Assembly (NCBI GenBank): GCA_035699745.1
Contig: DASSPH010000028.1
Location: forward strand, 1-64,000
From: Vicinamibacterales bacterium
Lineage (GTDB): Bacteria; Acidobacteriota; Vicinamibacteria; Vicinamibacterales; 2-12-FULL-66-21
Length of the DNA: 64,000 bases
Reading direction: 5' to 3'
Shown here one piece after another: positions 1-64,000 of this stretch (position 1 is the stretch's first letter; every line of letters starts with the position of its first letter). Made by a program: the position numbers and the translations under genes. Under the pieces are notes generated by a model. It was not told the DNA's origin, did not search any database, and worked only from the letters and a program-made list of their open reading frames with translations.

Positions 1-67
1 TCAATCCGTCGATCGCCAATCGCCACTCGCCAACCGTCGATCGCCACTCGCCAATCGGCCATCGCCA
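1..67. repeat. Word-repeat array (CGCCAAT family), left-truncated
   Basis: Degenerate tandem words of about seven bases (AATCGCC, ACTCGCC, ATCGCCA, with CCGTCGATCGCC spacers) fill all sequence from the window edge to the ribD start codon. The same words recur at 50349-50521. The start codon lies in the word CGCCAATG, so there is no room for a Shine-Dalgarno sequence. The left part of the array is outside the window. Confidence 0.85.
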
Positions 68-1156
68 ATGGATGATGCCCGCCTGATGCGCAAGGCTCTC
101 GCGCTCGCGGAGCGCGGGCGCGGCGGCACCAGTCCGAATCCGATGGTCGGCGCGCTGGTGGTGTCGCCGGACGGCGTGATCGTCGGCCGCGGCGCGCACC
201 GCGCGGCGGGCGGTCCGCACGCCGAGGTGGTCGCGCTCGACGACGCCGGCGGCCGGGCGCGCGGCGCCACGCTGTATTGCACGCTCGAGCCGTGCTCGCA
301 CACCGGCCGGACGGGGCCGTGCGCGCCGCTCGTCGCCCGCGCCGGGATCCGCCGTGCGGTGATCGCGATGCCGGACCCGAATCCGCGCGTGGACGGCGGC
401 GGACTCCGCCACCTCCGCGAGAACGGGATCGAGACCGTCGTCGGCGTCGAGGCGGCCGCCGCGGCGCGGCAGAACGCGGTGTTCCTGACCAACATCCGGC
501 ACCGGCGAACCCACGTCACGTTGAAGGCGGCGGTCAGCGTCGACGGCCGGCTCGGCAGGCCGGGCGTGCGGACGCGGCTGACCGGCCCGGTCGCGAACCG
601 GCGGATCCAGCGGCAGCGCGCCGAAGTTGACGCGATCGCCGTCGGCGCCGGGACCATCCTGGTCGACGATCCGCTGCTGACGGCGCGCGGCGCCTTCCGC
701 GAGCGCCCGTTGACGAGGGTCATCTTCGATCGGCGGCTGCGCACGCCGCCCACCGCCCGGGTGCTCTCGACGCTCGAGGCCGGGCCGGTGATAATCGTAG
801 GGAGCGAGGCTGCGGCGTCCGGCGGAGCGGCCGCCGATCTGACCGCGGCCGGCGCCCGCATCCTCGCGTTGAACGCCGGCGATCTCGGTACCGCGCTGCG
901 CGCGCTCCTCGACGCGGGCATCGCCTCGCTCGTGCTCGAGGGGGGCGGAACCCTGCACCGCGCCGCGCTCGACGCGGGCGTGGTAGACGCCGTGCACGTG
1001 TACATCACCCCGCGGACGCTCGGCGAGGCCGGGGTCGCGTGGCTCGGCGAGGGGCGGATCGCGTGGGACGGCCTGCGCGACCGGCGGGCGACCTGGCTGG
1101 GGAACGATCTGCTGGTGGAAGGCGTGGTGGAGACGGATGTTCACGGGGATCGTTGA
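68..1156 (+). CDS. ribD: Bifunctional riboflavin biosynthesis deaminase/reductase RibD
   Basis: Cytosolic enzyme that deaminates the pyrimidine formed from GTP and then reduces its ribosyl side chain, the second and third steps of riboflavin synthesis. The N-terminal deaminase domain (about residues 1-145) shows the zinc site HAE (51-53) and PCSHTGRTGPC with Cys76 and Cys85. The C-terminal RibD reductase domain follows (about 147-360). At 362 aa it has normal length. The start gives MDDARLM, matching the family N terminus, but it has no visible ribosome binding site because a repeat array runs up to it. The 3' end overlaps ribE by 20 bases, indicating translational coupling in a rib operon. 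Confidence 0.96.
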   Translation: MDDARLMRKALALAERGRGGTSPNPMVGALVVSPDGVIVGRGAHRAAGGPHAEVVALDDAGGRARGATLYCTLEPCSHTGRTGPCAPLVARAGIRRAVIAMPDPNPRVDGGGLRHLRENGIETVVGVEAAAAARQNAVFLTNIRHRRTHVTLKAAVSVDGRLGRPGVRTRLTGPVANRRIQRQRAEVDAIAVGAGTILVDDPLLTARGAFRERPLTRVIFDRRLRTPPTARVLSTLEAGPVIIVGSEAAASGGAAADLTAAGARILALNAGDLGTALRALLDAGIASLVLEGGGTLHRAALDAGVVDAVHVYITPRTLGEAGVAWLGEGRIAWDGLRDRRATWLGNDLLVEGVVETDVHGDR

Positions 1157-1730
1157 GCAGGCCGGCGAGGTCGCCGAGCTCAAGCCGATGTCGGCCGGGT
1201 TCCGGCTGCGCGTGCTGACGGACCTGGCGGCGTCGCTGACGCCGGGCGAGTCGCTCGCCGTCAACGGCGTGTGTCTGACGGTGGTGCTGGCCGGCGCTGA
1301 CGGCGTGCACATGGACGTCTCGCCCGAGACCATCCGGGTGTCCACGTTCGGCTCGCTCAAGCTGGGCGCGCTCGTCAACCTCGAGCGCCCGCTGCGGGCC
1401 GACGCCCGCCTCGGCGGTCATTTCGTGCAGGGGCACGTCGATGCGACCGGCACCATCGAGGAGATCCGGCGTGACGGCGAGAGCTGGTGGATCACGGTGC
1501 GGTTCCCGCCGTCGCACGCCGCGCTGATCGTCCGCAAGGGTTCGATCGCGATGGACGGCATCAGCCTCACGGTCGCCGGCGTCGGCGACAAGCGGTTCGA
1601 CGTGCAGGTCATCCCGTTCACCTGGCAGCATACGAACCTGCGCACGCTCAAGGCGAACGACGCCGTCAATCTCGAGTTCGATCTGATCGGCAAGTACGTG
1701 CTGCGCGCGATGGAAGTCAACCGGCGATGA
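1137..1730 (+). CDS. ribE: Riboflavin synthase, alpha chain
   Basis: Trimeric enzyme that dismutates two 6,7-dimethyl-8-ribityllumazine molecules into riboflavin and the pyrimidinedione, the last step of the pathway. The 197 aa protein has the family start MFTGIVEQ and two homologous lumazine-binding halves (about 1-95 and 96-190). The second half contains [12 protein letters not shown] and the [11 protein letters not shown] motif. It overlaps ribD by 20 bases and shares an ATGA start/stop overlap with ribBA. Called ribC in E. coli; I use the Bacillus-style symbol. Confidence 0.96.
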
Positions 1731-2956
1731 AGAAGAGCACCCGAAAGCCCAACTCTCCGTTCTCGACCATCGAAGCGGCCATCGACGCGTTCCGCGCCGG
1801 GCGCATGATCATCGTGGTCGACGACGAGGATCGCGAGAACGAGGGGGATCTCACGATCGCCGCCGAGAAGGTGACGCCCGAGGTCATCAACTTCATGGCC
1901 AGGGAAGGGCGCGGCCTGATCTGCATGCCGATGACCGAGGAGCGGCTCGAGGAGCTCGACATCCCGCAGATGGTGCCGCAGAACACGGCGCGGTTCGAGA
2001 CCGCGTTCTGCGTCTCGATCGAAGCCAAGTACGTCACCAGCACGGGCATTTCGGCCGCCGATCGCGCCGCCACGGTGCTGGCCGCCATCGACCCGAAGAC
2101 GCGCCCGGCCGATCTGGCGCGCCCCGGCCACATGTTCCCGTTGAAAGCGGTGAACGGCGGGGTGCTCGTGCGCGCGGGGCAGACCGAGGCGGCGGTCGAT
2201 CTGGCGCGCATCGCGGGACTGTATCCCGCCGGCGTCATCTGCGAGATCCTCAACGTCGACGGCACCATGGCGCGGGTGCCGGAGCTGACCAGGTTCGCGC
2301 GGCGGCACAAGCTGCCGATGATCACCATCGCCGACCTGATCAACTATCGCGTCAAGACCGAGGCGCTGGTGCGGCGCGTCGCCTCCGCCGCCCTGCCCAC
2401 CGAGCACGGCGAATTCCGCGTGATCGCGTTCGAGAGCATCATCGACAAGGAGACCCACGTCGCGCTGGTCAAGGGAGAGATCGGCGACGGCGAGAACGTG
2501 ATGGTCCGCGTCCACTCGCGCTGCCTCACCGGCGACGTCTTCCATTCGGCGCGCTGCGACTGCGGTCCCCAGCTCGACGCCGCGATGACCCGCATCGAGC
2601 GCGAGGGCCGGGGCGTGCTGCTGTATCTCAATCAGGAAGGGCGCGGCATCGGGCTCGCCAACAAGATCAAGGCCTACGAGCTGCAGGAGCAGGGGCTCGA
2701 CACCGTCGAAGCCAACGAGCGGCTCGGCTTCAAGCCGGACCAGCGCGACTACGGCATCGGCGTGCAGATCCTCAAGGACCTCGGCGTCAAGTCGATGCGC
2801 CTGCTCTCCAACAATCCGCGCAAGCTGGTCGGGCTCGAAGGGTACGGCCTCTCGGTCGCCGAGTGGCTCCCGCTCGAGATCCCCGCCTCGGCGACGACGC
2901 TGCGCTACCTGAAGACCAAGAAAGAAAAGCTCGGGCACAAACTGCGCGGCGTGTGA
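1727..2956 (+). CDS. ribBA: Bifunctional DHBP synthase / GTP cyclohydrolase II RibBA
   Basis: Supplies both riboflavin precursors: 3,4-dihydroxy-2-butanone 4-phosphate from ribulose 5-phosphate, and the pyrimidine from GTP. I start it at the ATG at 1727 (409 aa, MKKSTRK), which overlaps the ribE stop as ATGA; the frame stays open further upstream but has no better start. The N-terminal DHBP synthase domain (about 12-210) has the acidic [11 protein letters not shown] segment. The C-terminal GTP cyclohydrolase II domain (about 215-405) has the zinc cysteines in HSRCLTGD and ARCDCGPQ, and the catalytic loop EGRGIGL. Both domains look active. No ribH follows within the window. Confidence 0.96.
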
Positions 2957-3387
2957 TGCGCGAGCCGGCGCAGCGAGCGAGCCGCGCGGAGGGCGACGCC
3001 CCTCGGATCCTGTTCGACGGCGTCTGCAACCTGTGCAACGCCTTCGTTCGGTTCGTCATCGCGCGGGATCCCGCCGCGCGCTTCCGCTTCGGCGCGCTCT
3101 CCTCGGACTCGGCCGCCCGCGTGCTCCGCGAGGCCGGCGTCACCGCGCCGCCCGACAGCCTCGTCCTCGTCGAGAACGGCGCGGTCTATTTCCGATCCGA
3201 CGCGGCGCTGCGCATCGCGCGGCGCCTCACGCTGCCGTGGCGGCTGGCGTATGGACTGGTGGTGGTGCCGCGGTTCATCCGCGACGGCGTGTACGACTTC
3301 ATCGCCGCGCGCCGCTACCACTGGTTCGGGCGCCGGGATGTCTGCATGGTCCCGACGCCCGAGCTGAAGCGACGATTCCTCGACTGA
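2956..3387 (+). CDS. DCC family thiol-disulfide oxidoreductase-like protein (DUF393)
   Basis: Small protein of 143 aa with the family signature near the N terminus, DGVCNLCN (Asp21, Cys24, Cys27), a thioredoxin-like CxxC. The body of the protein fits the DCC/DUF393 family, whose physiological partner is generally unknown. The ATG chosen at 2956 shares one base with the ribBA stop (TGATG), so the gene is probably co-transcribed with the rib operon. An ORF open to 2863 in this frame overlaps ribBA and is not needed. A role in redox handling near flavin synthesis would be speculation. Confidence 0.85.
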   Translation: MREPAQRASRAEGDAPRILFDGVCNLCNAFVRFVIARDPAARFRFGALSSDSAARVLREAGVTAPPDSLVLVENGAVYFRSDAALRIARRLTLPWRLAYGLVVVPRFIRDGVYDFIAARRYHWFGRRDVCMVPTPELKRRFLD

Positions 3388-3408
3388 GAGGAGCCGCGGC
3401 GAAGCGGA

Positions 3409-6048
3409 TCAAAACTGCAGGTTCAGCCCGAAGTCGATCTTCCGCATGTCGCGCACCGTCGTCGCGCGGCCGAAGAACGGCGACGTCATCGTTCCGCTGT
3501 ACCCCAGGTAGTTCGCCCGGTTCAGCAGGTTGAACATGTTCATGAAGATCCCGAGGCGGTAGCGCGCCGCGCCGACGTCGAACGTGCGCACCTGGGCGGA
3601 ATTGCCGCCGCCGAACACCCCGACGCCGGGCGGCTGCGGGGCGCTGCGGCCGAACGCGAACTGATAGCCGAGGAACGCGTTCATCGTCACCTGTCCACGC
3701 GCACGCAGGCTGTTGCGGACCGAGCCGGCGGGACGATCGTTGAACACGCCGTCGCCGTTGTCGTCGCGGCCGGTGAGGAGCGCGTAGGGGTCCGCGCTCG
3801 CGGCATTCAGGTTCACGCCCATCAGGACGTTTCTGATGACCTGATTGTTGAACGCCAGGTTGACCCGCTGGCGGATGTCGTTGCCGGCCGGCCCGCGTTC
3901 GAGCGCGAGGCTGCCGGTCGCGGGAATGGCGAAGGGACCGTCCGAGTTGTTCTCGAGCCTCGCCAGCGTGTAGTTGACGAACACCGTCGTCCGTTTCCAG
4001 CTGACCAGCGGTCCCTTGAACGCCGGGAGGAGCGCTCCCGGATTCAGGCTGCCGTCGACCTGCAGCTGGTGCTGCCACGACGACGCGTCCGATACGACCT
4101 CCACGATGTTGCGGAACGCGGGGTCGGGCCGGACGCCGTCGACCGGCGCGTTGAGATTGAGGCCGCGCGCGAGCCGCGCCCCGCGCTGATAGCTGTAGGT
4201 CCCGGAGACGCGCGCCGTCCCGATCTGCTGATCGACGCCGCCGCTGAAGCGGGTCGTGCGCGGCATGCGGTACTCGTCGCCGAGCAGGTAGCGGTTGATC
4301 GGCGGAATCAGGCCGACGCTGCCGGGATCCGGGAACGACGGATTGAGGATGTTGAGCTCCTGCTGCCGCAGCCCGTCGATGCGCAGCGCCTGCTCGTAGA
4401 TGCCGTTGGCCAGCCAGTCGTAGAAGATGCCGGCGCTGCCGCGCAGCGTGGTCCGCCCGTTCTTGAAGGGGGCCCAGGTGAACCCGGCGCGCGGGCCGAG
4501 ATTCAGCCGGTCCTTGACGTGCGTCTGCACCTCGTAGCGGACGCCCGCGCTGAGCGTCAGGTTCTTCACCGGCCGGAAATCGTCCTGCAGGTAGAAGGCC
4601 GCCTGGAACATGCGGTACGACAGGTTGGGATCGCCGATGCGCCGGGTGTAGTTGCTCGGCCGTCCGGCATTGAAGGCGTCGAGGTTGTCGAAGGTGTAGG
4701 TCCCGAGATAGTTCGACTGCGAGTCCGAACGGGTCCAGGCGGCGTCGAGCGCCATGCCGGCGCGCCACGAGTTGCGTCCGCGGACGTAGTCGAGATCCGA
4801 CCCGACGTTGAGGCGGCGCGCGTGATCGCCGCCGGTGACCTGCGCGCCGCCGGACGTGAACGCGTCGTTGACGCGAACCGTCGGCGCATCCGACACGGAC
4901 CGGGTCTCCGTGTCCGCCGCGAACACCTGCAGCCGCGAGCGCGAGAACATGCGGCGCCCGATCGGCCCGTAGTGCTGCACGCGGAAGTTGTGCTGCATGT
5001 TCTCGCTGGTGAATGCCCGCTCCCGCTGGTCGTAGCCGCCGACGCCGAGGTTCTCGTTGTAGAACCGCGTCAGGTTGTAGCCGAAGCGGAGCGTCTGATC
5101 GACGGTCAGCGCGTAGTCCATCTGGCCGTTGACGAACACGTTCTCGCTGGGCTTGCGCAGATTCAGGGCCTCGGACTGGATGCCGCCGCCCGGCAGGGCG
5201 ACGTTCACGTTCGGCGTGTCGTAGGCGTCCTGCCCGAACACGTTGACGTTGAACGAGCTCTTGTCCTTGATCAGCGCGCCGCCGAGACCGAAGCCGTAGC
5301 CGACGTTGCCTTCAGGTCCCTTGACCGGCACGAACGGACTCCGCGCGCTGAGGCCGCCGCCGCGCATGCGGGTGTTCATGTTGTAGCGGATGGGGCCGAG
5401 ACCCGGTTGCGTGATGATCTCGATCGACACGCCGCCGGCAGTGTGGAACTCCGCCGCGAACTGATCGCGCGAGATGCGGATCGATCGGATCTGCGCCTTG
5501 GCCGGCAGCGGGCTGCCGTCGAAGCCGTCGACGCGGATGACCGCGCCGGGCCCGGCCATCTCCTGGAGCTGCTGCTGCAGCGTCTGCGGATCGTCCGACA
5601 ACTGCTCGATCTGCTCGCGCGTCAGCGTCGTGCCGAACGACATGCGCGGGTCCGCGGCCGCCTCCTGCTTGTCGCGCCCCACCGAGACCGTCTGTTCCAG
5701 CCTGGAGATCTGGAGGACCGCAACCTGCCGGTTCTCGCCCGGCCGGATCCGCACGTCCGGCAGGGTCCGCGTCTCGAAGCCGGGGAACTCCGCCTGCACC
5801 GTGTAGCGCCCGGGGGGCAGGTTGGGTATTGCCGCCACGCCCCCTTCGCCGCTCTTCACCGGCTCGACTTTCACGGCGCTGGTCGCCGGCTCCGCGCCGG
5901 TCACGCCGACCGTGGCGCCGATGACCACGGCGTTGCTCGGATCGACGACGGTGACGCGCAGCGTGCCTGCCGGTCCCGTCTGTGCGTATGCGGGCAGAGC
6001 GGCCAGCACAGCGGCGGCGAACAACGAAGCCACGTTTCCCTGGATCAC
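3409..6048 (-). CDS. TonB-dependent receptor with carboxypeptidase-regulatory-like N-terminal domain
   Basis: Outer-membrane beta-barrel receptor of 879 aa. A Sec signal peptide ends near AYAQ (about residue 23). It is followed by a carboxypeptidase-regulatory/Ig-like domain (about 28-110; PPGRYTVQAEFPGF), a plug-like region (about 125-230) and a large barrel ending in an aromatic residue (LNLQF), as expected for Bam-dependent insertion. The start is GTG at 6048, supported by GGGAGGAG just upstream. Proteins of this architecture are numerous in Acidobacteriota and are thought to import oligosaccharides or peptides. No glycoside hydrolase or inner-membrane transporter sits beside it, so the substrate cannot be read from context. 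Confidence 0.9.
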   Translation of the reverse strand: MIQGNVASLFAAAVLAALPAYAQTGPAGTLRVTVVDPSNAVVIGATVGVTGAEPATSAVKVEPVKSGEGGVAAIPNLPPGRYTVQAEFPGFETRTLPDVRIRPGENRQVAVLQISRLEQTVSVGRDKQEAAADPRMSFGTTLTREQIEQLSDDPQTLQQQLQEMAGPGAVIRVDGFDGSPLPAKAQIRSIRISRDQFAAEFHTAGGVSIEIITQPGLGPIRYNMNTRMRGGGLSARSPFVPVKGPEGNVGYGFGLGGALIKDKSSFNVNVFGQDAYDTPNVNVALPGGGIQSEALNLRKPSENVFVNGQMDYALTVDQTLRFGYNLTRFYNENLGVGGYDQRERAFTSENMQHNFRVQHYGPIGRRMFSRSRLQVFAADTETRSVSDAPTVRVNDAFTSGGAQVTGGDHARRLNVGSDLDYVRGRNSWRAGMALDAAWTRSDSQSNYLGTYTFDNLDAFNAGRPSNYTRRIGDPNLSYRMFQAAFYLQDDFRPVKNLTLSAGVRYEVQTHVKDRLNLGPRAGFTWAPFKNGRTTLRGSAGIFYDWLANGIYEQALRIDGLRQQELNILNPSFPDPGSVGLIPPINRYLLGDEYRMPRTTRFSGGVDQQIGTARVSGTYSYQRGARLARGLNLNAPVDGVRPDPAFRNIVEVVSDASSWQHQLQVDGSLNPGALLPAFKGPLVSWKRTTVFVNYTLARLENNSDGPFAIPATGSLALERGPAGNDIRQRVNLAFNNQVIRNVLMGVNLNAASADPYALLTGRDDNGDGVFNDRPAGSVRNSLRARGQVTMNAFLGYQFAFGRSAPQPPGVGVFGGGNSAQVRTFDVGAARYRLGIFMNMFNLLNRANYLGYSGTMTSPFFGRATTVRDMRKIDFGLNLQF

Positions 6049-6151
6049 GTCTCCTCCCGGGGAAGCCGAGGGTGAATGTTCCCCGGTGAGACGTTGGCGG
6101 GTTGCCGCCGGTTCACTTCTGGGACGAATGCCGGGGACGAGCGCCGGTCAG

Positions 6152-6180
6152 TTGACCATTCCGCGTACTTCCTCTACCAT
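6152..6180 (+). promoter_or_regulatory. Sigma-70 promoter for the ffh operon
   Basis: TTGACC at 6152-6157 and TACCAT at 6175-6180 are separated by exactly 17 bases. The predicted start near 6187 leaves a leader of about 35 bases before the ffh ATG. It lies in the 173-base gap between the divergent receptor gene and ffh. Confidence 0.7.
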
Positions 6181-6221
6181 AAGGGTTTGCGCCTGAGACG
6201 CTGGGGCGCATCCGTGTGGCC

Positions 6222-7583
6222 ATGTTCGAGTCCCTCTCCAACCGACTGCAGGACGTTTTCCGCAATATCCGCGGAGAGGGGCGGCTCACGGAGGAGACCG
6301 TCGAGCTGGCGCTCCGGGAAATCCGGATGGCGCTGCTCGAGGCCGACGTCAACTTCAAGGTCGTCAAGGCGTTCATCGACCGCGTGCGCGATCGCGCGGT
6401 GGATCGGGAGGTCCTGCGCAGCCTGACGCCGGACCAGCAGGTCGTGCGGATCGTCCGCGACGAGATGCTGGCGCTGTTCGGCGACGCGAAGGGCGGGCTT
6501 CCGCCGTCCGACGCCCGGCCGCGCGTGATCATGCTGCTCGGCCTGCAGGGGTCGGGCAAGACGACGACGTCCGCGAAGCTCGGACGCTGGCTGGCCAGGC
6601 AGGGGCGGCATCCGCTGCTGGTCTCGACGGACGTGCGGCGGCCGGCGGCGATCCAGCAGCTGTCGGTGGTCGGCAAACAGGCCGGCGTGCGCGTGCACGA
6701 TCCGGCAGGGGAGATGGATCCGGTGAAGCGCGCCGCGGGCGCGCTGGCCGAAGCCAGGAACGGCGGCTTCGACGTCGTCATCGTCGATACCGCCGGCCGG
6801 CTGCACATCGACGACGACCTGATGGACGAGCTGCAGGCGATCAAGGCCGCGGTCTCGCCGGTCGATCAGCTGTTCGTCGCCGACGCGATGACCGGGCAGG
6901 ACGCGATCAAGAGCGCCGGCGAGTTCAACCGGCGGATCGGCGTCACCGGCGTCGTGCTGAGCAAGATGGACGGCGACGCGCGCGGCGGCGCGGCGCTGTC
7001 GGTGGTGTCGGTCGTCGGCGTGCCGATCGCGTTCGTCGGCAGCGGCGAGCGGCTGCAGGATCTGGAGCCGTTCCACGCCGATCGCGTGGTGTCGCGCGTG
7101 CTCGGCATGGGCGACGTGCTGTCGCTCATCGAGAAGGCGGAAGAAGCCGTCTCGATGGAAGACGCGGCGAAGCTCGAGGAGAAGATCCGGCGCGACGACT
7201 TCACGCTGGAGGACTTCCGCGATCAGCTGCGCACCATCCGCAAGATGGGGCCGCTCGAGCAGATCCTGGGGATGATCCCGGGAATCGGCGGCGCGATGAA
7301 GGAGCTGAAGGCGCAGAAGGAGCAGGTCGACGAGAAGCAGCTGCGGCGCGTCGAGGCGATCATCAACTCGATGACCGACAAGGAGCGGCGCAACCATCAG
7401 CTGATCAACGGCCAGCGGCGCAAGCGGATCGCCAGGGGCTCGGGCACGTCGGTCGAAGAGGTGAACCGGCTGTTGAAGCAGTTCATCCAGATGAAGAAGA
7501 TGCTCAAGGCGATGGGCGGTATGGCGGGCCTCGGCAAGGGCAAGCGGCCCAATCTCGGGGCCTTGAAGGGGTTGATGCGGTAG
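6222..7583 (+). CDS. ffh: Signal recognition particle protein Ffh
   Basis: GTPase subunit of the signal recognition particle, which binds signal sequences at the ribosome and docks with FtsY. Domains in order: N domain (1-90), G domain (about 95-295) with P-loop GLQGSGKTTTSAKL, DVRRPAA, DTAGRLH and SKMDGDARGG, then the methionine-rich M domain with MGPLEQILGMIPG and a basic RNA-binding segment. I choose ATG at 6222 (453 aa, MFESLSNRLQDVF) because it matches the family N terminus; a GTG six bases upstream is possible. It leads an operon with rpsP, rimM, trmD and rplS, a classical bacterial neighbourhood. Confidence 0.97.
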   Translation: MFESLSNRLQDVFRNIRGEGRLTEETVELALREIRMALLEADVNFKVVKAFIDRVRDRAVDREVLRSLTPDQQVVRIVRDEMLALFGDAKGGLPPSDARPRVIMLLGLQGSGKTTTSAKLGRWLARQGRHPLLVSTDVRRPAAIQQLSVVGKQAGVRVHDPAGEMDPVKRAAGALAEARNGGFDVVIVDTAGRLHIDDDLMDELQAIKAAVSPVDQLFVADAMTGQDAIKSAGEFNRRIGVTGVVLSKMDGDARGGAALSVVSVVGVPIAFVGSGERLQDLEPFHADRVVSRVLGMGDVLSLIEKAEEAVSMEDAAKLEEKIRRDDFTLEDFRDQLRTIRKMGPLEQILGMIPGIGGAMKELKAQKEQVDEKQLRRVEAIINSMTDKERRNHQLINGQRRKRIARGSGTSVEEVNRLLKQFIQMKKMLKAMGGMAGLGKGKRPNLGALKGLMR

Positions 7584-7660
7584 CAGTGCGCAGTGCGCAG
7601 TGCGCAGTGCGGAGTGCGCAGTGCGGAGTGCGCGGTGCGGAGTGCGCAGTGCGCAGTGCG
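7584..7660. repeat. Heptamer array CAGTGCG x 11
   Basis: Eleven consecutive heptamers start at the base after the ffh TAG stop. Seven are CAGTGCG or a one-base variant with C first, and the rest are GAGTGCG or CGGTGCG. A degenerating tail (CTGACAG, GTAGGCAG, TAGCAG) leads to the rpsP ribosome binding site. Unlike the other arrays it has no clear inverted right arm. Confidence 0.92.
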
Positions 7661-7694
7661 CTGACAGGTAGGCAGTAGCAGGCAAAGAGGGCGA

Positions 7695-7970
7695 ATGGTA
7701 GTCATCAGATTGCGTCGGGCGGGGTCGAAGAAGCGGCCGTTCTTTCGGGTAGTCGTCACCGATTCGCGCGCGGCGCGCGACAGCTCGTTCGTCGAGGTGC
7801 TCGGGCACTACAACCCGCGCACCAAGCCGGAGACGCTGCAGCTCGATCGCGAGCGCGTCGATCACTGGATGAAGCGCGGGGCGATCGCGTCCGACACGGT
7901 TCGCACGCTGATCGCGCGCAATCCGGCGCCGGCCGTCGAGCCTGCGGCCGCCGCGCCGGCCGCCTCGTGA
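7695..7970 (+). CDS. rpsP: 30S ribosomal protein S16
   Basis: Small-subunit protein needed for 16S rRNA folding. The 91 aa product has the family start MVVIRLRRAGSKKRPFFRVV and the motif LGHYNPRTKPE, plus a short Ala/Pro-rich tail. AGAGGG three bases before the ATG is a good ribosome binding site, one of the few in this operon. The 3' end overlaps khpA as GTGA. Confidence 0.97.
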   Translation: MVVIRLRRAGSKKRPFFRVVVTDSRAARDSSFVEVLGHYNPRTKPETLQLDRERVDHWMKRGAIASDTVRTLIARNPAPAVEPAAAAPAAS

Positions 7971-8206
7971 GCCGCGCCGGGGCCGTCGTCGAAGCGGTCG
8001 CCAAGGGGCTGGCCGACAAGCCGGACGCGGTTCGCGTGACCGAGCGCGAGGCCCGCGGCCAGGTGTTCGTCGAGCTGACGATGGCGCCCGGCGACATGGG
8101 ACGGGTCATCGGCCGGCAGGGACGGACGGCGCAGGCGGTGCGGACGCTGGCGGCGTTTGCCGGCGAGCTCGACGGCGCGCGGATCAGCGTCGACTTCCGG
8201 GACTGA
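7967..8206 (+). CDS. khpA: KH-domain RNA-binding protein KhpA
   Basis: Single KH-domain protein of 79 aa with the RNA-binding loop GRVIGRQGRTAQAVR (GxxG type). Homologues between rpsP and rimM are annotated as KhpA or YlqC and, in some Firmicutes, pair with KhpB to bind RNA and influence cell division. It starts at GTG overlapping the rpsP stop, and its own stop overlaps the rimM ATG as TGATG. No KhpB is present in the window. Confidence 0.9.
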   Translation: MSRAGAVVEAVAKGLADKPDAVRVTEREARGQVFVELTMAPGDMGRVIGRQGRTAQAVRTLAAFAGELDGARISVDFRD

Positions 8207-8757
8207 TGTCATCGGGTGATCGGCCCGATCGCCCGATGGGCGGATCGCCCGATCTGCTGCTGATCGGGCGCGTCGCTCGCGCCCACGGGAACAAGGGGCA
8301 GGTCATCGTCAACCCGGAGACCGACTTCGCCGGTGAGCGGTTCGCCGAGGGCAACGTGCTCATCGTCGAGCACGCGGGACGGCAGTCGGAACGGCGGATC
8401 GCGTCGGTCCGGTTCCAGCAGGGGCGGCCGATCATCGCGCTGGACGGCGTCGACACGATGAACGATGCCGAGGCGCTCGCCGGCGCGGAGTTGAAGATGC
8501 CGGCGTCGGCGCTGCCGCCGCTGCCGCCGCGGACGTTTTACCGGCATGACCTCGTCGGCTGCGAGGTCCGGACGAAGGACGGGCGGACGGTCGGGACGGT
8601 GACCGGGATCGAGGGCACGCTCGAGCGGAGCCTGCTGGTGATCGCGCGTCAGGGGGGCGACGTGATGGTGCCGATGGTGGACGCCATCTGCCTCTCGGTC
8701 GACCCGGCAGGGAAGACGATCGTGATCGATCCGCCCGAGGGACTGCTGGAGTTGTGA
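8206..8757 (+). CDS. rimM: Ribosome maturation factor RimM
   Basis: Assists maturation of the 30S head domain around S19. The 183 aa protein has an N-terminal RimM barrel ([19 protein letters not shown], about 17-95) and a C-terminal PRC-barrel (about 100-180) beginning [11 protein letters not shown]. Residues 2-15 precede the family start and are encoded by a palindromic GATCGGG/CCCGATC word repeat, so the N terminus may be a captured intergenic array. An alternative ATG at 8236 would remove most of it. Its stop overlaps the trmD start as GTGA. Confidence 0.94.
8209..8256. repeat. Palindromic GATCGGG / CCCGATC word cluster inside the rimM 5' end
   Basis: Words ATCGGGT, GATCGGC, CCGATCG, CCCGATG and ATCGCCCGATC follow one another and can pair with each other. 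The cluster resembles the intergenic word arrays but lies in frame within rimM and encodes a DRPDRP-type extension. Assignment to the same class of element is inference. Confidence 0.5.
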
Positions 8758-9446
8758 GAATCGACGTCGTCACCATCTTTCCGAAGATGGTGGAAGGCCC
8801 GCTCGCGGAGGGGATCGTTGCGCGGGCCGTCGCCCGCGGGATGATCGACGTCCGGGTGCACGACTTGCGCGACTTCACGACGGACCGGCATCGCGTCGTC
8901 GACGACATGCCGTTCGGCGGCGGGCCGGGGATGGTGCTGAAGCCGGAGCCGCTGTTTGCCGCCGTCGAGGCGATCGCCGCGGAGCGGGGAACGCCGTCGA
9001 GCGTGATCCTGACCTCGCCGGACGGCGAGCGGCTGACGCACGGCGTCGCGAAACGATTGAGCGCGCTGGATCACCTGGTGATCCTGTGCGGCCGGTACGA
9101 GGGGGTGGACGAACGGGTCCGCGAGCACCTCGCGACCGAGACGATTTCGATCGGCGATTACGTGCTGTCGGGAGGCGAGCTTCCGGCGCTGGTGATCGTC
9201 GACGCGGTGGCGCGGCTGGTGCCGGGGGTGGTGGGCGACGAGGCGTCGGTCAGCGGCGATACGTTCGCGCGCGACGGGCTGCTCGACTTTCCGCAGTACA
9301 CGCGCCCCGCGGACTTCCGCGGACTGAAGGTGCCGCCGGTGCTGCTGTCGGGCCATCACGCTGAAATCGAGCGCTGGCGGCGCGAACAGGCCCTGGAACG
9401 GACGCGCCGGCATCGACCGGATTTGTTGGACACGACGAAGGAATAG
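8754..9446 (+). CDS. trmD: tRNA (guanine-N1)-methyltransferase TrmD
   Basis: SAM-dependent enzyme that methylates G37 of tRNAs with a G at position 36, preventing +1 frameshifting. The 230 aa protein shows the family motifs [20 protein letters not shown] and, in the trefoil knot, [12 protein letters not shown] and [19 protein letters not shown] start at 8754 overlaps the rimM stop. Placement between rimM and rplS is the classical bacterial order. Confidence 0.97.
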
Positions 9447-9456
9447 GAGCGAGATC

Positions 9457-9810
9457 ATGAATGCCGTTGAGACCGTCGAACGCGGGCAGCTTGCACAGCG
9501 TCCGGCGATCAAGCCCGGAGACACCGTGAAAGTCCACGTCAAGGTGCGCGAGGGGGACAAGGAGCGCATCCAGGTGTTCGAAGGCATGGTGATCGGCATG
9601 CACCGCGGCGGCGCGCGCGCGACGTTCACGGTGCGCAAGGTGTCGTTCGGCCAGGGCGTCGAGCGCATCTTCCCGCTGCACTCGCCCGTCATCGACAAGA
9701 TCGAAGTGCTCCGCACCGCCAAGGTCCGCCGCGCCAAGCTGTACTTCCTGCGCGACCTGAAGGGCAAGGCGGCGCGCATGAAAGAGACCGGCAAGAAACA
9801 AGCGGTGTAG
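9457..9810 (+). CDS. rplS: 50S ribosomal protein L19
   Basis: Large-subunit protein at the 30S-50S interface. The 117 aa product has [21 protein letters not shown] cut into the expected SH3-like fold, then [12 protein letters not shown] and [27 protein letters not shown] before the ATG is a reasonable ribosome binding site. The stop codon is followed at the next base by an ATTTGGAA word array. Confidence 0.97.
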
Positions 9811-9909
9811 ATTTGGAAATTTGGGAATTTGGGAATTTGGAAATTTACTAATCGGGAAATTTGGTAATTTGGTCCAGATTTCCAAATTTCCAAATTTCCA
9901 AATTCCCAC
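9811..9909. repeat. Palindromic octamer array ATTTGGAA / AAATTTCC
   Basis: The entire 99-base gap between the rplS stop and the rnhB start is one AT-rich array. Eight left-arm units of ATTTGGAA type (9811-9874) are followed by AGATTTCC, AAATTTCC, AAATTTCC and AAATTCCC, the reverse complement of the left words. The arms can form a long hairpin. The same family occurs at 51856-51941. Its low GC contrasts with the GC-rich flanks. Confidence 0.93.
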
Positions 9910-10536
9910 ATGAAAGTGCGCGCCTTCCGGACCCTCGAGAACGCGCTCCGGCGCATGGGGTTCGTGTACGTCGCGGGCGCGGACGAGGTCGGCCGGGGCT
10001 GCCTGGCCGGGCCGGTCGTCGCCGCCGCCGTCGTCCTCAATCCCGATCGCTACATTCCCCGCATCTGCGACTCGAAGACCGTGACCGCGCTCGAACGCGA
10101 GCGGCTGTACCGGAGGATCACGCGCGAGGCGATCTGCTGGGCGGTGGTCGGCGTCGAGCCCGACGAGATCGATCGCATCAACATCCACCAGGCGGGACTG
10201 CGGGCGATGCAGCGCGCGGTGCTGCAGCTTGCGCCCTGCCCGGACATCGTCCTGGTGGACGGCGGCAAGGCGTTCCGCATCCCCGAACTGCCGATGGCGC
10301 AGCGGTGCGTGGTCCACGGCGACGCCCGCTGCACCGCCATCGCCGCCGCCTCGATCGTCGCCAAGGTGACGCGCGACCGCGCGATGCTCGAGCTGCACGG
10401 CCGCGATCCGCGCTACGGATTCGACAAGCACAAGGGGTACGCCACCCGGGACCACCTCGACGCGGTGTCGCGCTTCGGCTATTCGGACGCCCACCGGCGA
10501 TCGTTCCGGCCGCCGACCCTGTTTGATAGGATCTGA
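9910..10536 (+). CDS. rnhB: Ribonuclease HII
   Basis: Cleaves the RNA strand of RNA-DNA hybrids and starts ribonucleotide excision. The 208 aa protein has the catalytic start AGADEVGRGCLAGPVV (Asp25, Glu26), a later LVDGGKAFRIP and the AIAAASIVAKVTRDR segment, all typical of RNase HII. The ATG at 9910 directly abuts the AT-rich array (CCCACATG), so no Shine-Dalgarno sequence is present. Presence next to rplS is common in bacteria. Confidence 0.96.
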   Translation: MKVRAFRTLENALRRMGFVYVAGADEVGRGCLAGPVVAAAVVLNPDRYIPRICDSKTVTALERERLYRRITREAICWAVVGVEPDEIDRINIHQAGLRAMQRAVLQLAPCPDIVLVDGGKAFRIPELPMAQRCVVHGDARCTAIAAASIVAKVTRDRAMLELHGRDPRYGFDKHKGYATRDHLDAVSRFGYSDAHRRSFRPPTLFDRI

Positions 10537-10542
10537 GCTCCC

Positions 10543-12459
10543 TTGGCCAGCGACCGCGCCGAATCCGTCAAGAAAGCCGAGAAGCTGCTTCGGCAGGGCA
10601 AGCTCGATCTCGCCATCGCCGAGTACGTGCGGATGGTCGACGAGCAGCCGCGCGACTGGAACCTGCGCAACACGCTCGGCGATCTCTACGTCCGCGCCAG
10701 TCAGCTCGACAAGGCGGTCGCGCAGTACCTGCAGATCGCCGATCACCTTTTCAACGAGGGCTTCTTCTCCAAGGCGGCGGCGCTCTACAAGAAGATCCTG
10801 AAGATCAAGCCGGACGAGGAATCGGTGCTGCTGCACCTCGCCGAGATCTCGGCGAAGCAGGGGCTGCTGGCCGACGCCAAGGGCTACTTCGTCACCGTCG
10901 CCGGCAGGCGCAAGGCGCGCGGCGATCGCGCCGGCGCCGACGAAATCACCGTCCGCCTCGGGTCGCTGGATCCCGCCGACTTCGACGCCCGCGCCCTGGC
11001 GGCCAGCACCCTCGAGCAGAACGGGGACCTGCCGGGCGCCGCGGCGCTGTATCGCGCGATGCACGCCGACCTCGTGGAGAAGAACCGCCGTGACGAGGCG
11101 ACGCAGGCGCTCCGCGAAGCGGTGCGGCTGAATCCGGACGATGTCGCCGGGCGTGCCGAGCTGGTCCGCGCCGCGATCGCGGCGAACGACCGCGAGGCCG
11201 CCGCGCGCTATCTGGATCGCCGGATCGCCGCCGACGACCCATCGCTGCTGCTGCCGCTGCTCGAGAGCGAACTGCGCGCGGGCAGGCTCGACGAGGGGCG
11301 CGAGATCCTGCAGCGGCTGCTGCAGATCGATCGCGCGGGGAGCGGACGGATCGTCGAAACGGCGTGGAACCTCGGTCCGGTGTCGCCGGACGCGTCGTAC
11401 GTCTGCGTCGACGCCGTGGTGGAGGCGGAGATCGCGGCCGGCAACTTCATGGATGCCGCGGCGATCCTCCAGGAATTCGTCACGCGCGTACCCGGCCAGA
11501 TCGCGGCGCTGTTGAAGCTGGTCGAGATCGCCGTCGACGGCGGCCTCGAAGCGATCATGTACGAGGCGCAGGCCCACCTCGCGGACGCCTATCTCGAGCG
11601 CGGGCAGGGTTCCGAGGCGCGCGTAATCGCCGAGGACCTGGTGGCGCGCGAACCGTGGGAGGGGGCGCATATCGATCGCTTCCGCCGCGCGCTCGTCCTG
11701 CTGCAGGTCGCGGATCCCGACACGGTGATCGCGGATCGCCTGAGCGGCCAGGGACCGTTCATCGCCACCGACCCATTCATGGCCTCGGAGTCGTTCACGG
11801 ACGACCTGCCGCTGCCGCCGATTGCCGCCCCCGCGCCGACGACGCCGGCGGCGGAGCCGGCTGCCGCAGAGGTCCCCGAACCGGATACGTCCGTGCCGCC
11901 GCCCGACCCCGAACCCGAGGCGCCGGCGGCCGCCCGTCCCTCGCCGCCCGACGTCGATCTCACCGACATGCTCTCGGAGCTTGGCACCCAGCGGGCCGCG
12001 GCGCCGCCGCTCCCGTCATCGCAGAATCTCGAGGCCGTGTTCAAGGACATCCGCAGCGCGGTGGCGAAGCAGGCGGTCTCCAGCGACGCCGCGGAGTACC
12101 TGAGCCTCGGCAAGGCATACGTCGAAATGGGGATGGCCAAGGAGGCGATCAGCGCGCTGCGGGCGGCGGCGCGGGCGCCGATGCTGCGGTTCGAGGCGGC
12201 CTCGACGCTCGGGCGCGTGTATCTGAAGCAGGGGGACGTGCCGCACGCGATCGAATGGCTCGAGCGCGCCGCCGAGGCGCCGGCGCCGGACCCCTCGGAA
12301 GCCTGCGAGCTGCTCTACGAGCTGGGCTCGATCCTCGAAGACGCGGGCGAGACCTCGCGCGCGCTGGCGGTGTTCCTCGAACTGCAGGCTGACGCCCCCG
12401 GCTTTCGGGACGTGGCGGCGCGCGCCGAGCGGCTGGCCCGCGTGCAGGCCGGGAGCTGA
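10543..12459 (+). CDS. Large tetratricopeptide-repeat protein
   Basis: Protein of 638 aa built from helical TPR-like repeats, with no signal peptide or membrane segment. N-terminal repeats (about 8-110, VKKAEKLLRQGKLDLAIAEY) are followed by further helical repeats to about 400, a Pro/Ala/Glu-rich linker (about 420-480), and C-terminal repeats (about 500-635). Such proteins usually scaffold protein complexes; the partner is unknown. The start is a TTG at 10543, six bases after the rnhB stop, without a clear Shine-Dalgarno sequence. The next gene begins within about 24 bases, so it belongs to the operon. Confidence 0.8.
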   Translation: MASDRAESVKKAEKLLRQGKLDLAIAEYVRMVDEQPRDWNLRNTLGDLYVRASQLDKAVAQYLQIADHLFNEGFFSKAAALYKKILKIKPDEESVLLHLAEISAKQGLLADAKGYFVTVAGRRKARGDRAGADEITVRLGSLDPADFDARALAASTLEQNGDLPGAAALYRAMHADLVEKNRRDEATQALREAVRLNPDDVAGRAELVRAAIAANDREAAARYLDRRIAADDPSLLLPLLESELRAGRLDEGREILQRLLQIDRAGSGRIVETAWNLGPVSPDASYVCVDAVVEAEIAAGNFMDAAAILQEFVTRVPGQIAALLKLVEIAVDGGLEAIMYEAQAHLADAYLERGQGSEARVIAEDLVAREPWEGAHIDRFRRALVLLQVADPDTVIADRLSGQGPFIATDPFMASESFTDDLPLPPIAAPAPTTPAAEPAAAEVPEPDTSVPPPDPEPEAPAAARPSPPDVDLTDMLSELGTQRAAAPPLPSSQNLEAVFKDIRSAVAKQAVSSDAAEYLSLGKAYVEMGMAKEAISALRAAARAPMLRFEAASTLGRVYLKQGDVPHAIEWLERAAEAPAPDPSEACELLYELGSILEDAGETSRALAVFLELQADAPGFRDVAARAERLARVQAGS

Positions 12460-12482
12460 TCATCCGCACTCTCAGCCGGCTG

Positions 12483-12725
12483 TTGTTCGCCGCATACTTC
12501 CTCGAGGCGGGATTCATCCTCACCGTGGCGCCCTGGTCGGCGGTGTGGGAGCGCAACCGCTTCGTCGAGCAGCGCCCGCGCCTCGAACAGCTGCTGCAGA
12601 GTCCGTACGCCCGCGGCGGCGTCACCGGCGTCGGCGTCATCACCGCACTCGCCGGGCTCGCCGAGATTGGGTCGATCTTCGCCTCGCGCGCCCGGCGCGG
12701 CGGCGACACCACTCCGCCGGCGTGA
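12483..12725 (+). CDS. Small membrane protein, function unknown
   Basis: Eighty residues from the TTG at 12483. There is an N-terminal hydrophobic stretch (AAYFLEAGFILTVAPW), a charged middle (WERNRFVEQRPRLEQLL) and a second apolar Gly-rich segment (GVTGVGVITALAGLAEIGSI), suggesting two membrane passes. The frame continues open and plausible back to the preceding stop (IIRTLSRLL before the TTG), so the real start may lie upstream at a non-standard codon near 12459. Its stop overlaps the thiE GTG. I do not recognise the family. Confidence 0.6.
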   Translation: MFAAYFLEAGFILTVAPWSAVWERNRFVEQRPRLEQLLQSPYARGGVTGVGVITALAGLAEIGSIFASRARRGGDTTPPA

Positions 12726-13291
12726 GCCTGCTCTCGCATTTCGTCACCGACCGCCGGCGCTTCGGACTGAGCGTCGACGCGCTGATCGAGCGCGCCGCCC
12801 GCGCCGCGCGGGACGGGGTCGCCGTGATCCAAGTGCGCGAGCGGGATCTGGCGGATCGCGAGCTTGCCGCGCTCGTGCGCCGGGTCGTCGGCGCGGTCGG
12901 TCCGGCCACGCTGGTCCTCGTCAACGATCGACCCGACGTCGCGCTCGCCGCCGGCGCGCACGGCGTCCACCTGCGCGCCGACTCGATGCCGGGACGGCGC
13001 GTTCGCGCGATGACGCCGCCCGGGTTCGTCGTCGGCCGATCGGTGCACGACCTCGCCGAAGCGGCTGCCGCGGAGGCGGAAGGCGGGTACGACTACCTGC
13101 TGTTCGGGACCGTCTTCGCGTCGGCGGGGAAGCCTCCCGGGCACCGGATCGCCGGGCTGGAGGCGCTGCGCGAGGTCTGCCGCCGGTCGTCCGTCCCCGT
13201 CATCGCGATCGGCGGGATCGACCGGTCGCGCATCGCGCTGGTCGAGCAGGCCGGAGCCGCCGGCTTTGCCGCAGTCGGCATGTTCATGTAG
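12722..13291 (+). CDS. thiE: Thiamine phosphate synthase (ThiE/TenI family)
   Basis: TIM-barrel enzyme expected to join the thiamine pyrimidine and thiazole phosphates. The 189 aa protein contains VIQVRERDL, LVLVNDRPDVAL, AHGVHLRADSMP, FGTVFASAGKPPGHR and VPVIAIGGID, in the ThiE order. Start at GTG 12722 overlaps the upstream stop as GTGA. No other thiamine gene is nearby, and TenI-like members without synthase activity exist, so the exact activity is likely but not certain. Confidence 0.82.
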   Translation: MSLLSHFVTDRRRFGLSVDALIERAARAARDGVAVIQVRERDLADRELAALVRRVVGAVGPATLVLVNDRPDVALAAGAHGVHLRADSMPGRRVRAMTPPGFVVGRSVHDLAEAAAAEAEGGYDYLLFGTVFASAGKPPGHRIAGLEALREVCRRSSVPVIAIGGIDRSRIALVEQAGAAGFAAVGMFM

Positions 13292-13300
13292 AGAGAGGCC

Positions 13301-14080
13301 ATGGATCCCGGTTACCGATCACCGTTGCTCGATTTCTTCCGCCGCGGCGAGGTTGCGCATGACGTGCGGCTGCTGGCGGCGCAAGGCGCGCTGGCGCCTC
13401 GCGCCCAGGAACAGCTCGCGCTCCTGGTGCTGCTCGCCGACGACGCCGACCCGGAGGTGGCCAGGGCGACGGCGCGGACGCTCGACCTGCTGCCGGCCGA
13501 TGCCGTGCGCCAGTTTCTCTGCCGCGCCGACGCGACGCCGGAAATGCGTCAGTTCTTCGCCGCGCGCGGGATCGAGGTCGCGCCGGAGGAGATCACGTCG
13601 GCGCCCGTCGAAGCGGACGGCGCGCTGCTCGAGGCCCCGACCGATCTGCCGCAGGTCGCCGAGAACGCGGCCGATCCCGAACGGAAGGACATCAGCTCGC
13701 TGACGGTGCTCGAGCGGATGAAGCTGGCGATGAAGGGCACGCGCGAGCAGCGCGCGGTGCTGGTGCGCGACTCGAACAAGCTCGTCGCCGCGGCGGTGCT
13801 GAGCAGCCCCAAGGTCAACGAGGCGGAGATCGAGACCTTCACCAAGATGGGGAACGTCTCGGAGGACGTGCTGCGGATCATCGGGCAGAACCGCTCCTGG
13901 ACCAAGAACTACGCCGTCATCCTCGGGCTGTGCCGTCATCCGAAGACGCCGCCGGCCATCGCCATGTCGTTCGTGCAGCGGCTGAACGAGAGGGACCTCA
14001 AGGCGCTGACCACCGATCGCAACGCCAAGGAAGGGTTGCGGCTGCTCGCGAAGAAGATGCTGACCAAGGGCAAGATCTAG
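13301..14080 (+). CDS. Helical-repeat (HEAT-like) protein, function unknown
   Basis: Protein of 259 aa, without signal peptide. The N-terminal part (about 20-95) is rich in short helices with HEAT-like spacing (LLVLLADDADPEVARATART). The C-terminal half (about 130-259) has a second helical block with SSPKVNEAEIETFTKMGNVS and ends in a Lys-rich tail. GAGAGAGG before the ATG is a usable ribosome binding site. It follows thiE by nine bases. Its TAG stop overlaps the stop of the convergent small gene in a shared CTAG. Confidence 0.65.
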   Translation: MDPGYRSPLLDFFRRGEVAHDVRLLAAQGALAPRAQEQLALLVLLADDADPEVARATARTLDLLPADAVRQFLCRADATPEMRQFFAARGIEVAPEEITSAPVEADGALLEAPTDLPQVAENAADPERKDISSLTVLERMKLAMKGTREQRAVLVRDSNKLVAAAVLSSPKVNEAEIETFTKMGNVSEDVLRIIGQNRSWTKNYAVILGLCRHPKTPPAIAMSFVQRLNERDLKALTTDRNAKEGLRLLAKKMLTKGKI

Positions 14081-14265
14081 CGGCGCTTCTTCCATTCCTT
14101 GCGCAGCTCGTTGAGCCCTTCCATGTAGACCGCGGCCTTGCTCCGCGCCTCGTCGTCCTTCAGCGTCTTGAGGATGTCGATGGCGCGCTCGAGGTCGCGC
14201 TGGATCGTCTGCGGGGTGGCCGCGAAATACATCCTGCGGATGGCGTCAATCGGATCGCCGCTCAT
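14077..14265 (-). CDS. Small conserved-looking helical protein, function unknown
   Basis: Sixty-two residues starting MSGDPIDAIRRMYFAATPQT, predicted mostly alpha-helical and very basic at the C terminus (EWKKRR). Its ATG overlaps the polX stop as ATGA, so it is translated right after polX and may serve it. A longer ORF in this frame running up to 15282 is only a shadow of polX. I do not recognise the family. Confidence 0.6.
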   Translation of the reverse strand: MSGDPIDAIRRMYFAATPQTIQRDLERAIDILKTLKDDEARSKAAVYMEGLNELRKEWKKRR

Positions 14266-16010
14266 CGCCCTCGCCTCAGGCTGCCTCGCAGGTCGTCGGC
14301 CGGCCGCGTGTTCAGCACGTCCGCCGGCGTGATCCAGGCGCGCCGCGCCACGGTCACCGCCCAGCGCAGGCCGCCGAGCGCCGTCGTGCTGTGGGCGTCG
14401 GTGCTGACCACGAGCTTCACGCCGGCCTCCCGCGCCTGCCGCGCGTGCACGTCGTCCAGGTCGAGCCGATCGATCTGCCCGTTGATCTCCATCGCCACGC
14501 CCGCCGCCGCCGCGGCCGCGATCACGCGGGTCATGTCGGCTTTGTGCGGCTCGCGCTTCAAGATAATCCGGCCGGTCGGGTGGCCGAGCACGTCCACCCA
14601 GGGGCAGGCAATCGCCCGCAGCAGGCGGTCGGTCATCGCGGCGCCGTCCTGATTGAAGCCCGAGTGGATCGAGGCGATGACGATGTCGAGCTGCGCCAGG
14701 CAGTCGTCGGCGAGATCCATGCTGCCGTCGGCGCGGATGTCGCACTCGATGCCGGCCAGCAGCGTGAAGCCGTCGAGGCGCGCGTTGACCTCGCGAATCG
14801 CGCGCGCGTGCTCGAGGGCGCGCCGCTCGTCGAGCCCGTTGGCCATGGCGAGCGACTGGCTGTGATCGGTGATGGCGAGGTAGCGGAGTCCCGCCGCCTG
14901 CGCGGCGCGCGCCATCGCCTCGATGGTGTCGCGCCCGTCGGTCGCCGTCGTATGCGCGTGGAGGTCTCCCTGCAGGTCTTCGAGCTGCAGCAGGCGGGGA
15001 AGGCTGCCGTTCGCGGCCGCCTCGATCTCGCCGCGGTTCTCGCGCAGCTCCGGCGGCACCCAGGCGAGGCCGAGGGCGGCGTAGATCCCGGCCTCGTCCT
15101 CTCCCGCGATCCTGGCGTTGTCCTCGACGCGATACAGCCCGTACTCGTTCAGTTTGTATCCGCGCTGGATTGCGCGATCGCGGAGCGCGATGTTGTGCGC
15201 TTTCGATCCGGTGAAGTATTGCAGCGCGGCGCCGAGGCTGTCGTCCGGGACCAGCCGCAGGTCCGCCTGGAAGCCGCCCCACAACCGGACGCTCGACTTC
15301 GTGTCGCCGTGGGCCAGCACGCGCTCGACCTGCCGGTACTCGGTGAAGGCGTCCATCAGCGGCGGGGTCGCGCCGTCCGCCGCCGTCTCGATGGCCGAGC
15401 GGGGCACCGCGGCCAGGATGTCGATGTCGCCGCAGGTCTCGCAGCCGCGGCGCAGGCTGCCGACGGGGACGATCGCCGCGTCCGGCGTGTGCGCGCGGAG
15501 CGCCGACACCAGGGCGGCGGCGGTGTCGTGCGCTTCGACCATCAGCCGGCGGCCCGAGAACCGGCGCCGCTCTTCGAGCGCCTCGAGGATGAGCGCTTCT
15601 TTCTTCGCGCCCATTCCCTTCAAGCCGCGGATCCGGCCGTCCCGCGCCGCGCGCTCGAGGTCCTCGAGCGTGCGCACGCCGAGATCGCCGTAGAGCCGCG
15701 CCACGGTCTTGGGCCCCACGCCCTGCAGGTGCAGCAGGTCCAGCACGGTCGGCGGGAATTCCTGCAGCAGCTCCTGGTGGTATCTGATCGCGCCGGTGTC
15801 GACGAGCTCGCCGATCTTCGCGGCCAGGTCCCTGCCGACGCCCGGCAGTGCCAGCCGCTCGGCCGCGGTCATGCCGGCGACCCGCCCCGGCTCGTGCACG
15901 ATCGTGTCCGCGGCGTTGCGGTACGCGCGGATCTTGAACGGGTTCTCCCCTTTGATCTCGAGCAGGTCGCCGATCTCCGTCAGCACGCGGGCGATGGCGA
16001 GATTGTCCAT
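14262..16010 (-). CDS. polX: DNA polymerase/3'-5' exonuclease PolX
   Basis: Family X DNA polymerase fused to a PHP hydrolase, 582 aa, a gap-filling repair enzyme. N-terminal helix-hairpin-helix parts (LALPGVGRDLAAKI, LQGVGPKTVARLY, LKGMGAKKEALI, residues about 50-145) bind DNA. The palm carries GSLRRGCETCGDIDIL with the catalytic pair Asp195 and Asp197, and QADLRLV supplies the third aspartate. The C-terminal PHP domain (about 340-575) retains DLHAHTTATDGR, AITDHSQS, GIECDI, ASIHSG, GHPTGR and STDAHST metal ligands. All catalytic elements look intact, in contrast to the paralogue at 27041-28456. Confidence 0.95.
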   Translation of the reverse strand: MDNLAIARVLTEIGDLLEIKGENPFKIRAYRNAADTIVHEPGRVAGMTAAERLALPGVGRDLAAKIGELVDTGAIRYHQELLQEFPPTVLDLLHLQGVGPKTVARLYGDLGVRTLEDLERAARDGRIRGLKGMGAKKEALILEALEERRRFSGRRLMVEAHDTAAALVSALRAHTPDAAIVPVGSLRRGCETCGDIDILAAVPRSAIETAADGATPPLMDAFTEYRQVERVLAHGDTKSSVRLWGGFQADLRLVPDDSLGAALQYFTGSKAHNIALRDRAIQRGYKLNEYGLYRVEDNARIAGEDEAGIYAALGLAWVPPELRENRGEIEAAANGSLPRLLQLEDLQGDLHAHTTATDGRDTIEAMARAAQAAGLRYLAITDHSQSLAMANGLDERRALEHARAIREVNARLDGFTLLAGIECDIRADGSMDLADDCLAQLDIVIASIHSGFNQDGAAMTDRLLRAIACPWVDVLGHPTGRIILKREPHKADMTRVIAAAAAAGVAMEINGQIDRLDLDDVHARQAREAGVKLVVSTDAHSTTALGGLRWAVTVARRAWITPADVLNTRPADDLRGSLRRGR

Positions 16011-16036
16011 GACTCAGTCCGCCCCGCCGCCCGCGA

Positions 16037-17044
16037 TCAGCGCTCTTCGAGCATCAGTCCGCGCGCTTCGATGGTGAAGTCGAGCAGGCGCGCGCCGGTG
16101 TCGTGCAGCGCCTTGCGGATCGCCGGCATCTTCTCGGGCTCGCCGAAGCAGAAGAGGCAGCCGCCGCCGCCGGCGCCGCAGACCTTGCCGCTCAGCGCGC
16201 CCGCCTGCCGCGCTGCCGCCAGCATGGCGTCGACTTCCGGCGTCGTCACGCCGGGGGCGAGCTGCTTGCGGTTGTCCCACTCGGCCGCGATCTGCCGCCC
16301 GACCTCGGTCCAGTCGCGCCGCTCCAGCGCCGTCCGCATCGCCGCCGCGATGTCCCGGATCCGCGCGAAGCTGCGGCGCACCTTGCTGTCGCCGTCGATG
16401 TGCCGCTTGGTGACGTCCCAGTTGTTGATGCCCGAGTTGCGCGAGGCGTTGGTATAGGCGAGCGCCAGCCGCGATTGCAGTTCCGCGGGCTGCACGTCGA
16501 TCGCCACGCGGCGGATGCCGCTGACGCCCAGCTCGACCGCCGAAATGCCGCCGTAGAACGCCGGCCGATAATCCTGCACGCCCGTCGGGACGTCGATCGC
16601 CTGCGCCTCGACGTTCATGGCGATCTGGAAGATCTCGTCGGGGGTGCGATGGCCGCCGCTCCAGACGTTCAGCGCGCCGCACACCGCGATGTTCAGCGCC
16701 GACGACCCGGCAATGCCGGCGCCGACGGGGGAGTCCGATCGCGTCGTCATCTCCAGCCCTTCGGCGCGGAAATGGTGCAGCAGTTTGCCGAGCAGCTTCA
16801 GGTCGTGGCTGTCGCGCAGCTGCGACCAGTGCTCCACCTCGACGCGCTGCTGCGAGTCTTCCGAGACGATGACGATGCGGCGATCGCTGCGGGACCGGAG
16901 ATCGCAGCTCGCCCGCAGGCTGATCGCGGCGTTGAGCGTCTGCGCCCCGTCGTGAAACAGGTACAGCGGCCAGATGTCGAGCGTGCCGCCGGCCAGATCG
17001 ATGCGCGTGGGTGCCGAAGCGTGGATGTGCACCGGCGAAATCAT
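16037..17044 (-). CDS. GHMP-family sugar kinase (HddA-like)
   Basis: Kinase of 335 aa with the three GHMP motifs: substrate-site APTRIDLAGGTLDIWPL at the N terminus, the phosphate loop SPVGAGIAGSSAL near residue 100, and CGAGGGGCLFCF near 290. The closest fit is the sugar 1-/7-phosphate kinase subgroup that includes heptose 7-phosphate kinase. I start it at ATG 17044 (MISPVHIH); an ORF extending to 17884 is a shadow of nagZ. It is divergent from nagZ with only 24 bases between starts. The substrate is unknown; a sugar from envelope metabolism is plausible from context. Confidence 0.82.
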   Translation of the reverse strand: MISPVHIHASAPTRIDLAGGTLDIWPLYLFHDGAQTLNAAISLRASCDLRSRSDRRIVIVSEDSQQRVEVEHWSQLRDSHDLKLLGKLLHHFRAEGLEMTTRSDSPVGAGIAGSSALNIAVCGALNVWSGGHRTPDEIFQIAMNVEAQAIDVPTGVQDYRPAFYGGISAVELGVSGIRRVAIDVQPAELQSRLALAYTNASRNSGINNWDVTKRHIDGDSKVRRSFARIRDIAAAMRTALERRDWTEVGRQIAAEWDNRKQLAPGVTTPEVDAMLAAARQAGALSGKVCGAGGGGCLFCFGEPEKMPAIRKALHDTGARLLDFTIEARGLMLEER

Positions 17045-17056
17045 ACATTGGTGCGA

Positions 17057-17062
17057 TATGAT
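17057..17062 (+). promoter_or_regulatory. -10 element for a leaderless nagZ transcript
   Basis: TATGAT lies exactly six bases before the nagZ GTG. This spacing places the transcription start at or next to the start codon, the arrangement of leaderless bacterial genes. No good -35 hexamer is visible. Confidence 0.5.
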
Positions 17063-17068
17063 CGCGGC

Positions 17069-18169
17069 GTGTCGCTCCGCGAATTGCGCCGTCATGTCGG
17101 CCAGCTGGCGATCGTCGGCTTCAACGGCCTGGACCTGCCGGCGGAGGTCCGCTCGCTGGCCCGCGAGTTCGATCTCGGCGGCGTCATCTTCTTCGCCCGC
17201 AACGTCGAGGCGCCCGAGCAGGTCGCCGATCTGTCGCGCCAGTCGCAGGCGCTGGCGGCGGAGATTCCCCTCTGGGTCAGCGTCGATCAGGAGGGCGGCC
17301 GGGTCGCGCGGCTGAAGCGGCCGTTCACCGAATGGCCGCCGATGATCACGCTCGGCCGCGCCGGCCCTGAAGCCGAACGCCTGGCCGAGCGGTTCGCACG
17401 CGCCCTCGCGCGCGAGCTGCACGCGGTCGGCATCTCCCTGGACTACACGCCGGTGCTCGACGTGTTGACCAATCCGAAGAATCCGGTGATTGGCGACCGC
17501 GCGCTGGCGGAGCGGGCGGAAGACGTCGCGCGCCTCGGCTCCGCGATCGTCCGCACGCTGCAGGCCGAAGGGATCGCCGCCTGCGGCAAGCACTTCCCCG
17601 GCCACGGCGACACCTCGACGGATTCGCACCTCGAGCTGCCGCTCCTCGATCATCCGCCGGACCGGCTCGAGGCGATCGAGCTGGTGCCGTTCAAGGCGGC
17701 GATCGCCGCCGACGTCGCCGCCATCATGACGGCGCACATCCTCATCCCGTCGCTCGACGAGGAGCGTCCCGGCACGCTGTCGCCGGCGATCGTCGGCGGG
17801 CTGCTGCGCGGCACGCTCGGGTTCGGCGGGCTGGTGCTGAGCGATGACCTCGAGATGAAAGCGATCAGCGGCCGCTACGGCCACAGCGAGGCCACGGTGA
17901 TGGCGATCGCCGCCGGCTGCGATGCGGTGCTCATGTGCGCCCCCGACCCGGCGTCACAGGCAGCGGCGCTGGAAGCGATCATCTACGCCGTCGAGCAGGG
18001 GGCGCTGCCGCTGAAGCGCGTCGAGGACGCCATGACGCGCCACCGCCGGGTGAAGGAGCGCTTCCTCGCCGCCCCGCGCCGCCAGCCCGCCAGCGGCGCC
18101 GCGCTCCGCGCCATTCTCGGCCGCGACGAGCACCAGGCGGTCGCCGCCGAAATGGCGAGGTTCGCCTAG
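17069..18169 (+). CDS. nagZ: Beta-N-acetylhexosaminidase NagZ
   Basis: Glycoside hydrolase family 3 enzyme that removes GlcNAc from cytosolic GlcNAc-anhydroMurNAc-peptides during cell-wall recycling. The 366 aa protein has WVSVDQEGGRVARLK, the mobile catalytic loop KHFPGHGDTSTDSH (174-187, His/Asp dyad) and the nucleophile region VLSDDLEMKAI (near 260). It lacks a signal peptide, consistent with a cytosolic location. I choose GTG at 17069; GTG 17051 is a possible longer start. It begins a run of recycling and synthesis genes (ldcA, mpl, murB, murA). Confidence 0.94.
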   Translation: MSLRELRRHVGQLAIVGFNGLDLPAEVRSLAREFDLGGVIFFARNVEAPEQVADLSRQSQALAAEIPLWVSVDQEGGRVARLKRPFTEWPPMITLGRAGPEAERLAERFARALARELHAVGISLDYTPVLDVLTNPKNPVIGDRALAERAEDVARLGSAIVRTLQAEGIAACGKHFPGHGDTSTDSHLELPLLDHPPDRLEAIELVPFKAAIAADVAAIMTAHILIPSLDEERPGTLSPAIVGGLLRGTLGFGGLVLSDDLEMKAISGRYGHSEATVMAIAAGCDAVLMCAPDPASQAAALEAIIYAVEQGALPLKRVEDAMTRHRRVKERFLAAPRRQPASGAALRAILGRDEHQAVAAEMARFA

Positions 18170-18173
18170 CCGC

Positions 18174-19100
18174 ATGCTGAAGCCGCGCGCGCTGCGGCCC
18201 GGCGACCGCATCGCCCTCGTCGCACCGGCGAGCTCGTTCGCGCGCGCGGAGTTCGACGCCGGCGTCGAGGAGCTGCGCCGCCTCGGGTACGAGCCCAGCT
18301 TCGACGAGTCGGTGTTCGCGCGCGCCCGGTACACCGCGGGAGACGCGGCGCTGCGCGCGGCCGCCTTCCGGCGGGCGTGGGAGGACGCCGGCGTCGCCGC
18401 CCTGATCGCCGTGCGCGGCGGCTATGGCAGCGTGCAGCTCCTCCCGCTGCTCGATGCCGCGGCGCTGCGCCGCCGGCCGAAAGCGTTCATCGGCTACAGC
18501 GACAACACCTCGCTGCTCGTGTGGCTGACCCAGGCGTGCGGCGTCACCGCGTTTCACGGTCCGATGCTGGAAGGGCGGCTCGCGAAGGGGGAATCCGGCT
18601 ACGATCGCGATTCCTTCACGCGCGTGCTCACCCGCGCGGCGCCGGCGGGCGAGATCGCGCACCCCCAGCTCGAAACGCTGCGCGCCGGAGAGGCCGCCGG
18701 ACCGTTGGTCGGGGGCACACTCAGCAACCTGTTGGCGTCGCTCGCGACGCCATACGCGTTCGATCCGCCTCAGGGCCACATTCTCTTCATCGACGAAGTG
18801 GGCGAGCGCCCCTACCGCATCGACCGCATGCTGACGCAGTTGCGCCTGTCCGGGATTCTGGCGCGCGCGTCGGCGGTGGTGTTCGGCGAGCTGCCGCGCT
18901 GTGACGAGCCGGCGCCCGCCGGTCCGGCGATCAAGGCGGTCGTCGCGGACCTGCTCGACGGATTTCCCGGCCCGGTGCTGTTCGGACTGCCGTCGGGGCA
19001 TACCAACGGCGCCTGCATCACGCTGCCGTTCGGCGTGCGCGCCCGCGTGGTGTCCGCGCCGTCTCCGGCGCTGGTCATCGAGGAGGCGGCCGTTGCCTGA
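18174..19100 (+). CDS. ldcA: LD-carboxypeptidase (S66 family), LdcA-like
   Basis: Cytosolic serine peptidase expected to remove the terminal D-Ala from tetrapeptides released during peptidoglycan turnover, producing the tripeptide that Mpl uses. The 308 aa protein starts with the family pattern LRPGDRIALVAPASSF. It has the GYSDNTSLL segment with the nucleophile serine, a FIDEVGERPYRIDRML glutamate region and the LPSGHTN histidine. It follows nagZ by four bases and precedes mpl, a logical pathway order. Confidence 0.9.
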   Translation: MLKPRALRPGDRIALVAPASSFARAEFDAGVEELRRLGYEPSFDESVFARARYTAGDAALRAAAFRRAWEDAGVAALIAVRGGYGSVQLLPLLDAAALRRRPKAFIGYSDNTSLLVWLTQACGVTAFHGPMLEGRLAKGESGYDRDSFTRVLTRAAPAGEIAHPQLETLRAGEAAGPLVGGTLSNLLASLATPYAFDPPQGHILFIDEVGERPYRIDRMLTQLRLSGILARASAVVFGELPRCDEPAPAGPAIKAVVADLLDGFPGPVLFGLPSGHTNGACITLPFGVRARVVSAPSPALVIEEAAVA

Positions 19101-19175
19101 CCGCCGGACGGGCTGGGGCGGACACGCCAGTCGGCCGTCGTCGCGCCGCAGGCACCGCCCCGCCCCCGAGGAGCT

Positions 19176-20579
19176 ATGAAAAGGATCCACCTGATCGGCG
19201 TGTGCGGGACCGCGATGGCGACGCTCGCCGCGATGCTGAAGACCCGAGGCTTCGACGTGCGCGGATCGGACCAGAACGTCTACCCGCCGATGAGCGATTT
19301 CCTCGCGGAGCAGAAGATCACGACGCTCCAGGGCTACGACCCGGCGCACATCAGCGGCGACCTGGACCTGGTCATCGTCGGCAACGCGATCTCGCGCGGC
19401 AATCCGGAACTGGAGGAGGTCCTCGACCGCAAGATCCGCTATTGCTCGCTGCCCGAGGCGATCCGCGATCACTTTCTCTGGGGGGCGCGCTCGGTGGTCA
19501 TCGCCGGCACGCACGGCAAGACGACGACCACGTCGCTGACCGGCTGGCTGCTGACCCACGGCGGCGCGGATCCGAGCGTCCTGATCGGCGGCATCGCGGA
19601 CAACTTCGGCGGCAGCTATCGCGTCGGCGGCGGGCGCGACTTCGTGATCGAAGGGGACGAGTACGACAGCGCCTTCTTCGACAAGACCGCCAAGTTCCTG
19701 AAGTACCTGCCCGACATCGCCGTCGTCAACAATCTGGAATACGACCACGCCGACATCTATCCCGACCTGGAGTCGATCCGCCTGGCGTTCCGGCGCTTCG
19801 TGAACCTCATCCCGCGGCGCGGGCTGCTGCTCGCCGGCGCGGACGACGAAGAGGCGCTGGCGCTGACGAAGAACGCGCGCTGCCGCGTCGAGACGTTCGG
19901 CCTGTCGGATCGCGCGGACTGGCAGGCGCACGACCTGCGCGTGCTCGAGGGGGGGACGGCGTTCAGCGTCCGGCGGCGCGGCGAGCCGGCGGGCACCTTC
20001 GAGGTCGCGCTGCTCGGCGCCTACAACGTCCGCAACGCGCTTGCCGCGATGGCGGTGGGCGCGGCGGTCGGCCTGAGCACGGACACCATGGCGGCGGGGC
20101 TGCGGGCGTTCAAAGGGGTGCGCCGGCGCATGCAGCTGCGCGGCAGCGCGGGCGGTGTCGCCGTCTACGACGACTTCGCGCACCACCCGACGGCGATCGC
20201 GGAAACGCTCGCCGGCGTCCGCTCCGCCTATCCGGATCGGCGCATCTGGGCCATCTTCGAGCCCCGCTCCGCGACCTCGTGCCGCAAGGTCTTCCAGTCC
20301 GAGTTCGCGCGCGCCTTCGAGCGCGCCGATCGGATCCTGCTGCCGCCGATCTTTCGCTCCACGCTGCCCGACGAACAGCGGCTGTCGGTGGAGCAGCTGG
20401 TCGGCGAGCTGAAAGAGGCGGGGAAGGACGCGCGGCATCTTCCCGGCGTGCAGGAGATCGTCGACGTCGTGTCGCGCGAGGCGCGTCAAGGGGATCTCGT
20501 CGTCGTGATGTCGAACGGCGGGTTCGACAACATCCATCAGCGCCTGCTGGACGCGCTCCAGGCGCACGCCGCGCGCTGA
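19176..20579 (+). CDS. mpl: UDP-MurNAc:L-Ala-gamma-D-Glu-meso-DAP ligase Mpl
   Basis: Reattaches recycled murein tripeptide to UDP-MurNAc using ATP. The 467 aa Mur-ligase has the N-terminal Rossmann motif HLIGVCGTAMATLA, the P-loop GTHGKTTTTS (111-120), and GDEYDSAFFDKTAKFLKY, diagnostic of Mpl as opposed to MurC. The C-terminal Mur domain carries VYDDFAHHPTAI. GAGGAG before the ATG is a clear ribosome binding site after a 75-base gap. Its presence implies meso-DAP peptidoglycan. Confidence 0.95.
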   Translation: MKRIHLIGVCGTAMATLAAMLKTRGFDVRGSDQNVYPPMSDFLAEQKITTLQGYDPAHISGDLDLVIVGNAISRGNPELEEVLDRKIRYCSLPEAIRDHFLWGARSVVIAGTHGKTTTTSLTGWLLTHGGADPSVLIGGIADNFGGSYRVGGGRDFVIEGDEYDSAFFDKTAKFLKYLPDIAVVNNLEYDHADIYPDLESIRLAFRRFVNLIPRRGLLLAGADDEEALALTKNARCRVETFGLSDRADWQAHDLRVLEGGTAFSVRRRGEPAGTFEVALLGAYNVRNALAAMAVGAAVGLSTDTMAAGLRAFKGVRRRMQLRGSAGGVAVYDDFAHHPTAIAETLAGVRSAYPDRRIWAIFEPRSATSCRKVFQSEFARAFERADRILLPPIFRSTLPDEQRLSVEQLVGELKEAGKDARHLPGVQEIVDVVSREARQGDLVVVMSNGGFDNIHQRLLDALQAHAAR

Positions 20580-20580
20580 G

Positions 20581-21267
20581 ATGGAGTTCCGCGTCCGCGC
20601 CGCCGGCGATTCGGCCTGGATCATCGAGCTGCCCGAGCGCATCGACGCCGCGGTCAACACCCGCGCGATCCGCATCGCGCGCGCGGTGCAGGAAGCGGGG
20701 CTGCCGATCACCGACGTCGTCGTCGGATACCGCTCGGTGATGGTCTACATCGATCCGCTCGCAGAGGGAGCGTCGGGCGTGGAGCGGCGGCTCCAGGAGA
20801 TCGCCGCCGATGCGGAGGAGTCCGACGCCGCTCCCGGCGCGCTGCTGGAAGTGCCGGTCTGTTACGACGGACCCTACGGTCCGGATCTGCCGGACATCGC
20901 CCGCTTCGCGCAGTGCTCGATCGAGGAGGTGATCGAGCGTCACCTCGCACTGCCGTATCGCGTCTTCGTCGTCGGGTTCGTGCCGGGGTTTGCCTACATG
21001 GCGTCTGTCGACCCGCGCATTGCCGCGCCGCGCCGGCCGTCGCCGCGGCTGAAGGTGCCCGCCGGATCGGTCGCCATCGCGGCCGGGCAGACCGGCATCT
21101 ATCCGGCCGAAACGCCCGGCGGGTGGAGCCTCATCGGCCGCTGTCCCATCCGTCCCTACGATCCCGGCCGCGCCGAGCCGTTTCTGTTCCATCCCGGGGA
21201 TACCGTCCGCTTCGCGCGGATCACCGAAGCGGCGTACCGCGCCGCCAGCCAGTGGGGGGACGCGTGA
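20581..21267 (+). CDS. pxpB: 5-oxoprolinase subunit PxpB
   Basis: Part of the PxpABC complex that hydrolyses pyroglutamate (5-oxoproline) to glutamate with ATP. The 228 aa protein contains EVPVCYDGPYGPDL, GFVPGFAYMASVDP, PRRPSPRLKVPAGSVAI and TPGGWSLIGRCP, the PxpB/KipI signature order. It starts one base after the mpl stop and overlaps pxpC as GTGA. pxpA is not in the window, so the complex must be completed from elsewhere if it works as in other bacteria. Confidence 0.92.
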   Translation: MEFRVRAAGDSAWIIELPERIDAAVNTRAIRIARAVQEAGLPITDVVVGYRSVMVYIDPLAEGASGVERRLQEIAADAEESDAAPGALLEVPVCYDGPYGPDLPDIARFAQCSIEEVIERHLALPYRVFVVGFVPGFAYMASVDPRIAAPRRPSPRLKVPAGSVAIAAGQTGIYPAETPGGWSLIGRCPIRPYDPGRAEPFLFHPGDTVRFARITEAAYRAASQWGDA

Positions 21268-22190
21268 GCGCGTCGGTGACGGTCGTCAAGCCGGGGATGC
21301 TGACCACCGTGCAGGATCTCGGGCGACGCGGATACCAGAGCGTCGGCGTGCCGGTCGCCGGACCGATGGATGCCTACTCGCATCGTCTGGCGAATCAGCT
21401 CCTCGGGAACGATCCCTCGGCGGCGGCGCTGGAGATCACGCTGCTCGGGCCGGAGCTGATCGTGGAGGGGGATCTCGTCTGCGCGACGGCCGGCGCGGAC
21501 ATTTCACTCAGCGTCGAGGGCAAACCGGCGCCGATCAACGAAGCGTTCCGCGTGCGGTCGGGCGCCCGGCTGCGGTGGGGGACGCGCATCTCGGGCGCGC
21601 GGCAGACGTTTGCGGTCGCCGGAGGCTTCGACGTGCCGGCGACGCTCGGCAGCCGAGCCACCCATCTCGCCAGCCGCATGGGACCCTTCGGCGGACGCCC
21701 GTTGCGTGCCGGGGACGTGCTGCCCGTCGGCACGCCCGGCGGCGGACGCGCCTTCGCCGGCCATCCGCTCGACGTGCCGTCGGGCGGCGCTCACCTGCGC
21801 GTCCTTCCCGCGGTGCACCGCGATCGCTTCACCGAAGACGCGTGGGGACTGCTGGTGCACGCGCGCTTCACCATCAGCCCGCAGTCGAACCGCATGGGGT
21901 ACCGCCTCGACGGTCCGGTGCTGAGCCACGCCGGCGCCGCGGACATCCTTTCCGAAGCGATGCCCTGCGGCGCGATCCAGGTTCCGTCCAGCGGCCAGCC
22001 GATTCTGTTGCTCGCCGATCGCGCGACGACCGGCGGCTACGCGACCATCGCCAACGTGATCAGCGCCGATCTGCCGATTGCCGGGCAGCTGGCGCCCGGC
22101 GACTGGATCCAGTTCGATCCCATCAACCGCGAGGATGCGATCGCGGCGCTGCGCCGCCGGGAAGCGGCGCTGCGGGGAGTGACGCGGTGA
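21264..22190 (+). CDS. pxpC: 5-oxoprolinase subunit PxpC
   Basis: Biotin-dependent-carboxyltransferase-like subunit of 5-oxoprolinase, formerly KipA. The 308 aa protein has TVQDLGRRGYQSVGVPVAG, NPD-type MDAYSHRLANQLLGN, SPQSNRMGYRLDG and the C-terminal RATTGGYATIANV motif. GTG start at 21264 overlaps pxpB, and the stop overlaps the murB GTG, so pxpB-pxpC-murB are translationally coupled. Confidence 0.92.
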   Translation: MSASVTVVKPGMLTTVQDLGRRGYQSVGVPVAGPMDAYSHRLANQLLGNDPSAAALEITLLGPELIVEGDLVCATAGADISLSVEGKPAPINEAFRVRSGARLRWGTRISGARQTFAVAGGFDVPATLGSRATHLASRMGPFGGRPLRAGDVLPVGTPGGGRAFAGHPLDVPSGGAHLRVLPAVHRDRFTEDAWGLLVHARFTISPQSNRMGYRLDGPVLSHAGAADILSEAMPCGAIQVPSSGQPILLLADRATTGGYATIANVISADLPIAGQLAPGDWIQFDPINREDAIAALRRREAALRGVTR

Positions 22191-23098
22191 CGAACGTGGC
22201 GCGGCTGCCCGGGATCGAACGGGACGTGCCGCTCGCGCCATTCACCACCTTCAAGGTGGGCGGCCCGGCGGACTGGTTCCTGCGCACCGAACGATCGTCA
22301 GAGGTGAAGGCGGCGGTGGCCGCCGCGCGGGCCGACGGGATTCCGGTCACGATCCTCGGCGGTGGATCGAACGTCCTGGTGGCGGACGCCGGGATCCGCG
22401 GACTCGTCATCCGGCTGCACGGCGGAGACGTGCTCGCGGCCGGCGACGCGGCGATCCGGGCGGACGCCGGCGTGACGATCAACGGGCTGGTCCGCTGGAC
22501 GATCAACCGCGGCGTTGCCGGCCTGGAGGGGTGGGCCGGGACGCCCGGCACGGTCGGCGGCGCGATCCACGGCAACGCGCATTTCAAGGGACGGCTGATC
22601 GGCGAGCTGGTCGATCGGGTCGAACTGCTGCGGCCGGATGGAGAGGTCGCGTGGGTCGCGGCCGCCGACATGGACTTCGGCTACGACCGCAGCCGCGTCC
22701 AGCAGACGCGCGAGATCGCGCTGGCGGTCGAGTTTCACACCGGGCGCGGCGATCCGGCGGCGCTGCGCGCCACGGCGCGCGAGTCGCTCGCGTACCGCAA
22801 GCGCACGCAGCCGCTCTCGTCGGCGAGCGCCGGCTGCATCTTCCAGAATCCCGATCCCGCGGTGGATCGCGTTCCCGAGGGCATTCCCGCCTCCGCCGGC
22901 GCGCTGGTCGATCGCGCCGGGCTGAAGGGATTCGGCAGCGGCGGCGCGCGCGTGTCCGGCGCGCACGGCAATTTCATCGTCAACGACGGCAGCGCGTCCG
23001 CCGCGGGCATCCGGGCATTGATCGAGGAGTGCCGCGCCCGCGTGCGCTCGCGGTTCGGCGTCGAACTGCGCGACGAGATCGTGTACCTGGGCTTCTAG
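22187..23098 (+). CDS. murB: UDP-N-acetylenolpyruvoylglucosamine reductase MurB
   Basis: FAD enzyme that reduces enolpyruvyl-UDP-GlcNAc to UDP-MurNAc. The 303 aa protein has FTTFKVGGPADWF, the FAD loop LGGGSNVLVAD, GWAGTPGTVGGAIHGNAH and a C-terminal HGNFIVNDG. It looks like a type II enzyme. In the proton-donor motif that usually reads GSxFxNP this protein has GCIFQNP, so Cys217 stands at the usual serine position, a variant known in some MurB proteins. The GTG start overlaps pxpC. Confidence 0.94.
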   Translation: MTNVARLPGIERDVPLAPFTTFKVGGPADWFLRTERSSEVKAAVAAARADGIPVTILGGGSNVLVADAGIRGLVIRLHGGDVLAAGDAAIRADAGVTINGLVRWTINRGVAGLEGWAGTPGTVGGAIHGNAHFKGRLIGELVDRVELLRPDGEVAWVAAADMDFGYDRSRVQQTREIALAVEFHTGRGDPAALRATARESLAYRKRTQPLSSASAGCIFQNPDPAVDRVPEGIPASAGALVDRAGLKGFGSGGARVSGAHGNFIVNDGSASAAGIRALIEECRARVRSRFGVELRDEIVYLGF

Positions 23099-23111
23099 AG
23101 GGTTTCCGCGA

Positions 23112-26258
<3,147 letters not shown>

Positions 26259-26287
<29 letters not shown>

Positions 26288-26915
26288 CGGCCCCCCTCGG
26301 AATCTTGAAGGCGAACACGTTGTCGGCGATGCCGGTGTTTTCCCGATAGTTGGTGAACGTGAACGTCGAACGGCCCCCCTGCTGGTCGGCGGCGGTCAGC
26401 GCGCGGATCTGGAGTGTCGCCTCGTCCACGGTGACGATCAGCCAGTCGTAGTCGCGCTGTTTCTGCCGCGGATCGAGGCGCAGCGCGACCGCGCCGGCCG
26501 CCGCGGTCTCGACATAGCTCACGTTGAAGTCGCGCAGCAGGCTGCCCTTGCCGGCGAGAAACAACACCGCCGTGGTCGCTTCATCGGCGGAGGGCACGTC
26601 GCTGACGATGACCTGCTTGTCGGCGGGCACGTACGAGAAGATCTTGATGCCGTCGGAGACGAAGGTCTTCTTCTCGGGCGCGGTGTATTCCCACCGCATG
26701 CGTCCGGGCTTCTTGATCTGCACGGTGCCGCGTTCGGTTGATTTCCGATTCAGCACGCCCCCCTCGTAGGCGTGGGTGAAATCGGCGGTGAAGTCTTTGA
26801 CCCGGTCGTACTTCTCCTGCAGCGCCCGGGCGGTCTCGGCCGCCGGACGACGGGATTGGCCCGGGGCAACCGCCGGGACGAGTACGAGCAGAACGGACAG
26901 CAGTAGTGGCGTCAT
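26259..26915 (-). CDS. LolA-like outer-membrane lipoprotein carrier protein
   Basis: Periplasmic protein of 218 aa with a Sec signal peptide (MTPLLLSVLLVLVPAVAPGQ). Its body matches the LolA fold: ALQEKYDRVKDFTADFTHAY, GTVQIKKPGRMRWEYTAPE, FVSDGIKIFSYVP and a C-terminal TFTNYRENTGI. LolA ferries lipoproteins from the inner to the outer membrane. The gene overlaps the start of a secretin-like lipoprotein gene, suggesting the two are expressed together. Whether this is the general LolA or a dedicated carrier cannot be told. The ATG at 26915 is chosen because it gives a clean signal peptide. Confidence 0.88.
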
Positions 26916-26957
26916 GTCGAAGCCGGACGAAACAGGCGGGGCGCAGTTCGAGTGTAA

Positions 26958-27016
26958 CCCACCTTCGCCTCCGGCTTCGGTGGGCAGGCCCACGAGTCGC
27001 CGCCGGCTTCGGTGGG
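26958..27016. repeat. Two tandem 31-32 base hairpin units (CCCACC...GGTGGG)
   Basis: Units at 26958-26984 and 26989-27016 each begin CCCAC(C), contain CCGGCTTC and end GGTGGG, giving a stem of five to six pairs with a GC-rich loop. They lie in the 125-base gap between two minus-strand genes. They resemble REP-type elements rather than the heptamer arrays. Confidence 0.75.
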
Positions 27017-27040
27017 CAGCCGCGCAATTGTGTGCACCTG

Positions 27041-28456
27041 CTACCGCGTCCGCTTGCCGGCGAGGAAGGCGCGCACGTCGGCGAGGGACCGCGTGTTGAG
27101 CACATGGCCCGGCTCCACCCACCCGCGCCGGGCGGTGCCGACGCCCATGCGCATCTGCCGCTCCAGCGCCGGGGCCCGGTGGCAGTCGCTGTCGATCACC
27201 ACCGTCGCCCCCGCCGCGACCGCTTCGCGCGCGCGCTCACCGCTGAGGTCGAGATGGGCGGGCGCGCCGTCGATCTCGAGGGCCGTGCCGGTGGCCGCCG
27301 CCGCCGCATAGATCGCGTCGTAGTCCATGTCGTAGCCGGCACGGCGCCCCACCAGCTGGTTCGCCGGGTGGGTGATCACCGACACGAACGGATGCTCGAT
27401 GGCCGCGAGGCAGCGTCTGGTCAGCCGCGTGCCGTCCTGGCCGGCCGAATCGTGGAGCGACGCGAGGACGATGTCGAGCGAGGCGAGGACGGCATCGGGA
27501 CAGTCGAGCGATCCGTCCGGCATGATGTCCACCTCGATCCCGTGGAGGATCGTCATGTCCGGCACGTCTTGCTGAAGCTGGGCGATCTCGTCCGCCTGCC
27601 GCGCGAGGTCCTCGAGCGTCAGGGTGCGCGAGGCGCCGGCGTGCTCGGAATGATCGGTGATGGCGATGTATTGGTAGCCGAGCGCCCGCGCCGCCAGCAC
27701 CATGTGCCGCAGCGGATCGCGCCCGTCGCTGTAGCTGGTGTGCATGTGCAGGTCGCCGCGGATGTCTTCGCGCGACACGAGCCGGGGTACGGCGTTGGCT
27801 CCCGCCCGATCCAGGGCGTCGGCCGAATCGCGCGTTTCCGGCGGCAGGTACGCGAGGCCGGCGTGCGCGTACGCCTCGGCTTCGGTCGCGGTGAGGCGCG
27901 GCGTTCGCCGTCTGAGCAGCGCCGCGACGTGCGCCGGGGGCCCCGTGGCCGCGAGCAGCACGCTGCCGTACTCGTCCGGCGGCGCGACGCGGACGTCGAT
28001 CTCGACCCCCTCGTACTGCACGATCAGCCGCCGCGCGTTGCGAAGCAGGATCTCTGACGCGGGCAGCAGCGCCGCGACGCACTCGGTTGCGTGGTCCGGA
28101 TTCGCCGTCCGCGCCGCGACGACGAGATGCTGGACGATCGGTTCGCTGCGGCGGACCGCGCCCGCGGCCTCCCAGACGTCCACCGCGGCGCACTGCGAGA
28201 GGCCGGACATGAAGCGATCCAGGATGTCCCACGCGCGCCCGAGGAGGATGGGACGGATCTCGTGGCGGATCCGCTCCGCCGCGCGCCGCAGCGCGCGGTC
28301 CGCCGCCGCCGGGCGCTCTTCGGCAACGGCAAGATCCAGATCGGGCAGGGTTGCGATGCCGTCACGCGCCAGCATCCGCTCCTGCGCGGCGTCGATACTG
28401 CGGAGATCACGAAGGCGCCGGAGCAGGAAGGGGGCGTTCGCGGGCGGGACCGGCAT
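27041..28456 (-). CDS. PolX-like protein with degenerate palm and intact PHP domain
   Basis: Protein of 471 aa colinear with PolX but shorter at the N terminus. Helix-hairpin-helix remnants occupy about 10-60. The palm motif that reads GSLRR...DID in PolX is GAVRRSEPIVQHL here (99-111), so both catalytic aspartates are absent, although the third-aspartate region EIDVRVAPPDE remains. The PHP domain (about 235-465) keeps all metal-binding motifs: GDLHMHTSYSDGR, AITDHSEHAG, GIEVDIMPDG, ASLHDS, THPANQ, IDSDCH. It is therefore expected to be a phosphoesterase or exonuclease without polymerase activity. It lies between a pseudokinase gene and lolA. Confidence 0.85.
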   Translation of the reverse strand: MPVPPANAPFLLRRLRDLRSIDAAQERMLARDGIATLPDLDLAVAEERPAAADRALRRAAERIRHEIRPILLGRAWDILDRFMSGLSQCAAVDVWEAAGAVRRSEPIVQHLVVAARTANPDHATECVAALLPASEILLRNARRLIVQYEGVEIDVRVAPPDEYGSVLLAATGPPAHVAALLRRRTPRLTATEAEAYAHAGLAYLPPETRDSADALDRAGANAVPRLVSREDIRGDLHMHTSYSDGRDPLRHMVLAARALGYQYIAITDHSEHAGASRTLTLEDLARQADEIAQLQQDVPDMTILHGIEVDIMPDGSLDCPDAVLASLDIVLASLHDSAGQDGTRLTRRCLAAIEHPFVSVITHPANQLVGRRAGYDMDYDAIYAAAAATGTALEIDGAPAHLDLSGERAREAVAAGATVVIDSDCHRAPALERQMRMGVGTARRGWVEPGHVLNTRSLADVRAFLAGKRTR

Positions 28457-28483
28457 CCTCCGCGATTGTACTCTCCGCGTCCG

Positions 28484-31400
28484 CTACTTGATGAAGTCCA
28501 CCGAGATGGTGGCCGGTGCGCCCGCGGTGATGGTCACGGTCTGCTTCCGCTCGGGGTATTGCGGGTTCTTGAAGACGATCTCGCGCACGCCGAGGCGAAT
28601 GGGCACGTTGGCCAGCGGCGTCTCGCCGGCCTTCTCGCCGTCGATCCACACTTCGGCCCACGGCGCCGCGTTGATGTTGGCGCGTCCCTGCGGATCGAGA
28701 TCGAGCCGGGTCACTTCGCCCGCCACGATCTCGACCGTCTCGGCCGCGCTGTAGCCAAGGTCCTTGTTCACCAGGCGCAGGATGTGGCGCCCTGGGCTGA
28801 GAAGGATCTGGCTTTCGCTGGTGCCGAGCACCTTGCCGCCCTCCGATACCTGCACCACGAAGGGGATCGAGATCGCGGCGAACCCGGAGTAGAGCGGGAA
28901 GTCGAGCGTCATGACCTGACCGGCCTCGACGCGCACGGTGCGACGGGCGGACCCTTCGCTGCTGGCGATGGCGATGACGTGGCGGCCGGGTTTGACGGCG
29001 TCGATCGTCAGCGGGGTTTCGCCGGCGGGCTTGCCGTCGAGCGAGACCTTCGCACCCGCCGGTTGTGTCGTGATCACCAGGCGGCCGACGTTGGCGCCCA
29101 CCGGCGGCAGCTCCGCCGGCGCGGCGTCCGACTTGGGAATGACCTTCTTGACGGTCTCGACCATCGGCGCGGCGCTCGGTCCGTAGCCGCGGAAGACCGC
29201 GAATCCGCCGGCCAGCAGGATGACGCCGGCGGCGATCAGCTTCCACGGAATCTGCCGGCGCTCCTCGATCGGCCGGAACGGTTCGTACGCCTCGGCCGCC
29301 GACAGGGGGACTGCGACCGGTTCGCGCCGGCTCTCCGCGCGCGACGGCGCGGGCCGCTCGTCGGCCACCTTCAGGCGGATCGGCGAGCCGCTGCTCGCCG
29401 GGACCGGCGCGGGCGGCGGCGCCGGCGGGCGAATCTGCGACAGCGACGCGAGGAACTCTTCCTGCGTGGCGGCCTCGGGCAGCGGCGTCGGTGTCCACGC
29501 CGGGGGGTCGGACGGCGCCACGTAGATCGGGTACGGCTTCACCGGGGCGGCGGGCTTCGGCTCGGGTTCGGTCGCCACCGGTTCGAACGCCGCGGCGCGG
29601 TTCGGCGGCACGAGCCAGCCGCTCTTCGAGACGGCCGGCGCCTGACGGTCGGACTCCGCAGCGGGCTGCTGCTCGCGCTCGCGCTGCTCCGCCTCGAGAC
29701 GGGCCTTCTCCTTCGCGGCGCGATCCTTCTCGGCGCGCTCCTTGTCGCGGCGCTCGGCCTCGAGGCGCTCCTGCTCGCGGCGCTCCGCTTCGGCGCGCGC
29801 CCTCGCGGCGCGTTCCTGCTCGCGCTCGGCCTCCCGGCGTTCCTGCTCGAGGCGCTCCGCTTCGGCGCGCTCCTGCTCGGCGCGCTCCCGTTCGCGGCGC
29901 TCGGCCTCGGCGCGCTCCTGCTCGCGGCGCTCGGCTTCGAGCCGCTCGCGCTCGCGCCGCTCCGTTTCCAGGCGTTCCCGCTCCCGCCGTTCGGCTTCGA
30001 TGCGTTCGCGTTCGATCCGCTCGGCCTCGAGCCGGGCCTGCTCGATGCGCTCCCGTTCCAGCCGCTCGGCTTCGAGCCGCTCGCGTTCGCGGCGCTCCGC
30101 TTCCAGCCGCTCGCGCTCCCGCCGCTCCGCTTCGAGGCGCTCGCGTTCGATACGCTCCCGCTCCAGCCGCTCGGCCTCGAGGCGTTCGCGTTCACGGCGC
30201 TCCGCTTCGAGCCGTTCGCGCTCGCGCCGCTCCGCCTCGAGTCGCGCCTGTTCGATGCGTTCCTTCTCGCGGCGCTCCGCTTCGAGCCGCTCGCGCTCGC
30301 GCCGCTCGGCCTCCAGCCGCTCGCGCTCGCGGCGCTCGGCCTCGAGGCGTTCGCGTTCGAGGCGCTCGTTCTCGAGCCGCTCCGCCTCGAGCCGCTCGCG
30401 CTCGCGGCGCTCGGCCTCGAGCCGTTCGCGCTCGCGGCGCTCCGCCTCCAGACGCGCCTTCTCGATCCGCTCCTTCTCCAGCCGTTCCGCCTCGAGCCGT
30501 TCGCGCTCGCGGCGTTCGGCTTCGGCGCGCTCGCGCGCGATCCGTTCCTGCTCGAGGCGCTCGGCTTCGAGCCGCTCGCGCTCGCGGCGTTCGGCTTCGG
30601 CGCGGTCGCGCGCGGCCCGTTCCTGCTCGAGACGCTCGGCTTCGAGCCGTTCGCGCTCGCGCCGCTCGGCTTCGCGGCGCTCTTCCTCGCGGCGCGCGGC
30701 TTCCGCCCGTTCCCGCTCGGCCTCGCGTCGCGCCTGTTCGGCGCGCTCGCGCTCCTCGCGCTCCGCTTCGGCCCGCTCGCGCGCGACGCGGTCCGCCTCG
30801 ATCCGCTCGCGCTCGGCGCGTTCGGTCTCCGCCCGGCCGCGGCGTCCTGACGGCGCGTCCGCCTTCGCGGCCGGGGCGGCGTCCGCCCATTGCTGGCGAT
30901 CCGCCTCGCGGCGGACGGCGTCCGCGGCGGCGGCAATCCAGCGATCGCGCTCGGCCGCGTCCGCCACGGTGCGCTCGGCGTCCGCGGTCTCGACGTGCTG
31001 CAGGAATTCGAGCAGCGCGGCGCGGCAGGTATTGATCCCCAGCTCCTTCCGCACCAGCTTCCGCAGGTCGATCGCCGCCTCGTCGGCCGTCGGCGTCGTC
31101 CGGCGCCCGGCCAACGGCAGCGTCGCGGCGAAGTACTTGTCGACCGCGTCGGCGAAGGATTTCGATCCGCGGATGGCGGCGATCTCGTGGATCTCGTTCC
31201 TGAGCGGCGGGATCCCCTCGGGATAGTCCCGTTCCTGCAGCGCGCGTCCCACGGTGAGCGACGCGGCGATGATCGAGGCGTGCGCGAGATCGGCGGCCTT
31301 GTCGAACCGGGCGGGACCGGCGGTCGGCGGGAAGGCCAGGCGGAATTCGGCCCACAGCCGCTTGCGCGTCAGCTGCAGCCGTTCGAGCGGTTCGGCGTAG

Positions 31401-31861
31401 ATCGCGTCGAGCAGCGCGAGTTGTCCCGCGGGGGTGATCACGACCCGTCCGGGGGCGAGCGCGCCATGCGCGAGGCCGGCTTCGTGGAGGCGGGAAAGCG
31501 CGGGCAGGATTTCGAGCAGAAGGCCGAGGGCGGCGTCCAGGCCAGCGACGATGCCGTGATCGGCGGCGGCTTCGATGATGTCGGAGAGGCGGCGGCCGGC
31601 GACGTACTCCGAGAGCACCGTCAGCCGATCGTCCTGGCGTTCGGCGGCGCGCGGGCGGGGAAAGCGTTCGTCTTCCAGCGCCGCGACCAGCGCGATCCGC
31701 TCGACCAGGACCTTCTCGAACGCGCTCAGCTCGGGGCGCAGGACGAGCCGTTCCAGCATGCCGCCGGTCTCGCGATCGAACTCGAGCGCACGGCGTCCGA
31801 GGCCGTCCTCGAAGCCGGAGGACGACTGCGTTGACGCGTGATCCGGCAGGGGAACCGACAT
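28484..31861 (-). CDS. Pseudokinase - single alpha-helix - TM - PEGA repeat protein
   Basis: Protein of 1125 aa with four parts. Residues 1-320 resemble a Ser/Thr kinase fold: LTVLSEYVAGRRLSDII fits the hinge and HEAGLAHGALAPGRVVI the catalytic loop, but the HRD aspartate, DFG and Gly-rich loop are missing, so it is a likely pseudokinase. Residues about 337-740 are a charged repeat with a ten-residue period (AERRERERLE), expected to form a long single alpha-helix. A Pro-rich linker and one TM helix (about 868-888, WKLIAAGVILLAGGFAVF) lead to PEGA-type beta domains (about 920-1125). I use the ATG at 31861; a GTG six bases earlier is possible. It probably connects cytoplasm to periplasm. Confidence 0.8.
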   Translation of the reverse strand: MSVPLPDHASTQSSSGFEDGLGRRALEFDRETGGMLERLVLRPELSAFEKVLVERIALVAALEDERFPRPRAAERQDDRLTVLSEYVAGRRLSDIIEAAADHGIVAGLDAALGLLLEILPALSRLHEAGLAHGALAPGRVVITPAGQLALLDAIYAEPLERLQLTRKRLWAEFRLAFPPTAGPARFDKAADLAHASIIAASLTVGRALQERDYPEGIPPLRNEIHEIAAIRGSKSFADAVDKYFAATLPLAGRRTTPTADEAAIDLRKLVRKELGINTCRAALLEFLQHVETADAERTVADAAERDRWIAAAADAVRREADRQQWADAAPAAKADAPSGRRGRAETERAERERIEADRVARERAEAEREERERAEQARREAERERAEAARREEERREAERRERERLEAERLEQERAARDRAEAERRERERLEAERLEQERIARERAEAERRERERLEAERLEKERIEKARLEAERRERERLEAERRERERLEAERLENERLERERLEAERRERERLEAERRERERLEAERREKERIEQARLEAERRERERLEAERRERERLEAERLERERIERERLEAERRERERLEAERRERERLEAERLERERIEQARLEAERIERERIEAERRERERLETERRERERLEAERREQERAEAERRERERAEQERAEAERLEQERREAEREQERAARARAEAERREQERLEAERRDKERAEKDRAAKEKARLEAEQREREQQPAAESDRQAPAVSKSGWLVPPNRAAAFEPVATEPEPKPAAPVKPYPIYVAPSDPPAWTPTPLPEAATQEEFLASLSQIRPPAPPPAPVPASSGSPIRLKVADERPAPSRAESRREPVAVPLSAAEAYEPFRPIEERRQIPWKLIAAGVILLAGGFAVFRGYGPSAAPMVETVKKVIPKSDAAPAELPPVGANVGRLVITTQPAGAKVSLDGKPAGETPLTIDAVKPGRHVIAIASSEGSARRTVRVEAGQVMTLDFPLYSGFAAISIPFVVQVSEGGKVLGTSESQILLSPGRHILRLVNKDLGYSAAETVEIVAGEVTRLDLDPQGRANINAAPWAEVWIDGEKAGETPLANVPIRLGVREIVFKNPQYPERKQTVTITAGAPATISVDFIK
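29640..30850 (-). repeat. Coding repeat region for the E/R-rich helix
   Basis: About 1.2 kb of degenerate 30-base units built from GCTC, GCGC and TCGAG words encode a ten-residue protein period. Because codons for Glu, Arg, Ala and Leu dominate, long stop-free frames appear in other frames on both strands, none of which I consider genes. Confidence 0.85.
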
Positions 31862-31982
31862 GTGCACGGAGCCCAGCGACGGTGCAACCCGCGCTCCAAC
31901 CTGCCATTTCCGTAGTCGGGGACGAAGACCTGTGAACGCTTGGACTTACGGCGATATCAGGGGCCGCGGACGTGTCGATCGA

Positions 31983-32017
31983 TTACAGAACTGTCGGCTA
32001 CTGTCCCGAACCTGTAA
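31983..32017. promoter_or_regulatory. Inverted-repeat operator candidate between divergent genes
   Basis: TTACAG (31983-31988) and CTGTAA (32012-32017) form a perfect inverted repeat, and ACAGAACTGT (31985-31994) is an additional palindrome nested in the left half. The block lies in the 175-base gap between the divergent pseudokinase gene and the small gene at 32037. Binding protein unknown. Confidence 0.4.
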
Positions 32018-32036
32018 CTGCGATAAAGTGGTCCGC

Positions 32037-32306
32037 ATGCCAGATCTGACGGAAATCGAGGCGCTGAAGGCATCGCTGCGCGGCGCCCGCCGTGCGGCCG
32101 AGGCGCTCTCGGACGTCGCCGCCAGAACCGAGGCCGCCGACCCGCGCGCCGACGTGTCCGACCGCGATCTCGACGAGCTTCAGCGCCTGTCGCTGGCGAA
32201 CGCGGTTGCCGCGCAGGCGCTGCGCGGCCTCGTCGAGTCGATGCTGAAACGGCGCGGCAGGCTCACCGAACCGGTGGCCGACGGGGCGGGCGGGATTGAC
32301 GACTGA
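32037..32306 (+). CDS. Small helical protein, function unknown
   Basis: Eighty-nine residues starting MPDLTEIEALKASLRGARRA, predicted largely helical, with many Ala, Arg and Glu and no signal peptide or cysteines. TAAAGT lies seven bases before the ATG, compatible with a leaderless transcript. The frame is open further upstream to 31860, but the upstream part has no sensible composition. I do not recognise the family. Confidence 0.5.
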   Translation: MPDLTEIEALKASLRGARRAAEALSDVAARTEAADPRADVSDRDLDELQRLSLANAVAAQALRGLVESMLKRRGRLTEPVADGAGGIDD

Positions 32307-32352
32307 CGGCGCCCGCTGAGCCGAACCGCGGGCACTTTGCGCCGTTCGCCGT

Positions 32353-32922
32353 ATGAGACGCCTTTCCCTGTTGCTGATCGTGTTCGCCGCGGCCGCCGGT
32401 GTCGCGGACGCGCAGACCCCGGCGATTCAGGTGCGCGCCGCCTTCGGCGCGTCGAACTACCTGCACAGCGATATCGAGTACGTCGCACCGACGGTGCTGT
32501 TCGCGGTACGGGCGGGCACCCGGCGATTTGCGATCGAGCCCGAGGTCGCGCTCGCCTGGCACAGCGAGTCGGAGACGTTTCCCGGCGCGGGTTTCACCGG
32601 TCCCGTCGTGGTCGAGCGGTCGCGGCAGTTCCGGAGCGTCGGCGTGAATGCGATCGCGCGCGGCCGCGGACGGATCTCGCCGTTCTTCGGCGGCGGCGTT
32701 GGTGTGTATGCCGAACGGCGGCGGACGAAGACGGACGGGCACGAGCAGACGTTGACGTTCGGTCCGCGCGCCGGGACGCAGATCGTCGGCGGCATCGACG
32801 GCCGGGTCGCGCCGCGGCTGATGGTGTTCGGCCAGGGACGCTACGAAGTGCGCTCGTTCAGCGACGTCGGCGGCGGCAGCGTGTTCCAGGCGTTCGCCGG
32901 AGTGGCGGTCGCGCTGCGGTGA
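32353..32922 (+). CDS. Outer-membrane beta-barrel-like protein
   Basis: Protein of 189 aa with a Sec signal peptide (MRRLSLLLIVFAAAAGVADA, cleavage near AQT). The mature part alternates polar and apolar residues with many Gly and aromatic residues (SPFFGGGVGVYAERR, VFGQGRYEVRSF), typical of an eight-strand outer-membrane barrel. It ends in GVAVALR. No specific family is recognised. It may or may not belong to the metal-efflux genes that follow. Confidence 0.65.
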   Translation: MRRLSLLLIVFAAAAGVADAQTPAIQVRAAFGASNYLHSDIEYVAPTVLFAVRAGTRRFAIEPEVALAWHSESETFPGAGFTGPVVVERSRQFRSVGVNAIARGRGRISPFFGGGVGVYAERRRTKTDGHEQTLTFGPRAGTQIVGGIDGRVAPRLMVFGQGRYEVRSFSDVGGGSVFQAFAGVAVALR

Positions 32923-32933
32923 TCGAGGCGTAG

Positions 32934-32939
32934 TAGACT
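32934..32939 (+). promoter_or_regulatory. -10 element for a leaderless transcript of the efflux operon
   Basis: TAGACT is exactly six bases before the GTG at 32946, the same spacing as at nagZ. No convincing -35 hexamer is present. Confidence 0.45.
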
Positions 32940-32945
32940 CCGAGC

Positions 32946-33362
32946 GTGCGCCGGCTCATCGCGATGGTTCTCGCGGCGGCCCTGGTCACGGCAACGGCCG
33001 CGGCGGCATCTCTGCACGTACACGAGTACGCCGGGCACGATCATCCGGAGCATCACCACGGGCTCGCGGCGCACCGCCACGCGGCGGCCGCGCCGCCGCA
33101 CGCCGATCGGCGCCTGGATGACCACGGCCCGCATTTCGAAGCGATCTCCTGTGATGCCGGCCGCCACGCCGTCACCGCCAGGACGGTTTGCGCGAGCGTG
33201 CCCTCCGTCGAGGTCGCCGTGGCCGAGCTGCCAGGCCCCGCGCTGGCGGTTCCGGCGGCGCCGGCACGATCCGCGCTCCCCATCACGGACGTTCGCGTAC
33301 ACGGACCGCCCGCGCCCGGGCGACTCCCCGCGCGCGCCCCGCCAGCCAGCCTGCCCGCCTGA
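32946..33362 (+). CDS. Exported histidine-rich, probably metal-binding protein
   Basis: Protein of 138 aa with an Ala-rich signal peptide (MRRLIAMVLAAALVTATAAA), then a dense histidine region (HVHEYAGHDHPEHHHG, then AHRH and HGPH) and two cysteines. The C-terminal half is Pro/Ala-rich. Such small periplasmic His-rich proteins often precede Czc-type efflux genes and may buffer or sense zinc, cobalt or copper. It starts at GTG and is followed after 76 bases by the czcC-like gene. Function is inferred from composition and position only. Confidence 0.65.
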   Translation: MRRLIAMVLAAALVTATAAAASLHVHEYAGHDHPEHHHGLAAHRHAAAAPPHADRRLDDHGPHFEAISCDAGRHAVTARTVCASVPSVEVAVAELPGPALAVPAAPARSALPITDVRVHGPPAPGRLPARAPPASLPA

Positions 33363-33380
33363 TGTCCTGATCCCGCCGCC

Positions 33381-33395
33381 GCCACGCCGTGGCGA
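33381..33395. repeat. 15-base palindrome upstream of czcC
   Basis: CGCCACGCCGTGGCG is a palindrome with seven-base arms and a one-base centre in the 76-base gap before the efflux genes. It could be an operator or a small hairpin; nothing in the sequence decides. Confidence 0.4.
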
Positions 33396-33438
33396 AGGGC
33401 GGATCGCAAGTCAGTTCGTTCAGTAGAGGACCGTCCGT

Positions 33439-34644
33439 ATGTCGAGCCGATCCCGGGTCCACGCCTGGATTGCCGTCTGCCTGCTCGTTCCGTCCGCCGG
33501 CGCCGGGCAGGAACAGACCGAGCGCGAGGTCGTCGAGTTGATCGTCCGCGATGGACCGCAGGCGCGAGCCATCCGCAGCGAGACGGAAGTCACACGGCGG
33601 GAGCAGCTCGCACGCCTCGCGTATCCGAATCCGTCGCTCACCTACAGCCGCGAGGGGGCCGGGTTCACCGAGTTTCTCCAGGCGGAGCAGCCGGTGCCGG
33701 TGTTCGGCGCCCGGGCCGCGCTGTCTCGCGCCGGCGGAGCTGCCACCGGCGCTGCTGAAGCGGACCGCGACGCGCGGCTCTGGCGGCTGCGCTCGGACGC
33801 CGCGGCGGCGGTGAGCCGGGCCGTCGCCGAACAGGCGCGCCTGGAGGCGGCCCGCGCATACATGCGCGAGCTGGAGCGCCTGATCGAGATCCTTCGCACG
33901 CGCGAGCGTGAAGGGGAGGGATCGCGGTTCGATCGCCTGCGAGCCGAGGAAGAGTACCGGGAAGCGAACCAGGTCGTGGCCTCGGCGACGGCGGCGCTCG
34001 CCGAGGCGCGCTCGGTGCTGACAGGCATGCTCCCGCGCGATGTGCCGGCGAGCACGATCGCGGCGGCGTCGCCGTCGGGCCCCATGCCCGCGATCGACGC
34101 GCTCTCGGCGCGAGCGATCGCGGCACGCGCGGAACTGCGGGCGCTCCAGCAGACGGAAGCGCGGGCCGCGTTCGAAGCCGACGCGGCGCGCCGCGCGCGG
34201 CTGCCCGCGCCGACCGTGTTCGGCGGGTTGAAGCGCGCCGACGATCTCTCCGGCCGCGCGCGCGGCGGGGTGTTCGGCGTGACCGTCTCGCTCCCCGTGT
34301 TCGATCGCGGCGGGCGCGAGGCCGCGCGCTGGGACGCCGAGCGTGCCCGCGCCGATGCGGAGCGGGCGTCGCTCGAGCACCGCATCCGCAGCGAGGTGGC
34401 TGGTGCCGCGCAGGTCCTGTCGGTTCGGCAGGCCGCCATCGCCGCGGAGGGGCAGGCCGGCGCCGAAGAGCTCGTGCAGATCGCCGAGATCGCGTACCGC
34501 GAGGGGGAAGTGGGGATTCTGGAGCTGCTCGACGCGGTGCGGACCGCCGCGCGCGCGCGGAACCGGGGGATCGATCTTCGACTGGATGTGCGGCTCGCCC
34601 AGGTTGCGCTCGAACGCGCGATAGGAGCACCAGTGTGGCCTTGA
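33439..34644 (+). CDS. czcC: Outer-membrane efflux protein, CzcC/TolC family
   Basis: Outer-membrane channel of a heavy-metal RND pump, 401 aa, with a signal peptide ending near AGAGQ. Two long helical repeats typical of TolC-family tunnels span about 35-215 and 225-395. Family features include YPNPSLTYSREG, QPVPVFGARAAL, VSLPVFDRGGREAARWDAE and AEIAYREGEVGILELLDA. AGAGGA sits eight bases before the ATG. It overlaps the adaptor gene by ten bases. Confidence 0.88.
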   Translation: MSSRSRVHAWIAVCLLVPSAGAGQEQTEREVVELIVRDGPQARAIRSETEVTRREQLARLAYPNPSLTYSREGAGFTEFLQAEQPVPVFGARAALSRAGGAATGAAEADRDARLWRLRSDAAAAVSRAVAEQARLEAARAYMRELERLIEILRTREREGEGSRFDRLRAEEEYREANQVVASATAALAEARSVLTGMLPRDVPASTIAAASPSGPMPAIDALSARAIAARAELRALQQTEARAAFEADAARRARLPAPTVFGGLKRADDLSGRARGGVFGVTVSLPVFDRGGREAARWDAERARADAERASLEHRIRSEVAGAAQVLSVRQAAIAAEGQAGAEELVQIAEIAYREGEVGILELLDAVRTAARARNRGIDLRLDVRLAQVALERAIGAPVWP

Positions 34645-36161
34645 GAGTCCTCGCGTCGATGCTCGTGCTCGGTGTGCTGTCATCCGCCTGCAGGCGACCC
34701 GCAACTCCGCCGCCGGAAGAACCGGAACCCCTCGCGGTGACCAGGTGGACCGGCAAGACCGAGCTCTTCGCCGAGTATCCACCGCTCGTCGCCGGCTCGA
34801 CTTCACGCTTCGCCATTCACCTGACGCGGCTCGACACGTTCGAGCCGCTCAGCGAGGGAAGCGTCGAGGTGCGCCTGCAGGCGCCCGGCGGGCAACCGGA
34901 AGTCTTCCGGGTGGATGCGCCGTCCCGGCCCGGAATCTTCGGCGTCGACGTGAAGCCCGCGCGCGCCGGGAAGCGCGCGCTGATCGTCGTCCTCAGATCG
35001 GCGGGCGTCACCGACGAGCACCAGGTCGGCGAGGTCGACGTGCATCCCACCGCCGATGCGGCTCGAGCCGCGGCCGGGCCCGGTGAGGAGGCACCCGGCA
35101 TCAGCTTCCTCAAGGAACAGCAGTGGAGCCTCGACTTCGGTACCGCCGTCGTGCGCGCGCAGGCGGTGCGCGAATCCGTCCGCGTGCCCGGCCGGCTCGA
35201 ACCCAGGCCCGGCGGCGCCGCCGACGTCGTCGCGCCGATCGACGGGCGTCTGACGCGCGTGGTCGACGTGGCGCCTGGCGCGGCCGTCACACGAGGGCAG
35301 GAGCTCGCGCGACTGCTGCCGCCTCCCTCGTCACCCGGCGATCTGCCGCAGCTTCAACGAGCACACGCGGAGGCACGAACGTCCTTGACGCTGGCAACCC
35401 GCGACCGCGAACGCGCCGAGCGGCTGACGTCCGCCGGCGCCGCGCCCGCCAGGCGGCTGGACGAGGCGCGGGCGGCGGAGGAGCAGGCGAAGGCGCGCCT
35501 GACGGCGGCCGAAGCGAGCCTGGCGCAATACAACGCCGCGCGCGCGGGCGGCGCCGCCGATGGCGAGGGGCTCTTCGTCGTTCGCGCACCGGTTTCCGGC
35601 GTCGTCGCTCAGCGCACGGCCGCCACGGGCGCGAACGTGACGTCGGGCAGCGTGCTGTTCCGGGTGGTGGACGCCGCACAGGTACACGTGGTCGGGCAGA
35701 TCCCTGAAGCGGACGCCGCCCGTGCCCGGACGGCGCGGACCGCGGAACTCGAGATCGCCGGGCGGGCGGATCGCATCCCGGCCGGCCGTCTCGTGAACGT
35801 CGGCAAGGTTCTCGATCCGCAGTTGCGGACCGTGCCGATCACGTTCGCCTTCGACAATCGCCCGCACGGCCTGCCGGTGGGGCAGTCGGTGTTCGTGCAC
35901 CTGTTGCTGGAACAGAGCGCGGCGCGCCCCGTCGTGCCCGCCGCCGCCGTCGTGGACGATGCCGGCCGTCCGATCGTCTTCGTGCAGCGCGAAGGGGAGA
36001 CGTTCGAGCGCCGCGCGGTCACGCTCGGCGCGCGCTCCGGCGACCTCGTGCAGGTCGTCGACGGCGTGAAACCGGGCGATCGTGTCGTGACCAGGGGCGC
36101 GTACCTCGTGCGCCTTGCGTCGCTGTCGACGTCCGTGCCCGCGCACGGCCACGTCCATTGA
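34635..36161 (+). CDS. czcB: RND efflux periplasmic adaptor, CzcB-like lipoprotein
   Basis: Membrane-fusion protein of 508 aa joining the inner-membrane pump to the outer channel. A lipobox (GVLSSAC, Cys19) indicates membrane anchoring. Residues about 35-140 form an extra N-terminal beta domain seen in CzcB-type adaptors. These are followed by a barrel/lipoyl domain (VVAPIDGRLTRVVDVAPGAA), a helical hairpin (about 235-300) and a membrane-proximal domain. The C terminus ends HGHVH, which could bind metal. GTG start at 34635 has AGGAG seven bases upstream. Confidence 0.88.
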   Translation: MALRVLASMLVLGVLSSACRRPATPPPEEPEPLAVTRWTGKTELFAEYPPLVAGSTSRFAIHLTRLDTFEPLSEGSVEVRLQAPGGQPEVFRVDAPSRPGIFGVDVKPARAGKRALIVVLRSAGVTDEHQVGEVDVHPTADAARAAAGPGEEAPGISFLKEQQWSLDFGTAVVRAQAVRESVRVPGRLEPRPGGAADVVAPIDGRLTRVVDVAPGAAVTRGQELARLLPPPSSPGDLPQLQRAHAEARTSLTLATRDRERAERLTSAGAAPARRLDEARAAEEQAKARLTAAEASLAQYNAARAGGAADGEGLFVVRAPVSGVVAQRTAATGANVTSGSVLFRVVDAAQVHVVGQIPEADAARARTARTAELEIAGRADRIPAGRLVNVGKVLDPQLRTVPITFAFDNRPHGLPVGQSVFVHLLLEQSAARPVVPAAAVVDDAGRPIVFVQREGETFERRAVTLGARSGDLVQVVDGVKPGDRVVTRGAYLVRLASLSTSVPAHGHVH

Positions 36162-36168
36162 GCCGCCG

Positions 36169-39270
<3,102 letters not shown>

Positions 39271-39329
39271 GGCGAACCGTCGACCGCCCTGGCCTCTGCT
39301 GCAGACGACAGGACATACCGGAGACACTC

Positions 39330-40250
39330 ATGCATCCATTCAGAGTTTCAGTTCGCGCGACGATCCTGGCGATCGCCCTTGCCGGGGCGAGTCCGGTCCA
39401 GGCGCAAGACGTCCCTTCCGACTACCAGGCCGTGTTGAAGACGCTCGGCAGGTCCGGCGACTTCAAGGACGGTGTGCTGAAGGTCAACATTCCCCGCAAC
39501 GATCTTCGCGTCGCCATCAATCAGCGGCCGGCGCCGACCCCGCTCGGCTTCGGCGGCTGGATCGCGCTGACCAAAGGGGACGGCGGACACGACGTGATGA
39601 TGGGGGACCTCGTGCTCACCGAGGACGAGGTGAACCCGGTCATGTCGGCGGTTCTCGACGCCGGCCTCGACGTGACGGCGCTGCACAATCACTTCTTCTG
39701 GGAGCAGCCGCGCATCTTCTACATGCACGTGCACGGGATGGGCGCGGCCGCCGATCTGGCGACGCGCGTCAAGCCGGCGATCGATTTGATCGGCCGCGGC
39801 GGCAAGCCGGCAGCCCCGGCAGCGCCGTCCGCGTCGCCGGCGCCCGCGACCCTGGACGGCGCGGCGCTGGCGAAGATCGTCGGACGTCCCGGCGAACAGA
39901 GCGGGCCCGTGTACAAGATCACGATCGGCCGTCCCGACATCGACCTGCGGGAGCATGGGGCGTCGATCAACGCGCGCATGGGCCTCAACACCTGGGCCGC
40001 GTTCGCCGGCACCGACGCGGACGCGATGGTCGCCGGCGACGTGGCGATGCTCGACCACGAAGTGACGCCGGTGCTCAAGAGTTTGCGCGCGAACGGGATC
40101 AACGTCGTCGCCATCCACCATCACATGACCGGCGTGCAGCCCGTCGTGATCTTCCTGCACTATTACGGGACCGGTCCCGCGGCCAGGCTGGCGCAGGCGG
40201 TGCGCAGCGCGGTCGACCTGCTCGGAAAGGCGCCGGCCGCTCAGCGTTGA
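39330..40250 (+). CDS. Exported DUF1259 (LppY/LpqO-like) protein with two domains
   Basis: Protein of 306 aa with a signal peptide (cleavage near VQAQD). Two copies of the same fold lie in tandem: the first has LTEDEVNPVMSAVLDAGLDV and HNHFFWEQPRIFYMHVHGMG (about 85-145), the second has LDHEVTPVLKSLRANGINVV and HHHMTGVQPVVIFLHYYGTG (about 225-285). The clustered histidines suggest metal binding. The gene follows czcA by 59 bases and is likely part of the metal-efflux cluster. The molecular function of DUF1259 is not established. Confidence 0.82.
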   Translation: MHPFRVSVRATILAIALAGASPVQAQDVPSDYQAVLKTLGRSGDFKDGVLKVNIPRNDLRVAINQRPAPTPLGFGGWIALTKGDGGHDVMMGDLVLTEDEVNPVMSAVLDAGLDVTALHNHFFWEQPRIFYMHVHGMGAAADLATRVKPAIDLIGRGGKPAAPAAPSASPAPATLDGAALAKIVGRPGEQSGPVYKITIGRPDIDLREHGASINARMGLNTWAAFAGTDADAMVAGDVAMLDHEVTPVLKSLRANGINVVAIHHHMTGVQPVVIFLHYYGTGPAARLAQAVRSAVDLLGKAPAAQR

Positions 40251-40266
40251 CGCTGCCGATCCGAAA

Positions 40267-40354
40267 GGTTGGCTGGCGATCCGTAGCTCGCCACTGAGGC
40301 AGCGAGCGAAGGTTGGCTGGCGAACCGTAGCTCGCCACTGAGGCAGCGAGCGAA
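40267..40354. repeat. Two tandem 44-base units next to tRNA-Ala
   Basis: Units at 40267-40310 and 40311-40354 differ at two bases (GCGATCC versus GCGAACC). A third partial copy (GGTTGG) merges with the CCA end of the tRNA gene. Within each unit GCTCGC and GCGAGC form a six-base stem, so each copy is a hairpin, REP-like in style. Located between the DUF1259 gene and the tRNA 3' end. Confidence 0.92.
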
Positions 40355-40357
40355 GGT

Positions 40358-40433
40358 TGGTGGACGCGGAGAGGATCGAACTCTCGGCCTCTGCATTGCG
40401 AACGCAGCGCTCTCCCAGCTGAGCTACGCGCCC
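40358..40433 (-). tRNA. tRNA-Ala (anticodon CGC)
   Basis: The 76-base gene folds into a full cloverleaf. Acceptor GGGCGCG pairs with CGCGTCC, giving the G3-U70 wobble that identifies alanine tRNAs. The D stem is GCTC/GAGC, the anticodon stem CTGCG/TGCAG with loop TTCGCAA (anticodon CGC, codon GCG), and the T arm GAGAG-TTCGATC-CTCTC. The 3' CCA is encoded. GCG is a frequent codon in this GC-rich DNA. Confidence 0.96.
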
Positions 40434-40491
40434 CACCGACGGCGAGCACGCCGCGACAGCGTCCGCGTCGACGCGGGCCGGTGTCGTGGTG

Positions 40492-40521
40492 TGAACACGT
40501 AAGTCTACCATTGCCTATACT
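40492..40521 (+). promoter_or_regulatory. Probable pfkA promoter
   Basis: TATACT at 40516-40521 is a good -10 element, with a weak -35 TGAACA at 40492-40497 (18-base spacer). Transcription would start within a few bases of the pfkA ATG at 40531, giving a very short or absent leader. Confidence 0.5.
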
Positions 40522-40530
40522 TGACTATCA

Positions 40531-41619
40531 ATGGCCGCACCGATTCGTCGTCTGGGCGTGCTCACCGGCGGCGGCGATGCGCCCGGGCTCAACGCCGTCA
40601 TCCGCGCCGTCGTCAAGGCCGGCGCCAACGCCAACTGCGAAGTCATCGGGCTGGAAGACAGCTTCGACGGGTTGATCGAACCCGACCGCTGGCGCCGGCT
40701 GGAGCCGAAGGACGTCACCGGTATTCTCCGCGTCGGCGGTACCATCCTGGGCACGACCAACCGCGGGAACCCCTTCCTCTACCCGGTCGCGACGTCGGAA
40801 GGGACCAGGGATTACTCCGCGCGCTGCGTCGAGATGTTTCACGAACTGAAGCTCGACGCGCTGGTCGTGATCGGCGGCGACGGCACCCTGGCGATCGCGC
40901 ACCGCTTCGCGCAGATGGGCGTACCGCTCGTCGGGGTTCCCAAGACGATCGACAACGACATCGTCGAGACCACGAACACGTTCGGCTTCGACACGGCCGT
41001 GAGCTTCGCGACCGATGCGATCGATCGGCTGCACGTGACCGCGGAGGCGCACCATCGCGTGATCGTGGTCGAAGTGATGGGCCGCTATGCCGGCTGGATC
41101 GCGCTGTATTCCGGCGTCGCCGGCGGCGCCGACGTGATCCTCATTCCCGAGATTCCCTACAACCTCGAGGCCGTCGCCCGCCGCATCCGCGAGCGGGACG
41201 ACATGGGCGCCCGCTTCAGCATCGTGGTGGCGGCTGAAGGGGCGAAGCCGGTCGGCGGCAAGGCGACGGTGCTCAAGGAGGCGAAGGGGGAGTTCGTCGA
41301 ACGGCTCGGCGGCGTCGCCTCGGTGGTGGCCACGCAGCTCGAGACGCTGACCGGCAAGGAAACGCGCAGCGTCGTGCTCGGTCACCTGCAGCGCGGCGGC
41401 ACGCCCACCAGTTTCGATCGCATGCTCGCGACGCGTTTCGGCGCGCGTGCGGTCGAACTGCTGCTTGCCGGCACCTACGGCCACATGGTCGCGTTCCGGC
41501 CGCCCGACATCGTCGCGGTGCCGCTCGACAGAGTCGTCGGACGCACCCGGACGGTCCCGCCCGACTTCGACGTGCTGCGGGCGGCGCGCGCCATAGGCAT
41601 CTCGCTCGGCGACCGCTAG
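40531..41619 (+). CDS. pfkA: 6-phosphofructokinase (group III, Pfp/PfkA-like)
   Basis: Glycolytic enzyme phosphorylating fructose 6-phosphate. The 362 aa protein has LTGGGDAPGLNAVIR at the N terminus, the nucleotide motif IGGDGTLAIA (Gly118) and the catalytic VPKTIDNDI with Lys138. Gly after GGD is typical of ATP users, while Lys in PKTIDND is shared with PPi-dependent and group III enzymes. The combination suggests an ATP-dependent group III enzyme, but PPi use cannot be excluded. Its TAG stop overlaps the stop of the convergent MFS gene in CTAG. Confidence 0.9.
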   Translation: MAAPIRRLGVLTGGGDAPGLNAVIRAVVKAGANANCEVIGLEDSFDGLIEPDRWRRLEPKDVTGILRVGGTILGTTNRGNPFLYPVATSEGTRDYSARCVEMFHELKLDALVVIGGDGTLAIAHRFAQMGVPLVGVPKTIDNDIVETTNTFGFDTAVSFATDAIDRLHVTAEAHHRVIVVEVMGRYAGWIALYSGVAGGADVILIPEIPYNLEAVARRIRERDDMGARFSIVVAAEGAKPVGGKATVLKEAKGEFVERLGGVASVVATQLETLTGKETRSVVLGHLQRGGTPTSFDRMLATRFGARAVELLLAGTYGHMVAFRPPDIVAVPLDRVVGRTRTVPPDFDVLRAARAIGISLGDR

Positions 41620-42800
41620 CGGGCAGTCCGCTCGGCGAGCGTCACCGCCGAGGTCTTCGCGAACACCAGCAGGCCGAGGAGACTCACGCCGAACCCGGCT
41701 TCGAGCGGCAGGTGGGGAGACTGCTGCCACAGGATGCCGCCCAGCAGGCCCGCCGGGACCACGAGGAAATTCCTGATCGCGTAGTACACCCCCACCGTCA
41801 ACGCGCGCCGGTCGTCGGGCGCGAGATCCACGATCAGGGACTTGCGCGCCGGCTCGCCGATCTCCTTCAGCCCGCCGATCACGAACGCCCCGATCAGCGC
41901 GGCGCGGCCCGTCGCCAGGCGGACGGCGAGCGGAAAGAGCGCGAAGCAGAGGAAGGTCAGGGCGACGACGCGTGGGCGCCCCGTGCGATCGGCGAGGCGC
42001 CCTCCCGGCAGATAGAACGCGATCGAGATCGCCTGCTGGATCGCGTACAGCACGCCGTATTCGGTGATCGAGGCGCGCCCGGTCCCGGTGACATAGAGCA
42101 CGATGAACGCGGCCGCGATCCCCTCGCCGATGCGGACCAGACAGTCGGCGGCGAGCAGCCGCTGCAGCTCGCGCGGCATGCTGCGCCAGGAGATCCCGGC
42201 CGCGGCAGGCGCGCCCGCGTTCGCCGGCCGATCGTCATGGAAGCAGACGTACTGCATCGCCATCACGGCCAACGCCAGAAGCGCGGTGATGGCACACGCC
42301 AGCCGCACGCCCCCGATCACGCCGATACTCGCGATCGCGAGTCCGCCGAGCGGTGCGCTGATCACGCGAGGCACGCGCACGAGTACGGACTGAACCGCGA
42401 ACGCCGTCGCGCGGCGGCTGCGATCGAGCGAGTCGCCGATCACCGCGAAGGTGGTGGGAAATGCGCCCGCCTTCCACGCCATGACGCCGAGCAGACCGGC
42501 GAGAACGAACGGCCAGTCGGGCGCGGTCGCGTAGGTGACGTAGCCGGCGAGCGCGAGGGCAGTGAAGATGAGAAGCGTGCGCCGGCGCCCCAGCCGATCG
42601 GAGAGCCAGCCCCCCGGAAGCTGGTAGAGGCTGTCGAGCAGGTCCTTCGAAGAGGCGAACAGGCCGACAGCCACGCCGCTCGCGCCGAGCGCGGTGAGGT
42701 ACGCGGGCATGTAGGCCTGCCATAGCTCCTCGCCGAGCGAGAGCGCGAACAGGCTCGCGGCCAGAACCGTGACGTTGCGCGGCACGCGCATGGTCGTCAC
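41616..42800 (-). CDS. MFS transporter
   Basis: Inner-membrane transporter of 394 aa with about 12 predicted helices. The loop 2-3 signature appears as GGWLSDRLGRRRTLL and its repeat in the second half as GGRLADRTGRPRVV, both typical of the major facilitator superfamily. The first half also has LFALSLGEELWQAYMPAYL. The substrate is unknown, and neighbours give no clue. The start could be ATG 42800 or 42791. Confidence 0.85.
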   Translation of the reverse strand: MTTMRVPRNVTVLAASLFALSLGEELWQAYMPAYLTALGASGVAVGLFASSKDLLDSLYQLPGGWLSDRLGRRRTLLIFTALALAGYVTYATAPDWPFVLAGLLGVMAWKAGAFPTTFAVIGDSLDRSRRATAFAVQSVLVRVPRVISAPLGGLAIASIGVIGGVRLACAITALLALAVMAMQYVCFHDDRPANAGAPAAAGISWRSMPRELQRLLAADCLVRIGEGIAAAFIVLYVTGTGRASITEYGVLYAIQQAISIAFYLPGGRLADRTGRPRVVALTFLCFALFPLAVRLATGRAALIGAFVIGGLKEIGEPARKSLIVDLAPDDRRALTVGVYYAIRNFLVVPAGLLGGILWQQSPHLPLEAGFGVSLLGLLVFAKTSAVTLAERTAR

Positions 42801-42884
42801 ATTCTGTCACCGCTGAGGTTGCTTGCGCTCGCGCTCCACACTCGCTGAGCTTGGCGCTCGAGCTGCGCGCGAATACCGCCCTGC

Positions 42885-42913
42885 TTGAAAGTGGATCCTT
42901 CCCCTGCTGTAAT
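42885..42913 (+). promoter_or_regulatory. Sigma-70 promoter for the subtilase gene
   Basis: TTGAAA at 42885-42890 and TGTAAT at 42908-42913 are separated by exactly 17 bases, each one mismatch from consensus. The predicted start near 42920 gives a leader of about 38 bases. Confidence 0.7.
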
Positions 42914-42957
42914 CGTGATCCCTTCACTCGGTTGCTAAACGCCCGCATTCCACACAC

Positions 42958-45420
42958 ATGCACATGACCTGGGAACGAGCGCGGATCGACTTGGTCCGCA
43001 GCGCTGGTGTCGTTGTCGTCGCATTCGGAACGCTCGCCTTCGGCAGCCGTATCGCCGCGCAGAGCCCGCCGGCTCGCCGCGCCGAACTGCTGGTGAAGTT
43101 CCGGCCGGGCGCAACGCCGGCGGAGCGCCAGGCGGCGCTCGCCCGCGCCGGCGCGAAACTCCGGAAGCGCTTCGCGCGAACCGGCATCGAGCACGTCGAG
43201 ATCGCGGCCGGCGATCGCGCCACGGGCGCGGTGCCGGCGCTCGCGTCCGATCCCGCGGTGCTGTACGCGCAGCCGAACTTCATCCGCCGCGCGGTGGCTG
43301 CAGGCGCTCCCAACGATCCCGCCTGGACCGGCAATGTCCTCTGGGGGCTCGCGCGCGTCAGCGCGCCGTCGGCGTGGGCCGCGTTTCCCCCGTCGGCCCG
43401 CGACGTTGTCGTCGCCGTCATCGACAGCGGCATCAACTACCGCCACCCGGATCTCGCCGGCTCGGCGTGGGTGAATCGCGGCGAAGTGCCGGGCAACGGG
43501 CTCGACGACGACGGCAATGGCTACGTGGATGACGTCCACGGGATCGACGCCTGGAATCACGACAGCGATCCGATGGACGACAACGGCCATGGCACCCACG
43601 CCGCCGGCATCATCGGCGCGCAGGGGGACAACGGCATCGGCGCGGTCGGCGTCGCCTGGAATCCGCAGATCGTCGCGTGCAAGTTTCTCGACGCGACCGG
43701 CACCGGCAACGACGCCGCGGCCATCACCTGCTTCGAGTACCTGATGGACCTCAAGGTCAACCGCGGCGTGAACCTCCGCATCGCCAGCAACAGCTGGGGA
43801 TCGCCGCGCGATCCCAATGCGCCGTATCCTCATGCGCTGAGGGACACGATCGACGCCGCGGCGCAGGCCGGCATCATCAGCGTCTTTGCCGCCGGCAACG
43901 ACGGAGGCAACGACGACGCGGCGCCCTACGATCCGGCGAGCTTCACCTCTCCGTCGATCGTGTCGGTCGCCGCCTCGGACGAGAACGACGCGCGCGCGGC
44001 GTTCAGCAACTACGGGGCAACGGCGGTCGACATCGCGGCGCCAGGGACCAACATCTTCAGCACCTATTGGGACGGCTACGCCTATTCGAGCGGGACGAGC
44101 ATGGCGGCGCCGCACGTGTCCGGCACGCTGGCGCTCATGGCCTCTCAGAATCCCGCGCTGACGCCGGCGGCGCTGAAGCAGATCCTGCTGGCCAGCGCCG
44201 ATCGTCTGCCGCAGTGGTCCGGCGTGACCGTGACCGGGGCGAGGCTCAACGTGTTCGCCGCGGTCGTCGCGTCGACGGAAACGTCGACGGCCCCCTCGGG
44301 AGCCGTCGGGGAGGGCTGGAGCCACGTCGACGTCGGCGCGACGGGCGCCGCCGGACGTGCGGCGCAATCGAACGGCGTGTTCGAAGTGGCCGGCGCGGGG
44401 GCAGACGTGTGGGGAACCGCCGACGCCTTTCACTACGCGTACCGCACGCTCGACGGCGACGGGACCATCGTCGCGCGCGTCACCGGGATTCAGTTCGTCA
44501 GCAACTGGACCAAGGCGGGCGTCATGATCCGCGGCTCGCTGTCGCCGTCGGCGGCGCAAGCGTTCATGCTCGTCGCGGCGTCGCCGGCGAAGGGGGTGCC
44601 GTTCCAGCGCCGCACCGTCGACGGCGGCACGAGCACGAGCTCGCCGGGCAGCCTGTCGACCGCGCCGCGATGGGTGAAGCTGGTGCGCTCCGGGGCGACC
44701 ATCAGCGGGTACGAGTCCGCCGACGGGGCGACGTGGACGCGCGTCGGCGGCGACACGTTCACGCTCGGGCGCAGCGTGCTGATCGGCCTCGCCGTCTCGA
44801 GCCACGTCGCCGGCACCACGGCGGCGGCGACGTTCGACAACGTGAGCGTCGTGGCCGGGGCGGCGGCCCCCGCCGCCGCCGTGTGGTCGCACGGGGATAT
44901 CGGCGCGACGCCGATTGCCGGGAACGCCACGGGCGGCGCCGGCGCCTTCACCGTCACCGGATCCGGCGCCGACGTGTGGGGCGCGGCCGACGCCTTTCAC
45001 TACGCCTACACCACGCTGACCGGCGACGGGTCGATCGTCGCGCGCGTCTCGTCGGTCCAGATGGACGTCAACGCCTGGGTCAAGGCGGGCGTGATGGTGC
45101 GCGCCTCGTTGACCGCCGGGTCGCCGCACGCGTTCATGCTGGTCTCGGCCGGCAAGGGTGCCGCGTTCCAGCGCCGCCGTGTCGATCAGGACATCAGTGT
45201 AGGCACGGCGGGCTCTTTCACCACCGCGCCGCGCTGGGTGAAGCTGCAGCGCACCGGGAGCCAGATCTCGGCCTTCGAGTCGCCCGACGGCACGACCTGG
45301 ACGCTGGTCGGCGCCGACACCATCGCGATGGGGCCCAGTATCTACGTTGGGGTGGCGGTGACCAGTCACACGACCGCCGCGGCCGCGACCTGCACATTCG
45401 ACAATGTCACGGTGAGATAA
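42958..45420 (+). CDS. Secreted subtilisin-like serine protease (S8) with two C-terminal lectin-like domains
   Basis: Exported protease of 820 aa. After a signal/membrane segment (about 14-35) there is an inhibitor-like propeptide (about 43-110). The catalytic domain (about 120-435) has Asp156 in VIDSGINYRHPDLAG, His211 in NGHGTHAAG, Asn314 in AAGND and Ser381 in SGTSMAAPHVSG, a complete triad. An Asp-rich stretch (GLDDDGNGYVDD) probably binds calcium. Residues about 445-625 and 635-815 are two copies of a concanavalin-A-like module (ADVWG..ADAFHYAY, KAGVMIRGSLS). It likely degrades extracellular protein. Confidence 0.92.
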   Translation: MHMTWERARIDLVRSAGVVVVAFGTLAFGSRIAAQSPPARRAELLVKFRPGATPAERQAALARAGAKLRKRFARTGIEHVEIAAGDRATGAVPALASDPAVLYAQPNFIRRAVAAGAPNDPAWTGNVLWGLARVSAPSAWAAFPPSARDVVVAVIDSGINYRHPDLAGSAWVNRGEVPGNGLDDDGNGYVDDVHGIDAWNHDSDPMDDNGHGTHAAGIIGAQGDNGIGAVGVAWNPQIVACKFLDATGTGNDAAAITCFEYLMDLKVNRGVNLRIASNSWGSPRDPNAPYPHALRDTIDAAAQAGIISVFAAGNDGGNDDAAPYDPASFTSPSIVSVAASDENDARAAFSNYGATAVDIAAPGTNIFSTYWDGYAYSSGTSMAAPHVSGTLALMASQNPALTPAALKQILLASADRLPQWSGVTVTGARLNVFAAVVASTETSTAPSGAVGEGWSHVDVGATGAAGRAAQSNGVFEVAGAGADVWGTADAFHYAYRTLDGDGTIVARVTGIQFVSNWTKAGVMIRGSLSPSAAQAFMLVAASPAKGVPFQRRTVDGGTSTSSPGSLSTAPRWVKLVRSGATISGYESADGATWTRVGGDTFTLGRSVLIGLAVSSHVAGTTAAATFDNVSVVAGAAAPAAAVWSHGDIGATPIAGNATGGAGAFTVTGSGADVWGAADAFHYAYTTLTGDGSIVARVSSVQMDVNAWVKAGVMVRASLTAGSPHAFMLVSAGKGAAFQRRRVDQDISVGTAGSFTTAPRWVKLQRTGSQISAFESPDGTTWTLVGADTIAMGPSIYVGVAVTSHTTAAAATCTFDNVTVR

Positions 45421-45430
45421 TTGCGGCTCG

Positions 45431-46468
45431 ATGGGAGCCGCAATCCTGTTCCTGCTGGGCGTGCTGGCCGCTGCGCAGGCGCCGGCCGCTGCGCCGCCAC
45501 CCGCCGCTGCGCAGCCGCCGGCGACCGGCGAGTCCGGCGAGGCCACCACGCGGCGCGTGTGCGGCACGCTCTGCCACGACTTCGAGCACGTCATTACTGT
45601 CGGCCGCACCCGCCCGCAGTGGGAAGCCACGGTCGAGAACATGATCGGCCGCGGCGCCAAGGCGACCAGCGCGGAAGTGGCGGCGATCGTCGAGTTCCTG
45701 TCCACCCGGCATACGCTGTCGCCGACGACGATTCGCGGCGGCGTCGGCCCGGCGGACAAGCCGATGGTCGACCCCAAGGCAGTGGAGCGCGCGGCCCCGC
45801 TCTATGCGTCGGACTGCCGCGCCTGCCACGGCCCGGACGCACGCGGCACGTCCGACGGCGCGAATCTGGTTCGCTCGGACGTCGTCCTTCGCGATCGCTA
45901 CGGCAGCACTCTGGGGCCGTATCTCGCGAGCGCCCATCCGCGCCCCCTCCCGCCGCTCACCGGCATACAGGTGCTGCTGCTGTCGCATTTCCTCCGCGCG
46001 CGGGTGAACGACACGCTGCGCGGCTCGCCGCTCTTCACGCCCGGTGACGTGCTGACCGGCGATGCCGAAGCGGGGGAGTCGTACTTCAAGGGCGAGGGGG
46101 GCTGCGCCGCCTGCCATTCGCCGGCCGGCGATCTCTCCGCGATTGGCCGCCGCATGGATCCCATCACGATCCAGCAGCGCTTCCTCTTTCCGAACAACGT
46201 CGCATCGCGCCGCCGGTCGACTCCCGCGCCGGTCGTCACCGTCAAGGTCACGACGCCGGACGGCGAGACGGTATCCGGTCCGCTCGTGCACCTCGACGAC
46301 TTCTACGTCTCGCTGCGCGACGCCTCGGGCGCGCACCGGACCATCCGCCGCGGCCGCGGCGTGCAGGTGGTCAAATCCGATCCGTACGCGGCGCACGTCG
46401 CGCTGCTGCCGCGGATCACCGACAAGACGATGCACGACGTCGTCGCCTACCTGGCGAGTCTGAAATGA
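45431..46468 (+). CDS. Multi-haem cytochrome c-type protein
   Basis: Exported protein of 345 aa with a signal peptide ending near residue 16-20 and a Pro/Ala linker. Three haem sites are visible: CGTLCH at 44-49, CRACH at 129-133 and CAACH at 225-229. The first is an unusual CX3CH spacing, although the following HVITVGRTRPQWEATVENM is typical of the N-terminal haem domain of quinoprotein-associated cytochromes. The stop overlaps the PQQ dehydrogenase ATG, so it is probably its electron acceptor. It starts eleven bases after the protease stop. Confidence 0.88.
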   Translation: MGAAILFLLGVLAAAQAPAAAPPPAAAQPPATGESGEATTRRVCGTLCHDFEHVITVGRTRPQWEATVENMIGRGAKATSAEVAAIVEFLSTRHTLSPTTIRGGVGPADKPMVDPKAVERAAPLYASDCRACHGPDARGTSDGANLVRSDVVLRDRYGSTLGPYLASAHPRPLPPLTGIQVLLLSHFLRARVNDTLRGSPLFTPGDVLTGDAEAGESYFKGEGGCAACHSPAGDLSAIGRRMDPITIQQRFLFPNNVASRRRSTPAPVVTVKVTTPDGETVSGPLVHLDDFYVSLRDASGAHRTIRRGRGVQVVKSDPYAAHVALLPRITDKTMHDVVAYLASLK

Positions 46469-48015
46469 TTGCCGCGCTCCTTCTGATCCTCGCGGTCGAG
46501 TGGCCGACGTTCAACGGCGACTATTCGGGCCGCCGCTTCAGTCCGCTGACGAACGTCAACGATCGGAACGTCAAGCATCTGAGCCTGGCGTGGAGCTATC
46601 GCGTCAGCGGCCCCGGGTCGGCGCCGATCAAGGCGACCCCGCTGCAGGTCGGCGGCGTGCTGTATTTCTCGTCTCCCGATCACGTCTGGGCGATCGACGC
46701 GCGCACCGGCCGGGAGATCTGGCACTTCGTCTGGCAGGGCAAGGGAGGCAACTACATCGGCAACCGCGGTGTGGGGATCGGCGGCGACACCCTGTACGTG
46801 GAGACGCCGGACTGCCATCTCGTCGCGCTGAACATCAAGGACGGCAGGGAGCGCTGGCGTCAGACCATCTGCGATGTGAACCGCTACTACTACTCGTCGA
46901 CGGCGCCCATCGTGATCCCCAACCACGTGATCGTCGGGGTCAGCGGCGACGACATCGACAATCCCGGCTACATCGAGGCGCGCGATCCGGCCGACGGCTC
47001 GCTGCAGTGGCGCTGGTACACGGTGCCGCAGAAGCCGGGCGATCCGGGCCTCGACACCTGGCCGAGCCTCGAGATGGCGAGGCACGGCGGCGGCATGACC
47101 TGGCAGCCCGTCACGTTCGATCCGGAGCTGAATCTCATTTACCTGACCACCGGCAACCCGCAGCCGGTCGTGGCGCACGTCAACCGCCCCGGCGCGAATC
47201 TCTTCACCGCCTCCATCGTCGCGCTCGGTGCGGACGACGGGAAGATGCGCTGGTATTTCCAGGCCTCGCCGCACGACACCCACGACTGGGATGCGACGGA
47301 GACCGCCGTGCTCATCGACGCACCGCTCGGCGGCCCGCCGCGCCCCTCCACCGGCCGCTCCGGGGGGCGCGGGTCCGTCCAGCCGCGAAAGCTGCTGGCG
47401 CAGGCATCACGGAACGGCAAGTTCTTCCTGCTGGATCGCACCAACGGGAAGGCGCTGTTGTCCACCGACTTCGTGCCGACGAACTGGTCGCTGGGATTCG
47501 ACGACAAGGGACAGCCGATTCCCAATCCGGCGAAGCATCCGCAGGTGGACGGCGCGCTGGTGAGTCCGAACCAGGCCGGGGCCACCAACTGGCCGTCTCC
47601 CTCTTTCAGTCCCGCGACGGGGCTGTTCTACGTGAGCGCGGCGCAGGCGTACAGCGTCTGGTACCTCTACGACACGGGCAAGAACCCGATGGGATGGGGC
47701 GGCACCGACCGGGGCGGCTGGGCGCAGCACATGGTGCAGGCCATCGACTACCGGACGGGAAAGATCCGCTGGAGCCACAAGTGGGAGGGGAGCGGGTTCT
47801 CCGGACTCCTGTCCACGGCCGGCAACCTGCTGTTCACCGGCGACGGGTCGAGCGGCAACTTCGTGGCGCTGAACGCGACGACCGGCGAGCCGCTGTGGCG
47901 GGCCGGCGTCCGCACCGCTGTCAGCAACGGGCCGATTACCTACACCCTGGACGGTCTGCAGTATGTGGTCGTCGCCGCCGGCGACACGCTCTGGGCATTC
48001 GTCATGAACGAGTGA
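46465..48015 (+). CDS. PQQ-dependent alcohol/sugar dehydrogenase-like beta-propeller
   Basis: Quinoprotein of 516 aa with an eight-bladed propeller. The short apolar N terminus (MIAALLLILAVEW) acts as signal or anchor. Blade motifs are repeated: VWAIDARTGREIWHF, LVALNIKDGRERWRQ, IVALGADDGKMRWYF, MVQAIDYRTGKIRWSHKW. The active-site segment SPHDTHDWDATET contains the aspartates typical of PQQ dehydrogenases, and LTTGNPQPV precedes it. The coupled upstream cytochrome would take the electrons. The substrate is not evident. Confidence 0.88.
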   Translation: MIAALLLILAVEWPTFNGDYSGRRFSPLTNVNDRNVKHLSLAWSYRVSGPGSAPIKATPLQVGGVLYFSSPDHVWAIDARTGREIWHFVWQGKGGNYIGNRGVGIGGDTLYVETPDCHLVALNIKDGRERWRQTICDVNRYYYSSTAPIVIPNHVIVGVSGDDIDNPGYIEARDPADGSLQWRWYTVPQKPGDPGLDTWPSLEMARHGGGMTWQPVTFDPELNLIYLTTGNPQPVVAHVNRPGANLFTASIVALGADDGKMRWYFQASPHDTHDWDATETAVLIDAPLGGPPRPSTGRSGGRGSVQPRKLLAQASRNGKFFLLDRTNGKALLSTDFVPTNWSLGFDDKGQPIPNPAKHPQVDGALVSPNQAGATNWPSPSFSPATGLFYVSAAQAYSVWYLYDTGKNPMGWGGTDRGGWAQHMVQAIDYRTGKIRWSHKWEGSGFSGLLSTAGNLLFTGDGSSGNFVALNATTGEPLWRAGVRTAVSNGPITYTLDGLQYVVVAAGDTLWAFVMNE

Positions 48016-48047
48016 AACAGGCGTCTGCCTTGCAGAGGCGGGCGCTC

Positions 48048-49172
48048 ATGAGCGCGTCGGCGGAGCGCCGGATCCCGTCACTCGACGGATTACGGGCGAT
48101 TTCGATCACTCTCGTTCTCATCAGCCACCTCGCGGGGACAAAGAACTTCCCCTTATCGGCAGCCGCAGGGAACTTTCTGGGCCTTGGAGAGTTCGGCGTC
48201 GTCGTCTTTTTCGTGATCTCCGGGTTCCTCATCACCGGTCTGCTCCTGGATGAGGTACAGCGGTACGGCCGCATCGACCTCGGCCGTTTCTACTTCCGGC
48301 GGACCCTGCGGATCTTCCCTCCGTATTACGCGTTTCTCATCTGCCTGCTGATGGCGGGGGCCCTCGGTTCGGTGACCCTCAACCCTTCCGACGGTCTTCG
48401 GGCGGCGACCTACACGTCCAACTACGACCTCGACCGTTCGTGGTACGTCGGGCACACCTGGTCGTTGTCCGTGGAAGAGCAGTTCTACCTGATCTGGCCG
48501 GCGGTGCTGCTCGTGGCGCGGACCCGGCGGGCGATCCTGATCGCCGCCGCCGTCGTGCTGCTGGCCCCCGTGATCCGCGTCGGCGAGTGGATGCTGCTCC
48601 GCGAATACGGCTACGGCGTCGGCCATCGGTTCGAGACGATCGCGGACGCGATCGCGATCGGCTGCGTGCTCGCGGGCGTGCGGCCGCTGCTGCACCAGAC
48701 GGCGTGGTATCCGCGGCTGCTGGCGTCGCCGGCGTTCGCGCTCGTGCCGCTCGCGGCGATCGCCGGCAACCTGCTGCACGACCACCCGCTGCCGAAGTTC
48801 GCGATGGGGATGACGCTGACGCACGTCGGCATCGCGCTGTGCCTCGACTGGTGCGTCACGTTCCACGAAGGGCGCGTCGGGCGCGTGCTGAATTCCGCGC
48901 CGTTCGTATACGTGGGGATGCTCAGCTACTCGCTGTACCTGTGGCAGCAGCCGTTCCTGCACCGGGGAGTGGAGTCGATGGTCACGACGTTCCCGCTGAA
49001 CATCACGATTGTCATGGCGCTGGCGTTGATGTCGTACTACCTGATCGAACGGCCGTCGCTCGCGCTGCGGAGGAGCGTCGAGCGCGCGTGGATGGGGCGA
49101 CGAACCGCGGGAGCGGCGCCGGCCCCCAACGCCGCCTCGGAGGTCCTGATGCCGGTGGAGAAGGCGAGCTAG
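48048..49172 (+). CDS. Acyltransferase family 3 (OafA/YrhL-like) membrane protein
   Basis: Integral membrane O-acyltransferase of 374 aa with about ten helices. Motifs are IPSLDGLRAISITLVLISH, VFFVISGFLITGLLL, FYFRRTLRIFPPYY and HTWSLSVEEQFYLIWP, diagnostic of the family that acylates lipopolysaccharide, exopolysaccharide or antibiotics. The ATG at 48048 has AGAGG about nine bases upstream; a GTG at 48012 overlapping the upstream stop is possible. The substrate is unknown. Confidence 0.88.
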   Translation: MSASAERRIPSLDGLRAISITLVLISHLAGTKNFPLSAAAGNFLGLGEFGVVVFFVISGFLITGLLLDEVQRYGRIDLGRFYFRRTLRIFPPYYAFLICLLMAGALGSVTLNPSDGLRAATYTSNYDLDRSWYVGHTWSLSVEEQFYLIWPAVLLVARTRRAILIAAAVVLLAPVIRVGEWMLLREYGYGVGHRFETIADAIAIGCVLAGVRPLLHQTAWYPRLLASPAFALVPLAAIAGNLLHDHPLPKFAMGMTLTHVGIALCLDWCVTFHEGRVGRVLNSAPFVYVGMLSYSLYLWQQPFLHRGVESMVTTFPLNITIVMALALMSYYLIERPSLALRRSVERAWMGRRTAGAAPAPNAASEVLMPVEKAS

Positions 49173-49175
49173 GCG

Positions 49176-50348
<1,173 letters not shown>

Positions 50349-50521
50349 TGGCGATGGAAGATTGGCGATGGAAGATTGGCGATTGGCGATCGACAAGTGA
50401 TGATTGGCGATTGGCGATCGACGGATTGATCATTGCCAATCGCCAATCGCCACTCCGTCGATCGCCAATCGCCAATCGCCACTTGTCGATCGCCAATCGC
50501 CAACCGCCAATCGCCAATCTG
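50349..50521. repeat. Palindromic heptamer array ATTGGCG / CGCCAAT
   Basis: The whole 173-base gap between frr and thrC is an array. The left arm has ATTGGCG, ATGGAAG and ATCGACA words to about 50430. The right arm has the reverse complements (AATCGCC, CGTCGATCGCC, ACTTGTCG) from about 50434. The symmetry centre is near GATTGATCATT at 50425-50435. The thrC start and the frr stop are within a few bases of the ends. Same family as positions 1-67. Confidence 0.95.
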
Positions 50522-51091
50522 CTATTTTCCCAGCAGCTCGGTGTCCTTCTTCTTCTGCAGGTCGTCGATGAGGTGCACGTGCTGGTCGGTGATCTTCTGC
50601 ACTTCCTCGAGCCCCTTGCGCTCGTCGTCCTGCGAGATCTTGCTGTCTTTCAGCAGCTTCTTGAGCTTTTCGTTGGCGTCGCGGCGGACCTGGCGGACGC
50701 CGTTGCGGCCTTCCTCGGCGTACTTGTGCACCAGCTTCGAGAGCTCCTTGCGGCGCTCGTCGGTGAGGGGCGGGACGGGGATGCGGACCACCTTGCCGTC
50801 GTTGGCGGGATTCAATCCCAGGTTCGCCGTGCGGATCGCTTTCTCGACGGCTCCCATCAGCGACGGATCGAACGGCTGCGCGACGATCAGCGACGGCTCC
50901 GGCACCGAGAGCGAGGCCACCTGGTTGAGCGGCATGCTGGAGCCGTAGGCATCGACGTGCACGGTGTCGAGGATGTTGACGGAGGCGCGTCCCGTGCGGA
51001 CGCCGGCGAGCTCGCGCCGCACGTGCTCGATGTGGGCGTCCATCCGCTTCTTGACTTCGCCGAACAGGCCTTTCAGATCGCTGACATCCAT
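50522..51091 (-). CDS. frr: Ribosome recycling factor
   Basis: Splits post-termination ribosomes together with EF-G. The 189 aa protein has the three-helix/beta two-domain shape with HIEHVRRELAGVRTGRASVN, VASLSVPEPSLIVAQPFD, IPVPPLTDERRKEL and DANEKLKKLLKDSKIS. GAGG lies upstream of the ATG. It follows pyrH after a 41-base gap, the usual bacterial order rpsB-tsf-pyrH-frr. Confidence 0.97.
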   Translation of the reverse strand: MDVSDLKGLFGEVKKRMDAHIEHVRRELAGVRTGRASVNILDTVHVDAYGSSMPLNQVASLSVPEPSLIVAQPFDPSLMGAVEKAIRTANLGLNPANDGKVVRIPVPPLTDERRKELSKLVHKYAEEGRNGVRQVRRDANEKLKKLLKDSKISQDDERKGLEEVQKITDQHVHLIDDLQKKKDTELLGK

Positions 51092-51132
51092 TGTTGTTCC
51101 TCGCTCCGCTGCGCTCGTCCGGGCGCCGTCCG

Positions 51133-51846
51133 CTAGGCCGTGACGGTCGTACCGACCGGCTCGCCCAGCACCGCCCGCCGCATGTTGCCCGGCGTGCGCA
51201 GGTTGAAGACGACGATCGGGAGCTTGTTGTCCATGCAGAGGGAGATGGCCGTGGCATCCATGACCTTCAAGCCCCGCTCGAGGACGTTGAGATACGAGAT
51301 CGATTCGAACTTGGTGGCGTCGGGATGGATCATCGGGTCGGCGGTGTAAATGCCGTCGACCTTGGTGCCCTTGAGGATGACGTCCGCCTTCATCTCCATG
51401 GCGCGGAGCGCGGCGGCGGTGTCGGTGGTGAAGTAGGGGTTGCCGGTGCCGGCGGCGAACACCACCACCCGTCCCTTTTCCATGTGGCGGATGGCGCGGC
51501 GGCGGATGAACGGTTCCGCCACGGCGCGCATTTCGATCGCGGTGACGACCCGCGTCGGCACGCCGACGTGCTCGAGCGCGTCCTGCAGCGCGAGGCCGTT
51601 GATGACCGTCGCGAGCATGCCCATGTAATCGGCGGTGGCGCGGTCCATCCCCTTGGCGCTGGCGGCGAGGCCGCGAAAGAGGTTGCCGCCGCCGATGACG
51701 ATGGCGGTCTGAATCCCGAGCGCCTGGATTTCCGCGATCTCGCGCCCGATCTGCGTCGTCACGGCAGGATCGATCCCGAACGCCTGCTCGCCCATGAGGG
51801 CCTCGCCGGAGAGCTTCAGGAGGACCCGGCCGTACCGCGCTGACAT
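51133..51846 (-). CDS. pyrH: Uridylate kinase
   Basis: Hexameric UMP kinase producing UDP. The 237 aa amino-acid-kinase fold has [41 protein letters not shown], and [19 protein letters not shown] start it at ATG 51846 ([11 protein letters not shown]); a longer frame to 52476 overlaps tsf. TATAAT on the minus strand (51856-51861) at the array edge, nine bases before the ATG, could act as a -10 element. Confidence 0.97.
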
Positions 51847-51855
51847 ATCCGGCCG

Positions 51856-51941
51856 ATTATATTTGGAAATTTGGAAATGTTGGAATTTGGAAATCTTGCG
51901 CCCGATTTCCAAATTTCCAAATTCCCAAATTTCCGAATCGC
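51856..51941. repeat. Palindromic octamer array ATTTGGAA / AAATTTCC (second copy)
   Basis: Between tsf and pyrH, four left-arm words (ATTTGGAA, ATTTGGAA, ATGTTGGA, ATTTGGAA) from 51861 are followed by a central TCTTGCGCCCG and right-arm words GATTTCC, AAATTTCC, AAATTCCC, AAATTTCC to about 51932. This is the same word family and arm order as 9811-9909, 42 kb away. The right end is almost flush with the tsf stop. Confidence 0.93.
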
Positions 51942-52547
51942 TCAGGCGCTCTGTTCGCCCACCTTCATGCGAACAAAACGCGTAATCGTGATGTTCTCGC
52001 CGAGGATGCGGATCGCGTCCTGCACCAGCTGCTGGATGGTGACGTTGGGATCGCGCACCGACGCCTGCTCGAGGAGGCAGAACTGCTGGTAGTAGCTGTT
52101 CAACTTGCCCTCGACGATCTTGTCGATCACCTGCGCCGGCTTGTCCTTGACCTGATCCTTGTAGATCTCCTTCTCGCGCGCGACCACGTCGGCGGGCACC
52201 TCCTCGCGGCGGACGTAGGTCGGGTTGGCCGCCGCGATGTGCATCGCGATCTCCCGCGTCAGCTCCTGGAACTTGTCGGTGCGCGCGACGAAGTCGGACT
52301 CGCAGTTGACCTCGACGAGCACGCCGATCTTGCCGCCCATGTGGATGTAGTGGCCGATCAGCCCCTCGGAGGTCGAGCGGCCCGCCTTCTTGGTCGCCGC
52401 CGCCAGCCCGCGCTTGCGCAGCAGGGTGGTGGCGGCCTCGAGATCGCCGTTGGCCTCGCTCAGCGCCGCCTTGCACTCCATCATGCCCGCGCCGGTCGCG
52501 TCGCGCAGTTTCTTCACCAGATCCGCCGTAATTGCCACAGTCGCCAT
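51942..52547 (-). CDS. tsf: Elongation factor Ts
   Basis: Guanine nucleotide exchange factor for EF-Tu. The 201 aa short-form protein has the N-terminal UBA-like [20 protein letters not shown], and the EF-Tu contact [14 protein letters not shown]. It ends in a coiled-coil and [18 protein letters not shown]. Length matches the short EF-Ts type. It lies downstream of a stem-loop that may attenuate transcription from rpsB. Confidence 0.97.
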
Positions 52548-52564
52548 GTCTCAGTTACTCCACG

Positions 52565-52600
52565 GTACAAAACAAACGCCGGCCGAAGTTCAGCCGGCGT
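52565..52600 (-). terminator. Stem-loop with T-run between rpsB and tsf
   Basis: ACGCCGGC (52576-52583) and GCCGGCGT (52593-52600) form a perfect eight-base stem with a nine-base loop. Read on the minus strand the stem is followed by TTTGTTTTG. It has the look of a Rho-independent terminator, in a position where it would act as a partial terminator before tsf. Confidence 0.65.
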
Positions 52601-52620
52601 CGAGCTCTACTCCGACCGAC

Positions 52621-53424
52621 TTACACCGACGCCGGGGAAACGACCTGTTCGCGCGGCGCCGGACGATTAGGGCGGACGCGGCGTCCGCGGTCGTCGCCTT
52701 CACTGCCTTCGTCCCCCTGGCTCGCCTCGCGCAGGCCGCGGCCGGCGATGACCGCGTCGGCGATCTTCGACGCGAACAGCCGGATGGCGCGCAGCGCGTC
52801 GTCGTTGCCGGGGATGACGAAATCGACTTCGTCCGGATCGCAGTTGGTGTCGACCACGCCGATGACGGGGATCTTCAGCTTGCGCGCCTCGTCGACGGCG
52901 ATCTTCTCCTTGCGCGTGTCGACCACGAAGATGGCGTCGGGCAGCCGCGACATGTTGCGGATGCCTTCGAGGTTCTTCTGGAGCTTGCGCTTCTCCTTCT
53001 CGATCTGCGCGATCTCCTTCTTGGTGATCGTCTCGTAGCGGCCGTCGGTCTCCATCGCCTCGAGGTCGCGCAGCCGGGCCAGGCTGCGCTGGATGGTGCT
53101 GAAGTTGGTCAGCAGGCCGCCGAGCCAGCGCTGGTTGACGAAGAACATGCTCGAGCGCTGCGCCTCCTCGGCGATCGCGTCCTGGGCCTGGCGTTTGGTG
53201 CCGACGAAGAGGACTGTGCGGCCATCGGCGGCGAGGTTGTGGACGAACTCTTCCGCTTCGCGGAACAGTTTCGCCGTCTTCGCCAGGTCGATGATGTAGA
53301 TCCCGTTCCGCTCGCCGAAGATGTACTGCTTCATCTTCGGGTTCCAGCGCTTCGTCTGGTGTCCGAAATGGACGCCGGCCTCGAGCAAATCCTTCAACGC
53401 GATCCCGCTCAAATTCCCTCCCAT
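52621..53424 (-). CDS. rpsB: 30S ribosomal protein S2
   Basis: Small-subunit protein of 267 aa with [59 protein letters not shown] and [17 protein letters not shown], a full family match. The C-terminal tail (about 225-267) is basic and Asp/Glu/Arg-rich, longer than in E. coli by a little. The ATG shares one base with the rpsI stop (TAATG), so the two are coupled. Confidence 0.97.
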
Positions 53425-53819
53425 TACCGTTTGCTGAACTGGAAGCGCTTGCGCGCCCCCTTCTGCCCGTACTTCTTGCGCTCCTTGATCCGCGCATCGC
53501 GCGTCAGGAACCCTTCCTTCTTGAGCCGCGAGCGCAGCTCGAGGTTGTAGCGGACCAGCGCGCGCGCGATGCCGAGGCGCAGGGCGCCGGCCTGGCCGGC
53601 AATGCCGCCGCCGGCGATGGTCGCCAGCACGTCGAACTTATCGGCCGTCTCGGTGACGGTCAGCGGCTGCTTGATCTGGTTGCGGTGCGCTTCGGTGGGA
53701 AAGGCTTCTTCGAAGGTCTTGTGATTGATCGTCAGGACCCCGGTGCCCGGCCGGAGGAACACGCGGGCTGTCGATGTCTTGCGCCGTCCGGTGCCGTAAT
53801 ACTGAATACCTGCTGCCAC
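53424..53819 (-). CDS. rpsI: 30S ribosomal protein S9
   Basis: Small-subunit protein whose C terminus reaches the P-site tRNA. The 131 aa product has [42 protein letters not shown] and the conserved end [17 protein letters not shown]. Start is GTG at 53819. It follows rplM after 35 bases, the classical L13-S9 pair. Confidence 0.97.
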
Positions 53820-53854
53820 GACTTATGCGACCTCGCTCTCGATCGTCCTGGGTT

Positions 53855-54301
53855 TCATTTCTCGACCACGCGGCCCTGCGGCCGCTGGCTGGCGTGCGGG
53901 TGATCCGCACCGGCGTAGACCTTCAGCTTGCGCCACATCGCTTCGCCCATCTTCGTCTTCGGCAGCATGCCGCGCACCGCCTCTTCGACGATGCGGGTCG
54001 GCTGCTTGGCGCGCACGTCCTTGGCGCGCTCCTCGCGGACGCCGCCCTCGTAGCCCGAGTGATACCGGTACAGCTTCTGTTCTTCCTTACGGCCGGTCAG
54101 GCGCACCTTCGCCGCGTTGACGATCACCACGTGATCGCCGGTGTCGATGTGCGGCGTGTACACCGCTTTGTGCTTGCCCTGCAGCAGCCGGGCCGCTTCG
54201 GTCGCGATCCGCCCGAGGACCTGCCCCTCGGCGTCGATCACGTGCCACTGCCGCTGTACATGGCCTCCACGAGGCCCGGCAGTGGGAACGAACGTACGCA
54301 T
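53855..54301 (-). CDS. rplM: 50S ribosomal protein L13
   Basis: Early-assembling large-subunit protein, 148 aa from the ATG at 54301 (MRTFVPTAG). It has WHVIDAEGQVLGRIATEAARLL, HIDTGDHVVIVNAAKVRLTG, LYRYHSGYEGG and GMLPKTKMGEAMWRKLKVYAG, all family landmarks. GAGAGGGA before the ATG is a good ribosome binding site. A 23-codon upstream extension is the leader. It leads the operon rplM-rpsI-rpsB-tsf-pyrH-frr-thrC. Confidence 0.97.
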   Translation of the reverse strand: MRTFVPTAGPRGGHVQRQWHVIDAEGQVLGRIATEAARLLQGKHKAVYTPHIDTGDHVVIVNAAKVRLTGRKEEQKLYRYHSGYEGGVREERAKDVRAKQPTRIVEEAVRGMLPKTKMGEAMWRKLKVYAGADHPHASQRPQGRVVEK

Positions 54302-54341
54302 GGATTCCCTCTCAGTACCTTTCAAAGGACGGCAAACCAAG

Positions 54342-54370
54342 AGGATACCGGCAATTAGCGAGATTGTCAA
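54342..54370 (-). promoter_or_regulatory. Sigma-70 promoter for the rplM operon
   Basis: Read on the minus strand, a perfect TTGACA (54370-54365) is separated by exactly 17 bases from TATCCT (54347-54342). This is the strongest sigma-70 promoter seen in the window. The leader to the rplM ATG is about 34 bases. Confidence 0.85.
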
Positions 54371-54489
54371 ACCTCCCGCGATTACAGAACCGTGGGGCGG
54401 GCCCCAAAACCGTCACCGCCCATTTCCCTCCGCGATCCGGCGCATATCAGATTTGCGCAGTTCTGCCGATTTTGTGGCCTCCTCTGCCG

Positions 54490-54504
54490 TGGCACCTCGC
54501 TTGC
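54490..54504 (+). promoter_or_regulatory. Sigma-54 (RpoN) promoter for the pilM operon
   Basis: TGGCACCTCGCTTGC has the invariant GG and GC elements ten bases apart and matches the consensus TGGCAC-N5-TTGC at every position. The predicted start near 54516 leaves a leader of about 37 bases before the pilM GTG. RpoN control is well known for type IV pilus genes. Confidence 0.75.
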
Positions 54505-54552
54505 CAAACACCTGGCGCCGATAACAGTTTCCGATGATTTCCGGGGTGACTT

Positions 54553-55611
54553 GTGTTCCGTAGACCCAAAGCGCTGGTCGGGTTGGACATCGGGTCCAGC
54601 GCGGTCAAGGCGGTCGAGCTGAAGGCGTCCGGCAAGACCTACAAGGTCGCCGGCTTCGGTACCGAACCGCTGCCGCCCGACAGCATCGTTGACGGCGCGA
54701 TCATCGACGGCGCCGCCGTGGCCGACGCGATCCGCCGCCTGTTCGAAGGGCGGAACATCAAGACCAAAGACGTCGCCGCGTCGCTCTCCGGCAACGCGGT
54801 GATCGTCAAGAAGATCTCCCTGCCGATCATGTCGGAGTCGGAGCTCGCCGAATCCATCTACTGGGAGGCGGAGCAGTACATCCCCTTCGACATCCAGGAC
54901 GTCAACCTCGATTACCAGATCCTCGATCGCGGCGACGCCGCGTCGGGGAAGTCGACGATGGACGTCCTGCTCGTCGCCGCCAAGAAGGAAAAGATCGCCG
55001 ACTACACCGGCGTGATCGCCCAGGCCGGCCGCACCGCCGTCGTCGTCGACGTCGACGCCTTCGCGCTGCAGAACGCCTACGAAGTCAACTACGGCATCGA
55101 CGCCAACGCCGTCGTCGTCCTGCTGAACGCCGGCGCCAGCGCCACCAACATCAACATCATCCACGGCGATCAATCGGTGTTCACCCGCGACATCTCGCTC
55201 GGCGGCAACGCCTATACCGAGGCGCTCCAGCGCGAGTTGAACCTGCCCTTCGAGACCGCCGACGCGCTGAAGCGCGGGCTGCCGACCGACGGCGCGACCT
55301 ACGACGACGCGCGGCCGGTGCTGCGCGCCGTGACCGAGAACGTCATGCTGGAGATTCAGAAGACGTTCGACTTCTTCAAGGCCACCGCCGCGTCCGACAA
55401 GGTCGACCGCATCATGCTGAGCGGCGGCGCGTCGCGGGCGGAAGGCTTCACCGAGATGCTGACCGAGCGCTTCGAAGCCCCGGTCGAGCCGTTCGATCCC
55501 TTCCGCAAGGTGGCGTTCGACAGCAAGCGGTTCAAGGCCGAGTCGGGCGACATCGGGCCGACCGCCGCGGTGGCGGTGGGGCTGGCGCTCCGCCGGGTGG
55601 GCGACCGATGA
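54553..55611 (+). CDS. pilM: Type IV pilus assembly protein PilM
   Basis: Cytoplasmic actin-like ATPase of the pilus alignment complex, 352 aa. The nucleotide-binding motif VGLDIGSSAVKAVEL lies at the N terminus, with SLPIMSESELAESIYWEAEQYIP cut as the conserved PilM segment, LNAGASATNINI and the adenosine motif MLSGGASRAEGF. GTG start at 54553 follows GGGGTGA. It starts the pilMNOPQ operon, and its stop overlaps pilN as ATGA. PilM binds the cytoplasmic tail of PilN. Confidence 0.95.
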   Translation: MFRRPKALVGLDIGSSAVKAVELKASGKTYKVAGFGTEPLPPDSIVDGAIIDGAAVADAIRRLFEGRNIKTKDVAASLSGNAVIVKKISLPIMSESELAESIYWEAEQYIPFDIQDVNLDYQILDRGDAASGKSTMDVLLVAAKKEKIADYTGVIAQAGRTAVVVDVDAFALQNAYEVNYGIDANAVVVLLNAGASATNINIIHGDQSVFTRDISLGGNAYTEALQRELNLPFETADALKRGLPTDGATYDDARPVLRAVTENVMLEIQKTFDFFKATAASDKVDRIMLSGGASRAEGFTEMLTERFEAPVEPFDPFRKVAFDSKRFKAESGDIGPTAAVAVGLALRRVGDR

Positions 55612-56240
55612 TTCGCATCAACCTCCTCGCGGTCGATCGGCCCGGCGCCGCCAAGAAGTCCAAGGCGGCGATCGCTCCCGGCGTCACCACGGCGCAGCGC
55701 GTCACCATCGCCGCGGCGTTGATTCTCCTGTCCACGGTGGTGTCGGTGGGCTGGTGGTACTGGTCGCTGCACACCGAGTCGCGGCAGCTCGACGAAGACA
55801 TCGCCCGCGCCGAAGTCGAGGCGCAGCAGCTCCGCTCGGTGCTGGCGCAGGTGCAGAAGTACGAGACCGAGAAGGCGCGCCTGCAGCAGCGCGTCACGCT
55901 GATCGAACAGCTGCGCCGCGGCCAGACCGGGCCGGTGCACATCCTCGACGAGGTCAGCAAGGCGCTGCCCGAGCGGCTGTGGCTCGTGTCGATGGGGCAG
56001 CGCGACAAGGACTTCACCATCGAGGGGCGCACGACGTCGCTGAGCGTGCTCTCCGACTTCGTCGCCAATCTCGAGGGCAGCTCCTGGTTCACCAGGCCGG
56101 TCGAGATTCTCGACACCGCCGTCGATCAGACGCCCACCGGCGACATGGTCCGCTTTACCGTTCGCGCGACGACGCAGAACCCCGAAGGGGCGGTCGCGCC
56201 GGCCGCGCCCGCCGGACGCGGCGCGCCGCCTGCGAGGTGA
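55608..56240 (+). CDS. pilN: Type IV pilus assembly protein PilN
   Basis: Inner-membrane protein of 210 aa. The short cytoplasmic N terminus MIRINLLAVDRPG holds the PilM-binding INLL motif. One TM helix (about 33-55, AALILLSTVVSVGWWYWSL) is followed by a coiled coil (about 58-105) and a periplasmic ferredoxin-like domain with LDEVSKALPERLWLVSM. An Ala/Pro/Gly-rich tail ends it. Works with PilO and PilM. Confidence 0.93.
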   Translation: MIRINLLAVDRPGAAKKSKAAIAPGVTTAQRVTIAAALILLSTVVSVGWWYWSLHTESRQLDEDIARAEVEAQQLRSVLAQVQKYETEKARLQQRVTLIEQLRRGQTGPVHILDEVSKALPERLWLVSMGQRDKDFTIEGRTTSLSVLSDFVANLEGSSWFTRPVEILDTAVDQTPTGDMVRFTVRATTQNPEGAVAPAAPAGRGAPPAR

Positions 56241-56244
56241 TGTC

Positions 56245-56841
56245 GTGGATATCAGTCTGAGCAAACTTCCGTGGTGGGGGCAGATTTCGGCCTTCGTCAT
56301 CCTCGCCGCCGGCGCGATCTACGGCTTCCATACCTACTACGTCGCCGACTTCCGCGCCGAAATGGCGATGCGGCAGACGCACCTGAAGTCGCTCAAGGGG
56401 GACATCAACAAGGGCATCGCCACCGCGCGGCGCCTGCCCGAGTTCCAGGCCGAAGTCGTGAACCTGGGGGCGCGGCTCGACAGCCTGAAGAACGTCCTGC
56501 CGGAGCAGAAAGACGTCGCCGACACGCTGCGCCGCCTGCAGGGCCTGGCGACGCAGTCGAACCTGACGCTGCTGCGCTTCACGCCCGCCGCGCCGCGGCA
56601 GCAGCCGCTCTACGCCGAGGTCCCGTACCGCCTCACCGCGGTGGGGTCGTTCCACAATCTCGCGCTGTTCTTCGACCGGGTGAGCAAGTTCCCCCGGATC
56701 ATCAACGTCGGCGACATCTCGATCACGGCGAACCCGCGCCAGGACCCGAACTCCACGATCATCGCCGACATGACGGCGACGACGTTCGTGCTGACCGAAG
56801 GCGGCGGACGCGGAGGGCGCGGCGCGCCGCCCGCAAGGTGA
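56245..56841 (+). CDS. pilO: Type IV pilus assembly protein PilO
   Basis: Inner-membrane partner of PilN, 198 aa. One TM helix near the N terminus (about 12-32), a helical segment (FRAEMAMRQTHLKSLKGDI), then a periplasmic domain with VLPEQKDVADTLRRLQGLA and VGSFHNLALFFDRVSKFPRI, typical of PilO. GTG start four bases after the pilN stop. It has the same GRGAPPAR-like end as pilN. Confidence 0.93.
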   Translation: MDISLSKLPWWGQISAFVILAAGAIYGFHTYYVADFRAEMAMRQTHLKSLKGDINKGIATARRLPEFQAEVVNLGARLDSLKNVLPEQKDVADTLRRLQGLATQSNLTLLRFTPAAPRQQPLYAEVPYRLTAVGSFHNLALFFDRVSKFPRIINVGDISITANPRQDPNSTIIADMTATTFVLTEGGGRGGRGAPPAR

Positions 56842-56843
56842 CC

Positions 56844-57500
56844 ATGCTGAATCGCGTTGGGCGTTCATCGGGCGTTGGGACGTGGAAGTTGGGAATTGTC
56901 ACCGCGGCGTTCCTTGTAGCCGGTGCCGCGTCCGCCGGAGCGCAAGTTCCGCAGGCGGCGCCGGCGATCAACGCCGCCAGGGACGCGCGCGCCGCGACGG
57001 AGGGCGCGCAGCAGAAGAACGCCGAAGCGCTCGTGCCGCCGCCTTCATCGCCGGCAGCCGCCGCACCGTCGGCGGCTGCCGCGAGTCAGGCGCCGTCGCC
57101 GGCTCCGTCGGCGCCGGCTGCGGCGGGCCAGGCCCCGGCGCCTGCGGGCGCCGGCTACTCGTACGACCCTGCGGGCCGGCGCGATCCATTCGTGAGCCTC
57201 AGTGCGCGCGGCTCGGATCTGCCGGTCGCCGCCGGGCAGCGGCCCGCCGGCCTCCCCGGGTTGCTGATCGGGGAAGTCAATGTGAAAGGGACCTTCAAGT
57301 CGCCCAAGGGCGGGTTCCTCGCGCTGCTGCAGGCGCCTGACGGGCGCACCTACACGGTGAAGCAGGGAGACAAGGTGTTCGACGGCAGCGTGAAGGCGAT
57401 CACGGCCGACGCCGTGGTGTTCTCGCAGGACGTGAACGATCCGTTGTCGCTGGTGAAACAGCGCGAGGTACGCAAGTCGATACGGGCGGAGGCGCGGTGA
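56844..57500 (+). CDS. pilP: Type IV pilus assembly protein PilP-like
   Basis: Periplasmic protein of 218 aa that links PilNO to the PilQ secretin. The N terminus (about 15-34) is an uncleaved or cleaved apolar segment without a clear lipobox. It is followed by a long Ala/Pro linker and a C-terminal beta domain with YDPAGRRDPFVSL, LLIGEVNVKGTFKSPKGGF and YTVKQGDKVFDGSVKAI, the PilP signature. ATG 56844 is three bases after pilO. The stop overlaps the pilQ GTG. Confidence 0.9.
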   Translation: MLNRVGRSSGVGTWKLGIVTAAFLVAGAASAGAQVPQAAPAINAARDARAATEGAQQKNAEALVPPPSSPAAAAPSAAAASQAPSPAPSAPAAAGQAPAPAGAGYSYDPAGRRDPFVSLSARGSDLPVAAGQRPAGLPGLLIGEVNVKGTFKSPKGGFLALLQAPDGRTYTVKQGDKVFDGSVKAITADAVVFSQDVNDPLSLVKQREVRKSIRAEAR

Positions 57501-60001
57501 ACGGCGCGGAGACAATGATGACTTTCTTGATACGTGTGCGGGCTCGCGCGGTGCAGCGCCTGATGGCCGCCGCCGCCGTTGCAGTGGCGGCGAGCGGGGG
57601 GCTCGTGCTCAGCGCGGCGCCGGCCGGGAACATCCGTCTCGTCGGCGTCTCGGCGGAAGCGCTCGGCCGCAACGCCGCCGTGCTGATCGAAGCATCGGAG
57701 CCGGTCGCCTACGCGGTGAGCCGGCCTGACGCGATGACGCTGCTCGTCGATCTGCGGGACGTCGACGTCGAGAACGCCGCCAACCAGGTCGGACGGCGCG
57801 GTCCGGTCGCCGGCGTCACGCTCGAGCAGGCCACCGCGGCCGACGGCCGGCAGCTCGCACGCGTTCGCGTGGCGCTGGCGTCGCCCGCGGCCTACAAGGT
57901 GCGCAGCGCGCGCAACATCATCCGCGTCGATCTCGAGCCGGAGCAGGCCGCGCCCGCCTCGCCGCGGCCCGGCGGCATGCCCGCGGCGCTGCTGGCGGCA
58001 CCGGCGGCGGCCGCGGTCGCGGACCCGGCCACCGTCCCCGAGGCCACGCAGCTGAAGTCGGTTCGCGCCAGCCATACGCGCACCTCCACCACCGTGACGC
58101 TCGCCGGCGACGGACGGCTCACGCCGTCGTCGCTGATGGAGTCCAGCGATCAGCCGCGGCGGCTGCTGCTGGACTTCCCGAACGTCTCGGCGGCCGCCGC
58201 GCCGCGCACCGGCGTCGACGGCGCCTTCGTCAAGCAGGTCCGCGTCGCGGTCAACAGCCGCGAGCCCCTGGTGACCCGCGTGGTCATGGAGATCGCGCCG
58301 ACCGCCACCTATCACGTCGAGCGCACCGGCGCCGACGGCCGCGACCTGGCGGTCGTGTTCGAAGGGCGCAAGGAAGGCGCGCCGATCATGGTCGCCCCGC
58401 CCGAAACACCCGCCGCGCCGGGCGACGCGGCAGACGACAAGGACGGCGACACGCTGTCGCTCGCCCAGGCGATTGCGAACGCGGCGTCGATCACGCCCGC
58501 CGATCCGATCACGGCGCTCGACGCGGCCCCCGCGGCAGCGGCCGGCATTGCGGCGCCCCGCGTGTTGCCGCCCGCGCCGCGCCCGACTCGCACCGCGCGC
58601 GCGCAGACGCCCGCGGCGGCGCAGCCTCCGGTGGCGGTCCAGGCGCCGGCGGCCGCGAGCCCCGCCCCGCAGTCGGCGCCGCAGGCGCCGCAGACGTTCC
58701 AGTCCGACGTGCCGGGCACCGGGCAGAAGCAGTACACGGGGCACCCGATCAACTTCGACTTCGAGGACGCGGATCTGCGCGCCGTGCTCCGGGTGTTCTC
58801 CGCCGAGAGCGGACTGAACATGATCATCGACCCGTCGGTGCAGGGGCGGGTCAACGTCCTGCTCAACGACGTGCCGTGGGATCAGGCGCTCGACCAGATC
58901 CTGCGCTCCAACAAACTCGGCTACACCGTCGAGGGGAACATCATCCGCATCGCCCCGCTCTCGGTGCTGGCCGACGAACAGGCGGCGCAGCAGAAGCTGG
59001 TCGAGGCCAAGGCGCTCGCCGGCGAGCTGCGCGTGCAGACCTTCCCCCTGAGCTACGCCAAGGCGGACGCGCTCGGCCCGCTGCTCGTCAAGTCGGCGCT
59101 CTCGTCGCGCGGGCAGATTCAGGTCGACACGCGCACCAACACGCTGATCCTGATGGATCTGCCCGACCGGCTGCAGACCGCGCAGTCGCTCATCGGCACG
59201 CTCGACAAGCCGCAGCCGCAGGTCGAAGTCGAAGCGCGCGTCGTCCAGACGACGCGGGACTTCGCCCGCGCGCTCGGCATTCAGTGGGGCTTCAACGGCC
59301 GCGCCAATTCGGCGATCGGCAACACCACCGGCCTCGCGTTCCCGAACAACGGCTCGATCGGCGGCCGGGTGGGCGGGGCGCAGGGGCCCAACGATCCGCG
59401 CGGGGGCACGGCGCAGGACAACGCGGCGACGGCAGTGAACCTGCCGGCCGCCGCGGCGTCCTCGGCGATCGGCCTCGCTCTGGGTTCGATCAACGGCGCG
59501 TTCAATCTCGACGTCGCGCTGACCGCGCTCGAGAACACCGGCAAGGGGCGGATCCTCTCGACCCCGCGCCTCACCACGCAGAACAACCAGACCGCGGAAG
59601 TGGCGCAGGGCATTCAGATCCCGATTCAGACCGTGGCCAACAACACCGTCGCGGTCTCGTTCAAGGACGCGGTGCTCAAGCTGCAGGTGACGCCGCAGAT
59701 CACCGCCGCCAACACCGTGATCATGAACGTCACGCTCGAGAACGCGACGCCCGACTTCAGCCGCCAGGTGAACGGCATTCCGCCGATCGACACCCAGCGC
59801 GCCCTCACCACCGTGCAGGTGAACGACGGCGCCACCACGGTCATCGGCGGCATCTTCGTCAGCCAGGAGCAGACCACCAACGACCGCACGCCGGTGCTCC
59901 ACCGCGTGCCGATCCTCAAGTGGCTGTTCCAGCGCAACACGCTCACCGATTCGAGCCGTGAGCTGCTGATCTTCATCACGCCACGCATTCTGAGAGGGTA
60001 G
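57497..60001 (+). CDS. pilQ: Type IV pilus secretin PilQ
   Basis: Outer-membrane secretin through which the pilus passes, 834 aa with a signal peptide (about 15-43). Two AMIN domains (about 48-140 and 180-295) bind peptidoglycan. A Pro/Ala linker leads to an N0 domain (INFDFEDADLRAVLRVFSAE, about 416-490), an N1 domain (about 515-570) and the secretin domain (about 590-834; TPRLTTQNNQTAEVAQG, VNDGATTVIGGIFVSQE, VPILKWLFQRN). Length and order match PilQ. It is a second secretin besides the one at 24401-26287. Confidence 0.95.
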   Translation: MNGAETMMTFLIRVRARAVQRLMAAAAVAVAASGGLVLSAAPAGNIRLVGVSAEALGRNAAVLIEASEPVAYAVSRPDAMTLLVDLRDVDVENAANQVGRRGPVAGVTLEQATAADGRQLARVRVALASPAAYKVRSARNIIRVDLEPEQAAPASPRPGGMPAALLAAPAAAAVADPATVPEATQLKSVRASHTRTSTTVTLAGDGRLTPSSLMESSDQPRRLLLDFPNVSAAAAPRTGVDGAFVKQVRVAVNSREPLVTRVVMEIAPTATYHVERTGADGRDLAVVFEGRKEGAPIMVAPPETPAAPGDAADDKDGDTLSLAQAIANAASITPADPITALDAAPAAAAGIAAPRVLPPAPRPTRTARAQTPAAAQPPVAVQAPAAASPAPQSAPQAPQTFQSDVPGTGQKQYTGHPINFDFEDADLRAVLRVFSAESGLNMIIDPSVQGRVNVLLNDVPWDQALDQILRSNKLGYTVEGNIIRIAPLSVLADEQAAQQKLVEAKALAGELRVQTFPLSYAKADALGPLLVKSALSSRGQIQVDTRTNTLILMDLPDRLQTAQSLIGTLDKPQPQVEVEARVVQTTRDFARALGIQWGFNGRANSAIGNTTGLAFPNNGSIGGRVGGAQGPNDPRGGTAQDNAATAVNLPAAAASSAIGLALGSINGAFNLDVALTALENTGKGRILSTPRLTTQNNQTAEVAQGIQIPIQTVANNTVAVSFKDAVLKLQVTPQITAANTVIMNVTLENATPDFSRQVNGIPPIDTQRALTTVQVNDGATTVIGGIFVSQEQTTNDRTPVLHRVPILKWLFQRNTLTDSSRELLIFITPRILRG

Positions 60002-60006
60002 GACTG

Positions 60007-60606
60007 ATGCAGCGGACAAAGTCACTGACGCGCGGCAAGGCGGTCTGGGGCGGCCGCGTCGTGAGGCTCGGCCTCGCGGTGCTCGTGCTGCTGTCGGCGT
60101 CGTGCAGCAAGACCATCCGGACCGGCCAGGCGTCGTCGTACCTGGTGATCACCAGCCTGGTCGGCGGGCCGCAGAGCGACAACACCGTCGAGTCCGACGT
60201 GATCAGCGACGAAGGGACGGTGTTCACCGACGTCGCCGAGGCCACGTTCCAGCTACAGATGAAGGATCCCAACGGGCTCGGCCCCGGTCCGGTCAACGCG
60301 ATCACCCTGACGCAGTACCGGGTCGAATACGTGAGGAGCGACGGCCGCAACGTCGAGGGGGTGGACGTGCCGTTCTCGTTCACCAGCGGCGTGACGGCGA
60401 CGATCAGCGGCAGCGGGTCGGTCGGGTTCACGCTGGTCCGCCTGCAGGCCAAGCAGGAGGCGCCGCTGCGCGCGCTGCGGTCGGGCGGCGGGGCGCGGAT
60501 CATCTCCACGATCGCGCGGATCACGTTCTACGGGCACGACCAGACCGGCCGCGAGGTCAGCGTGACCGGCAACCTCGACGTCACCTTCGCCGACTGGGCC
60601 GGCTAA
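60007..60606 (+). CDS. Lipoprotein of the pilus operon, function unknown
   Basis: Lipoprotein of 199 aa with an N-terminal apolar segment and lipobox LSASC (Cys33). The mature part is beta-rich (YLVITSLVGG, TEYRV-like strands, SGSGSVGFTL) and has no recognisable enzymatic motif. It starts five bases after the pilQ stop and is followed by another lipoprotein gene. Its operon position suggests a structural role near the pilus exit. Confidence 0.75.
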   Translation: MQRTKSLTRGKAVWGGRVVRLGLAVLVLLSASCSKTIRTGQASSYLVITSLVGGPQSDNTVESDVISDEGTVFTDVAEATFQLQMKDPNGLGPGPVNAITLTQYRVEYVRSDGRNVEGVDVPFSFTSGVTATISGSGSVGFTLVRLQAKQEAPLRALRSGGGARIISTIARITFYGHDQTGREVSVTGNLDVTFADWAG

Positions 60607-60625
60607 CGGCAAACGGATACACAAC

Positions 60626-61885
60626 ATGGCCACCAAATTTCTCCGAATCGTGCCGGGTCTCGCCGCCGCCGCGCTGCTCGTCAGCGGCTGCACGGTGAAG
60701 AAGCAGGAAACGCCGCCGCTCAGCGGGCCCTCCGAGCTCAGCACCGCGATCACCATCCAGGCGTCGCCTGATTTCGTCGCGCAGGACGGCGCGTCGCAGT
60801 CGCTCGTCACGATCACGGCGCGCGATCAGAATGCGCAGCCGATCCGCAGCCAGTCGCTCCGCGTCGATCTCCGCGTCGGCGGCGTGCCGGTCGATTTCGG
60901 CACCCTGTCGGCGCGCAGCGTCGTCACCGACGCGAACGGCCGCGCGACCGTCGTCTACACCGCGCCGCCCGCGCCGGGCGCGCCGGTGCCCGCGACCGAC
61001 GTGCAGATCGTCGTCACCCCGACCGGGACCGACTTCCAGAACGATGTCGGCCGCTCCGCGACGATCCGCGTCGTGCCGACCGGCGTCGTGGTGCCGCCGC
61101 GCGGCAGCGTCACGCCGGACTTCACCTTCACGCCGGCCGCGCCGAACGACAACGAGCCGGTGCTGTTCGACGCCTCGGCCAGCAAGTCCTCGACCGGCAC
61201 GATCGTCCAGTGGCTGTGGAACTTCGACGACGGCTCGACCGGGTCGGGCGAGCGCGTGACGCACGCGTTCCGCTCCGCCGGCACGAAGAACGTCCGGCTG
61301 ACGGTCGTCGACAGCATCGGCGCGACCGAGTCGATCACCAAGTCGGTGACGATCGGCCAGGGCGCGCTGCCGACGGCCACCATCGTCACGTCGCCCAGCG
61401 CACCGGTGGTCGGGCAGACCGTGAACTTCAACGCCTCCACGTCGCGGCCGGCGCCGGGACGCACGATCCGCAGCTACGACTGGGACTTCGGCGACGGCTC
61501 GACCGGCAGCGGCGCGACCGTGCAGCACGCATACGCCACGGCCGGCACCTTCACCGTCGTGCTGACGGTCACCGACGATGCGGGGCGGTTCGCGACGGCG
61601 ACGACGAGCATCTCGGTCGGCACCGGGCTGCCGACGGCAGACTTCACGTTCTCGCCGGCGTCGCCGACCGTCGGCGCGGCCGTGAACTTCGACGGCGGCG
61701 GATCGGTGGCGTCCACCGGCCGCACCATCGTCAGCTATAGTTGGTCGTTCGGCGACGGCACGACCGGCTCCGGCGTGACCACCTCGAAGGTCTACGGCGC
61801 CGCCGGGACCTACACCGTGCGCCTGACCGTCACGGACGATCAGGGCAAGACGAGCTTCATCACACGGACGATCACCGTGTCGTGA
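60626..61885 (+). CDS. PKD-domain lipoprotein of the pilus operon
   Basis: Lipoprotein of 419 aa with lipobox LLVSGC (Cys22). Residues about 40-150 form a Big-like domain (TITARDQNAQPIRSQSLRV). They are followed by three PKD domains (about 165-250, 255-340, 340-420), each with the WNFDDGSTGSG, YDWDFGDGSTGSG or YSWSFGDGTTGSG motif. PKD domains are typical of extracellular binding modules, here likely surface or periplasmic. It lies 19 bases after the previous lipoprotein gene and belongs to the same operon. Confidence 0.88.
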   Translation: MATKFLRIVPGLAAAALLVSGCTVKKQETPPLSGPSELSTAITIQASPDFVAQDGASQSLVTITARDQNAQPIRSQSLRVDLRVGGVPVDFGTLSARSVVTDANGRATVVYTAPPAPGAPVPATDVQIVVTPTGTDFQNDVGRSATIRVVPTGVVVPPRGSVTPDFTFTPAAPNDNEPVLFDASASKSSTGTIVQWLWNFDDGSTGSGERVTHAFRSAGTKNVRLTVVDSIGATESITKSVTIGQGALPTATIVTSPSAPVVGQTVNFNASTSRPAPGRTIRSYDWDFGDGSTGSGATVQHAYATAGTFTVVLTVTDDAGRFATATTSISVGTGLPTADFTFSPASPTVGAAVNFDGGGSVASTGRTIVSYSWSFGDGTTGSGVTTSKVYGAAGTYTVRLTVTDDQGKTSFITRTITVS

Positions 61886-61909
61886 TGTCCGTCGAAGAGT
61901 GATGCACTG

Positions 61910-62509
61910 ATGGCGGAGAATCCTCGCATAGAGGAGCTGCGACGCCGGGTCCAACTGGATCCGGCGTCGATTGCCTTTGCGGCGCTCGCCGAGGAGTTCC
62001 GCCGCATGGGCCGGTACGAGGAGGCGATCGAGACCTGCCGTGCCGGACTCCAGCGGCACCCGGCGTATCTCTCGGCGCGCGTCACGCTCGGGCGCGCCCT
62101 GATCGAGACCGGGGAGTACGACGCCGCGCGCGACGAGCTCGACACCGTGCTGCGGTCGGCGCCGGAAAACCTCGCCGCGATCCGCGGCCTCGCCCAGATC
62201 CACGAGCGGCTCGGCCACTCCACCGAGATGGATCCCCATCTCGCGGCGATGATGAACGCGGAAGTCGAGCGCGTCGCGCTGGCGGCCGCCACCGCCGCCC
62301 AGACGCCGGCGCCTCCCGCGCCGGTGGAACGCGTCGCCGTCCCGGCCCCGGCACCAGTCGCCGTCCCGGCACTCGATCATCCGGCCGCTGAGGAGACCCT
62401 GGATCTCGACGGGCCGGTGGAGCTCGCCGGTCCAGACCCGGCGACGCTTGCGGCGCTCGCGCGCCTCGAACGCTTCCTCGTCGCCATCGACGCCGCGCGG
62501 CACCTGTGA
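61910..62509 (+). CDS. Small TPR protein
   Basis: Protein of 199 aa without signal peptide. Two to three TPR motifs (about 10-105: FAALAEEFRRMGRYEEAIET, LGRALIETGEYDAARDEL, LAQIHERLGHSTEM) are followed by an Ala/Pro-rich linker and a short acidic then helical end. It starts 24 bases after the PKD gene, and its stop overlaps the next GTG. Similar TPR genes sit next to pilus operons, where they may assist assembly; this is inference. Confidence 0.75.
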   Translation: MAENPRIEELRRRVQLDPASIAFAALAEEFRRMGRYEEAIETCRAGLQRHPAYLSARVTLGRALIETGEYDAARDELDTVLRSAPENLAAIRGLAQIHERLGHSTEMDPHLAAMMNAEVERVALAAATAAQTPAPPAPVERVAVPAPAPVAVPALDHPAAEETLDLDGPVELAGPDPATLAALARLERFLVAIDAARHL

Positions 62510-63636
62510 GCCTGCCTCCCGCCACAGTCAGCACGAGGCTGACGCACGTACGCGATCATGTGCGCGCCGCCGAACTCGACGCGCTGGTCGTGACCCACCT
62601 GCCGAACCTGCGCTATCTCACCGGCTTTTCGGGATCCGCCGGAGCCGCCGTGCTGATGCCGCGCCGCTGTCTGTTGCTGGTCGATTTCCGCTACGTCACG
62701 GCGGCGAACGACCTGGCCGGCGCGCTGGACGGGCTCGTGACGGTGGAAACCTTCGACCGGTCGTACGACGAGGCCATCGTGGACGTGCTGCGGCGCGAGC
62801 GTTCGGTCCGGATCGGCGTCGAGGCGGCGTATCTGCCGGTCAGCCGGTTCAACGCGATCTCGAGCGCGCTCGCGGCCCGATCGCCGCTGCCGGTCGAGAG
62901 CCTCACGGCGGCGCCGGCGCTCGTCGCGACGGAGCGGATCGTGGAGCGGGCCCGTCTGATCAAGGATGCGGCCGAGGTCGAGACGCTTCGGGAGGCGGGG
63001 CGGCGGCTCGGCCGGCTGGCGTTGGACGTGCCGCGTCTTGTCAGGGAGGGGCGGACCGAGCTCGATATCGCCGCCGAGATAGAGACCGCCCTGCGCCTGG
63101 CGGGCTTCAGCCGGCCGGCCTTCGAGACGATAGTCGCATCGGGGCCCAACAGCGCCCTGCCGCACGCGCGGCCCACCGACCGGCCCATCCGGGCGGGGGA
63201 GCCCACCGTGCTGGACTTTGGGGGCGTCTACGACGGATACTGTGTGGATCTTACGCGTACCGTTCAGCTTGGGGCCGTTTCCGGCCGCCAGGCGGCGTTG
63301 TTCGCGGCCGTTCGGGAAGCGCAGGACGCTGCCATCCGAACGGTTCGCCCGGGGGTGGCGGCCAGTACCATCGATGCCGCGGCCCGCTCGGTGCTGGAAC
63401 GGCACGGGCTGGGGGAGGCGTTCGGTCATGGGACCGGTCACGGTCTCGGGCTCGAGGTCCACGAGGAGCCGCGAATCGCCCGCCAGTCACCGCGCCTTCC
63501 CGACCAGGTGATCGAGCCGGGCATGGTGTTTACGATCGAGCCGGGCGCCTACGTCCCCGGCATCGGCGGTGTGCGGATTGAGGACGACGTGCTCGTCACG
63601 GCTGACGGGTGCGAAGTGCTGACGAGACCGAACTGA
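62506..63636 (+). CDS. pepP: Xaa-Pro aminopeptidase/dipeptidase (M24B)
   Basis: Metallopeptidase of 376 aa, cytosolic, that removes residues preceding proline. A creatinase-like N-terminal domain (about 1-140, HLPNLRYLTGFSGSAG) is followed by the pita-bread domain with metal ligands in VLDFGGVYDGYCVDLTRT (two Asp), the histidine in FGHGTGHGLGLEVHE, IEPGMVFTIEPG (Glu) and GVRIEDDVLV (Glu). PepP or PepQ cannot be separated from sequence alone. It directly precedes accB, an order common in many bacteria. Confidence 0.9.
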   Translation: MSLPPATVSTRLTHVRDHVRAAELDALVVTHLPNLRYLTGFSGSAGAAVLMPRRCLLLVDFRYVTAANDLAGALDGLVTVETFDRSYDEAIVDVLRRERSVRIGVEAAYLPVSRFNAISSALAARSPLPVESLTAAPALVATERIVERARLIKDAAEVETLREAGRRLGRLALDVPRLVREGRTELDIAAEIETALRLAGFSRPAFETIVASGPNSALPHARPTDRPIRAGEPTVLDFGGVYDGYCVDLTRTVQLGAVSGRQAALFAAVREAQDAAIRTVRPGVAASTIDAAARSVLERHGLGEAFGHGTGHGLGLEVHEEPRIARQSPRLPDQVIEPGMVFTIEPGAYVPGIGGVRIEDDVLVTADGCEVLTRPN

Positions 63637-64000
63637 ATGGACTTTGCTGATATTGAGAAGATCCTGGAATTGGTGCGCGAGCACGAGCTCGCCGAATTTG
63701 AGCTCGAACGCGACGGCTTGAAGGTACGCGTCCGGAAGGCCGGCGCGCCGACGTTCCATGCCGTGGCGCAGCCGGCGCCCTTGGTGCTGCCGGCGCCCAA
63801 TCTAGCGGCGCCGCCGCCCGCGGCCGCCGCGCTTCCCGCTGCCGTCGCGGCCCGCCCCGACGACGCGGAATCGCTCGAGCTGGCGGTGGTGAAATCGCCG
63901 ATCGTCGGCACCTTCTACCGGTCGCCCGAGCCGGGCGCGCCCTCCTTCGTCGAGGTCGGCCAGCGGGTCAAGAAGGATCAGGTCCTCTGCATCATCGAAG
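63637..64000 (+). CDS. accB: Biotin carboxyl carrier protein of acetyl-CoA carboxylase (partial)
   Basis: Starts with the ATG right after the pepP stop and runs off the window after about 121 codons. N-terminal MDFADIEKILELVREHELAE matches AccB, followed by FELERDGLKVRVRK, an Ala/Pro-rich linker and the start of the biotinyl domain (SPIVGTFYRSPEPGAPSFV, VGQRVKKDQVLCIIE). The biotinylated lysine lies beyond the window. It carries the biotin for malonyl-CoA formation; accC probably follows. Confidence 0.93.
   Translation, partial: MDFADIEKILELVREHELAEFELERDGLKVRVRKAGAPTFHAVAQPAPLVLPAPNLAAPPPAAAALPAAVAARPDDAESLELAVVKSPIVGTFYRSPEPGAPSFVEVGQRVKKDQVLCIIE

Follow-up and report, generated by a model that had tools for sequence, protein, structure and literature searches.

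A clade of PolX paralogues in one Acidobacteriota order with a worn polymerase centre and an altered approach to an intact PHP metal site

Noncanonical PolX proteins made up 27.5% of the PolX set described by Prostova et al. (2022; PMC9226535), and two of them, from Deinococcus radiodurans and D. gobiensis, have been assayed. PolX that are dead as polymerases but alive as PHP exonucleases are thus known from that study; their in vitro hallmark is Mn-dependent 3'-5' exonuclease activity with no polymerase activity. As described there, noncanonical PolX have an altered palm triad, have lost the dNTP residues of the fingers and retain the PHP metals, and their polymerase is predicted to be dead; Acidobacteria are mentioned within the main noncanonical cluster, and a full 8-kDa domain, reported in 95.3% of PolX, is a usual but not strictly defining part. 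A further report (PMC12926913) terms PolX variability low and describes PolX-like proteins, including those of Actinobacteria (compare NCBIfam PRK07945), which have a PolX-type PHP domain without a working polymerase and lack the palm altogether. In PolX of B. subtilis, residues F440, R469, R474, N498, R503 and K545 were reported to form the DNA path to the PHP metals (Rodriguez et al., PMC6616362). Alanine mutants of these path residues lost AP-endonuclease efficiency by 257- to 1384- and 1674-fold, with reductions of 480-, 514- and 1674-fold for F440, N498 and R503, respectively (PMC6616362).

We analysed a stretch of 64,000 nucleotides, here called the window, that carries a gene for a PolX paralogue and a second PolX gene (Table 1); PAR is our label for the clade of the paralogue. 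The PAR gene begins with ATG, and the top NCBIfam match of its product is PRK08609 (PolX; E = 3e-85, residues 190-467), at 287 bits short of the cut-off of 426 bits, which the second gene passes with 470 bits. Pfam recognized the PHP domain (PF02811) in the PAR protein with 43.5 bits (cut-off 26.4) and scored the thumb below its cut-off, and the 8-kDa (HHH_8), fingers and palm domains were not found in the Pfam scan of the window protein. PRK07945 (PolX-like) matched with 187.7 bits, below its cut-off of 250. In BLASTP the two window proteins were 39% identical over 336 amino acids (E = 2e-61), and phmmer paired PAR residues 72-469 with residues 160-573 of T. thermophilus PolX. A preliminary description had called the gene colinear with PolX and had noted an intact PolX elsewhere in the window: the BLASTP, phmmer and AlphaFold-model alignments agree on the former, and the latter gene, besides passing its cut-off, has a complete palm triad (DDD).

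Table 1 Features of the PAR locus in the window
Feature	Coordinates	Strand	Evidence or remark
Canonical PolX, intact, triad DDD	14262..16010	-	Pfam, NCBIfam, alignment
TPR-secretin, after LolA	24401..26287	-	PF00263, E 2e-38
LolA ORF, next downstream of PAR; real start probably further in	26259..27122	-	PF03548, E 8e-30; order kept in 39/40 loci
PAR gene, PolX paralogue with a predicted dead polymerase centre, 471 aa	27041..28456	-	ORF, NCBIfam/Pfam, PDB phmmer, AlphaFold
PHP ligands D424, H426	27179..27187	-	alignment
D396 (B. subtilis N498), H401 (B. subtilis R503); clade signature EIDGxPxHLDL	27254..27271	-	alignment
PHP ligand H363; N366 (mostly G in other PolX); Q367 (B. subtilis R469)	27356..27370	-	alignment
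PHP ligand H335; D336 (mostly S in other PolX); A338 (B. subtilis F440)	27443..27454	-	alignment
PHP ligand E308	27533..27535	-	alignment
PHP ligand H269	27650..27652	-	alignment
PHP ligands H237, H239, D244	27725..27748	-	alignment
D154, third palm Asp, kept	27995..27997	-	alignment
Former palm DxD, now H110-L-V112	28121..28129	-	alignment
Upstream neighbour: degenerate kinase, long charged repeat, PEGA	28484..31867	-	beside PAR in 6/40 loci

AlphaFold modelling on 18 PAR proteins gave a pLDDT of 91.5, and the closest structures to the PAR model were the PolX of T. thermophilus and D. radiodurans. Residues 11-471 aligned with T. thermophilus PolX 3b0y (Z 35.4, 3.4 Å over 434 residues), Foldseek matched 3auo with E = 1.3e-38, and the comparisons labelled VIA gave Z 38.5 (2.8 Å over 399 residues) to 3au6 and Z 35.6 (2.9 Å over 385 residues) to 2w9m. 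Pol lambda/beta matched the PAR model with Z 15.9 (2.2 Å, 147 residues) and a control model of the window PolX with Z of about 21, over more domains and with high rmsd. The PAR model matched the PHP enzymes YcdX with Z 27.6 (2.3 Å over 222 residues) and histidinol phosphatase with Z 22.0 (3.0 Å over 225 residues), compared with 27.4 and 21.6 for the window PolX. Because the Pol lambda/beta matches reach Z 15.9 and the YcdX scores of PAR and window PolX are equal, the palm fold and the PHP fold both persist in the models; the palm prediction suggested earlier has thus yielded a fold modelled with high confidence, whereas the actinobacterial PolX-like proteins have no palm (PMC12926913). YcdX and histidinol phosphatase share the PHP fold with PAR but not the palm, and they score alike for the window PolX, so they have no special kinship with PAR. 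A YcdX-like substrate was considered, since a YcdX histidine lies opposite H401 in one pairwise alignment; the idea was dropped because the same stretch aligned otherwise with the window PolX and the fold scores to YcdX were equal.

Similarity searches covering 60 near genomes and then 126 from the class showed a score gap between PAR and canonical PolX, with full-length PAR at 299 bits or more and canonical PolX at 229 bits or less. Of the 106 genomes of the window's Acidobacteriota order, 41 carried PAR and 65 did not, and it was found in none of the 20 genomes of the class outside that order. When 396 genomes of the phylum were searched, matches outside the order reached 248 bits at most, and the best of them was a canonical PolX with DDD. 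A scan of named genomes gave at least 10 PAR loci, judged by score and identity, among the 80 loci listed, under the labels Acidobacteria, Luteitalea, Vicinamibacteraceae and, once, Candidatus Sulfopaludibacter. Three of the 41 PAR genomes (G009, G035, G040) were counted from cut or masked pieces; canonical PolX was scored as present in G110 and G115, and in the PAR-less G099, from split or partial matches, and genomes missing from the match listings were scored as being without PAR, PolX or Ku. The masked sequence PAR_L064 was dropped after the first alignment, and L022 and a second L064 piece were also outside the alignment; L117, L159, L162 and L164 were left out of the FastTree tree. The PAR-like locus L159, which has Arg at the R503 column behind a masked stretch and lacks two metal ligands, was excluded from the PAR counts, and the signature, HhH and PHP-residue counts exclude it together with eight duplicate loci (L096-L098, L100-L104). 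The possible objection that the gene is a recent pseudogene without relatives did not hold, given relatives in 41 genomes and a PHP identity of 0.61, close to that of canonical PolX; the PAR rows read were open frames apart from one match, in G083, that runs across a TGA.

The palm alignment comprised 41 PAR proteins, 25 canonical PolX of the same order and two solved PolX; the triad was counted in the 41 PAR of the tree, with one masked row out and one named row in. The stretch GSLRRGCETCGDIDILAA of canonical PolX reads GAVRRSEPIVQHLVVAAR in the window PAR. The DxD pair was rightly described as replaced, its two aspartates now being H110 and V112, but the third triad aspartate, D154, remains. 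The triad was DDD in all 25 same-order canonical PolX, compared with no PAR protein that had all three acids; 17 had two (for example D-E-G and D-D-A), 22 had one and two had none. The loss of polymerase catalysis proposed for the window gene thus looks to extend across the clade. PAR of the window's own family mostly retain the third aspartate, and many other PAR combine the first aspartate with a glutamate at the second position (DEG). Because parsimony gives the PAR ancestor an acid at position 1 and leaves position 3 ambiguous, the wear of the triad looks progressive. A palm site rebuilt from neighbouring acids, which had been named as a possible objection, was not seen; the window PAR keeps D154 alone of the triad.

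The dNTP motif has changed as well, from YFTGS in canonical PolX to AATGP in the window PAR, with an N replaced by V, and its Y was present in 5 of 41 PAR. With triad acids and dNTP motif lost, polymerase activity of PAR is very unlikely as judged from sequence. The two arginines of GSxRR (the palm RR) were present in 40 and 41 of the 41. Mean pairwise identity in the palm was 0.301 among PAR and 0.581 among same-order PolX, compared with 0.612 and 0.618 in the PHP domain; by these values, constraint has gone from the PAR palm and is still acting on the PHP domain.

The nine PHP metal ligands (HHDHEHHDH) were complete in all 41 PAR proteins, including the window gene, whose PHP metal motifs had been reported as intact. 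The residues around them have changed. At the column of B. subtilis R503, all 41 readable PAR had His and all 117 other PolX had Arg; 9 of the 10 named PAR loci listed also had His. The N498 column was Asp in 40 of 41 PAR, as it is in T. thermophilus PolX, and the F440 column was Ala or Gly in 32. In 39 of 41 PAR an acidic residue (Asp or Glu) follows H437, where 93 of 110 canonical PolX have Ser, and the Gly three positions after H465 was Asn in all 41 PAR. The R469, R474 and K545 columns had Arg in 35, 22 and 41 of the 41, respectively. In a small comparison set (n = 14, Bacteroidetes absent), all the noncanonical PolX retained F440, N498 and R503 as well as the Gly three after H465. The set consisted of seven proteins including the assayed D. 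radiodurans exonuclease (with L137, L163, L170, AC_L227, AC_L232 and AC_L234) and seven copies from alphaproteobacterial plasmids (L246-L252). Four actinobacterial PolX-like PHP proteins also kept N498 and R503, unlike PAR. Among noncanonical PolX of other Acidobacteriota, L227 (ATE), L232 (RDR) and L234 (NDR) kept R503 and N498. The genome of the window encodes a third PHP protein of PolX type (L006, G000:C99:106110-106724, in a 405-aa frame), in which the R503 column is Arg.

Changes also affect elements with which PolX is known to grip DNA. The GxG of the first helix-hairpin-helix (HhH1) was found in 0 of 20 readable PAR, 103 of 107 canonical PolX and 6 of 7 noncanonical PolX, and that of HhH2 in 0 of 30, 97 of 107 and 7 of 7, respectively; HhH3 had it in 3 of 19 readable PAR. 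In 11 to 22 of the 41 PAR the HhH columns contain gaps or are missing. HhH2 reads G-x-R, without its second glycine, in all seven noncanonical copies from Alphaproteobacteria, so that this loop alone is not decisive. Ahead of the palm RR the window PAR has at most 101 residues, compared with 186 in the window PolX, and 13 of 40 PAR have 130 or fewer, from which the N-terminal part is judged to be eroding too. Thus PAR resembles noncanonical PolX in colinearity with PolX, an altered triad and an intact PHP metal motif (41/41), and differs in the usually conserved 8-kDa and HhH parts, whose glycines are gone, and in the R503H, N498D, S to D/E and G to N changes and the loss of F440. PHP-bearing canonical PolX (T. 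thermophilus 3au2, the window PolX) are colinear with PAR and have the same fold, but they have intact HhH, three palm acids (HVD in the window copy of PAR) and the YFTGS motif with its steric gate. The preliminary reading of a dedicated nuclease with a DNA-end-binding palm is not supported, in view of the lost HhH glycines, the 8-kDa domain missing from the window copy, the palm identity (0.30 vs 0.58) and the replaced F440, N498 and R503. Matches of about 150 residues to the N-terminal part of PolX (52-61%) were found at G122:C523:87-536, G123:C31:10085-10534, G124:C369:11881-12327 and G131:C76:79504-79953, in genomes that have neither PAR nor a full PolX, and these are possible stand-alone 8-kDa/HhH proteins.

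The phylogeny proposed earlier was run and gave PAR as a single clade on PHP-only trees (SH-aLRT 100 with 19 rows; FastTree 1.0 with 41 rows), outside the Acidobacteriota PolX group. On these trees an origin of PAR by recent local copying of the PolX nearby looks unlikely. Both placements of PAR put to the AU test were tolerated, with p-AU 0.111 when it was constrained with nine same-order PolX and p-AU 0.685 with D. radiodurans PolX, the latter constraint improving the likelihood by 14. A common root of PAR and the Deinococcus-type noncanonical cluster is thus allowed and slightly preferred. On the palm + PHP tree, PAR grouped with L160, L137, DRA and L163. Long-branch attraction among eroded palms may account for this grouping, but L160 has DDD.

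PAR, LolA and secretin lie in this order on one strand in 39 of 40 loci, and the contig of the fortieth stops 220 bases past PAR. PAR and LolA are 1.7-2.3 kb apart in 14 loci; in one of these, L070, the gene between them is a TMEM260-like transferase. The envelope genes named earlier as neighbours are indeed LolA and secretin, but the pseudokinase corresponds to a sub-threshold N-terminal Pkinase match (E = 0.19), beside a C-terminal PEGA match (E = 1.9e-21, Pfam). All 20 PAR-less loci had the secretin. In four of them (L210, L218, L219, L222) a phosphofructokinase lies 1.0-1.3 kb from the secretin and the PAR slot is closed, and in L206 a kinase-like gene occupies the PAR position; the LolA-secretin pair is independent of PAR. 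Genes for murA, murB, a PxpB-like protein, a Mur ligase, LdcA and NagZ run on the opposite strand. Reading the function from gene order was abandoned, as this block is also conserved and the secretin stays where PAR is missing; adjacency to LolA and secretin alone says little about what PAR does. The block itself lies at 16013-24368(+) in the window (NagZ-like GH3, LdcA-like S66, Mur ligase, PxpB-like, MurB-like and MurA-like genes), a peptidoglycan-recycling arrangement whose order is common to families across the order, and 123 of the 126 class genomes had a match to the lone TPR-secretin.

Ku was found in 38 of the 41 genomes with PAR and in 39 of the 65 genomes of the order that lack it; for canonical PolX the corresponding numbers were 33 and 25 (Fisher p = 0.0002 and 0.00002, respectively, in statistics that ignore descent). 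This co-occurrence favours a link of PAR to repair, with shared descent as a confounder. Canonical PolX lies 8-17 kb downstream of PAR in 18 of 40 loci, many of which were selected for a shared contig, and 8 of the 41 PAR genomes had no canonical PolX match, including G012 (100% complete) and G045 (99%).

We propose that PAR proteins are descendants of PolX that have lost polymerase catalysis and kept the PHP domain as a predicted trinuclear-metal hydrolase, which by analogy with the PHP family would hydrolyse phosphoesters through a metal-bound hydroxide. With the HhH loops and several DNA-path residues of the PHP domain lost from the sequence as well, the substrate would have moved off PolX-type DNA ends, the likeliest one being a smaller or single-stranded phosphoester that enters the PHP pocket directly, and the palm would remain as a structural shoulder. 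We give this reading a probability of roughly 0.5. Several observations weigh against it: the Arg residues at K545, R469 and R474 may still carry DNA, the palm RR and a predicted palm fold persist, the excess of Ku in PAR genomes is what a DNA-end enzyme would show (with descent confounding), and the changed sites are partly gapped or shared with other PolX, namely HhH2 in the alphaproteobacterial copies and N498D in T. thermophilus, with masked L159 having Arg at R503. A bolder form, in which PAR has left DNA metabolism and its PHP domain has been recruited in a LolA-secretin operon for a non-DNA phosphoester, with the polymerase part as a scaffold, is tentative and, in our judgement, rather unlikely. 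Gene order suggests that PAR, LolA and secretin may be expressed jointly, and an envelope role for PAR would be a guess. We know of no other DNA polymerase that has become a metabolic or envelope hydrolase.

It is quite conceivable, though in our view short of probable, that PAR is instead a noncanonical PolX of the ordinary kind, serving break repair alongside PolX and Ku as a 3'-5' exonuclease or by cleaning 3' ends, in which the PHP changes merely tune the enzyme. Its gross architecture is like that of the assayed proteins (PMC9226535), its metal site is intact, Ku and canonical PolX are commoner in PAR genomes, and grouping with D. radiodurans PolX raises the likelihood; yet R503, F440 and N498, kept by all 14 noncanonical PolX, are replaced across the clade, the HhH glycines are gone, the co-occurrence counts ignore descent, and eight PAR genomes have no canonical PolX match. 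The changed DNA-path residues speak against a normal exonuclease activity, as far as aligned residues can indicate. A structural or regulatory partner, acting, for instance, as a decoy of canonical PolX or as its docking protein, with a PHP domain that serves fold stability, would explain the predicted palm fold, the nearly invariant palm RR and the proximity of the two genes in 18 loci (many picked for a shared contig), but it is improbable, as nine invariant metal ligands are needless in a structural PHP domain and the nearly complete genomes G012 and G045 have no canonical PolX match. Decay of a functionless gene is highly improbable: the N-terminal part and the palm are eroding, 65 of 106 genomes lack PAR and five loci have a closed PAR slot, but PHP identity matches that of canonical PolX with signs of selection, new residues are fixed clade-wide, and the frames read are open apart from the G083 match. 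Scarcely credible is a PAR that remains a polymerase with other acids restoring the palm site, for although 17 proteins retain two triad acids, none has three, the dNTP motif is gone and the window copy has one acid.

PAR would accordingly be a further variant beyond the published noncanonical PolX, to judge by its residues, with the PHP entrance remade and most known DNA-gripping features gone. Among open-licence papers, a search on PolX or family X polymerases in Acidobacteriota or Vicinamibacter found nothing beyond PMC9226535, the term Arg503 appeared only in PMC6616362 among the papers listed, and no mention of a His503 PolX clade was found, supplements aside. In noncanonical PolX the PHP nuclease can outlast the polymerase; in PAR the metal centre outlasts the known DNA-handling parts too. 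The clade amounts to a natural experiment on the PHP residues that govern substrate choice (R503, N498, F440 and the residue after H437): it is rich in variants, and a canonical PolX is often encoded alongside as a control. Automatic labels such as "PolX" or "exonuclease" may mislead for this clade. As a side observation, two of the plasmid-borne noncanonical PolX used for comparison (L251 and L252, from Mesorhizobium) adjoin ligD, a neighbourhood already reported for Alphaproteobacteria (PMC9226535). The sole RNA gene in the window, in Rfam and tRNA scans, was a tRNA-Ala (CGC) at 40358-40433(-).

Follow-up and report, generated by a model that had tools for sequence, protein, structure and literature searches.

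The open reading frame at positions 28484 to 31861 on the minus strand of the window, the whole stretch of 64,000 nucleotides that was analyzed, from a soil acidobacterium, encodes a protein of 1125 aa (start codon ATG at 31861, stop codon ending at 28484) that probably acts as a bitopic inner-membrane scaffold of the cell envelope, in which a catalytically dead kinase head is joined through a variable linker and a transmembrane helix to a PEGA end, with a predicted single alpha-helix (SAH) as the linker in this protein. The best reading of the comparisons among relatives is that the conserved unit consists of the pseudokinase, the transmembrane helix and the PEGA end, and that the SAH is one interchangeable spacer. 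A more specific proposal, in which this order-specific family of PEGA pseudokinases provides an envelope machine with its inner-membrane scaffold, freely evolving and exchangeable linkers set the reach, and here an SAH of ∼59 nm holds the head far from the membrane, is put forward only tentatively.

From the N to the C terminus the protein consists of the kinase-like domain, a charged repeat, a Pro/Ala-rich stretch, one transmembrane helix, and three PEGA-like modules, and inspection of the N terminus by eye revealed no signal peptide. Low-complexity open reading frames on the opposite strand (e.g. 28091–30850, plus strand) were rejected as a GC-rich shadow ORF, since the Pfam and fold evidence supports the minus-strand protein.

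The charged repeat (residues 340–732; positions 29666–30844, minus strand) has been assigned as a predicted single alpha-helix from its composition, periodicity, charge pairing, heptad tests and codon saturation, and its 393 residues agree with the approximately 400 that the first-pass annotation had placed between the head and the transmembrane helix. It is built from LEAERRERER-like units with 10- and 5-residue periodicity, contains no Pro among its 393 residues, has a net charge of −11, and is composed of approximately 36% Glu and 32% Arg (390-residue core), 15% Ala, and 7% Leu. Pairs of opposite charge at i/i+4 occur at a frequency of 0.404 versus 0.256 ± 0.018 in composition-matched shuffles, an excess of approximately 8 SD, while pairs of the same charge at this spacing occur at 0.075 versus 0.256 (SD 0.019) in the shuffles, a deficit of approximately 9 to 10 SD. 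The hydrophobic residues recur with periods of 5 and 10 and give no spectral power at 3.5 to 3.75 residues, and the best core fraction of LIVMF residues is 0.13 at a period of 7, 0.13 at 11, and 0.125 at 15; a coiled coil is rejected on the strength of this periodicity, there being no heptad, hendecad or pentadecad hydrophobic core. Because the i/i+4 charge pairing is found together with the absence of a hydrophobic-core register, the signature is that of an SAH and not of a coiled coil, and judged from its sequence the segment looks like a monomeric SAH, in line with the very long single helix proposed from first inspection; its length would be approximately 59 nm at 0.15 nm per residue if it formed one continuous helix. 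Strict two-residue charge alternation is reported not to form helices (PMC5378345). No similar charged helix was found elsewhere among the proteins of the same genome, and no solved structure resembled it at E 0.001.

At the DNA level, the charged repeat spans approximately 1.2 kb, in which Tandem Repeats Finder detects arrays whose periods are 30 and 105 nt and whose identity is no higher than 64 to 75%. Repeats one period apart agree at 0.78 of first, 0.71 of second, and 0.54 of third codon positions, and codon identity at equal residues of successive repeats is 0.51 to 0.61 versus a random expectation of 0.54 to 0.55. Since codon identity is at its random expectation and the first and second positions agree more, the repeats are old in DNA yet have been held in protein. 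An assembly error in the low-complexity region, which the first-pass annotation had considered, is rejected, because the longest exact DNA repeat within the gene is 32 nt, which ordinary reads can span, the synonymous codons are randomized, and two further genomes (G004 and G002) have the same architecture, including the charged helix.

The helix leads into a Pro/Ala-rich segment (residues 733–870; positions 29252–29665, minus strand) that was characterized by comparison with relatives and contains two motifs, SGWLVPPNRAAAFEP and SPIRLK. The former, of pattern S.WL.PP.RAA.FEP, is kept in all three proteins that carry the helix, the latter (PIRLK-like, near the membrane) is kept in six related proteins, and both near-membrane motifs persist despite turnover of the helix array. 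The transmembrane helix (about residues 871–889; positions 29195–29251, minus strand) was located by a hydropathy scan, its position before the PEGA end is conserved in the family, and it is preceded on its N-terminal side by the basic residues EERRQIPWK, which by the positive-inside rule would place the N terminus in the cytoplasm. The C terminus, predicted to be periplasmic (residues 930–1125; positions 28487–29074, minus strand), comprises three PEGA-like beta modules: the Pfam PEGA match (PF08308) has an E value of 3.3e-23 and 81.8 bits versus a cut-off of 20.8, a DNA-level comparison finds two modules scoring above the cut-off of the family (28892–29086 and 28493–28657), and in the AlphaFold2 model of this part (pLDDT 91.3, pTM 0.64) three beta modules can be read from the strand pattern. 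This end of the protein is strongly conserved, with 32 invariant columns over 18 proteins, and the Foldseek matches to it are weak only, with large rmsd, as is expected of a flexible three-module chain. The transmembrane helix and PEGA modules recognized at first inspection are thereby confirmed.

Some match to the head was found in 58 of 60 relatives, many of them only ordinary kinases. With a subfamily profile at E 1e-30 there are matches in 82 of the 162 genomes of the window's order, and in a phylum sample of 149 genomes, which took in eleven genomes of that order plus the window's own, five genomes match at E 1e-20, all of them from the window's order. A contig search with a five-row alignment recovered four of the same genomes (Acidobacteria, two of them labeled gp6). 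This contig search also gave a partial match on a contig labeled Chloroflexi. The contrast with ordinary PEGA kinases drawn in the first-pass annotation stands for catalysis, but the window's own genome encodes, besides this protein, a second PEGA pseudokinase of the family (C69), a further degraded PEGA kinase (C93) and a PEGA-like protein whose kinase motifs are intact (C5).

The linker from head to transmembrane helix ranges from 70 to 1402 aa across the 31 family proteins in which it could be measured, and its composition varies from E/R helix to VEAVQAVET repeats, EPEPEP, and Pro-rich or Ala-rich sequence. The SAH is present in three of 37 homologues, at 393, 372, and 292 aa, so the comparison of repeat length across related genomes that was suggested at the outset shows that it varies. 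The three helix carriers cluster together in the tree (support 99/98) and their three closest sisters are without the helix, a pattern that fits a single gain. The closest sisters of the same subfamily have Pro-rich or VEAVQAVET linkers of 91 to 390 aa in place of the helix. When the arrays of the closest pair of carriers are slid along each other, the top amino-acid identity is 0.49 versus 0.47 to 0.48 at other offsets, and because there is no dominant register the helix array must have turned over.

Such variability is what would be expected if the linker were a neutrally drifting low-complexity expansion produced by replication slippage, with the pseudokinase and PEGA end doing all of the work, given that family members differ enormously in how long their linkers are and what they are composed of, and that repeats have turned over between orthologues. 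We consider this unlikely, however, since each of the three carriers shows an i/i+4 pairing that departs strongly from chance, with synonymous codons at equilibrium, since neutral drift would break the reading or the charge pattern first, and since no Pro breaks the sequence for approximately 390 residues. The first-pass annotation had instead suggested that the design could transmit force or distance, and a helix that acted as a genuine mechanical ruler, or that passed force between the envelope and a machine in the cytoplasm, with its length functionally set, would accord with the retention of helix chemistry despite saturated synonymous sites, with the similar lengths of two of the three carriers (393 and 372 aa), and with the description of SAHs as constant-force springs (PMC4183817). 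This proposal is weakened because it would require the length to be conserved, and the comparison gives a different picture: the third carrier has 292 aa, the arrays are out of register, and same-subfamily sisters at the same genomic site use other linkers, all of which makes it improbable. Also to be considered is a tether, in which the Arg/Glu-rich helix, or a basic motif found close to the membrane in relatives (e.g. KRRKRDKSARSKKDRLRS), holds DNA, RNA or anionic lipid at the membrane; the KER-rich single helix of CAF-1 binds DNA (PMC10335832) and several relatives have strongly basic 18-mers in the linker, but the net negative charge of the helix and the lack of such a basic motif in the window protein make a tether very improbable.

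In the case of the N-terminal domain (residues 1–338, comprising the kinase fold at approximately 8–300 and a short tail to the charged helix; positions 30848–31861, minus strand), the assignment draws on AlphaFold2, Foldseek, VIA and the catalytic residues over 37 homologues. By sequence alone it would be borderline, since the Pfam Pkinase match is sub-threshold (13.9 bits versus a cut-off of 31.7) and the matches to PDB sequences are weak, the best reaching only 8e-6. The AlphaFold2 model, for which a 37-row alignment was the input, is a confident kinase fold (pLDDT 94.6, pTM 0.91), Foldseek with this model places Mycobacterium tuberculosis PknA, Staphylococcus Stk1, and MST kinases at the top of its ranking (E 7.5e-10 to PknA), and VIA-align against solved kinases gives a best Z of 22.0 with 258 residues aligned at 3.1 Å. 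As modeled, the head is a bilobal protein-kinase (PKL) fold. In the window protein the HRD motif reads HGA, as expected from the kinase-like domain without HRD that was noticed at first, and HRDxxxxN reads HGALAPGR; DFG reads DAI, which means that the domain described as lacking DFG has indeed lost the Phe-Gly but has retained the DFG Asp itself.

These losses extend across the 37 homologues. The β3 (VAIK) position has Lys in none and Arg in 23, the column being set by alignment of the VAIK-like LVLR and not by superposition; the HRD triad is HG followed by A, L, C, T or S, with Asp in 0/37; the position of the catalytic-loop Lys has G, A or S, and one H; and the Asn of HRDxxxxN is Arg in every one (37/37). 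The position of the DFG Asp, on the other hand, is acidic in 37/37 (Asp in 16, Glu in 21), with Phe-Gly lost, and the fold-defining αF Asp is retained in 36. Motifs private to the family are DGLGxR near the N terminus and HGxxxxxR at the former catalytic loop. From the loss of catalytic residues and the retention of the αF Asp we read a fold that is kept under constraint and a catalysis that is gone, and by residue criteria the head is a pseudokinase with an active site predicted to be dead family-wide. A canonical kinase active site paired with a coiled-coil dimer, the outcome that the first-pass annotation named as refuting its reading, finds no support in these residues or in the sequence of the repeat, which has no heptad. 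Some ligand binding may persist, because the DFG position is always Asp or Glu, and in the alignment an Arg stands beside this acidic residue, so that the two may form a salt bridge where the metal site used to be (Arg139 with Asp/Glu152). SelO is an active AMPylase. The least probable of the alternatives is that the head is likewise active, with an ATP-dependent chemistry out of the ordinary, as in SelO or SidJ. Although the acidic DFG position is invariant and HG at HRD is also found in SelO, the latter retains the β3 Lys, Asn and DFG in a review's table (PMC12599244), whereas this family has neither the Lys (0/37) nor the Asn (0/37).

The gene lies beside genes for envelope functions. At 27 nt downstream, and probably cotranscribed with it, is a gene for a PHP-domain protein (PolX C-terminal-like; 27041–28456, minus strand), followed by the lipoprotein chaperone LolA (26259–27059, minus strand; NCBIfam lolA 132.9 bits versus a cut-off of 112) and a secretin with N-terminal TPR repeats (24401–26287, minus strand; Pfam Secretin 2e-38), and this order, which also supports the LolA and secretin assignments, is preserved in the three other gene-bearing genomes G004, G002, and G011. 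In G008 there is no PHP match between the pseudokinase gene and LolA. The cluster PHP-LolA-secretin-aroA occurs without the pseudokinase in five other genomes of the order (G007, G013, G017, G029, and G014; in G013, where the contig is short, PHP was not seen), which rejects the pseudokinase as an obligate part of the secretin cluster and indicates that it was probably added to a cluster that already existed. Three carriers of the subfamily also share a small divergent gene (31860–32306). At 13 loci of the sister subfamily, to which C69 belongs, the genes immediately downstream fall into a single cluster, and TPR and TonB_C are matched by the representative of that cluster. Judged by gene content, the settings of both subfamilies fit an envelope-related role, in keeping with the PEGA end. 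No T7SS genes were present in the scanned neighborhood, where the neighbors are PHP, LolA and the secretin.

In the envelope scaffold that we favor, the cytoplasmic head, having kept its kinase fold and lost catalysis, would serve for protein docking, and the single transmembrane helix would link it to the three PEGA-like modules, which may bind an envelope partner in the periplasm. The variable cytoplasmic linker would set the reach of the head and its freedom of movement from the membrane, and in this lineage it may have become a monomeric SAH of approximately 390 residues, stabilized by salt bridges and extending up to approximately 59 nm should it be continuous in the cell, so that a stiff monomeric spacer would stand where sister proteins use flexible chains. 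Bacterial pseudokinases have received little experimental attention, and the present family is sizeable and clearly bounded, with its catalytic loss fixed and its replacement motifs conserved. Its linkers constitute a natural experiment, in which the same head and PEGA end are connected in some members through a rigid helix and in others through a Pro-rich chain or acidic repeats, allowing the effect of stiffness and length in a membrane scaffold to be asked directly.

The component parts of the protein are of known kinds, while the transmembrane PEGA pseudokinase family appears to be undescribed within the literature that could be searched, as no paper joining "PEGA domain" with "pseudokinase" was found there and a review of seven bacterial pseudokinase families names neither PEGA nor Acidobacteria (PMC12599244). 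Among the families of that review (ActPs1-3, GLW, CP1, DYD, and DLHK), GLW has its namesake motif at HRD with a poly-Leu/Trp β3, and the HRD Asp survives in DLHK and DYD (PMC12599244); compared by published descriptions, the HG[ALCTS]xxxxR motif and mostly LRP β3 end of the present family do not fit GLW or DLHK. Catalytic bacterial PEGA Ser/Thr kinases have the layout of kinase domain, transmembrane helix and PEGA in common with it, but C5, a PEGA-like protein of the same genome, keeps intact kinase motifs (Lys, HRDIKPGN, DFG) that the family has lost. The SAHs of myosins, MAP7, drebrin, and the CAF-1 KER share the long E/R/K-rich i/i+4 pairing without a heptad, but they are found in eukaryotic cytoskeletal or chromatin proteins, whereas here 393 residues lead to a bacterial membrane anchor, adding a bacterial membrane example of roughly double the length of the longest SAHs reported for myosins (approximately 200 residues; PMC5378345).

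Two precedents come closest to the proposed scaffold role. The MviN pseudokinase domain of Mycobacterium (ActPs3) is membrane-attached and regulates envelope synthesis without catalysis (PMC12599244), though it is an analogue only, as MviN is an actinobacterial multi-pass flippase with other motifs and an activation-loop deletion. EssB/YukC, a noncatalytic transmembrane pseudokinase of the T7SSb, is a proposed scaffold (PMC12599244), and like the present protein it has a pseudokinase domain in the cytoplasm whose three catalytic motifs are all degraded, a single transmembrane helix, and an extracytoplasmic C-terminal part. EssB/YukC belongs to a secretion system of Firmicutes, is without PEGA and without a long charged linker, and reads YTFVLAPD where this protein reads HGALAPGR, so that the likeness would be an analogy in how the two proteins work and not one of family membership.

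The pseudokinase is adjoined by a small divergent gene (31860-32306, plus strand) for which no Pfam match was found, and whose true start is probably internal to the open reading frame, at MPDLTEIEALKAS. The same arrangement is conserved in three other genomes that carry the pseudokinase gene, G004, G002, and G008, and the small gene is a possible partner of the pseudokinase.

Among related proteins, L048 and L055 have linkers of 874 and 831 residues, respectively, with long Ala/Gly/Val-rich, partly hydrophobic stretches at the end before the transmembrane helix, and judging from this composition the membrane may be contacted by the linker as well as by the helix. A strongly basic 18-mer (e.g. 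KKKKRRSRRKKGSTAVPT) occurs in the linkers of L047, L054, L056, L046, L064, L063, L058, L059, and L060, roughly 100 to 270 residues ahead of the transmembrane helix in proteins where the latter was located; it is absent from the window protein. The window's genome also encodes another PEGA protein with a degraded kinase domain (L111, G000:C93; a 791-residue frame), in which VAVK is kept, the catalytic loop reads GHGALHPRD, and GFG is found.

The window also contains three heptamer arrays: GCAGTGC x11 (7583-7661); GTAACCG x6 (24365-24407), lying between aroA and the secretin gene where these two converge; and an inverted ATTGGCG/GCCAATC pair (50347-50519) that folds into a hairpin of -56.0 kcal/mol (z -7.8). 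At 9811-9908 and 51861-51938, tandem ATTTGGAA octamers are followed by inverted TTCCAAAT octamers, and each pair folds as a nearly perfect, long hairpin, at -52.1 kcal/mol (z -7.4) for the first and -42.0 kcal/mol (z -5.3) for the second. With 42 matches in a genome-wide scan versus 0 for the reversed control, the octamer motif is a dispersed family of inverted short tandem repeats.
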